From a virus: a stretch of 29,702 bases of DNA. Position numbers and translations under genes: made by a program. Location: the IMG/VR virus record IMGVR_UViG_3300050006_000065, positions 1-29,702 of that record; one strand, written 5' to 3'. A model generated the notes under the pieces. That model had not been told where the DNA came from and did no database searches. It saw nothing but the letters and a program-made list of their open reading frames with translations. Shown here piece after piece: positions 1 through 29,702 of this stretch (its first letter is position 1; every line of letters starts with the position of its first letter).

Positions 1-928
1 AGTAAGAGGCTTTGTTTATCCTCTCCGATAACAGTTCCTCCTGCAAATGGTAGGGGGTGTTCCTGAGCACCAGAACTTCCCGAGTCCAAAGAACATCCCC
101 AACCTTTTCCAGGGTCCAGCAAACCGTCAGGTCGTGCTTGCGCCCAATGTCAATGCCCACATAACGGACTGCCCTGCCCATGTCCTCATCGCATTCAATG
201 GTGGCATCGTCGCTCACGCATTCGTCAATCAGGGTGTAGGGAAGCAGCACATTGGTTGCATCGACAAACTCACACTCGTATTCCTGCTCCCAAGCCTCGG
301 GGTCATCCAAGCCCCGCTTCAATTCCTCAACATCCATGGGCAACCCTTCCTCGATGGCTGAATGAATGGTGGTCTTATGGCGGGTGAACTTCATTTCATC
401 TGCCTTGCTCCAGATTTCAAAGAACTTGGAGTTGCGCCCTGCCGGTGTGCTGATAAGCCTAATCTTCAATGCCCCACGCAGGGGATTGGAGATGGCAGGG
501 TAAATGGCCTCGTAAATCCTGTCTGGCCTTTCGTGAAAGGCGAACTCATCCAGCACTAGATTGGCTGAATAGCCGCGCACCGTGTCGGGATTGGCCGGGA
601 GGGCAATGATGCGGGAACCGTTGGTGAACCTCACCTCGCTGGTTCGACAGTCAGGTTTAGGCAAACCCAAGGCGTCACAAACCACCCGAGCAACCCTGTT
701 GCCCTTGAGCATCCATTCCTCCGACTGCCTTTGGCCTGCGGAAAGAATCACCCAATCGGTATGGGGAGTATCGGTGCAGCTTGCCGCCGCTTCAAAGGCT
801 GACCCCAAGGAGCCGCCAATCTGCCGTGACTTGAGCCAAATCTTGAAACGCGAATCGTCTGCAACCCAACGCTGCTGATAGGGCAGCATGAGCTTGAACA
901 GTATCTGTGCGCGTTTCTCTGTATCCAT
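1..928 (-). CDS. terL: Terminase large subunit (partial, N-terminal 309 residues)
   Basis: This gene encodes the ATPase-nuclease motor that cuts concatemeric phage DNA and pumps it into the prohead. The reading frame starts at ATG 928 and is still open at the window's left edge. A Walker A-like segment KSRQIGGS lies at residues 33-40, in the deviant RQxG form usual for terminases. A Walker B segment LVLDEF lies at 124-129, and the coupling motif STPAG at 160-164. GIDIGRKHDLTV around D260 is the first acidic motif of the RNase H-like nuclease domain. The start follows directly after the TAG of the small-subunit gene, which supports it. The remaining nuclease motifs lie outside the window. Assignment to the large terminase family is secure; the subfamily and packaging strategy cannot be read from this part. 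Confidence 0.96.
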   Translation of the reverse strand, partial: MDTEKRAQILFKLMLPYQQRWVADDSRFKIWLKSRQIGGSLGSAFEAAASCTDTPHTDWVILSAGQRQSEEWMLKGNRVARVVCDALGLPKPDCRTSEVRFTNGSRIIALPANPDTVRGYSANLVLDEFAFHERPDRIYEAIYPAISNPLRGALKIRLISTPAGRNSKFFEIWSKADEMKFTRHKTTIHSAIEEGLPMDVEELKRGLDDPEAWEQEYECEFVDATNVLLPYTLIDECVSDDATIECDEDMGRAVRYVGIDIGRKHDLTVCWTLEKVGDVLWTREVLVLRNTPYHLQEELLSERINKASY

Positions 929-1378
929 CTAGTTGTTTGAATCTGCCGGGGCACCGAGCATCTCGCGCCAAGTGGTGACCAGTTTCTTCTCGTCCGTTAT
1001 CAGGTGGCCAGAGTGCTCGACACTCACATCTGCCCTGTCCGTAAAGCCGCAGATGTTCTTTAGGGCGAAGATAAGGCTAATCACATTGTCCCTGTCCATG
1101 GCCTGTTGAATCAGTTTACGCTTCAGGGAAGTTTGCAGCTTGGCCTTTCCTTTTTCATAGGAAACGCGAAACTCACCACCATCAATCTTCATTTGGCGCT
1201 GGATAACATCGTGGGAACAATCGAGCAGAGTGCCCATTTCAGCCAGCGTAGCATTGATTCCACCAAGGCGTTCAACCAAGTCTAGGTCGAAAACAATCTT
1301 GGGCCTGCCACCGGGATGCTTACCGTTACTGGCTGGTTCAGAGGAGGTTAAACGGTTGCCTGTTGTCGCGCCTGCCAT
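929..1378 (-). CDS. terS: Probable terminase small subunit
   Basis: This 149-residue protein is the likely DNA-recognition partner of the large terminase, binding the packaging site and loading the motor. After a low-complexity N-terminus comes GGRPK at about residues 23-27, then a helical helix-turn-helix-like stretch (LAEMGTLLDCSHDVIQRQM, about 45-63). A basic helix rich in Lys and Arg (about 74-95) and a short C-terminal tail follow. This arrangement is common in small terminases and related phage HTH proteins. It sits immediately upstream of the large subunit with no spacer, the classical order. No good Shine-Dalgarno sequence precedes ATG 1378, so the start could be internal. The call rests mainly on position and fold type. 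Confidence 0.8.
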   Translation of the reverse strand: MAGATTGNRLTSSEPASNGKHPGGRPKIVFDLDLVERLGGINATLAEMGTLLDCSHDVIQRQMKIDGGEFRVSYEKGKAKLQTSLKRKLIQQAMDRDNVISLIFALKNICGFTDRADVSVEHSGHLITDEKKLVTTWREMLGAPADSNN

Positions 1379-1463
1379 TCAGGCAATAAGAATGACAGAA
1401 AAGCCAAGGCACTTGGCAAGGGTTAATTTGGGCCAATAGAAGCCAAAAGAATAAAGTTTGGAT

Positions 1464-1492
1464 ACGTTTAACAGTTTGTAAGTGATAAACGT
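1464..1492. promoter_or_regulatory. 29-bp imperfect palindrome, candidate operator
   Basis: The outer arms ACGTTTA and TAAACGT are perfect inverted copies. Read inward, 11 of the 14 position pairs across the centre match. The span and symmetry suit a site for a dimeric helix-turn-helix regulator. It lies about 85-115 bp upstream of the terS start, so it could control that transcript. The binding protein is unknown; the HTH protein encoded at 1896-2123 is a nearby candidate. Confidence 0.5.
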
Positions 1493-1572
1493 GTTGACTT
1501 AATTTTCAGTTTGAAAGTGAAGGTTAAACACAACTTTGATTGAAGGTTGTGATTAACTTGACAAGGCAATTG

Positions 1573-1599
1573 TGGACACACTCAAAAAAAAGGTGTCCA
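1573..1599. other. Hairpin, 7-bp stem TGGACAC/GTGTCCA
   Basis: The arms TGGACAC (1573-1579) and GTGTCCA (1593-1599) flank a 13-base loop with eight consecutive A (eight T on the minus strand). The T run is in the loop rather than after the stem, so this is not a standard intrinsic terminator. It overlaps the first 16-bp direct repeat. Confidence 0.4.
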
Positions 1600-1611
1600 G
1601 AACTTGACAGG
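1596..1611. repeat. 16-bp direct repeat, copy 1 (TCCAGAACTTGACAGG)
   Basis: This is identical to 1651-1666 with a period of 55 bp. A degenerate third copy (AACTTGACAAGG) lies at 1555-1566. Repeats at roughly 50-bp spacing suggest a set of protein-binding sites. Confidence 0.6.
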
Positions 1612-1650
1612 GGTGCTGAATTAAATTCGGATTCCTTTTCTATAAAGGCA

Positions 1651-1666
1651 TCCAGAACTTGACAGG
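1651..1666. repeat. 16-bp direct repeat, copy 2 (TCCAGAACTTGACAGG)
   Basis: This is identical to 1596-1611. It ends one base before the stop codon of the 1668-1895 gene, so it begins the control region on the minus strand. Confidence 0.6.
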
Positions 1667-1667
1667 A

Positions 1668-1895
1668 TCAATCTTTGTGGTCAGGAGGGGCGACGATGAG
1701 ACCCTGTTTACGGGCTTCTCTGATGAGATATTTGACTCGTTTATTGCCAAACCAATATTCCCTGTTGCGTTTATGAATATGGTCTTTGAAGATGGGAACA
1801 TCCTTTTTCGTAACGGGTTGAGGTTTATTGACCCACTTTTCATTGGGTTTGAGGGGTGGCCCTCCGAACATTCTTTTAAGCAGAGAGGGCATCAT
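1668..1895 (-). CDS. Small basic hypothetical protein (75 aa)
   Basis: I do not recognise this protein. It is rich in Lys and Arg, with a Pro-rich N-terminal third and a helical basic segment (NKRVKYLIREARKQG, about residues 51-65), which would fit a nucleic-acid-binding or structural role. The start ATG 1895 directly follows the TAA of the HTH gene and has AAAGGA about eight bases upstream; a second ATG follows immediately. A long plus-strand reading frame covers the same bases but lacks a plausible product. Function is unknown. Confidence 0.55.
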   Translation of the reverse strand: MMPSLLKRMFGGPPLKPNEKWVNKPQPVTKKDVPIFKDHIHKRNREYWFGNKRVKYLIREARKQGLIVAPPDHKD

Positions 1896-2123
1896 TTAGA
1901 ATCCTTTGCTCAAGTATCTTTCCAGTTCAGGGCGCAGGATAAGTTGTTGTTTCCCGGCCAGAACAGCCTTGATCTGGTTTAAGCGGATCATATTTCGCAC
2001 ACGGTAACGGGTCACGCCAATGATAATGGCAACTTCAGGAATGGAATAGGAAGGCTTGTTCAAATTAGGCTGCAACTTTTCCATTTCTGCGGTGTTAATG
2101 GTTTCTTTTATCATTTGCTCCAT
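1896..2123 (-). CDS. Excisionase/MerR-like helix-turn-helix protein
   Basis: This is a small DNA-binding protein of the excisionase or MerR-type winged-helix class. The core is YSIPEVAIIIGVTRYRVRNM followed by LILRPELERYLSKGF, matching the pattern of a helix-turn-helix, a short wing and a final helix that sets the reading head. The longest frame begins at a TTG (2153) deep inside the methyltransferase gene, so an ATG at 2123 or 2114 is more likely; GGAG precedes 2114 closely and AGGA precedes 2123 at longer range. It overlaps the end of the methyltransferase gene. It could regulate the adjacent control region (1379-1667) or act in excision. No integrase is visible in the window. Confidence 0.65.
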   Translation of the reverse strand: MEQMIKETINTAEMEKLQPNLNKPSYSIPEVAIIIGVTRYRVRNMIRLNQIKAVLAGKQQLILRPELERYLSKGF

Positions 2124-3066
2124 TGAGAAAGTTGTCCTTGATATGGATTGCAACAGTTTCCATCAACTTGGGTGGAACGCCATTGCCAAGGCGAGCCCAT
2201 TTTGTTGTATACTTTCCAAACAACTTGAAATCGTCCGGAAAAGAGCAAGCCCGCTTGACCATGGGAATGGATAATTGCCCCGGTTTTTCCCAATGATAGG
2301 TTTTTCCTGATGCAAGGATGGTTGGAAAAGGCCTGAAAGGATGTGCTACTTGGTCGTCAAACCCATGTTTCTTGGGATGAACAGATGCCATGCTGTTACC
2401 CGGGGAACAAAGTTTCCATAAATTCCATTTTTCGTTTTTAGGATCCAACATTTTAAGTTCATCCAATGGCAAATCGTCAATGGCAGCAGAGGCAACAATT
2501 GGCTTGGTTGTTGGCTTTGGGTGTCCCGGCGGTTTCTTAAGATCTTTCCTTGTGCCTATGATTATTACCCTTTGCCTTGCTTGAGGCACCCCATACCATT
2601 TGGCGTTCATTACTTGAGCCACGCAATCATATCCACACTCGCGGAGGGTTTTCATTATATCCAGAAAGACCTGTTTCATGTGGCCCTTGACCATCCCGGT
2701 TACATTCTCCACCACAAAAACCTTGGGCTTCAATCCCTTTAACAATCGACAAAACTCCATGAAAAGTGAATTTCTTGGATCTGATATCCTGCGTTTACCT
2801 GAGGTTGAAAACCCCTGACAGGGTGGAGATCCATCCAGCACATCCAGTTCTCCGGGCTTAACTCCTGATAATTCCAGACATTCCTCCAAGCCAAGTTTGC
2901 TGATGTCACCATGATAAACAGGGATTCCCGGGAAGTTTGCCTTGAAGGTCTTTACTGCATTGTCACCCCATTCAACTGCGAGTAGTTCCTTGTAGCCGGC
3001 CTGTTGGTAGCCCAAAGATGAACCACCACAGCCGGCAAAGGTGCTGATGACTGTTGGCTTTACCAT
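2095..3066 (-). CDS. DNA (cytosine-5) methyltransferase
   Basis: This enzyme transfers a methyl group from S-adenosylmethionine to C5 of cytosine in DNA. All main family motifs are visible: motif I FAGCGGSSLG (about residues 10-19) for cofactor binding, motif IV PPCQGFS (81-87) with catalytic C83, motif VI ENV (120-122), motif VIII QARQR (162-166), and motifs IX and X (RPFPTI and GNGVPP) near the C-terminus. The target-recognition region between VIII and IX is short, and the total of about 323 residues is compact but complete. Start ATG 3066 overlaps the ParB-like gene's stop by seven bases; an alternative GTG lies four codons earlier. No restriction endonuclease is recognisable beside it, so this is probably an orphan methylase protecting phage DNA from host restriction. 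Confidence 0.97.
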   Translation of the reverse strand: MVKPTVISTFAGCGGSSLGYQQAGYKELLAVEWGDNAVKTFKANFPGIPVYHGDISKLGLEECLELSGVKPGELDVLDGSPPCQGFSTSGKRRISDPRNSLFMEFCRLLKGLKPKVFVVENVTGMVKGHMKQVFLDIMKTLRECGYDCVAQVMNAKWYGVPQARQRVIIIGTRKDLKKPPGHPKPTTKPIVASAAIDDLPLDELKMLDPKNEKWNLWKLCSPGNSMASVHPKKHGFDDQVAHPFRPFPTILASGKTYHWEKPGQLSIPMVKRACSFPDDFKLFGKYTTKWARLGNGVPPKLMETVAIHIKDNFLNGANDKRNH

Positions 3067-3566
3067 TTGAAGCCACACTTGGGACAGTTGTTTTCCGTGT
3101 GGGTCATTCCTATTTCATCAATTTCCTTGTTGTCACCAGGAATATCAAGAATTGAGAGTTGCTCCCGAAACAATTTGTCTATGCCGGCCAAATCCAGATC
3201 AATCTTGGGTTCAAGGTCTTTTGTCAGTTCATTCAGGTCAAAAAGATTAAATTCAGACAACTCAGCAATCCGGTTATCAGCAATGAGGTGAGCCATTTCA
3301 TCGGCTTCATTCTCAAATTCCTGATAATCCACCGGAACCTTTTCAACCTTTAATTCCTTAGCTGCTTTGAGCCGTCCGTGACCGCTCACAATATACCCGG
3401 ATTTCTTTGATACAGTTATGGGGTTGCGCCAACCCTGTGCCTGAATAATGCGAGCCAGCAGTTTAATTTGGCGCTCATTGTGTTGATTGGGATTACTTGG
3501 GTGTTCAACCAGTTTAACAATATCTACTTGTTCTGAATGTGAACAATGTATTTTGATTTCATTCAT
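3060..3566 (-). CDS. ParB-like nuclease-fold protein with C-terminal CxxC
   Basis: This 168-residue protein carries a ParB/Srx-type domain. NPNQHNERQIKLLARIIQAQ leads into the diagnostic segment VSGHGRLKAAKEL at about residues 59-71, followed by VEKVPV and an ADEMAHLIADNR helix. It lacks the central helix-turn-helix and dimerisation domains of chromosomal ParB. It therefore belongs with short phage ParB-domain proteins that often sit beside DNA methyltransferases. The C-terminus ends CPKCGFKW, half of a zinc-ribbon-like motif. The gene overlaps the methyltransferase by seven bases, so the two are probably translationally coupled. Whether the domain hydrolyses CTP or cuts DNA here cannot be told. 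Confidence 0.85.
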   Translation of the reverse strand: MNEIKIHCSHSEQVDIVKLVEHPSNPNQHNERQIKLLARIIQAQGWRNPITVSKKSGYIVSGHGRLKAAKELKVEKVPVDYQEFENEADEMAHLIADNRIAELSEFNLFDLNELTKDLEPKIDLDLAGIDKLFREQLSILDIPGDNKEIDEIGMTHTENNCPKCGFKW

Positions 3567-3574
3567 AGTTTCTT

Positions 3575-3835
3575 TTAATAAAGCACATCCTCGTTCTCAC
3601 TTTCAAGGGGCACATTGCTGTTGGAAATAATCTTTGCCACCTTGGCCAAGTTCCGCTCAATCATTTCATTCATCACAAACCGCGCTTCCTCATAGTCGGC
3701 ATCCGGGAAATATCCCCCACCCCTAAAGGGAAAATCCTCCCCAATTGCCTCAAGCGTGGGGGCAAGAGTTTCGTTGCCGCCCCATTGCCCCTTGATAAGC
3801 TTGGCCGTTTGCCCATCTATCTCAACAATAATCAT
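3575..3835 (-). CDS. Hypothetical protein (86 aa)
   Basis: I do not recognise this protein. It begins MIIVEIDGQTAKLIKGQWGG and later has an acidic helical part (ADYEEARFVMNEMIERNLAKVAKI), ending in an acidic tail. The start ATG 3835 overlaps the TGA of the head-peptidase gene as ATGA, which favours it over an upstream in-frame ATG inside that gene. Translational coupling to the head protein suggests co-production, but there is no motif to assign a role. Confidence 0.7.
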   Translation of the reverse strand: MIIVEIDGQTAKLIKGQWGGNETLAPTLEAIGEDFPFRGGGYFPDADYEEARFVMNEMIERNLAKVAKIISNSNVPLESENEDVLY

Positions 3836-5820
3836 ACCGGCATCCCGTCTTTCAGGTTCCAAGCCCCGGTGGTGGGCAGTTGCATATCAATTTCCTCCAC
3901 CCCCTTGAGGATGCGAAGGATAAGATCAAAATGGTCAGGGTCTTTGGCGTGGAACTCGGCTGGGTTTTTGAACATCCACTCTAGACCCATGCTTACAATT
4001 TCAGTTTCTCCATCCCCATAAACCTTCCCTACATAAGGGGTAAGAAAATCATCTTCAAAAGCCCTCTCATAAGATTCATAGTTCCCGTTGGGTTCAATTT
4101 TGTTGAGTGGTCGCAACTTATATTTCCTTCTTGCTTGGCCAATTTTCAAGACCTTCATGGGGTCTTTCGCCTTTTCAATATCAGTCATTTTATCCATTGT
4201 TTCATCCAAGGCATTTAGTCCTTTCCCGAGCCTTTCCTTAAACCAATCATTCACCATGCTTTTAACCCAAGGCTTTTTGCCTTCAAGTTGGTGCCCAAAT
4301 TCATGCACAGTAGTTGCTGCATTAGTCTCATTGTTGAGAAAGATGCCTCTGGTTCCTGACGAGAAAGCCCTTTTCTTTTTGGTAAGCGTCACCTTATTGC
4401 TCATTGTTAATGGATGTATGTAAGGCGTTAATGCGTCGCTGGGGTCAGAAACAATATCCCCGGTCAACCTGTTAAACCCATCAATCCCCTTTTGCCATTC
4501 AGGGCGCATCTTGGTTGGATTATGCTTTGTGTTAAAAGCATCCCCTTTGAAGTTGTTTGGTTTCTTGGAGGAAACAGCATCAAGCATCTTGGCCTTGAAT
4601 TTGTTCAGGTTCTGTCTGGCGGCATTAAGAGAATCACGTGTTTTTCGCCATTCCTTTCTGAGCTTGGCCACCTTTGCTTTGGTCACATCCCGATGCCTGA
4701 TGATGGAAATTCTTCTCCCCACTTCTTTTTCACGCAAGGAATCCTTTGCTCCTTGAAGTTCTTCATATTTTACATGGTTATTATGCAGTGCCTCTTTCTT
4801 TTGTTTCTTGACGGCTGGATATTTTTTAAGCACCGCATTCACCTTTTTCTTGGCTGCTTGATATGCCTTGAAGGGGATGGGCTTTGGCGGCTCTGGCTCA
4901 AGGATTTTCTTGGGAACCTTCTTGGCTGGGGCAGGGGCAGGGACGTTGCTAATCTTTTCAATGATCTCAACAAACTCCCCGTTGGTGTAGGCATCCTTGC
5001 CCATCTTATCCAAAAACTTCTTGAGGAACTCAGGCTCAACATCTGCCGCAGCTTTCAGCCCCTTGTTGAATGTGTCATCTGGAGGGAGCACTTGCTCATT
5101 CTTTTGGATTAACCCCATTTGAATAGCTTTATCCCTCCTGACATCCTCAACATCCATGCCGCTGTTGAAGCCCCATGGGCCAAATGGAACCCCCAACCCG
5201 CCGATGCTTTGGTCATTCATCTTGAGCCAGAACTCCATATCGTCTTTGCGCTTCACCTTGTTCTTGTTGCGCTCATGCAGGGGCCGGGGTTCCTTCCTCT
5301 GCTCTGCCCTGATGAATCTTTGGCAGGGATAGGCATCCAGAATGGCGGGGTCTTGCCCCTGCTTGTAATAACCGTAGGCCTGCGCCTGTTGGGTTTGGGT
5401 GTCAAAGATCAGGTTGAGCCTTGACTCGCTGGCGATGTCCTTGGTGCGGGTAATCATGTCCCGGCTCATATCCTCCCCCGGTGGCAGCACATCCCCAAGG
5501 CCGGTTTCCTTGGCCAGCTTTTGCATTTCATAAACGAAGTCAGCGCGGCTTGCCTTTTTCAAAGCCGTCACCCGTCTGCCGTCAGGGGTGGTGACTGTCT
5601 CCCGCGCCCCTGAGAGGTAATCGTTCAGCATCTTTTTGGAGCGATTGAGGAACTTCATGCTTTCCACATTGGCGGTGAAATAAGCTCGATCACGGATTTG
5701 GGTGGGCATTGCCGCCCATTGTTTGCTGCTCAGTTTCTTGGCGATTGCCTTCTTTCGCCCAAGCTTCCTGATTGCCTCCATGAACTTTTCGGGTTTGATA
5801 AGTAATTCGAGTGAAGCCAT
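3832..5820 (-). CDS. MuF-like head morphogenesis protein fused to a zinc metallopeptidase
   Basis: This is a 662-residue, probably virion-associated protein. The N-terminal part (about residues 120-250) carries RLNLIFDTQTQQAQAYGYYKQ and a following Arg/Pro-rich segment, resembling the head-morphogenesis domain of the Mu gp30/SPP1 gp7 (MuF) family. A Lys/Pro-rich, coiled-coil-prone linker spans about 300-420. The C-terminal third has HEFGH (H506, E507, H510), the zinc-binding HExxH signature. TEIVSMGLEW follows about 100 residues later and could give the third ligand E607. Such fusions are known in phage MuF proteins, where the C-terminal domain may be a protease or an effector carried in the particle. 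It starts by a TAATG overlap with the SNase gene. The odd point is its position upstream of the terminase genes rather than after a portal gene. Confidence 0.82.
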   Translation of the reverse strand: MASLELLIKPEKFMEAIRKLGRKKAIAKKLSSKQWAAMPTQIRDRAYFTANVESMKFLNRSKKMLNDYLSGARETVTTPDGRRVTALKKASRADFVYEMQKLAKETGLGDVLPPGEDMSRDMITRTKDIASESRLNLIFDTQTQQAQAYGYYKQGQDPAILDAYPCQRFIRAEQRKEPRPLHERNKNKVKRKDDMEFWLKMNDQSIGGLGVPFGPWGFNSGMDVEDVRRDKAIQMGLIQKNEQVLPPDDTFNKGLKAAADVEPEFLKKFLDKMGKDAYTNGEFVEIIEKISNVPAPAPAKKVPKKILEPEPPKPIPFKAYQAAKKKVNAVLKKYPAVKKQKKEALHNNHVKYEELQGAKDSLREKEVGRRISIIRHRDVTKAKVAKLRKEWRKTRDSLNAARQNLNKFKAKMLDAVSSKKPNNFKGDAFNTKHNPTKMRPEWQKGIDGFNRLTGDIVSDPSDALTPYIHPLTMSNKVTLTKKKRAFSSGTRGIFLNNETNAATTVHEFGHQLEGKKPWVKSMVNDWFKERLGKGLNALDETMDKMTDIEKAKDPMKVLKIGQARRKYKLRPLNKIEPNGNYESYERAFEDDFLTPYVGKVYGDGETEIVSMGLEWMFKNPAEFHAKDPDHFDLILRILKGVEEIDMQLPTTGAWNLKDGMPV

Positions 5821-6167
5821 TAGAATACCATTCTTTTTGCGTGCCCCTCTTTGAGCAGCGTTTGGTTAAAGTTTTCGCGGGTGTCAGGATGCAATATCTT
5901 GGCAAGGATTCTCCCGTACTTGCCCCTCCCTCGCTTGGTGGTTTGAATAATCACCTTACGTTTGCAGCCATTCAGCAATTCCATCAACCGCGCCTTGGCA
6001 GCTTTGCCCCTGACCTTTTCCTCCAAATCTCGGGTGCGGGTTTCGGGGGTGTCGATGCCGTAGAGGCGAAGGCGCTGCCGGGATGACATCGCAAAGCCCA
6101 AGTCTATCGCCACATCCACGGTGTCCCCGTCAATGATACGGTGGATGCTCGCTTTGTATTCGTACAT
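5820..6167 (-). CDS. Staphylococcal nuclease-like (SNase/thermonuclease) protein
   Basis: This is a 115-residue nuclease of the SNase OB-fold family, which cuts DNA or RNA with calcium. IIDGDTV (residues 11-17), RLRLYGIDTPET (32-43) and KYGR (83-86) align with the family's active site. On that basis D13 and D39 are calcium ligands, E42 the general base, and R34 and R86 the phosphate-binding arginines. No signal peptide is seen, so it acts in the cytoplasm unless packaged. It is slightly shorter than typical secreted SNases but keeps every catalytic residue. It sits just upstream of the head-peptidase gene, sharing one base (TAATG). A role in degrading host nucleic acid or in DNA processing is possible. 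Confidence 0.93.
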   Translation of the reverse strand: MYEYKASIHRIIDGDTVDVAIDLGFAMSSRQRLRLYGIDTPETRTRDLEEKVRGKAAKARLMELLNGCKRKVIIQTTKRGRGKYGRILAKILHPDTRENFNQTLLKEGHAKRMVF

Positions 6168-6170
6168 TGT

Positions 6171-6389
6171 TCAGCCCCCAAACAGTTTAGCCAGAAAGCT
6201 CGGTGCCTTCAGGGGAGGAATGTCCTCGGGATTAGCCTTGGCCCTTTTCTCCAAGTCCAGCATTTGGTCTTTGGTCATAAGCAGGGTGACACTAGCTTCA
6301 CCTCGCCTGCAATGAACAGCCCAGTATTTCTTATTGGCCCCCTTTTTCTTTTCCTTATTGGCGACCAGTTTCAGTTCTCCAAGTTTCAT
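6171..6389 (-). CDS. Small basic hypothetical protein (72 aa)
   Basis: I do not recognise this protein. It has a Lys-rich N-terminal region (VANKEKKKGANKKYW), a central strand-like stretch (EASVTLLMTKDQ), a charged helix and a Pro-rich end. The start ATG 6389 overlaps the preceding gene's TGA as ATGA, preferred over an upstream in-frame ATG at 6428. A TGA and a four-base gap separate it from the SNase gene. Size and charge would fit a small nucleic-acid-binding protein, but nothing specific supports that. Confidence 0.6.
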   Translation of the reverse strand: MKLGELKLVANKEKKKGANKKYWAVHCRRGEASVTLLMTKDQMLDLEKRAKANPEDIPPLKAPSFLAKLFGG

Positions 6390-6556
6390 ATTTCGTTTAT
6401 TAGTTTTAGTTCGCTTCCTCTCGCACAACCTATTCCTCGCCTCAATCTTTCAATTTCAGTCAAGCCTTTGAGTTTCTTTTTCCTGCGCTTTCGGGTTAAT
6501 CGCGCATCCTTCCATGACACCGGCCCACCTTTTTTCTGTTTCAGAATTGGCTTCAT
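6386..6556 (-). CDS. Very small, highly basic protein (56 aa)
   Basis: I do not recognise this protein. It has clustered basic residues (KDARLTRKRRKKKLKG) in the middle, giving a strong positive charge. The start ATG 6556 overlaps the preceding gene's TGA as ATGA. The longer in-frame extension to 6736 runs through the preceding gene in another frame and is unlikely to be used. The short length and charge would suit a nucleic-acid-associated role, as inference only. Confidence 0.5.
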   Translation of the reverse strand: MKPILKQKKGGPVSWKDARLTRKRRKKKLKGLTEIERLRRGIGCARGSELKLINEI

Positions 6557-6825
6557 ACATTTTCCCAAATGTACCCGTTCCAGTTTCGGTGCTTCGCATC
6601 TCGTGACAGAAGTTGATGGGCTTTCTTGAGTGGCGGCATCAGCAAAGTGTATTCGTGGGGGGTTCCGTCTTTGCCGTTTCTCAAAACATTCAGCAAAGAA
6701 TGGAAAAGCGCCGATCTTTCCTTTTTGGAAATCCAATGAAATTCCACCTCCAGCGTTGTTTCTAAATAGGCGCTGCCCCTGTTTCTTAACAACCTCCTTC
6801 TTTCTAAAAGTTCATCAGTTTCCAT
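6553..6825 (-). CDS. Hypothetical protein (90 aa)
   Basis: I do not recognise this protein. It starts METDELLERRRLLRNRGSAY, continues with a strand-like TTLEVEFHWISKKER and ends in helical and aromatic stretches. It looks like a compact soluble protein. The start ATG 6825 has the strong ribosome-binding site AAAGGAAC with five bases between GGA and ATG, a variant of the cassette found before many early genes here. It heads a chain of ATGA-coupled small genes. An overlapping frame (to 6736) was rejected in its favour. Confidence 0.7.
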   Translation of the reverse strand: METDELLERRRLLRNRGSAYLETTLEVEFHWISKKERSALFHSLLNVLRNGKDGTPHEYTLLMPPLKKAHQLLSRDAKHRNWNGYIWENV

Positions 6826-6849
6826 TTGTTCCTTTCATTAAATAAACAT

Positions 6850-6927
6850 CCCCCGCCCAGCACATGACCATATCGGCAAGACCGTTACGATTGCCGACCA
6901 TAGGAACCCCAAACCACCGGGCGGGGG
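6850..6927 (-). other. Two nested inverted repeats, possible structured RNA
   Basis: Outer arms CCCCCGCCC (6850-6858) and GGGCGGGGG (6919-6927) are perfect 9-bp inverted repeats. Inside them TCGGCAA (6873-6879) and TTGCCGA (6891-6897) form a second perfect 7-bp stem with an 11-base loop. In the minus-strand transcript the element spans the end of the 50-codon gene (6885-7037) and the leader of the gene starting at 6825, ending about 25 bases before that start. It lacks a following T run, so it is not a typical terminator. It could modulate translation or RNA stability. Confidence 0.5.
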
Positions 6928-7037
6928 AAATCTTCGTTTAAGGCATTACAAACCTCATACCCCTCTACCACCCCAGAACAAAACAAAAAGCCCGTGGAGG
7001 TGCCGTTTTGCTTGATTATGGGGCGTTTGGGGTTCAT
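6885..7037 (-). CDS. Very small hypothetical protein (50 aa)
   Basis: This short gene begins MNPKRPIIKQNGTSTGFLFC and ends in VVWGSYGRQS before TAA. I do not recognise it. It has two cysteines (positions 20 and 30) and a Gly/Val-rich centre. Its ATG overlaps the TGA of the DUF1376 gene as ATGA, the same coupling used across this cluster, and the frame is open for 50 codons without a gap. Its 3' part lies within the nested inverted repeats at 6850-6927. It is a credible gene, but there is no function to infer. Confidence 0.5.
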   Translation of the reverse strand: MNPKRPIIKQNGTSTGFLFCSGVVEGYEVCNALNEDFPRPVVWGSYGRQS

Positions 7038-7903
7038 GTCATTGCTGCCTCTCGTTCTTCTTCTTTCAGTGCCTTCAGCGATTTCCTCAGTTGGATGAAA
7101 TCAGCCTTGGCTTTTTTGTCTCCCTGCTTGTAGTAGGTCGATTCTTGGTTGCCGGGATGGGTATCGAATTGTTGAGTGATAACTTCAATCCGTTTCCAGA
7201 GCGGCATCGAGGTTGAACCCCCCAAGACCCCATTTTTACCGGGACGTTCCATGGGTCTGCCATCTGATTCCCACCATGCCTTGATCCTTTGCAAACCGGC
7301 CTGCCAGTTTCTCACTTCCGTGTTGCCCATCTTCCAGCCCTTTGTTTCCATGTCCATCCACCAATCTTCAGCTTTCCATTCCGTTAAGCCAATCATTTGG
7401 GCATAAGCTAAAACCTCACTTTTTGAAGGTTGCTCCCCTTGTGTGTGTGTGACTATTGAAGATGAAGATGAAGTGTTGGCTTTTGGTTGCAAGCAATCGT
7501 CAACCATTTCAGTACCACCGTTGGTGGGGTGGTTGGCAGGGTGGTTGTATTGATCTTCAGATTCCTTAAGCATTCTACGATTCGCGGCAGATTTCAATCC
7601 TCCCTGTCTGGATTTCTCAACCCAGCGATTTCTTTCAATCCGAAGCGTTTCCAGTTTATCGTGAACCAACCTTGAACCACCCTTGTCCGTGAACATCTTT
7701 GATACTTTAGTTGCAAGGGCAACGGAAGCCCCTTTACCTATCAGGTGGGCCAACTGTACCGGATCAGAAGGGATATGCCCATGTTTCCAGCAATAGCAAA
7801 GGAGGCGAATATAAGCCCCTTCTTCTTCCAACGTCATCAGGCTGACCCGTTGACTTGATAGATAGTCGCCGGGGTAGAATTGGAAGGCGGGAACCTTATT
7901 CAT
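7034..7903 (-). CDS. DUF1376 replication-associated protein (long form)
   Basis: This 289-residue protein has an N-terminal DUF1376 (YdaU-like) domain. AFQFYPGDYLSSQRVSLMTL, EEEGAYIRLLCYCWKHG and IPSDPVQLAHLIG are typical of it. A basic linker, a Ser-rich spacer (SSSSS) and a helical C-terminal region with WKAEDWWMDMETKGW follow. In phages such proteins usually sit in the replication module and resemble primosome-type initiator or helicase-loader proteins. The start ATG 7903 has GGAAGG eight bases upstream, better supported than an earlier in-frame start. It follows a second, shorter DUF1376-like gene. Confidence 0.85.
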   Translation of the reverse strand: MNKVPAFQFYPGDYLSSQRVSLMTLEEEGAYIRLLCYCWKHGHIPSDPVQLAHLIGKGASVALATKVSKMFTDKGGSRLVHDKLETLRIERNRWVEKSRQGGLKSAANRRMLKESEDQYNHPANHPTNGGTEMVDDCLQPKANTSSSSSIVTHTQGEQPSKSEVLAYAQMIGLTEWKAEDWWMDMETKGWKMGNTEVRNWQAGLQRIKAWWESDGRPMERPGKNGVLGGSTSMPLWKRIEVITQQFDTHPGNQESTYYKQGDKKAKADFIQLRKSLKALKEEEREAAMT

Positions 7904-8252
7904 GCAACCTTCCTTTCCCTTCAAGCACTCTTTTCCATCGAGCATTGGCAACCTTGCTCATTCTTTCGCTGGTCTTGGCCACCTTCTTTCTGGCTGAATC
8001 CAGATCAGGACAGAACAGGGTGCCGTTGTCGGTCTTTTCAAAGTGCTGACCCACCTTAGGCCAAACATTCTGAAACTGACCAATGGTACAACCCGCCAGT
8101 TTTGCCAATGACAGGGTATCGGAAGGCAGTTCGCCCTTGAGCCAGTAATGACTTTTAAGGCGAACATAACAACCCAACTCTGACAGGGATAGAAGCACCA
8201 TGTCAGAATCTGATAGCAAGTCTTGAGCGTTGAATTTGATTTCTTCCCTCAT
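7896..8252 (-). CDS. DUF1376-like protein (short form)
   Basis: This 118-residue protein contains FNAQDLLSDSDMVLLSLSEL, GCYVRLKSHYWLKGELPSD and TLSLAKLAGCT, matching the DUF1376 domain pattern seen in the next gene. It ends soon after in a basic helix. Start ATG 8252 overlaps the previous stop as ATGA and has GGAGG eight bases upstream, so it is preferred over ATG 8267. The domain is likely DNA-binding (winged-helix-like) and tied to replication. Having two tandem members suggests ancient duplication or a two-part initiator. Confidence 0.75.
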   Translation of the reverse strand: MREEIKFNAQDLLSDSDMVLLSLSELGCYVRLKSHYWLKGELPSDTLSLAKLAGCTIGQFQNVWPKVGQHFEKTDNGTLFCPDLDSARKKVAKTSERMSKVANARWKRVLEGKGRLHE

Positions 8253-8599
8253 TGGACTGTCCTCCATACCGTTGCGAGCTTGCCACTTTCATTGGTTCGC
8301 CTCCTGCCTGAATCCACGATTTTACCCAATTGCCTCAATTCAGCAATGCGGGGTCGAATGGACAGGATGGATTTTTCCATGTGTTCAGCCGCTTCGTCTG
8401 CTGTCATAGGCATTGCGGCGATGATATTAAAACACTGCTCCCGCAGGGTGGGTGCCTTTGGCCTGACGGCCAGCGCCGCCAACCGGCTCGGTCCGTCCTT
8501 GTCCTTGTTCTTGTACCCCGGTGAATTGGGATAGCTGTCCAAGGGCAAGTTGAATTGTTCCACGTGGAACTTTGGTTTTATCCTGACAGGAGTGGTCAT
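8249..8599 (-). CDS. Winged-helix DNA-binding protein
   Basis: This is a 116-residue protein whose C-terminal two thirds form a winged helix. TLREQCFNIIAAMPMTADEA leads into a recognition region with SIRPRIAELRQLGKI and a wing VDSGRRRTNESGKLATVW. The N-terminal 45 residues look extended and Lys/Pro-rich. The pattern is common in small phage replication-module regulators. Start ATG 8599 overlaps the resolvase stop as ATGA. The gene carries the parS-like palindrome (8557-8570) within its codons for FHVE. Confidence 0.72.
   Translation of the reverse strand: MTTPVRIKPKFHVEQFNLPLDSYPNSPGYKNKDKDGPSRLAALAVRPKAPTLREQCFNIIAAMPMTADEAAEHMEKSILSIRPRIAELRQLGKIVDSGRRRTNESGKLATVWRTVQ
8557..8570. promoter_or_regulatory. 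parS-like 14-bp palindrome (GTTCCACGTGGAAC)
   Basis: This is a perfect 14-bp palindrome with the CACGTG core and flanking GTTC/GAAC of the bacterial centromere site parS, which ParB of the Spo0J family binds. The usual consensus is GTTTCACGTGAAAC or a close variant. It lies in the codons for Lys-Phe-His-Val-Glu-Gln of the winged-helix gene. The chance of any given 14-mer in a window this size is about 1 in 10,000, though codon constraint makes such an estimate rough. A role as a host-ParB binding site is inference. Confidence 0.5.
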
Positions 8600-9057
8600 A
8601 CCGCACCCCCTTTCAGCGCATACTCAAGGATGAGCAGGGCATCAGCGGTTTTGAGTGTCACCTTTTCAGTCGGGAACAACCTTTGGGCATGAGCCTTCAG
8701 TTTGTTTTTCCAGACTGTGGTGGTCGCCCCATTGCGCCTGCCCAACTTAAGCACCTTTTGCCATTCTTGAGGTCGAACAAGGTGCAACTTGATCCCAAGG
8801 GTTTGAATCACTCCCTCGATAAATCCATAGTTGCGCCCATAAACAATGGCTGAACTTCCAGACTGCTCCTTGCCAGCATACTTAATGCACTCCTCAAGGT
8901 AACACACAATACAAGGCCCACTGATGGCCTTGATTGTACGCAGCGTTTCCAGAATATCGCCGGGGGTTTCTGGCATTGGCACAGAATGATATTCACCATC
9001 CTCAAGTTGGTATGCGATCCCTCCCCGTTTGCCGGGGTCAATTGCAATCGTAATCAA
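8596..9057 (-). CDS. RuvC-like Holliday junction resolvase
   Basis: This 153-residue RNase H-fold nuclease probably resolves branched recombination intermediates. IAIDPGKRGGIAY places the first catalytic aspartate at D7. LEE follows at E55/E56, then NYGFIEGVIQTLGI, and HLVRPQEWQKVL near 92-103. TADALLILEYAL supplies the final acid at D139. These spacings fit phage RuvC-like resolvases. The start appears to be TTG 9057, overlapping the preceding gene's TGA as TTGA with AGGA about ten bases upstream; no ATG precedes D7. It sits within the recombination cassette with RecT. Confidence 0.9.
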   Translation of the reverse strand: MITIAIDPGKRGGIAYQLEDGEYHSVPMPETPGDILETLRTIKAISGPCIVCYLEECIKYAGKEQSGSSAIVYGRNYGFIEGVIQTLGIKLHLVRPQEWQKVLKLGRRNGATTTVWKNKLKAHAQRLFPTEKVTLKTADALLILEYALKGGAV

Positions 9058-9401
9058 AACGGCACATCCTCCCCTCCAATATCGCCTTGCGGAGCCTCAG
9101 TATGCCCTTCAGACGGCTTTTGAGTTTCAGCGGGGGGTTCATTCCCCATCTCGGCAACAATACCAAGTATTTCATCAATGGGGTCTTGGTCGCTTTTAGC
9201 GGGTGGCGGTTTGTCTCGCAGTTCTATGCTGAGTGAAAAGAACTTTTCCGTGCTTTCCTTTTTGGTTCTTATCCAACCCGCCATTTTGTAGGCAACCCCT
9301 TCAACATCCAATTCGCCTTTTACATCAGGTTGTTTAGAGTTTTCCTTGTATGAGTTGATGAATAAAACCCCTTTATTCGTGTTGTCATATTCCTCGCTCA
9401 T
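9054..9401 (-). CDS. DUF736-like protein with SSB-like acidic tail
   Basis: This is a 115-residue protein. The N-terminal half (GVLFINSYKENSKQPDVKG, then VAYKMAGWIRTKKES and KFFSLSIELRD) resembles the DUF736 pattern, a small beta-rich fold. A Pro/Glu-rich linker leads to the C-terminus GGEDVPF, closely like the acidic DDDIPF-type tip by which single-stranded DNA-binding proteins recruit repair proteins. Between the nuclease/RecT genes and the resolvase, a single-strand DNA-binding role is attractive but not shown. Start ATG 9401 overlaps the nuclease stop as ATGA. Confidence 0.65.
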   Translation of the reverse strand: MSEEYDNTNKGVLFINSYKENSKQPDVKGELDVEGVAYKMAGWIRTKKESTEKFFSLSIELRDKPPPAKSDQDPIDEILGIVAEMGNEPPAETQKPSEGHTEAPQGDIGGEDVPF

Positions 9402-10504
9402 GCCTTCACCTCCTTCAATGAAGCACTCGTTACCTTGTCGGTCGTGCAGCCATCAATAAGTTCTGTGACCGTCTTGTCAAGGAGGTTGCCCTTCTGGCCC
9501 AGTTTATTCCTCACCAGTTCCTCAAGGTTTTTCTTGGTGATGGTGACTTTGGCGCTGAACTCTTTTCCGTCAACCCCCAGTATTGCCGCCCGATTGTAAA
9601 CTTCCTCGGTGTCGGTGATGGTGCTTCTTATGTGCCCCGGCTTTAATTCCCAGCCACGAATATATTTGCCGTTCTCAAGGTGACCCTTTGCCTGTGCGCG
9701 GATATCCTTTATCAGCGATTCAGCAATGGCGCACCGCTCAAGCAGTTGTGGGAAATCCCCCACCACCAAGTCTTGAGGCTGCACCCTAACCAAGCTATTC
9801 AATTGGCCTTTGGCCTCGGGGCAGATGCTTTTAGCCTTGCACCATTTACAAGCGCCTTGGCTTGGAATCCGTGTTTCCGTATGGGTAATGGTAATGGAAT
9901 CCACCAATGCCTTGCACTTTTCAGCGGCTTCATCCAGTGCGTCCACATCGTAAGCAGCCTGATCGAACCCGTCTGGATAGACCAAGGCGACATAAACCAC
10001 TTCCATGCTGTGCGATTGGTCGCAGTCCACTAACACAGCCAGCGCAGCAAGCTGAAGGTTTTCCTCGGCGCTCTCCGTGTAGCAGGTGCTTTTGTAATCA
10101 ATGACCAAAGCCCCCTTAGACTTCGTTTTTTGGCCAAGTGGCATTTCATTGCGCTCCATGATGAACACCTTGTCGGCTTTGCCACTCCAGCGGGATTTGG
10201 AAGCATCTTCCCACAGGCGTTTTTCCTGTGTCATGCTTTCAACCTTCCAGCCTTCACGGGTGAACTGGTCAAGCAGTATTTCCTCCTGAATCCTCATCTC
10301 CTCCACCGTTTGAAGTTCATCTGGTGAAAGTTCAGCCAGCTTGATTTCGCCCGACAACCCACCATGCACCCTCGTCCCCCGAGAAGCCCCCGGTGAAGGG
10401 GGTTCAGGGGGGGCGGCATTGCCCAGCGTGAACGAACCGGGGCAGTCAGCATAACGCTGGAAGCTCGATGCGCTTGGGCATCCTTTGCGTTCGTCGTTGT
10501 TCAT
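9398..10504 (-). CDS. PD-(D/E)XK exonuclease, RecB/Cas4-like (DUF2800 type)
   Basis: This 368-residue nuclease probably resects double-strand ends to feed the RecT annealase. SASSFQRYADCPGSF (11-25) is the typical N-terminal motif. GKAD (D111), VIDYKS (D136, K138) and NLQLAALA (Q151) give the PD-(D/E)XK active site. Cysteines C21, C219, C222 and C228 match the Fe-S cluster layout of Cas4/AddB-type nucleases (one Cys N-terminal, CxxCx5C C-terminal). A further C-terminal domain rich in charged helices follows. It overlaps recT by ATGA, so the two form a recombinase pair as in RecE/RecT and lambda Exo/Beta. Confidence 0.9.
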   Translation of the reverse strand: MNNDERKGCPSASSFQRYADCPGSFTLGNAAPPEPPSPGASRGTRVHGGLSGEIKLAELSPDELQTVEEMRIQEEILLDQFTREGWKVESMTQEKRLWEDASKSRWSGKADKVFIMERNEMPLGQKTKSKGALVIDYKSTCYTESAEENLQLAALAVLVDCDQSHSMEVVYVALVYPDGFDQAAYDVDALDEAAEKCKALVDSITITHTETRIPSQGACKWCKAKSICPEAKGQLNSLVRVQPQDLVVGDFPQLLERCAIAESLIKDIRAQAKGHLENGKYIRGWELKPGHIRSTITDTEEVYNRAAILGVDGKEFSAKVTITKKNLEELVRNKLGQKGNLLDKTVTELIDGCTTDKVTSASLKEVKA

Positions 10505-11301
10505 GCCTCACCTCCCCCTGGAATCAATTCCTCCACCAGATCATCCGCGATTTCCTTGTCCTCGATTTCCTTGAACATGGGCCTCGCTGGCTTGGGAGCG
10601 TTCACCCGCTTCATGTTTGAGAACTGGTGTTCGTCATCCTTTTCGATGTGTTCCCTGATTTCAGGAGACAATGGCAACCATTTGCTCAACCGCCTGAAGG
10701 CAGTCTTTTTCGCCATCTCATTCCAATCAGTCACCCAAGGGCCATTTTTGCCAGCCTTGCTTCGGCTGCGTATTCCCTCGACCTCCTCCACCGACATGAC
10801 CTCTGCCTTGGCGGTTCCGCTTTTGAACTCCACCTCGGCATAAGCCGCAATGACCTTGCCGCGCTCTGGCATGAGACTTTTGACATGGCGCTCAATTCGG
10901 CCCCTGTCATAGATGAAGTTACCCGCATCGTACTCGGTTTCATAAACCACATCGGCATGGATTCGAGCCACATCACCATTCCGCAGGGCCAACTCAACCA
11001 AGCCCTTGTAGTCGATAAGGAGGGTGCATTCCTGTCCGTAAGGGATTAAATGCGCCCTGCGCCCATCGGGTTCCAGCCCCATCTGGCTCAACTCCAAAAA
11101 GCACTTGAATAAGCTTTGTTGGGTGCAGTTTGCCAGCGCAGGGGTTTTGTTCAACGCATTCAAAGCCACCCCAATAAACCTGTCAGGGGTCAAATGCTTG
11201 GGTAATGCCGATTCAACTTGTATCCTAAATGCCTCACTCTGGAGGTGTTCCTTGATGATGGTCTTTTTTTGCTTGACCACAGCATTCTCTTTGTCGCTCA
11301 T
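10501..11301 (-). CDS. recT: RecT-family single-strand annealing protein
   Basis: This protein promotes annealing of complementary single strands and strand invasion in phage recombination. It has 266 residues, the usual size. Characteristic segments are GLEPDGRRAHLIPYG (about 75-89), CTLLIDYKGLVELALRNG (about 92-109), GPWVTDWNEMAKKTAFRRL (near 187-205) and LPLSPE. The acidic C-terminal tail is typical. It leads a coupled run (nuclease, SSB-like, resolvase). The start ATG 11301 has only a weak variant of the start cassette (CAGAAAGCGAAACAATG). Confidence 0.96.
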   Translation of the reverse strand: MSDKENAVVKQKKTIIKEHLQSEAFRIQVESALPKHLTPDRFIGVALNALNKTPALANCTQQSLFKCFLELSQMGLEPDGRRAHLIPYGQECTLLIDYKGLVELALRNGDVARIHADVVYETEYDAGNFIYDRGRIERHVKSLMPERGKVIAAYAEVEFKSGTAKAEVMSVEEVEGIRSRSKAGKNGPWVTDWNEMAKKTAFRRLSKWLPLSPEIREHIEKDDEHQFSNMKRVNAPKPARPMFKEIEDKEIADDLVEELIPGGGEA

Positions 11302-11319
11302 TGTTTCGCTTTCTGTTTA

Positions 11320-11670
11320 TCAGTTAGTATTTCGCAGTAAGTTTGTTCCTTTCTGCGCGGTGGCGGGGGTTTTGGCCCTCGTCACCATTCTTCCACCAGC
11401 ACTCACCGGCTTCAGTAAATCTTCCCCCTTGAATGGATTAGAGGACAGGCGGGGATGGGGCGCTATGAATAAGCGCAAACAGAAGATAATGTGGATTGCA
11501 AGGATGCCAAAGGTTGCTTCCCACCCCGCCGTGGAAATTAAGCACCAACTGACCACCCCGGCCGCAAGGAATGAAAAGCCAAGAAAGACCCATAAACAAG
11601 GGCGATTAGTTAGCACACGCCTAATTTGCATTGCGTTCGCATTGCAGGCAACATCTTTTTTCAGTTTCAT
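11320..11670 (-). CDS. Membrane protein with two predicted helices (116 aa)
   Basis: I do not recognise this protein. Two hydrophobic segments are plain: CLWVFLGFSFLAAGVVSWCL (about 25-44) and FGILAIHIIFCLRLFIA (about 54-70). A basic N-terminus and a long basic, Thr/Ala-rich C-terminal tail flank them. It starts at ATG 11670, overlapping the upstream gene's TGA as ATGA, with AGAAAGGA upstream. A small membrane protein placed immediately before recT may act early, for example on superinfection or membrane association, but no family is recognisable. Confidence 0.65.
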   Translation of the reverse strand: MKLKKDVACNANAMQIRRVLTNRPCLWVFLGFSFLAAGVVSWCLISTAGWEATFGILAIHIIFCLRLFIAPHPRLSSNPFKGEDLLKPVSAGGRMVTRAKTPATAQKGTNLLRNTN

Positions 11671-11975
11671 GTTCTATCCTTTCTGTTTGGTGCCGTGTAA
11701 GTCTTTTTCTTCCACAGCTTTTTTATGTTTTTAAGTGCCCTCTGTTTGCCAAGAGGGTTGCCCAATGATTCAGGGGTCGTATATCCACCCACAAACCAAT
11801 CCCGTTCAACTTGCTTAATAATATCGCAGATCGTTTTATCTATTGCGGCAGAGGAATAGCCCTTTTGGCGCATCCTTGAATTACTCATGTGCAGTTCATC
11901 CACAACACACTGGTATATTGTGTGAATGTTTATATGCCCCATGTAAGGCTGTCCAACCCATTCAGGTGTGCTCAT
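11667..11975 (-). CDS. Hypothetical helical protein (102 aa)
   Basis: I do not recognise this protein. It has several amphipathic helices (IYQCVVDELHMSNSRMRQKG; AAIDKTICDIIKQVERDW) and a basic C-terminus (KNIKKLWKKKTYTAPNRK). The preferred start ATG 11975 shares a base with the previous TGA (TGATG); a GTG one codon earlier is the alternative. It is part of a run of small coupled early genes. Confidence 0.65.
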   Translation of the reverse strand: MSTPEWVGQPYMGHINIHTIYQCVVDELHMSNSRMRQKGYSSAAIDKTICDIIKQVERDWFVGGYTTPESLGNPLGKQRALKNIKKLWKKKTYTAPNRKDRT

Positions 11976-12250
11976 CACGCCACCTCCCCGCCATCTCTTT
12001 CAATTAAGAAAATCAAGGTGATTGCCTTGGTTTGGGTGAGGTTCGATAGCGTAATGGAAAACTCACGCCCCCCCTTGCAGACTTTTGAATCATCGTTGCC
12101 ATAAAACTCATCAACATACGCAGGAATGTTTTTCCGAATCACGCCAGCATAAACCGACATTGATGTAACAGAATTAGGCTTGTTCTGCTTTGCGAGTTTG
12201 CCAAAATCAATTAACTTGGAGCAATGTGGGCATTTAATTTCTGTGCTCAT
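11975..12250 (-). CDS. Small protein with N-terminal CxxC zinc-ribbon half (91 aa)
   Basis: It begins MSTEIKCPHCSKLIDFGKLA, so a CxxC lies at residues 7-10; a lone later cysteine gives no obvious second pair. The C-terminal part is strand-rich (FSITLSNLTQTKAITLIFLI). Start ATG 12250 overlaps the previous TGA as ATGA. The function is unknown; a nucleic-acid-binding or redox role would fit the CxxC, as inference. Confidence 0.65.
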   Translation of the reverse strand: MSTEIKCPHCSKLIDFGKLAKQNKPNSVTSMSVYAGVIRKNIPAYVDEFYGNDDSKVCKGGREFSITLSNLTQTKAITLIFLIERDGGEVA

Positions 12251-12507
12251 GCCTCACCCCCCGGATTTATCTTTTTGAGCTTTGTGTCTATGGGGGCAAT
12301 GTCTGGCCATTCGTTTTCCACCACAAGCGAAGTACCCCCCGGCACTTCCTGTTCAAGCCTCTCGTCTGCTTTCGCGGCCATCTCCAGAAGGTAGTCTTTG
12401 ATTTCCACAGGTAGCCCTTTGCCCGTTTTCTCCCACAACAATCGCGGGATGATTAGACACTTCACCGACTCCGTGTAACTGTATCTGATTGCTTTTAGTT
12501 TACTCAT
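12247..12507 (-). CDS. Hypothetical protein (86 aa)
   Basis: I do not recognise this protein. It begins MSKLKAIRYSYTESVKCLII, contains a helical stretch (IKDYLLEMAAKADERLEQ) and ends Pro/Lys-rich before GGEA. The start ATG 12507 is fixed by an exact copy of the AACAGAAAGGAACAAAATG cassette; a longer upstream frame exists but overlaps the preceding gene. Confidence 0.7.
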   Translation of the reverse strand: MSKLKAIRYSYTESVKCLIIPRLLWEKTGKGLPVEIKDYLLEMAAKADERLEQEVPGGTSLVVENEWPDIAPIDTKLKKINPGGEA

Positions 12508-12766
12508 TTTGTTCCTTTCTGTTTGAGCATTCATCAATAACACCCCTCAACTCATGGTTCTTGAGGGTGTCCTTAAATTTTTGGACTATCCCAATAGCGG
12601 TTTGGGGATGATTATTGGTGAGAGCCACATGGAGCCTGTCTAAACAGGATTCTGATTCCTTGATTAAATTACAGAGCTTACAAGTGGTTTCAATCGCGCC
12701 AACCATAAGCTCCGTCATTTCCTTCCAATTATGTTCTGTGTCTTTTTTGTAGTAGTAATTACCCAT
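12500..12766 (-). CDS. Hypothetical helical protein (88 aa)
   Basis: I do not recognise this protein. It begins MGNYYYKKDTEHNWKEMTEL and is mostly helical, with three cysteines (two as CKLC) in the middle. The ATG at 12766 is preceded by AACAGAAAGGAATAACAGC, a variant of the start cassette, which decides the start against an earlier in-frame codon. It overlaps the start of the following gene by eight bases. Confidence 0.68.
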   Translation of the reverse strand: MGNYYYKKDTEHNWKEMTELMVGAIETTCKLCNLIKESESCLDRLHVALTNNHPQTAIGIVQKFKDTLKNHELRGVIDECSNRKEQNE

Positions 12767-12770
12767 GCTG

Positions 12771-13127
12771 TTATTCCTTTCTGTTAGGGGTTCCGTACTC
12801 ATATTTCAGGTGTCTAAGCTCTCGGTGAAGTATCGAGACCTCATTGCATAGCTTATCAATTCTGGATAAGTGTCCTTTTATCAGGGAAATCTTTGCCTTG
12901 GGGTTGTAGTTCTTTCGCTCTGGGTTTTGCAAAAGAAGGGCGCGAACCGCACCGTGCAATCCCTCAAACGCCAATTCATCACAATCGCCAACCTCCTTCA
13001 CAATGTCTCTGTAACAAGAACGCACCTCCTCGTATCCTTCCAGTAAGTCTTCATGCTTAGAAGAACGCCGGTGCTTCCATTCCTTATATTCCTGCTCCTC
13101 GCGGGTCATCTGATATTTCTGGCTCAT
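12771..13127 (-). CDS. Hypothetical coiled-coil-like protein (118 aa)
   Basis: I do not recognise this protein. It is highly charged and helical through most of its length: EEQEYKEWKHRRSSKHEDLL at the N-terminus and LSRIDKLCNEVSILHRELRH near the C-terminus. Start ATG 13127 has the strong site AAGGAGG with nine bases to the ATG and directly follows the TAA of a 32-codon gene. The ribosome-binding site lies inside that small gene's final codons. Confidence 0.72.
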   Translation of the reverse strand: MSQKYQMTREEQEYKEWKHRRSSKHEDLLEGYEEVRSCYRDIVKEVGDCDELAFEGLHGAVRALLLQNPERKNYNPKAKISLIKGHLSRIDKLCNEVSILHRELRHLKYEYGTPNRKE

Positions 13128-13226
13128 TTATAAAAACCTCCTTACTTTTTTGATTATTGACTTGGACATCGTGGTTTCCTCTCCTTCAGAGTCGTACCAA
13201 AACTCGTAATGTTTAATTTCTTCCAC
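13128..13226 (-). CDS. Very small protein with GTG start (32 aa)
   Basis: This is a 32-codon frame read MEEIKHYEFWYDSEGEETTM then a basic end KKVRRFL. It starts at GTG 13226 behind an almost exact copy of the AACAGAAAGGAAC cassette and ends in TAA directly before the next ATG. I cannot assign a function. The conserved start cassette and exact fit between neighbours are the reasons to accept it; without them it would be too short to call. Confidence 0.5.
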   Translation of the reverse strand: MEEIKHYEFWYDSEGEETTMSKSIIKKVRRFL

Positions 13227-13244
13227 TTTTGTTCCTTTCTGTTG

Positions 13245-13394
13245 TTAGTCCCATTTCTGTTGTTGATCTCGTTTGTGCATGAACCAAAACATCTTGGCCT
13301 GTCTGCGGGCTTCCTGTTGGGCCTCGCTTACTGCGCCCAATCTTTCTGGGCGAATGGGGAGCGGTTTAAGCTCGGTTTTTTTATTGTCCTTCAT
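13245..13394 (-). CDS. Small basic hypothetical protein (49 aa)
   Basis: It is read MKDNKKTELKPLPIRPERLG followed by a long Gln/Arg-rich helix ending QQQKWD. It starts at ATG 13394 directly after the TAG of the upstream gene and ends 18 bases before the next (GTG) gene. The helix VSEAQQEARRQAKMFWFMH is amphipathic and basic. It is unrecognised; the position and codon continuity make it likely real. Confidence 0.5.
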   Translation of the reverse strand: MKDNKKTELKPLPIRPERLGAVSEAQQEARRQAKMFWFMHKRDQQQKWD

Positions 13395-13685
13395 CTAATA
13401 ATCGTTTTCGCCCCAATACTCTCCAGCATCGTAGTAGCTGAATCCTGCCGGGGGGTTAAGGGGTACTGAAGGGCGGTATTCCTTGCACCTACCATATTCC
13501 GAAACCTCCACCTTGGGATGCTTCGCCTTCGCTTCCTCCAGCGAGCGGAAGATGCCCACTACGCATTCCTGTTGCTGCCCCTCCAGCACTGAGCCTTTGG
13601 GGTAAGTGATCCACCCGCAAGCCTCATACTTGCCGTTGCCTATCGGGTAAATAGTCTCTGCTTTAGCTTTTGGTATTATTGGCAT
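13395..13685 (-). CDS. Hypothetical protein (96 aa)
   Basis: I do not recognise this protein. It begins MPIIPKAKAETIYPIGNGKY and appears beta-rich and aromatic, ending GFSYYDAGEYWGENDY. Three cysteines are scattered (residues 23, 41 and 67). The start is supported by an exact AACAGAAAGGAACAAAATG cassette. It overlaps the end of the preceding gene by about ten bases. Confidence 0.7.
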   Translation of the reverse strand: MPIIPKAKAETIYPIGNGKYEACGWITYPKGSVLEGQQQECVVGIFRSLEEAKAKHPKVEVSEYGRCKEYRPSVPLNPPAGFSYYDAGEYWGENDY

Positions 13686-13969
13686 TTTGTTCCTTTCTGT
13701 TTTTTGGTTTTGCTGAGTATTGCAATTCCCAGCCCTTCAATTATTCCGCTTCGCTTCACCCAAGAGCCAAATCCCGCACCTTTGATAGCCTCACTTGGGA
13801 TAGGTTCACCCATTCTGTAAGCGAAGAATGTTTGCCCTCCATAAAGTGGAGGAGTATAGGTAAAAATGTTGGATGTCAGTTCATCTGAAAGCAACTCCTT
13901 CACCTTGAAGTAATCCACCTCTCTTGGCTTCATTGTTTCGTAAAGCAGTTTAAGTTCATATTCAGTCAT
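13676..13969 (-). CDS. Hypothetical protein (97 aa)
   Basis: I do not recognise this protein. It begins MTEYELKLLYETMKPREVDY and has a helical N-terminal half, then a Gly-rich centre (PLYGGQTFFAYRMGEPIPSE) and a Lys-rich C-terminus (SKTKKQKGTK). The exact start cassette precedes ATG 13969, and the hairpin at 13993-14016 lies upstream of it. Confidence 0.7.
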   Translation of the reverse strand: MTEYELKLLYETMKPREVDYFKVKELLSDELTSNIFTYTPPLYGGQTFFAYRMGEPIPSEAIKGAGFGSWVKRSGIIEGLGIAILSKTKKQKGTKCQ

Positions 13970-13992
13970 TTTGTTCCTTTCTGTTGAGGAAA

Positions 13993-14016
13993 CACCCCCC
14001 GCCGAAACGAGGGGTG
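13993..14016 (-). terminator. GC-rich hairpin between genes, weak terminator candidate
   Basis: In the minus-strand transcript CACCCCTCG and CGGGGGGTG can pair over nine positions with one mismatch around a six-base loop. Only TTTCCTC follows, so termination would be weak. It sits between the DUF932 stop and the next start cassette and may instead stabilise the upstream mRNA. Confidence 0.35.
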
Positions 14017-14030
14017 CCCTGTGTTATTGC

Positions 14031-15065
14031 CTAGTTAAGCTCGATTTCTTTACCGTAGCTCACCATCTCTGCGCCCAGCTTGAGCGCCTTCGTTTTGAGG
14101 TTTCGGCCTGTGCCAAACTGTGAAGCCTCAAGCTTCTTGGCAGCACCACCTCGGTACTCCTTAACATGGTCAACGTATTCCGTGACCGCATTGTAAGCAC
14201 CCCAAACCGTGCCACGAACACCAGCAATGTCGCTGCCTCGGCCCGTGTGCATCAGTCCCTCAACCATGTCCACCCTCTTGGTGCGACCCTTGGTTTCCTT
14301 GTTATCATCAAACAGGGAATGGTGGATGTAGTTCCGGGTCTGCTCCCCGTTCAGTTGCTTCTTGGCGAAGCTCTGAAACAGGTCTTTCACCTCGTCGTAG
14401 AACACCCCGGCGGCAGAAAGCACCTCACCGGCAAAGTTGAGCCGGTTGGCTACATCGCCAACGTGCTTCACCCTTACGGTGTTGCCACCCTTAATGATGT
14501 CCCGAACTGCGGCGGTTAGCGTATTATTGCAAACCACACGCACCGGAGTGAATGAACCAATCACCGAGTAATTCCCGGTGAAGTCATTTGTGAGCAGGAG
14601 GTACTTGTTTACCTCATCCCCCGGCACGATCTCAAGGGGGTCGTTGGCGGTCATGTTGGCCAACAGCCACATCCGCTCGCCCTTGCCAAGATACCCAGCC
14701 GTTTCGTACCGGGCCTTGCCTTCGCCAAACACTCCATCAAAGAATGCAAAAGCATCCTTGTTTTGGAGGGGCGAGTATTTAGGCCCAACCACGCCAAGCT
14801 CATCGCCGGTATCAACCCTGCGAACGATCTGGCCCTTGTCGGACTTAACGTGCTTGATGTATTGCTTGGAACCACTTTCATCGAGGTTCTCAAGTGTTTC
14901 GTAGTAAAGCGGAGCAACCTCCACCTCCCAATCAAGGTTGGCCTCCTTCAATGCTGTTTCAGCATCGAACGCCCCCTCAATGTTTTGCCCAAGGTTATGC
15001 CAAGGGGTGCGACCTGTGTATGCCATGTTGGCGCGTCCGTCAGTTAGTTCTATTCCATGACTCAT
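14031..15065 (-). CDS. DUF932 phage/plasmid-like protein
   Basis: This 344-residue protein fits the DUF932 (phage/plasmid-like, TIGR03299) family. It has the N-terminal TPWHNLGQ, then LGVVGPKYSPLQNKDAFAFF, ERMWLLANM, YLLLTNDFTG, TPVRVVCNNTL (about residues 170-185) and a helical C-terminal region. These proteins are common in phages, plasmids and integrative elements and their biochemical role is not established; they are usually in accessory or early regions. Start ATG 15065 follows AACAGAAAGGAACACAA, a close variant of the start cassette. It is by far the largest gene in the early small-gene run. Confidence 0.9.
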   Translation of the reverse strand: MSHGIELTDGRANMAYTGRTPWHNLGQNIEGAFDAETALKEANLDWEVEVAPLYYETLENLDESGSKQYIKHVKSDKGQIVRRVDTGDELGVVGPKYSPLQNKDAFAFFDGVFGEGKARYETAGYLGKGERMWLLANMTANDPLEIVPGDEVNKYLLLTNDFTGNYSVIGSFTPVRVVCNNTLTAAVRDIIKGGNTVRVKHVGDVANRLNFAGEVLSAAGVFYDEVKDLFQSFAKKQLNGEQTRNYIHHSLFDDNKETKGRTKRVDMVEGLMHTGRGSDIAGVRGTVWGAYNAVTEYVDHVKEYRGGAAKKLEASQFGTGRNLKTKALKLGAEMVSYGKEIELN

Positions 15066-15088
15066 TTGTGTTCCTTTCTGTTATGGGG

Positions 15089-15289
15089 TTATAGAGCGGC
15101 CGGATTAACCTTTAGAATGGTCTTATCAATCCGCTCAGCAAGTTCCTTCTTACTTCGCTCGACGTAATCATCGAATGATTCACCCTTTAAGGGCTGAGAG
15201 ATGTTGGGGCATTGGTGCTGATTGAACTCAGCATTGCTCATCTTTGAATTACATTCAGCACATTCCACATTGAGCTTATCATCATTCAT
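15089..15289 (-). CDS. Small zinc-finger-like protein (66 aa)
   Basis: It begins MNDDKLNVECAECNSKMSNA. The arrangement CAEC then about 14 residues then HQC matches a CxxC...HxC type zinc finger near the N-terminus. A charged helix (FDDYVERSKKELAERIDK) forms the rest. Start ATG 15289 has GGAGG seven bases upstream and overlaps the preceding TGA as ATGA; an upstream frame is not needed. A nucleic-acid or protein-binding adaptor role is inference. Confidence 0.7.
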   Translation of the reverse strand: MNDDKLNVECAECNSKMSNAEFNQHQCPNISQPLKGESFDDYVERSKKELAERIDKTILKVNPAAL

Positions 15290-15531
15290 TTCTTGTCCTC
15301 CTTGTCGTGATACCAAGCACCCGACCGCTGCCATGTGCCAATGTGATTGGGGAACTCAAACTTGCGGTCACCCATGACGCGGATGTCGGGATTTGCCTCA
15401 TCGTAATAAAGGGTGAGGTGGGTTCCCTCTTCAACAACCCTCCGCTTGGAAAGGGTCTTGTTGCCATAGATGCCTCCGATCAGTCCCTCAAAGGCCGATT
15501 TACTAGTTTTGATTTTGATTTGGTTTTTCAT
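15286..15531 (-). CDS. Hypothetical protein (81 aa), first gene of the early run
   Basis: It begins MKNQIKIKTSKSAFEGLIGG and is beta-rich (THLTLYYDEANPDIRVMGDRK) with an aromatic C-terminus. I do not recognise it. The start ATG 15531 is fixed by an exact start cassette; a longer in-frame extension runs through the candidate promoter and is unlikely. As the first gene after the promoter-like element at 15568-15595 it would be expressed early. Confidence 0.7.
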   Translation of the reverse strand: MKNQIKIKTSKSAFEGLIGGIYGNKTLSKRRVVEEGTHLTLYYDEANPDIRVMGDRKFEFPNHIGTWQRSGAWYHDKEDKK

Positions 15532-15547
15532 TTTGTTCCTTTCTGTT
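15529..15547 (-). repeat. Repeated translation-start cassette AACAGAAAGGAACAAAATG (example)
   Basis: This 19-base block, including the start codon, recurs exactly at 12505-12523, 13683-13701, 13967-13985 and here. Close variants precede the genes starting at 6825, 11301, 11670, 12766, 13226 (GTG) and 15065. At 13969 and 15531 the identity extends four bases further upstream. AAAGGA is an ordinary Shine-Dalgarno sequence, but the conserved flanks go beyond it. Confidence 0.75.
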
Positions 15548-15567
15548 GAGGTTAATAGCACGGGCCA

Positions 15568-15595
15568 ATAATAACCCATGCATACCGCATTGCAA
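15568..15595 (-). promoter_or_regulatory. Candidate sigma70-like promoter for the early genes
   Basis: On the minus strand TTGCAA (15595-15590) and TATTAT (15573-15568) are separated by 16 bases, with about 37 bases to the start codon of the first early gene at 15531. The match is reasonable but imperfect, and the spacer is one base short of the optimum. Its place between the structural and early runs supports it. Confidence 0.4.
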
Positions 15596-15617
15596 ACGCA
15601 TTTGTTGGGAAAGGTGA

Positions 15618-15634
15618 GGTTTTTTTTAAAAACC
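15618..15634 (-). terminator. A/T-rich hairpin after the structural run, weak terminator
   Basis: GGTTTTT and AAAAACC form a 7-bp stem with a three-base loop, extendable by wobble pairs, about ten bases after the stop of the 15643-15831 gene. There is no clear T run after the stem on the minus strand. It may mark the end of the structural transcript, with low confidence. Confidence 0.3.
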
Positions 15635-15642
15635 CCTAAACA

Positions 15643-15831
15643 TTAAGGTTTTTGATGAATTTTGGGGTGTGGTAAATCCTTGGTGACGGTTGCCGTCCCT
15701 TTGGGATTGCCGTTTTCATCAAATAACTCATAGAAGGTCATTTTGCAAATGGAGGTAGGTTTGCCGAGATCGATCTTGCAAGTCACGCTGAAGATGGCTT
15801 CAGCCCGTGCCCTTGAATGTTTCCTATTCAC
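15643..15831 (-). CDS. Small hypothetical protein with GTG start (62 aa)
   Basis: It begins MNRKHSRARAEAIFSVTCKI and continues with a strand-like FYELFDENGNPKGTATVTKD. The start is GTG 15831, overlapping the lipoprotein gene's TGA as GTGA. I do not recognise it. It closes the structural transcript, just before the hairpin at 15618-15634. Confidence 0.55.
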   Translation of the reverse strand: MNRKHSRARAEAIFSVTCKIDLGKPTSICKMTFYELFDENGNPKGTATVTKDLPHPKIHQKP

Positions 15832-16034
15832 TGGGCCTCAATCTCCCTCTCTAAATCAGCGATGGTTTCAAGCGCGTCCCTTGTCCAATCTGGAGCCGCA
15901 ATGACGGCAGACTGAAACTGTGGATGAGCTATCAGCCTCTCCGTGTTGTTCAGCCTTGTCGTTATGCAACCGCTGCACATCACCAATAGCAGCGTTAATG
16001 GCAGCATTCTTGGCAGACCAGTTCTTCCTAGCAT
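15828..16034 (-). CDS. Lipoprotein, Rz1-like spanin candidate, nested out of frame
   Basis: This 68-residue protein starts MLGRTGLPRMLPLTLLLVMC and continues SGCITT. It has a short basic n-region, a Leu/Val-rich hydrophobic core and a lipobox-like CSGC, so it should be lipidated and exported. The mature part is mostly helical (RLIAHPQFQSAVIAAP; DALETIADLEREIEAQ). The ATG at 16034 has AAGG four bases upstream; an internal ATG at 16007 is the alternative. Most of the gene lies in a different frame inside the 15868-16158 gene, an arrangement best known from Rz/Rz1 lysis genes. The partner lacks an N-terminal membrane helix, however, so a spanin role is only suggested. Confidence 0.65.
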   Translation of the reverse strand: MLGRTGLPRMLPLTLLLVMCSGCITTRLNNTERLIAHPQFQSAVIAAPDWTRDALETIADLEREIEAQ

Positions 16035-16158
16035 CGAGCCTTGTCCTGTCATCTTCATAATCTTGAGCGATCCTGACCAGCGTCTTGCAAAGGTCAGCAA
16101 CCTCTGGCACCGCACGGGCCAAGGAGTTGATTGTATTTATTAACTGAACTATTCCCAT
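15868..16158 (-). CDS. Hypothetical helical protein overlapping a lipoprotein gene (96 aa)
   Basis: It begins MGIVQLINTINSLARAVPEV and is helical throughout (LCKTLVRIAQDYEDDRTRLD; NAAINAAIGDVQRLHNDKAE), ending with a CRHC motif and a basic tail. It has no clear transmembrane helix or signal, unlike an inner-membrane spanin. Start ATG 16158 overlaps the previous gene by ten bases and lacks a strong ribosome-binding site. Its last two thirds overlap the lipoprotein gene in another frame; both frames read sensibly. Confidence 0.6.
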   Translation of the reverse strand: MGIVQLINTINSLARAVPEVADLCKTLVRIAQDYEDDRTRLDARKNWSAKNAAINAAIGDVQRLHNDKAEQHGEADSSSTVSVCRHCGSRLDKGRA

Positions 16159-16475
16159 CTGTTAATAGGGCAACTTTCGGCCCTCAATCTTGCCTTATAT
16201 TGCAGCCAACAGCCACATTTCATGCAACGGTTTTTACGGTTGAACTCACATTCAGCACAAATCGAATTTCGCCTATCAATCTCATCAAGGTCAGCATTGA
16301 GCGGATTTCCCTCCATGACGCTCTTTAGATTCTTGGCAAAGGCTCCCGCCGCATTCTTTGCCATCTGTCCTTTAGAGGGCATCTCTGGCTCCGCATCGAG
16401 CTTCCAGCGCAGGGGCGTGGTTGCTGGGTTTACTGCGATGACACCGCCAGCGGAATTACTTTCGTTACCGTCCAT
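16149..16475 (-). CDS. Phage zinc-binding cysteine-cluster protein (108 aa)
   Basis: The C-terminal part reads CAECEFNRKNRCMKCGCWLQ, then a basic stretch and SCPINRWE. This gives two CxxC pairs, an extra Cys and a final CP, the pattern of small zinc-binding phage proteins often seen near tail genes. The N-terminal 70 residues look disordered and helical. The ATG at 16475 is preceded by AAGGACAC. The gene overlaps the end of the previous gene by 46 bases. Its role is not established. Confidence 0.72.
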   Translation of the reverse strand: MDGNESNSAGGVIAVNPATTPLRWKLDAEPEMPSKGQMAKNAAGAFAKNLKSVMEGNPLNADLDEIDRRNSICAECEFNRKNRCMKCGCWLQYKARLRAESCPINRWE

Positions 16476-16915
16476 GTGTCCTTGTCGTAGCTGTTACTTG
16501 GGGCCATTTCAGTTTGGGTTAGGTAAGTGTTGCTCATTGTCCCTCCGCTGGTGGTTGGTTCCGCTATGCCTGTGCTTTGGATTTGGGCCGTTGTCACGGG
16601 TTGGACGGATTTGCTTGTTACCGCAATTCCCGAATCATAAGAGGAGGTTGCCGTGATATAGGCATAAGCATTATAGTCCCAGCTTATGACCACCCCTGCT
16701 GTGTTTTGCGAGCGAGGATGATCGTAAACGGTTGCCTCCTGCGTTTCGTAAATGACCAGATAATCCGCAAAGGGAGTGGTTGTTACTCCATCAGCCATGA
16801 AATGTGGCTTTCTCTTTATCAGGTAATGGCCGGTTGTTCCCGGCCTTGTTCCTCCATCCATCTCCAAGGTCGCAGATTGCAACCCCGTCGTTGTGACTGT
16901 GAATGATCCCGGCAT
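16430..16915 (-). CDS. Probable tail-associated protein (161 aa)
   Basis: It begins MPGSFTVTTTGLQSATLEMD and is rich in Thr, Ser, Tyr and beta-strand-like segments (DYLVIYETQEATVYDHPRSQ; VVISWDYNAYAYITATSSYD), as virion proteins often are. I recognise no domain. Start ATG 16915 shares a base with the large gene's stop (TGATG), so it is coupled to it and probably part of the tail tip. Confidence 0.65.
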   Translation of the reverse strand: MPGSFTVTTTGLQSATLEMDGGTRPGTTGHYLIKRKPHFMADGVTTTPFADYLVIYETQEATVYDHPRSQNTAGVVISWDYNAYAYITATSSYDSGIAVTSKSVQPVTTAQIQSTGIAEPTTSGGTMSNTYLTQTEMAPSNSYDKDTWTVTKVIPLAVSSQ

Positions 16916-19900
16916 CAGTATGTGTTGTCCGGGTAGCTGCGTGAGACAACTGGTATCTTGATGAACATGATGTTTTCGGCATAAGGGGTAAAAATTGAAG
17001 AAACAAAGTTCCCATTAGCCGTAAAGCGATTTATTGTGCTTACTCTTTGGTCGTAATAAAAATCCCCACCCGCAAAAAACCCGTACAAAGGAGATTCAGC
17101 CGCATCAACCGTTACATCCCCCTCATAAATTGAACATTCGTTCAGTGTTTTCACTATGCTTAAATACTTGTTTGCAGTCATTATGGGGAGGCTCGGGTCA
17201 TTCCCCACATGAATTAAAGCTCCAGAACTTTCGTTGATTTCCCACTTTCTAACATCGTGCTGTAAATCACCCAAGAAGCCGGGGCTGCCCATAAACAAAT
17301 CCCTAATGCCTGCGGCTTCTATGGTGCCGTTTGACAATTGCCATGTATCAGGCAGAGCGTACTTTATGGTTTCGTCCTTTATTCTTATTTCGCCCTTGTA
17401 TTTGCTTGAGACAATATAAGGTTTGTACCAATCCGAATCATCCCTGCTAAAAGTTGAGCCTGAAACAACCATTCCTGTTTCCACCTGCACCCCACAGGTT
17501 GCGGTGGCAGAAGCAAAACCAACATCATACGTTGATTCAGCCCCATCAATACCGGGTGTGCCATCCGTCCATCCTGATCCCGCCGTCCTCAGTGAACGGT
17601 CGGAAATGCTTGCACCTCCATAGGCCCCACTTGCTTCAGCATTTAAAGCAAAGGTAGATATTCCCGCAACAAGTGTTCCTCCTTCAGGGCATCCATACTC
17701 GAACGGGTAGGTGTTTGAGTCTGATGCTGAATTGTCATAAGCGGTATCTTCCGGGGTAACGGCTGTTCCATACCAAGATTTGTCCCCATCCCTTACTTGG
17801 TAGTTGAAAGGCAAATCAATTCTTGCCCTTACAAGCAGATTTACCGCATTACAGACATTATTGAAGATGCGAGCGTAAAGGTTTGTATTGGGTAAAGGCC
17901 CGAATCCCTGTGCATTGTCAGGCCGAAGGGTTGCGGGGAGGAACTCAAACCATCGTTTTCGCCCAAAAACAATTGCCATAACCCGATATTCGCTCTTGGC
18001 ATTGGCGGCAGCTATCGTTGTGGGGGAACTTACAGCCTCGGCAGAACCTTCCGAAGCAGACCAGCCTGACCCTGTGTAATATTCCCAGTCGTTTGTGTTC
18101 CCGCCGACATGGGTTCTGCCTAATATGTGATAGGTGATGTATGTGCCGCTGCTTTCCGTGAATGTGATTACGTTGTCATCGCTTGCCCCCGTGTAAGTCA
18201 GGGTGAAATCTATGATGGTGCGATTCTCCTCGTTATTGGAACCAGCATAAGCCCGGTAGGAGGTAAAGGTCGCTACCCCTGTCTGCGTGTGGGGGGATTC
18301 AACTGAACTGGCAATCTGTGTTTCGTTGCCCGAACCATCCACTCCCACCAGCGTATAAAGCACATTCGCCTCACTCTCCCATGTGAAAGTGTCCGTTGCC
18401 CTTGTGACTTCCTTGTATTCCAGTTCAGTCTTTCCCAATTGCAATGCCTGATAGCAAAGGTTGGGAAAGGTGTAGTCGTACATTCTGTTGTCATCCGTAC
18501 AACTCAACTGCTTGGTGCTCTCCATGTCGATGAAGCCTGAGCTAATGGCTTGCAGGATAAACTCCATGTAGAGCATTTCGTCAACCGTGGTCAGGGAATC
18601 GGCTGCATCATAGGTCGCATTGGTGTCATTCCAGACATGGCGCACGGCCTTGGAGAAATAAAACCGGGGGTAACAGTTCCCGTGAAAGTCGTTTCCCCAA
18701 TAACCACTTGAACTTGAGGCGTCATAAGCCACATCCCCTATTTTCTGGATGCAGTTGTAGTCAGATGTTGGGGCAGAAGCGTAGCTTGCAATGTGGTAAA
18801 GGTATTCCAGCACAGCATTCTCGTCCGTTCTGCGCTTCGGAACATAGCTGCCGGTAAAGGCAACATACCATCCCACGGTTGTATTGGTGACGGTTGCGGG
18901 GGATGTTTCGTTTTCTAGCCTGCCCCTTAACTTAACAATCACATCGTAGTCGCTGCTAGATGCGGCGGTAGTTGGGTCAATGTAAACAGCCTCCAACCCA
19001 TAGTCCGGCTTGTATACCTGACAACTCTCGTAGTGTCTCTTGTCCCCCTCCCCGGCAGATGCGGTGTTTTCAGCTTGCACCATTGAGTTGGTATTGTATC
19101 CCCCTACGGCTTGGCTCCCTAAAACATAGCGATAGCCGCTAGGGTTTTCTGGTCGCAGAGCCATCTTTGAGCCATACAGTATTTGCCGGTTTACTTCTGC
19201 CCTATGAGTGAATCCCGTAGTGCACGCCATCCTTGACCAATCGCAAGACAACAATCCGCAGCGGTCGGTCAGGAATCCCAAGATGTCGCCATAACCGTCC
19301 GACTTGTAGATGCTTGAATCCGACAGCTTGTAAACCGTGGTGGTTTGTTGAGTTGTCCATTCATTTGTTTGCCCCCTGAACCTGTCAGCACGGTTGTCCT
19401 TGATTGGGATGGAACGAATACCATTGCGAACACGCAGAAAAGCATCACCTGAAACGGTAAAAGTCTTTACAGATGTAGCCGTGAAATAGGTTCCAGCCAT
19501 TTCGCCTCCAGAATGCCCCGCGCTTGTGATGGCTGAGTAGGATGATCCATCGTAATAAACGAGTGATGCTCCCGAATCACTCATTGACCAAACTTGGTAC
19601 TCCTCCCCATCAATCAAATCCCCACTTGCAACCACGGCAGAAGGTGGAGCAATCCCTTCAAACACATCTAAATCGTCAGAATACTCCCCTCGGGCAAACC
19701 TCTTAAAGTGAATGTAGCTCTTGCCCCCAATAACCTCGTACCCCGCAAGGCTCTGCCTTTCTGCCATGCGGAGGTTATTATGAATCAATCGTCGTGCTGA
19801 CTCATAAACAGGGTTTTCGTTTATCTCCCCGGTGTTTGAAGGGATGCCAGCCACTCCCCTAATCAGACAACCATAGCCCAAAAGGTTATCGCTGACCTGT

Positions 19901-21420
19901 TTTGGGTCGCTGAAAGTGTAGCCGCTCTTGTCATAGGTGGTTGAGGTAGGCCCATCCGTACTGCCCAGCCTCAAGCAGACATAGGCATCGTAGATTGTTG
20001 GCTGATATTCCAACAGCATGGCGCACTCGATATTGATGGTGACGCTGGCGGGAAGCACCGTCTTGAGCTTAAACCGAATATCTGCCTCGTTATGCGCTAT
20101 GGTAAGCCACTTGAGGTGGTCAACCGTTGACCCTCCTACTGCCGTAATCGTGAAGGTGGTGAGGGAAACTGCTCCATTGAAAGCCTCAATCGTCACATCT
20201 CCCGCACCCACTCCACTTGTCTTGGCATAAAACGCCGCATAGGTGAATTTAGCGGGAACCGTGTAGGTGGTTGTTCCGCTGTAAGCACCCGCTGTAGTCA
20301 CATCAAGGTAAGTCCCGGCGGTTTCACCCCCGCTGAGTTCAAAAGTCGGGTAGATGGCAGTTATGGTTTCAACTCCCAACACAGTAGCTACTGTCCCGTA
20401 AGCCGGGGCGAGACAGTATTGCCTCGTTAGAAAGTCTTGGAACTGGAATCCCTTGGTGATCCTGTTCATGTCAGATTCCTCCCGCTCTGTTTCATTGGCC
20501 CGATATTCCATCGCAAACCAATTCATCACCTCATTCAACTGTTGCCCCTTGTAGCGTCGAAGGTAGGCGTTGTCCTCATACGGGCCTTCAAGGTAATCCG
20601 TCAGGGGTAGGCTTTCCGTTGTGCCATCCCAATTGATGATTTTGTAGGCGCTGAACCCCTCAAAATAAAACATCACCCCATCAGGTTGACAGGTATTGTA
20701 GTCCTTATCGCTGCCACCCACCAAGTTGCTGAACTTTAGGTCGAAGTTGGGAGTGTAATTGTCATCACAAAGCGGTGCTGCCGCATCCAGCTTTGGTGAA
20801 GGAAGGAACCCCCCGTAGTTTTGGAGGAAGAATCCGCTGCTTGGGTAATTGATGAAGCCATGCTCCTGTGAAGCCTTGATTGCGTTGCTTGCGGAATAAT
20901 CAGACAGGTCGCTGGGTACCGCTCCCCTTTGGTATTTTGAAAGCTCCCAGTATTCGGCAATGGTTGTGGGGGGATGAATTGAGGGGGAACTTAAAAACAA
21001 AGGAATCCCGGTCGGCGCATTATCCAAGTCGGTTCCCGCAGGGTCAAACTCCCCGCTGGCGTTGATTCGGCCCTCCTCATTTACAACAGTAGGTTCGACA
21101 CCATAAATAAAAGCGCCGAGAGGATTAGTAACATTAACGCCCTCTGGCATTCCCGCCGATGTCGTGGGCCAAGTAATCCCCGCCGACTCCTTGATGTGCG
21201 AGTAAACCTTCCACCACTCATCTTCAGCCGCATACAAGAATCCGTTTGGGTTGCGTATGCCCCTGACAAGGGAGTGGGCATACCAAAGAAGTCTCCAAGT
21301 GGGGTCGGCAACCCCGTTTTTTAGCCGGTCATTAAACGCTAGTGCTAGACGGTTGTAATCCTGTGAATAAACCCCATCATTAACATCAACCGTCCGGGCC
21401 TCTGTGTAATCTACAGCCAT
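16915..21420 (-). CDS. Very large tail protein, probable tail tip/baseplate component (1501 aa)
   Basis: This is the largest gene in the window. It follows the tape measure and two smaller genes, the usual place of tail-tip hub, tail lysozyme or host-recognition proteins. The first 330 residues are rich in Trp, Tyr and Pro (DPTWRLLWYAHSLVRGIRNP; AEDEWWKVYSHIKESAGITW). The middle contains beta-sandwich-like stretches, including AGTYLDVTTAGAYSGTTTYT and AGTYFTATSVKTFTVSGDAF. Later parts are Thr/Ser/Gly-rich, with a stretch like TDTFTWESEANVLYTLVGVD that resembles fibronectin-like modules. No lysozyme or peptidase motif is recognised. Its start overlaps the previous gene by ten bases. The role is inferred from position and composition. 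Confidence 0.8.
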   Translation of the reverse strand: MAVDYTEARTVDVNDGVYSQDYNRLALAFNDRLKNGVADPTWRLLWYAHSLVRGIRNPNGFLYAAEDEWWKVYSHIKESAGITWPTTSAGMPEGVNVTNPLGAFIYGVEPTVVNEEGRINASGEFDPAGTDLDNAPTGIPLFLSSPSIHPPTTIAEYWELSKYQRGAVPSDLSDYSASNAIKASQEHGFINYPSSGFFLQNYGGFLPSPKLDAAAPLCDDNYTPNFDLKFSNLVGGSDKDYNTCQPDGVMFYFEGFSAYKIINWDGTTESLPLTDYLEGPYEDNAYLRRYKGQQLNEVMNWFAMEYRANETEREESDMNRITKGFQFQDFLTRQYCLAPAYGTVATVLGVETITAIYPTFELSGGETAGTYLDVTTAGAYSGTTTYTVPAKFTYAAFYAKTSGVGAGDVTIEAFNGAVSLTTFTITAVGGSTVDHLKWLTIAHNEADIRFKLKTVLPASVTINIECAMLLEYQPTIYDAYVCLRLGSTDGPTSTTYDKSGYTFSDPKQVSDNLLGYGCLIRGVAGIPSNTGEINENPVYESARRLIHNNLRMAERQSLAGYEVIGGKSYIHFKRFARGEYSDDLDVFEGIAPPSAVVASGDLIDGEEYQVWSMSDSGASLVYYDGSSYSAITSAGHSGGEMAGTYFTATSVKTFTVSGDAFLRVRNGIRSIPIKDNRADRFRGQTNEWTTQQTTTVYKLSDSSIYKSDGYGDILGFLTDRCGLLSCDWSRMACTTGFTHRAEVNRQILYGSKMALRPENPSGYRYVLGSQAVGGYNTNSMVQAENTASAGEGDKRHYESCQVYKPDYGLEAVYIDPTTAASSSDYDVIVKLRGRLENETSPATVTNTTVGWYVAFTGSYVPKRRTDENAVLEYLYHIASYASAPTSDYNCIQKIGDVAYDASSSSGYWGNDFHGNCYPRFYFSKAVRHVWNDTNATYDAADSLTTVDEMLYMEFILQAISSGFIDMESTKQLSCTDDNRMYDYTFPNLCYQALQLGKTELEYKEVTRATDTFTWESEANVLYTLVGVDGSGNETQIASSVESPHTQTGVATFTSYRAYAGSNNEENRTIIDFTLTYTGASDDNVITFTESSGTYITYHILGRTHVGGNTNDWEYYTGSGWSASEGSAEAVSSPTTIAAANAKSEYRVMAIVFGRKRWFEFLPATLRPDNAQGFGPLPNTNLYARIFNNVCNAVNLLVRARIDLPFNYQVRDGDKSWYGTAVTPEDTAYDNSASDSNTYPFEYGCPEGGTLVAGISTFALNAEASGAYGGASISDRSLRTAGSGWTDGTPGIDGAESTYDVGFASATATCGVQVETGMVVSGSTFSRDDSDWYKPYIVSSKYKGEIRIKDETIKYALPDTWQLSNGTIEAAGIRDLFMGSPGFLGDLQHDVRKWEINESSGALIHVGNDPSLPIMTANKYLSIVKTLNECSIYEGDVTVDAAESPLYGFFAGGDFYYDQRVSTINRFTANGNFVSSIFTPYAENIMFIKIPVVSRSYPDNTY

Positions 21421-21596
21421 CGGCAGACAACGGTTTGACCCCCCCCGCCTGTTCCAGCCTTCGCCCTTATTGAAGTGCCGCGCGTAGTCACATTAGCCCC
21501 TGTGCGTGGGGTAATCTTGCGAACCGCCTTTTGCAGTTCCCTAATGGCTTGGGACTTTCGCCCTGTCCCCATCTGTGGCGTGAAATTATGAATCAT
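21411..21596 (-). CDS. Small basic hypothetical protein (61 aa)
   Basis: It begins MIHNFTPQMGTGRKSQAIRE and is rich in Arg, Lys, Gly and Thr. It starts at ATG 21596 (ATGA overlap with the previous stop) and ends ten bases inside the large tail gene. It is unrecognised; tight coupling to tail genes suggests a role in tail assembly. Confidence 0.6.
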   Translation of the reverse strand: MIHNFTPQMGTGRKSQAIRELQKAVRKITPRTGANVTTRGTSIRAKAGTGGGGQTVVCRWL

Positions 21597-22675
21597 TTAG
21601 TGTCGTAAAGGGCGACTGAATAATCCGTGGATTCCCACCATTCACGGGTGATTTGCCATTTTCCATTGTTCAACTCTTGAACATCTGGAGTGCGATAAAG
21701 CCATTTCGATGTACTGAAAACCGTACCCAGTACCCCTATCAAGGGAAGATCAAAATTGACTATGGTAATAGGTGGGTCTATTGGGCGAGTATCAGCACCC
21801 ATTAAGGTGGTTACATCAGAGGTAAGCCAGATTTTATTGACATCAGCATAATAGGGAATCAGGGCAACAGCAGCCACGGCAGAAGTATATTGGACTGTTT
21901 TTGTGTTCCGCAAGACATATTGGCTTATTGTGAAAGCTTCAACCCCTTTCATATAATCCTGACAGATTGCCTCTAGGTTATTCAGTTGCGTCACACTCAA
22001 GGCAACCAAGGGGCATGAAGAAATATCAAAATAATTTGCTACCGCATATTCCGTTTCAAAGTAATCAGGAATAGTATTTCCATTTAGGTCTTTTCCGTTT
22101 TTGTAGTCTTCCATTGAAGCCTTAATTCTTGCAGTAAGCCCTAATTCGCCACCGGCGCAGGAGGTAGGGGCGCCATCGTTTTTTATTTCATCAAGAATAT
22201 CCAACATTTTTGGGCATTCAAATAGGTTTTTTTCCAAATCATTCCCGTCTAAAGTCCAAAGGCTACTTTCCTGATATTGGTCGCCACTTGTACTCCCTCT
22301 AGTAGCCGGGGCAGTTGGGGCACCTGTCCATTTTGCTGCTGCTAGATTAGACGTTACCCATGTTGCACTAAATATCCCAAGTTGGCCTCCTTCATCCTCT
22401 TGTAGTTCTGTCTTAATAGCGCCATCACGCCCTGCCCCTCCCGGCAGAATGCCAGATGCTCCGTTGAAATAAGTCCCATCAAAATCCGCATTGCTTGCCC
22501 CGCCATCTGAAAAGTTTGCAAGCGCATCAACCGGGCCACGCCAGCGCCTTGTAACTGTGTAACCTCCATCCCGGTTCCAAGTTGTAACGGGTTGGAGTTC
22601 CTTAACTATATCGGCGGCACTTAATCCTGTGTCGCCTTGTCCGTGTGGAAATCCTACAAAAGTGTTGTTAGGCAT
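21593..22675 (-). CDS. Tail protein between tape measure and large tip protein (360 aa)
   Basis: The protein begins MPNNTFVGFPHGQGDTGLSA. It contains Gly/Asp-rich early regions, a Cys-containing centre (LFECPKMLDILDEI; SSCPLVALSVTQLNNLEAIC) and an aromatic C-terminus (WQITREWWESTDYSVALYDT). I recognise no family. The position just after the tape measure is where distal-tail or tail-tip proteins are usually encoded. The start shares a base with the tape-measure stop (TAATG). Confidence 0.72.
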   Translation of the reverse strand: MPNNTFVGFPHGQGDTGLSAADIVKELQPVTTWNRDGGYTVTRRWRGPVDALANFSDGGASNADFDGTYFNGASGILPGGAGRDGAIKTELQEDEGGQLGIFSATWVTSNLAAAKWTGAPTAPATRGSTSGDQYQESSLWTLDGNDLEKNLFECPKMLDILDEIKNDGAPTSCAGGELGLTARIKASMEDYKNGKDLNGNTIPDYFETEYAVANYFDISSCPLVALSVTQLNNLEAICQDYMKGVEAFTISQYVLRNTKTVQYTSAVAAVALIPYYADVNKIWLTSDVTTLMGADTRPIDPPITIVNFDLPLIGVLGTVFSTSKWLYRTPDVQELNNGKWQITREWWESTDYSVALYDTK

Positions 22676-23913
22676 TATGCGTTTGTGATTGCTGGGATTA
22701 TGCCGTTAGTGTTTCCTCGAATTGCTTGAACAGCAGCAAGGTTAGCTTTTGATGTTTGAAGCTGGCTGTCTGCCCCCCCTTTGAATAATCCGATTCTAGT
22801 GAGAGCATCAGTAGGGGTTTCCGCTCTAATTGCTTGTGCTTGTATTTCTGTTGCCTGCTCTGACTGTTTGAACATCGAGCCTGCCAGTTCACTCATCTTG
22901 TTCCAGTAATCTTCAAAGGCTTTCCCTCCAGCACCAAAATCCGCTTGAGCTAATGCGTATGCCATACCGGGGGGGGTTGCGGAAATAATGGGGTGTGCTC
23001 TTATCTGGTCTAATACTGGTTTAAGTGTAGCCATGAGGCCCACAGCAGATGCCCCGAAAACCTTGACTAATGTGGCCGCTGCAAGTGCAAGCTTTTCAAA
23101 AATAGGAATCAGCACATTCAAAACTTGCATCCCAAAAGCCATTATGATTTTGCCTGACCTTGCAAGGCTGGCAATCAGTTCCTTGTCAATAATAAGGCCC
23201 AACTCCTTAAACAAATCAAAATCCTTTTCTGCGTCTCCCCCGAACAACCCAGCAACTTGTTCCGCTTGAACTTGCTCAACCGTTTTCCCGGCAATTTGAG
23301 CAGTCTTTTGCAAGCCCATTGCCTTATTCATTGCAGCAGCAGTTCCCTTGATTGCCGCCTTAAATACCTTTAAGGAGATGACTATTAGAGCAACGGCTGC
23401 TACAAGGGCCGCAATAGCCCACCCTACTGGGCCTGATAACGCAAGGCCTGCGGCTCCTGCGGCTCCTGCCGCTGCTCCCCCTGCCCCTGCCGCTGCCCCT
23501 AATCCCACTCTGGTCAATGCCGCTGAACCCGCGCTTATTGCGGCTCCCTTCACGGCGCTGCGTCTTGCCGCTGTAAGCCCTGCCAAACGCGCCTCTGTGC
23601 GGCTCAAGGCAACAATATCACGCAACCTGTTTTTCCGGGTTAGGGATGATTTGGCGAGTCTCTTTTCTATCTTAACCCGCTGTTCCTCTACTCGCTTAAT
23701 CTCCTTTTGGATTTTAAGGAGGCCACCTGTTGTCTTGGCCCCCTGCTCGTATTCCTCATTGAGCAGTTTTTGAAGCTTGGCTTGCGTCTTTTGGGCATCC
23801 GTAATCCCTTCCGTGGCATCTTTAGCTTTGTTGGTCTTTTTGACAACGGAATCAATAGCCTTGTCAAACTCAGCCGTGTCACCCGTAAAGATGAATTTAA
23901 TTTCGTTTGCCAT
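22675..23913 (-). CDS. Tape-measure-like tail protein (412 aa)
   Basis: Tape measures set tail length and span the tube interior. The first 115 residues are charged and coiled-coil-like (KLLNEEYEQGAKTTGGLLKI; IKRVEEQRVKIEKRLAKSSL). Residues about 120-182 are Ala/Gly-rich and hydrophobic (GGAAAGAAGAAGLALSGPVG; GWAIAALVAAVALIVISLKV). A second hydrophobic region spans roughly 255-300. At 412 residues it is short for a tape measure; at about 1.5 angstroms per residue it would give a tail near 60 nm, a rough inference. It starts 17 bases inside the end of the previous gene and lies between the probable chaperone and the tail-tip genes, as expected. Confidence 0.8.
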   Translation of the reverse strand: MANEIKFIFTGDTAEFDKAIDSVVKKTNKAKDATEGITDAQKTQAKLQKLLNEEYEQGAKTTGGLLKIQKEIKRVEEQRVKIEKRLAKSSLTRKNRLRDIVALSRTEARLAGLTAARRSAVKGAAISAGSAALTRVGLGAAAGAGGAAAGAAGAAGLALSGPVGWAIAALVAAVALIVISLKVFKAAIKGTAAAMNKAMGLQKTAQIAGKTVEQVQAEQVAGLFGGDAEKDFDLFKELGLIIDKELIASLARSGKIIMAFGMQVLNVLIPIFEKLALAAATLVKVFGASAVGLMATLKPVLDQIRAHPIISATPPGMAYALAQADFGAGGKAFEDYWNKMSELAGSMFKQSEQATEIQAQAIRAETPTDALTRIGLFKGGADSQLQTSKANLAAVQAIRGNTNGIIPAITNA

Positions 23914-24499
23914 TGGTTTTTATTTCTTCCTGCTTCCGCTCCCATTGCCTTTTAGCCGCTGCTCCAGCTTCCTCATGGGCATCTGTGATAAACCCGCAAA
24001 CTCCTTCAGCCTCCCCGATAGCCGCCAAGTCATAAACAGCTTCGCCAAACGGGGTGTCCATTGCCTGTTCTGCCGTCTTGTTAAGCTTTTGCATAAGCAC
24101 AACCTTCAAGTAATGCAGATTATTCATTGAGGTTGGCTTACCCCCCTCCACCTTGTTGAAAAACAGGGATGGTTCCTTTACTGCTTGGGTTAAGTATTCC
24201 ACAAGCGCCCCCATTGCCTTGTTCTTGTTTCGAAACTTCCCCATGAATCGCAAGAACCGAATGTCCCGCATGAAATCCGAGTCAGCTATTCCTTTAAGGG
24301 TTTGCCCCCAATTCTTTTTGCAGACCCAAACCGCAAAGCATAAATCCCCGAACATCGGTTGCCTGTCCCCGGTCACAAAAGGACTGCCGTAGCGTGACAG
24401 TACCATCATGTGACCAAGGGATAAGGGTTTCAACCGCTGCCCAAGGACTCGAGCTTGGGGAGGTATGACTGCCTTTAGATAATCATTTTCAAGCGACAC
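23897..24499 (-). CDS. Probable tail assembly chaperone-position protein (200 aa)
   Basis: It begins MSLENDYLKAVIPPQARVLG with a GTG start at 24499. It is mainly helical, with KPLSLGHMMVLSRYGSPFVT early and a charged C-terminal helix (AGAAAKRQWERKQEEIKTNG). It sits directly before the tape measure, the place of the tail assembly chaperone gene in siphoviruses and myoviruses. I see no obvious slippery sequence at its 3' end and there is no second frame-shifted product. The call is by position. Confidence 0.6.
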   Translation of the reverse strand: MSLENDYLKAVIPPQARVLGQRLKPLSLGHMMVLSRYGSPFVTGDRQPMFGDLCFAVWVCKKNWGQTLKGIADSDFMRDIRFLRFMGKFRNKNKAMGALVEYLTQAVKEPSLFFNKVEGGKPTSMNNLHYLKVVLMQKLNKTAEQAMDTPFGEAVYDLAAIGEAEGVCGFITDAHEEAGAAAKRQWERKQEEIKTNGKRN

Positions 24500-24503
24500 A
24501 CGT

Positions 24504-24971
24504 TTAGTGCGTGAAGGTTTGCAGAGCTACGGCATCACCAGCGGTGTCAGCATTGTACTGACTGCACGGTAGGGACATCCTCATCAAGTCGGTGTTGCTG
24601 CCAGAAATAGATCCACCCCCAATGTAGTTCCATGTTCCTACCAATAGGGCAGGAAGGCTACTCCCAGCTTCCAAATCCTGCGCGATTTCAAGAATCGCCC
24701 CCGGCGTTGGCAGTTTGAAGTCTGCCGCTGCCAAGATTTCTGTGCTATTATAGAATATAACCTCAAAGGTTGCTGTCCTGCGGAAGTTGTAAAGGTTATA
24801 CCCAAACACGTTGCCTTTTTGGTCGCGTGCTTCGGTTGTGTCCACATCATCGGTTAAGTTGACGCTCTGCAGATAATTATCTGTACCCACCCATACTGAT
24901 CCGTACTCTATGGTTCCGTCTACGCCGTAAATTGTGGCGTTGCCTACTATTGTTGAATTTGCTGTACTCAT
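24504..24971 (-). CDS. Probable major tail tube protein (155 aa)
   Basis: It begins MSTANSTIVGNATIYGVDGT and is rich in beta-strand-forming residues, with EARDQKGNVFGYNLYNFRRT followed by ATFEVIFYNSTEILAA. The length and composition fit tail tube proteins, and the place after the connector genes and before the chaperone and tape measure is as expected. No specific family motif is recognised. Confidence 0.65.
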   Translation of the reverse strand: MSTANSTIVGNATIYGVDGTIEYGSVWVGTDNYLQSVNLTDDVDTTEARDQKGNVFGYNLYNFRRTATFEVIFYNSTEILAAADFKLPTPGAILEIAQDLEAGSSLPALLVGTWNYIGGGSISGSNTDLMRMSLPCSQYNADTAGDAVALQTFTH

Positions 24972-24972
24972 C

Positions 24973-25449
24973 TTATTCTATGTTTACGTTTAATTTGCTC
25001 CTTACGAAGCCGTTTACCTTGTATCTGACCAAGCTTCCCGCCGGTTCCTCCGCTCCCATTCGCATGATTGCTGTTGAACGGGAGCTATTTGTTCCCGTAA
25101 CGGTGCCGCTTGGAATCTGATAGTTATCCAAAAGGACAAACACCGACTCGGCAACTGCCTCTGCGGTGAAATAAGTTCCTGCAACTGGTCGATTGACTGC
25201 CGGGTTTTCCACGGTATCAATCTCCCAATTGAAATCCACAACTGTCTTTTCCAGAACCCGAACCATGCTGACAGGTCGAAGCACCACCGCCATGACGCGA
25301 ACGCGGTTAAGCATTTCCTCCATCTTGCTTTGAATGTCATCATCCTCAAGAACCAAGCCGGGGGTGTAATTCTCCCCTGTGTTGAAAGGTGACTGACCGC
25401 TCAAGCGGGTATAAAGCGCCCCTTGAATGTCTGTCAGATAGACTGCCAT
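24973..25449 (-). CDS. Probable head-tail connector/tail completion protein (158 aa)
   Basis: It starts MAVYLTDIQGALYTRLSGQS and has a helical segment (DIQSKMEEMLNRVRVMAVVL) followed by beta-rich stretches, including AGTYFTAEAVAESVFVLLDN. The position between the Gp36-like connector and the tail tube suits a tail terminator or completion protein. AGTYFTA recurs in the 1501-residue tail protein, perhaps by convergence. It is unassigned by motif. Confidence 0.6.
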   Translation of the reverse strand: MAVYLTDIQGALYTRLSGQSPFNTGENYTPGLVLEDDDIQSKMEEMLNRVRVMAVVLRPVSMVRVLEKTVVDFNWEIDTVENPAVNRPVAGTYFTAEAVAESVFVLLDNYQIPSGTVTGTNSSRSTAIMRMGAEEPAGSLVRYKVNGFVRSKLNVNIE

Positions 25450-25451
25450 TG

Positions 25452-25976
25452 TTAAAGTAATACAGCACCGGTTACATTCGTGCAGGTGCAGTCCTCGGTG
25501 ATCGGGGTAACGCCACCCTTCTCGACTTTCAGGTTGTTAATGCAGACCTTCTTCTTGTAGCCATAGCTGCCCCTGTCATCATAAAAGGTGTCAGTTGTCT
25601 CTGTGCAAGGTTTGGGAATCCCAAAGCGGCAGTCGCTCACCTTGTCCATGAAGGCGATTGCGCTGTTGTAAGCCGCAATCCTTACATCCGAGACATCCGT
25701 GACCGCACCACCCACCCGCTTCATCAACTCAACAATGATGATGTCGAGTGAGGGGGAATGAAGTACATCAGGTACAGCCGCAGCCGTTGATGCCAAGTTG
25801 TTCCTTGGGCATCCCTTTATGTAACCCCGAACCAGCGCAGCAACATCGTCCGACACTTCCTGAATCAACCCCGAGGAAGTTTGTCCTCCCGCCAAACCGA
25901 TAGAGTTGTACTTAGCCAACTCCGTATCGGTCATGCGCGTCTGGACATCAGATGTCGCTATCGCTGACCAAGCCAT
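25452..25976 (-). CDS. DUF1320/Mu gp36-like head-tail connector protein (174 aa)
   Basis: The opening MAWSAIATSDVQTRMTDTEL resembles the DUF1320/Mu gp36 family (an initial Arg/Thr-containing helix then ELAKYNSIG). Helical stretches DDVAALVRGYIKGCPRNN and LDIIIVELMKRVGG, an AYNSAIAFMDKVSDCRFGIP segment and a Cys-rich end (TEDCTCTN) follow. Such proteins join the head to the tail. Cysteine content is high for the family. The ATG at 25976 directly follows the TAA of a small membrane-protein gene. Confidence 0.65.
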   Translation of the reverse strand: MAWSAIATSDVQTRMTDTELAKYNSIGLAGGQTSSGLIQEVSDDVAALVRGYIKGCPRNNLASTAAAVPDVLHSPSLDIIIVELMKRVGGAVTDVSDVRIAAYNSAIAFMDKVSDCRFGIPKPCTETTDTFYDDRGSYGYKKKVCINNLKVEKGGVTPITEDCTCTNVTGAVLL

Positions 25977-26147
25977 TTAGCTGTTCGCGTTTTCTGCCTT
26001 CTTGACCCCGTGGCGAAGGAAGATGGCAAGCACCGATGTAACGATGACATTGATTGCTGCACCCATTTCCAGCTCGCCACTCATAACACCACCGGCAGCC
26101 GCTAAAATGGCTCCAATGGCTCCAATTACAGTTTTGCTTTTAAACAT
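25977..26147 (-). CDS. Small two-helix membrane protein, holin-like (56 aa)
   Basis: It is read MFKSKTVIGAIGAILAAAGG, then VMSGELEMGA and VIVTSVLAIFLRHGVKK, so two hydrophobic helices are separated by a short acidic turn, with a basic end. Two-helix small proteins of this sort are typical of phage holin-like genes. AAGGA precedes ATG 26147 by about eight bases. It is the last gene of the five-member membrane cassette; function is not proven. Confidence 0.6.
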   Translation of the reverse strand: MFKSKTVIGAIGAILAAAGGVMSGELEMGAAINVIVTSVLAIFLRHGVKKAENANS

Positions 26148-26150
26148 TGT

Positions 26151-26486
26151 TTAGTCCTTTTTCGGTTTGTGTTCTGTCTTATCAATCGCTCCAAGCTTCA
26201 ATTCCACCTTGGGCTTTTCCTTGCCCAGCGAAAGGGTGAGACTCGGAAACGGCACCTCCAGCGACAGATATGGAATCTTGATGTTCAACCCGTCTGGCGA
26301 AACCCCGGCATCAGGCAACACGCCTGCCTTGGCTCCAAGACATAGGGAGGGCAATGGCCATGCTATTCTCTGGCCAAACAGGGTGAGGCTTGGCTTTGGC
26401 TTCCAACCCGCGCCAAACAAATCCCCTGCATTGACGCTGACGGCACAAAGCAGAAACGCCCCGATTATTATTAGTCTCGTTTTCAT
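26151..26486 (-). CDS. Exported protein with Sec signal peptide and PSLxL repeats (111 aa)
   Basis: It begins MKTRLIIIGAFLLCAVSVNA, a good Sec signal with a likely cut after VNA. The mature protein has three similar segments with PSLTLFG, PSLCLG and PSLTLSLG, spaced about 30-40 residues apart, and a basic tail. Such repeats suggest a beta-rich periplasmic protein. I do not recognise the family. Start ATG 26486 overlaps the previous TGA as ATGA. Confidence 0.7.
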   Translation of the reverse strand: MKTRLIIIGAFLLCAVSVNAGDLFGAGWKPKPSLTLFGQRIAWPLPSLCLGAKAGVLPDAGVSPDGLNIKIPYLSLEVPFPSLTLSLGKEKPKVELKLGAIDKTEHKPKKD

Positions 26487-26635
26487 TTCTTTCTCAATAA
26501 TTGCTTAATCTTCAAAATTATGTAAACCAAGCTCGCCAACGAAATCCCAACCTTCAAAATTAGATCAATATCCACAAGCCAGTTACCGAGGCCCGTGACA
26601 CTTGCAAATGCAACTTTAAGGTCATCTAAATTCAT
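26483..26635 (-). CDS. Small single-helix membrane protein (50 aa)
   Basis: It is read MNLDDLKVAFASVTGLGNWL, then LILKVGISLASLVYIILKIK with a basic end (KQLLRKK). One hydrophobic helix with a positively charged C-terminus is typical of small phage membrane proteins, including some holins or antiholins. It starts at ATG 26635 (ATGA overlap) and ends in TGA overlapping the next gene. It is unassigned. Confidence 0.55.
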   Translation of the reverse strand: MNLDDLKVAFASVTGLGNWLVDIDLILKVGISLASLVYIILKIKQLLRKK

Positions 26636-26769
26636 TCAATCGCTTTGCCTTCATATTCAATATCAATGAAGGGGGTGTCTATTTCCAGCTTCCCCGGCAA
26701 CGATTTGCAGCCTGCCCCTACCCTAATCACCACCGCCGCAATCACAATAATGGCTAGAAATCTTTTCAC
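26632..26769 (-). CDS. Very small lipoprotein, possible outer-membrane spanin (45 aa)
   Basis: It is read MKRFLAIIVIAAVVIRVGAG with Cys next, a basic start, hydrophobic core and lipobox VGAGC. The mature part is only about 25 residues (KSLPGKLEIDTPFIDIEYEG). Small lipoproteins beside holin-like genes are typical of o-spanins, but this one is shorter than most. The start is GTG 26769 (GTGA overlap with the previous stop); its TGA overlaps the next ATG. Confidence 0.6.
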   Translation of the reverse strand: MKRFLAIIVIAAVVIRVGAGCKSLPGKLEIDTPFIDIEYEGKAIE

Positions 26770-27059
26770 TCATCCTCCCGTTTTTTAGTCAGGCGTTTTG
26801 AGTTAATGCCAAGGCACTTGTAGAGGGCACCAACTTCAACTCGAAGCATGGCTACCTCCTTTTCAAGCTTCCGTGTTTCCTTGTCATGTCCATTCAGTCG
26901 GTCAATCAGTTTTACGATAATGTCGTAAAGGCCTTTGACCTCTCCAGAGAGGTTCCGCAGTACATAGAAAACAATCTTGTAGCCAAATATCCCTGCGGCA
27001 GCAGCGGCCACCACCGGGAAGCCGAGCGTCTGGATAAGGTTGGCTGTGTCGGTTCCCAC
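26766..27059 (-). CDS. Holin-like membrane protein with C-terminal coiled coil (97 aa)
   Basis: It begins MGTDTANLIQTLGFPVVAAA and continues AAGIFGYKIVFYVLRNL, one strong hydrophobic helix near the N-terminus. A charged heptad-like segment follows (IIVKLIDRLNGHDKETRKLE; KEVAMLRVEVGALYKCL) with a basic end. The shape resembles small phage holins and holin-like proteins such as BhlA, or equally an inner-membrane spanin with a coiled-coil ectodomain. The start is GTG 27059, three bases after the previous TAA. Its neighbours support a lysis role. Confidence 0.6.
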   Translation of the reverse strand: MGTDTANLIQTLGFPVVAAAAAGIFGYKIVFYVLRNLSGEVKGLYDIIVKLIDRLNGHDKETRKLEKEVAMLRVEVGALYKCLGINSKRLTKKREDE

Positions 27060-27062
27060 ATT

Positions 27063-27410
27063 TTATTCAGAGTCCCCTTCCTTAGCGGGAGCTTCCTCTA
27101 CCTTTTTTGCAGCCTTCTCCTCTGCCGGAGCGCGTTTCAGGCCCAACTGTTTTAGGGCGAGGTCAATGATGTAATCACTATCGCTTGCCGCAGCGCCGGG
27201 AACCCAGCCCTTCCAACTCTCACCGACCACATTGAGCAACGTGCTAACCAAGGGATTTGGCCCCCAAGTCAGATTACCCTCTGCATCTGTGTACTTGCCA
27301 AAGCCAGCTACACTAAATTGCATCCCAAACTCTTGGGCGCTGTTCAGCGTAATGGCCACCTTGCTCACATTGAGCGTTTTCTCGTTTGGTATTGTGTATA
27401 CTTCAATCAT
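27063..27410 (-). CDS. Probable virion or tail-fibre-associated protein (115 aa)
   Basis: It begins MIEVYTIPNEKTLNVSKVAI and is beta-rich early, with GFGKYTDAEGNLTWGPN in the middle. It ends in a Lys/Glu/Ala-rich tail (APAEEKAAKKVEEAPA). Start ATG 27410 shares a base with the previous stop (TAATG). It is unrecognised; position suggests a structural or assembly role next to the tail fibre. Confidence 0.6.
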   Translation of the reverse strand: MIEVYTIPNEKTLNVSKVAITLNSAQEFGMQFSVAGFGKYTDAEGNLTWGPNPLVSTLLNVVGESWKGWVPGAAASDSDYIIDLALKQLGLKRAPAEEKAAKKVEEAPAKEGDSE

Positions 27411-27691
27411 TATTCTGATTCCTCCGCTGGTGCTTCCTCCGCTGCCGGTGCTGCCGGTGCTTGCGCCGCTGCGTATGCGGACACAACCGATTCAGTCTGC
27501 ACCGCATCGCATATCGCTTTTGTCTCGGCAGCTTCGCCGCTGTAATCGTCGCCGGGACTAATCGGCTTGCGATGATTGCCGCTTGCGCCAACTACCGCAC
27601 CGTCATCGGTGATGACTGATTTCGTTACCACGAACACCGTCCCGTTGGGTTCGACTTCGTGCCTCAATGATTCTGTTTTTTCTAATGCCAT
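27410..27691 (-). CDS. Hypothetical protein near tail fibre with Ala/Pro/Glu tail (93 aa)
   Basis: It begins MALEKTESLRHEVEPNGTVF, contains SGNHRKPISPGDDYSGE and a helix AETKAICDAVQTESVVSAYA, then ends in an Ala/Pro/Glu-rich tail. Similar short proteins with an HRK..PGDD core are found near tail genes in other phages as I recall, but without a known function. The following gene has a similar tail. Confidence 0.62.
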   Translation of the reverse strand: MALEKTESLRHEVEPNGTVFVVTKSVITDDGAVVGASGNHRKPISPGDDYSGEAAETKAICDAVQTESVVSAYAAAQAPAAPAAEEAPAEESE

Positions 27692-27700
27692 TGTTCTAAA

Positions 27701-29702
27701 TTATGCTGTTATGTAAGTGCCAGCGATTTTCATATATCTTCCCGTTCCCGCAGTTATATCCAAAAGCGACCAAGCGACGTTGCTATTCGACTCTAAAAAG
27801 ATTATCTCTGTCGCCCCAGCGCCCATATCGGGTGTCTGGATTGCGTCGTCGTTAAAAGTGAAGTTATAAAATGACACGCCGCCAAGCGACGGGCCGACTG
27901 TTCCCGCTGCGAACGGCATCCCCGTGACTTTCATATAGCCCGAAGCACCCGTCGTGTCCACGTTGGAGAAGTACATAGCGACCGTCACCATTTTGCCGAC
28001 TTTGACATAGGTTCCCGTGGTAGTTGGTGGTGTAGTCGGTGGGGTGTCGGCCGTTAGCGTTGCGGTGAATGTGCCTTCGTCGTAGGTGGAGAGCGTTTCG
28101 TTACCCAAGTTAATCCCGTTCGAGAAGGTCGCGAGGCCGGTGCTGTCGATTCTCAATCTTTCGGTCAGCGTATTCGCACCATCCGCTGCCGTTGAAAAAA
28201 CCAATCTGCCGGGAGTGTCGTTGGACGCAACTGCACCATCCAATTGGCACTCTATCCCGCCGACATAGTTTCTGAAGTCCGTGCCATCGTATGCCTCAAA
28301 ATAAACTGCACCGGCAGCATCATCGTCAGCGGCAGCAGTCGGAGAAGCAGCAGTTCCGTTTGAACTTGCCAAATGTAACGAACCACCCCACTCGCTTGTC
28401 TCGGTTCTAACAGACAAGATGCCTTGAGAACCAAGTTGCTGCAACGCCGGAGCCCAAGCGTGCGTTCCGAACGCGCCCGATGCGGTTGTGCCGCCCACAA
28501 GCACGTTGCCATACGGGTCGATTGTAAGATTTTGATTTGAACCTTCCCAAAACTCCAAAGATGAATCATTCGGAACTTTGATTTGATTCCGAGTTGTGCT
28601 TTCCATATACGAGTAAACAGTCGATGCCGACGAATCACCAACTCGGAGGTGCTTTGCTATCAACTCCCCATCAGCCGGTGTCGCCGCAGTCGTTCCTATG
28701 CGAGCCGACTTGCTGTTGAGTTGCTCAATCGGCGTGACTTGCACCACACCCGTTGCAGACGAAGTGCCGTCTGCCGCACCAGCGCGGTCTTGCACCATCA
28801 ACGATTGGGTCGGGTTGGCGAACGCTAGGTCGTAGTCAGCCACGCAGCCGATTTCGCGAACTGAAAAATCATCACAAGTTATGCCGCCGGTTCCATCGGA
28901 ACGAACCATCAAGCCACCATTGCTCGCGCCCAATGCACCGGCATAAACGAACTCAAAAACATTAGCTCCATCTGCAAGTTGTAAAATGCTGTCGGAAACA
29001 TAAGTGCCATTTCGGTAGAGTGTTTCAGACTTTGCCATAACAACATTGTCATAATCCCGAATCGTAAATCCATCTCCAGACAATGCGCTTGCCGTTACTG
29101 TCACCCGATAGGCTCTGCCCCCGACCATCGGCGCACCATATTCAGCTAACCGACATTCTTGTGCGCCACCAGTTGATGAAACCGTTAAATCACCAGTTGA
29201 GTTGAAAGAATCCAAATCAACATTGAGCCAGTTGTTAGCACCAGAAAAGTCGCGGTCAGTTGTATACGGCATCACCTCTGCCTGCGACCCATACTGATCT
29301 GAAAAAGGCACGGTAGCGTTCTCGTAGCTCGCCGTGACCTCCGCTTGGGAAAGCGTCTTGTTCCAGAATCTTGTGCGATACAGAGTGCCGTTGAAAAGGT
29401 CGCCGCCAGATGTATTGGAGCCAATCGCCGCATCGGTGCAACTGTCGATGCCGTGGGAGCCAATAGTTGCCGTGCCGACTTGGTTTCCATTGTCATACAG
29501 TATCGCTGAAGTCCCATCGACAGTCACACAAAGATGGTGAACTTTTAAGTCATCCAGCACCGCAACGCCGAAATCTGCCCACGACGAACCATCATAAATT
29601 TTTAATTCCGCTCCCGCTGTGTTCTGTGTGCCGAAAATAAAACGGCCACCTGTGTTGAAATCAACAAGATATTTGTAAGTAGAAGCAGCCCAACTATCCG
29701 CT
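27701..29702 (-). CDS. Tail fibre / receptor-binding protein (partial, N-terminus missing)
   Basis: The frame stays open to the right edge, so the N-terminus is outside. From the edge inward come a LamG-like (concanavalin A-type) segment ending in HLCVTVDGTSAILYDNGNQV and FNGTLYRTRFWNKTLSQAEV, then a carbohydrate-binding-like beta region (RAYRVTVTASALSGDGFTIR; GANVFEFVYAG). A fibre-like shaft follows (LRVGDSSAST, NLTIDPYGNVLVGGTTASG, TERLRIDSTG) and a Thr/Pro-rich spacer (TADTPPTTPPTTTG) leads into a final beta-rich tip. TERLRIDSTG is typical of phage tail fibres. No C-terminal intramolecular chaperone (S74-like) motif is seen. It probably recognises host surface glycans. Confidence 0.85.
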   Translation of the reverse strand, partial: ADSWAASTYKYLVDFNTGGRFIFGTQNTAGAELKIYDGSSWADFGVAVLDDLKVHHLCVTVDGTSAILYDNGNQVGTATIGSHGIDSCTDAAIGSNTSGGDLFNGTLYRTRFWNKTLSQAEVTASYENATVPFSDQYGSQAEVMPYTTDRDFSGANNWLNVDLDSFNSTGDLTVSSTGGAQECRLAEYGAPMVGGRAYRVTVTASALSGDGFTIRDYDNVVMAKSETLYRNGTYVSDSILQLADGANVFEFVYAGALGASNGGLMVRSDGTGGITCDDFSVREIGCVADYDLAFANPTQSLMVQDRAGAADGTSSATGVVQVTPIEQLNSKSARIGTTAATPADGELIAKHLRVGDSSASTVYSYMESTTRNQIKVPNDSSLEFWEGSNQNLTIDPYGNVLVGGTTASGAFGTHAWAPALQQLGSQGILSVRTETSEWGGSLHLASSNGTAASPTAAADDDAAGAVYFEAYDGTDFRNYVGGIECQLDGAVASNDTPGRLVFSTAADGANTLTERLRIDSTGLATFSNGINLGNETLSTYDEGTFTATLTADTPPTTPPTTTGTYVKVGKMVTVAMYFSNVDTTGASGYMKVTGMPFAAGTVGPSLGGVSFYNFTFNDDAIQTPDMGAGATEIIFLESNSNVAWSLLDITAGTGRYMKIAGTYITA

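Follow-up and report, generated by a model that had tools for sequence, protein, structure and literature searches.

The succession of endolysin, holin and Rz/Rz1 genes is a known phage layout, and the gene order of Synechococcus phage Yong-M4-211 matches it. Another system close to the locus studied here is the curli-pore locus of Methylophilales phage Melnitz and of pelagimyophages, for which the authors of the report on Melnitz suggest that the curli pores (csgF/csgG) may regulate lysis (PMC9004378). Definitions of the two-component spanins Rz/Rz1 were taken from PMC6139136. The DNA analysed here (the window) is an entire virus record of 29,702 bases, possibly a fragment, in which five small genes are joined in a cassette beside a head-tail gene. 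We consider it fairly probable that these five genes form a late-expressed lysis module, every function, topology and timing given below being predicted. The cassette (25977-27059) and the genes that border it are arranged as follows:

27063..27410, minus strand: conserved gene of 115 aa, immediately upstream of the cassette (context)
27059-26766, minus strand: 97-aa protein, GTG start
26769-26632, minus strand: 45-aa putative lipoprotein, GTG start
26635-26483, minus strand: 50-aa protein, ATG start
26486-26151, minus strand: 111-aa protein, ATG start
26147-25977, minus strand: 56-aa probable holin, ATG start
25452..25976, minus strand: 174-aa Mu Gp36-like head-tail gene, directly downstream (context; Pfam Phage_Mu_Gp36, E 8e-6)

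A preliminary description of this DNA had proposed five small genes joined mostly by 4-base overlaps. All five frames are indeed present, and 3 of the 4 internal junctions overlap by 4 bases (GTGA for 97/45, ATGA for 45/50 and ATGA for 50/111), the 111/56 junction being a 3-base gap, after which the Gp36-like gene abuts the 56-aa gene. Upstream of the cassette lie the 115-aa gene, a 93-aa gene (phrog_6228, no function assigned) and a 619-aa frame, which we take to be the single window frame matching a LamG-like domain. The descriptions of the proteins fit as well: the 97-aa and 50-aa proteins each have a single hydrophobic segment, the 56-aa protein has two, and the 45-aa and 111-aa proteins have an N-terminal one, a putative export signal. 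Matches to known families (PHROG, Pfam) were poor for four of the cassette proteins, the exception being the 97-aa protein, which matches phrog_18771 (no function assigned, E 2.5e-10). A 113-aa frame on the plus strand (window 26167-26508), antisense to the 111-aa gene, is probably a shadow frame.

Homologous loci were obtained from three scans of viral contigs, which gave 49, 30 and 20 matches. Homologues were extracted at 51 loci for the 97-aa gene, 58 for the 45-aa gene, 81 for the 50-aa gene, 50 for the 111-aa gene and 83 for the 56-aa gene. Several of these loci overlap, having been fetched from one and the same contig, and a few genes for the 97-aa protein, truncated by a contig end, were called from an internal start. 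The median pairwise dN/dS, from which saturated and near-identical pairs were excluded, was 0.090 for the 97-aa gene, 0.262 for the 45-aa gene, 0.200 for the 50-aa gene, 0.132 for the 111-aa gene and 0.282 for the 56-aa gene. Homologues at so many loci together with low dN/dS rule out that the small frames occur by chance. All five genes are thus confirmed as real, conserved and under purifying selection, including the three that had been announced as shorter than 60 residues (45, 50 and 56 aa). Among the junctions, the 4-base overlap between the 50-aa and 111-aa genes is retained in 46 of 49 loci and that between the 45-aa and 50-aa genes in 34 of 57, inserts disrupting the latter in some phages. 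The 3-base gap 5' of the 56-aa gene is retained in 28/50 loci. The 97/45 overlap is exactly 4 bases in 7 of 44 loci only, the rest showing an overlap of at least 8 bases or a gap, a count that depends on the choice of start.

Further scans were run with profiles of the 97-aa protein, of the 56-aa protein (80 of 246 relatives kept) and of a protein named mini-MscS, described below. Gene order was then compared in 151 distinct contexts, which were left once any sequence around the 56-aa gene that was identical to another, or contained in it, had been discarded; near-identical phages were counted separately. As the loci were baited with the 97-aa, Gp36, 111-aa, mini-MscS and 56-aa proteins, the counts do not reflect natural frequencies, and some loci end at contig ends, so that a missing gene is not always a true absence. 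All 151 contexts are sub-sets of one gene order. The most frequent form is mini-MscS-45-50-56 (49 contexts), followed by 50-111-56 (31), 97-45-50-111-56 (22), 97-45-50-56 (22), mini-MscS-45-50-111-56 (8), the 56-aa gene alone (8), 50-56 (6) and rarer forms (5). The form with all five genes, seen in 22/151 contexts, is that of the window itself. The 50-aa gene is present in 14/14 records searched whole, and the 111-aa gene is an optional member of the cassette. In some phages, the 45-aa gene is separated from the 50-aa gene by inserts of up to ~2.2 kb; those that were read (L004:1018-3057, L009:620-2579 and L023:6393-8132) encode mostly Lys-rich or low-complexity proteins. In L053, the 115-aa gene leads straight into the 50-aa gene, with neither a first-slot gene nor a 45-aa gene between them. 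In L069 and L073, the 115-aa and 56-aa genes flank a gene for a short membrane protein of a third type, which has a charged tail; the 45-aa and 50-aa genes were looked for in these two loci and not detected.

The 56-aa protein of the window has hydrophobic segments at residues 6-24 and 26-44. At least one hydrophobic segment was found in 51/51 distinct members of its family, with one rather than two in 41/51 at the 1.4 threshold. Resemblance to holin families is weak: the window protein reached 0.12 at best, and within the family phrog_297 was matched by 4/33 members, phrog_3428 by 4/33 and phrog_962 by 1/33 (best E 0.0017). Searches of the phage collection with the window's own 56-aa protein, its 50-aa protein and its Gp36-like protein gave no match. 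Four relatives of the 56-aa protein, when searched by tblastn, each matched two cultured Synechococcus phages, at E about 0.01-0.04, and comparison of the family profile with the cyanophage homologue gave an hhalign probability of 98.8 (E 8.5e-17, 43% identity). In Yong-M4-211, this homologue sits after a gene annotated as L-alanyl-D-glutamate peptidase, at which the record matches PF13539 (E 3e-13), and is followed by a 170-aa gene whose product has a hydrophobic segment at its N-terminus; this gene contains an overlapping 69-aa frame with an LSAC lipoprotein motif and a Pro-rich tail. In Ssp-JY42, the homologue comes after a gene annotated as D-alanyl-D-alanine carboxypeptidase and the annotated layout is that of Yong-M4-211; the two phages share this layout and probably represent one lineage, and hence count as one case. 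Both resemble the lambda-type holin-endolysin-Rz/Rz1 cassettes in that an Rz-like gene, overlapped by an Rz1-like frame, comes after the 56-aa homologue; the uncultured relatives differ in that no recognisable endolysin was found in them, in carrying extra small envelope genes and in that their Rz-like protein (that of L020 was used as query) gave no match in the phage collection.

The position of the 56-aa homologue next to endolysin and Rz-like genes in cultured Synechococcus phages supports the lysis reading, and sequence features and neighbourhood make the 56-aa protein a probable, predicted holin. The 97-aa protein had been put forward as the holin-like member of the cassette, a role for which the 56-aa protein is the better candidate.

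The 97-aa protein consists of an N-terminal hydrophobic segment (residues 16-34) followed by a charged, possibly coiled-coil tail, and its Cys82 is invariant in 29 aligned members. No channel family was matched by this protein in PHROG or Pfam, and no relatives were found in the bacterial genomes searched with it. It is distantly related to gp98 of Melnitz (hhalign probability 95, E 3.9e-8), with 29% identity over 70 residues only. The gp98 gene (L107:4995-5342) lies just upstream of csgF and csgG. The Melnitz locus is similar in containing a distant relative of the 97-aa protein and differs in its curli genes; curli families were absent from the Pfam lists of the window and its relatives (for relative G001, among 25 of the 38 families listed). 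The location of gp98 next to curli pores may be a parallel for a part of the 97-aa protein in lysis, one that is suggestive only.

In several relatives, the slot of the 97-aa gene is occupied by an unrelated protein of 127-129 aa, which we named mini-MscS and which was found at 50 loci in its own profile scan, including:

L065:522-905, mini-MscS in the slot of the 97-aa gene
L068:5156-5536, mini-MscS in the slot of the 97-aa gene
L071:3584-3970, mini-MscS in the slot of the 97-aa gene
L075:5145-5531, mini-MscS in the slot of the 97-aa gene

All 35 aligned members of mini-MscS match the MscS beta domain (PF00924) with E values no higher than 0.1, the best being 2.3e-5. The first member scores 24.9 bits against a cut-off of 20.2, and a six-member profile compared to the PDB reached MscS (4hw9) at 0.071 only. 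The AlphaFold2 model was poor (pLDDT 52) and, at E <= 0.001, Foldseek gave no fold match for it, so that the MscS assignment relies on the amino acid sequence. Like the MscS channel, mini-MscS has a hydrophobic helix that leads into the beta domain. It is unlike the channel in its length of about 128 aa, in its one hydrophobic segment (in the single member tested) and single Pfam domain, and in its location in a phage cassette; neither the three membrane helices of MscS nor its C-terminal alpha/beta domain was found in these 127-129 residues. A search of the phage collection with mini-MscS gave no match.

The two proteins exclude each other in the first slot: among the 151 contexts, 44 contain the 97-aa gene, 58 mini-MscS, none both and 49 neither, and among the 81 for which 2.5 kb upstream was available the corresponding numbers are 25, 40, 0 and 16. 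The 45-aa gene, which never served as bait, accompanies the 97-aa gene in 44/44 contexts and mini-MscS in 58/58, and is found in 3 further contexts without either. We infer that the 97-aa protein and mini-MscS do the same job together with the 45-aa lipoprotein. The first slot and the 45-aa gene are nevertheless dispensable, as neither first-slot protein is present in 16 of the 81 contexts with 2.5 kb upstream, which counts against an essential role. The 97-aa and 45-aa proteins were also considered as the main spanin pair, the 97-aa protein having one segment and a charged tail, and this was rejected because the slot also takes a protein with an MscS beta domain and because the charge distribution, together with the exchange with mini-MscS, suggests that the tail would be cytoplasmic.

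The beta domain retained by mini-MscS (35/35 matches to PF00924, at E up to 0.1) would also suit an osmotic or ion-channel module, in which the first-slot proteins adjust turgor or ion flux late in infection and do not serve lysis, and a metagenome study, in which viral MscL genes are reported to rise in abundance with salinity (PMC13288924), goes in the same direction. Such a module would leave the holin-type 56-aa gene and the endolysin neighbour of its cyanophage homologue unexplained, and the 97-aa protein, which takes the same slot, matches no channel family; we regard it as quite improbable.

The lipobox of the 45-aa protein is atypical: the strict pattern was found in 16 of 40 distinct members and the loose pattern in 40/40, and the comparison with Pfam LPAM_1 gave 0.29 only. 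The 50-aa protein has one hydrophobic segment (residues 23-41) and a basic C-terminus. The 111-aa protein starts with a hydrophobic, signal-like segment and contains three PSLxL motifs, read directly from the sequence; its Cys49 is invariant in 33 aligned members, and its AlphaFold2 model (pLDDT 45) was too poor to use. For the 50-, 45- and 111-aa proteins, we infer roles only from their position.

Among exclusion factors, small lipoproteins and proteins with one helix are common. The cassette might accordingly be an envelope-remodelling or superinfection-exclusion module, whose lipoprotein, exported and membrane proteins block DNA entry by other phages, and the pairing of the 45-aa lipoprotein with a first-slot membrane protein in all 102 contexts that have one would fit such a function. 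The endolysin gene adjoining the 56-aa homologue speaks against it, as does the neighbouring head-tail gene, which suggests late expression, and we find this alternative unlikely. Where the preliminary description left a choice between a lysis and an envelope-modification operon, the evidence is on the side of lysis, chiefly through the 56-aa gene and its cyanophage neighbours, while envelope modification or superinfection exclusion stays a rival for the 45-, 50- and 111-aa proteins.

Endolysins were searched for in 35 records of 28.6-71.2 kb, namely the window and 34 related records, which are possibly incomplete and each contain at least one cassette gene. None of six endolysin families was matched above its cut-off in these records, whereas control genomes gave matches for all six and the cyanophage record matched PF13539. 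For Phage_lysozyme, Amidase_2, Peptidase_M15_4 and SLT, 0/35 records were matched, and sub-threshold matches were seen for M23 in 3/35 records and for CHAP in 1/35. The latter lies in a 46-aa frame and was rejected, as were the M23 matches, all below the cut-off: the one in L258 falls in a 509-aa frame with an AANGSGKDK motif, which probably encodes a large terminase, and the other two fall in frames of equal length. A GH108 search was not informative, since it matched no control genome, and the cyanophage endolysin used as protein query, without a positive control, gave no match.

Similarly, no cell-wall hydrolase appeared when frames chosen from the window and from eight relatives were compared with Pfam (for G001, among 25 of the 38 families listed, those beyond the 25 matching one frame each at E above 0.0006), nor in a scan of 72 of the 76 neighbour representatives. 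The scans covered 36 chosen frames of the window plus 10, some being in both sets, 32 of the 38 frames of at least 95 aa of G001, 34 of 48 of G002, and 40 of the 61 representatives without a match to those, from G003, G004, G005, G006, G008 and G014; the frames left out were those taken for cassette genes or for spurious ones. The statement that no endolysin lies beside the cassette thus stands for the scanned neighbours, among which no endolysin family was found next to the 56-aa gene in the window or in the uncultured relatives. Elsewhere in the phage, none was seen in the scanned window frames, and none of the six families exceeded its cut-off in the 34 related records. An endolysin from outside the known families would be missed by these searches. 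In the open-licence literature on phages without an endolysin, on Verrucomicrobia phage lysis, on the Synechococcus cyanophage and on phage-encoded MscS or MscS in lysis, we recognised no description of such a module.

A candidate for another lysis component, an overlapping pair of genes, lies ~10 kb from the cassette in the window and does not adjoin it:

15868..16158, minus strand: 96-aa Rz-like candidate, with weak N-terminal hydrophobicity in the window phage
15828..16115, minus strand: Rz1-like candidate lipoprotein with an SGC motif, in the +1 frame of the Rz-like gene

The starts of the two frames differ by 43 bases (= +1), the Rz1-like start being uncertain because several in-frame ATGs precede the SGC motif. 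The Rz-like family, which is distinct from the 170-aa gene of the cyanophages, is present in 68/151 contexts, usually right after the 56-aa gene, and an Rz/Rz1-like pair occurs somewhere in 8/8 relatives fetched. In the 34 loci printed, some of which are fetches of one contig, the lipoprotein-like partner is always in the +1 frame, with a lipobox by our pattern in 33. Compared with two-component spanins as defined in PMC6139136, the pair is alike in combining a small protein with a lipoprotein-like frame that overlaps it in +1, and unlike in that the partner is not Pro-rich and that the window Rz-like member is detached from the cassette and without a clear membrane segment. No N-terminal membrane segment was found in the latter (maximum 0.92 against a threshold of 1.4), whereas its relative in L020 exceeds the threshold (1.61). 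Sequence thus predicts the pair 16158-15828 to be a probable spanin, a call that is weaker in the window because the Rz-like member is not clearly membrane-bound.

The cassette is common to phages with Mu-like and with SU10-like structural genes: it adjoins Mu Gp36 in the window, occurs with an SU10 adaptor in G001, and in G002 is accompanied by an integrase and by the capsid and portal families of SU10. A set of 40 frames from six further relatives, with 18 of the frames coming from G004 (= L097, L098), the closest long relative, gave matches to Mu-like portal and protease families and to capsid E. This distribution, as well as the hydrophobic segments of all five proteins, argues against minor virion or assembly proteins that are merely located in a structural operon, an explanation for which the abutting head-tail connector gene could be cited and which we hold to be very improbable.

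Several other genes of these phages were recorded. The set of 40 frames named above, to which G004 contributes 18, also includes Tet_JBP oxygenase, TAGT glycosyltransferase, ADDT and P-loop kinase domains, possibly a DNA base hypermodification set. The window contains a DNA-methyltransferase gene (2095-3078) and, on the minus strand (3832-5820), a gene whose 662-aa product is minor-head-like in its N-terminal part and has, read directly, an HEFGH metallopeptidase-like motif near the C-terminus. The prepilin-like protein encoded by G001 (L088:13635-14609) starts with GFTLIELLVVIAIIAIL and contains an H-X9-DG domain, matched at its cut-off. Proteins of this prepilin/H-X9-DG type are typical of Planctomycetes, Verrucomicrobia and Lentisphaerae, and as a pointer to the host the gene is a weak hint only.

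In the lysis module that we favour, the 56-aa protein would be the holin, or one of a set of holins, in the inner membrane, and the 50-aa protein might be another small partner in that membrane, similar to an antiholin or a pinholin. The protein of the first slot, the 97-aa protein here and mini-MscS elsewhere, would form an inner-membrane oligomer with a soluble part that is probably cytoplasmic, and together with the 45-aa lipoprotein it may govern depolarisation of the membrane or connect the membranes with each other. The 111-aa protein could act as an exported accessory factor and the overlapping pair 16158-15828 as the probable spanin. Late expression would be expected because the cassette abuts a head-tail gene. 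What counts against a lysis module is that no endolysin was found, that the matches to holin families are weak and that in the window the Rz/Rz1-like pair lies away from the cassette.

Two observations were unexpected: mini-MscS takes the place of the 97-aa protein in other phages, and no recognisable endolysin was found. It is conceivable, if quite unlikely, that a membrane oligomer (a minimal MscS-derived pore or the 97-aa protein), a small lipoprotein and a small holin break the envelope without a conventional peptidoglycan-degrading endolysin. The absence of known endolysins from these records is a question that culturing or expression could address directly. The clean exchange in one slot between unrelated membrane proteins, one of them with an MscS beta domain, offers a testable case for a channel fold recruited to a late membrane function of phages. 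In uncultured phages, small genes for lysis and envelope functions are poorly annotated. A module common to phages with differing structural genes may be used to find lysis genes where none have been called.
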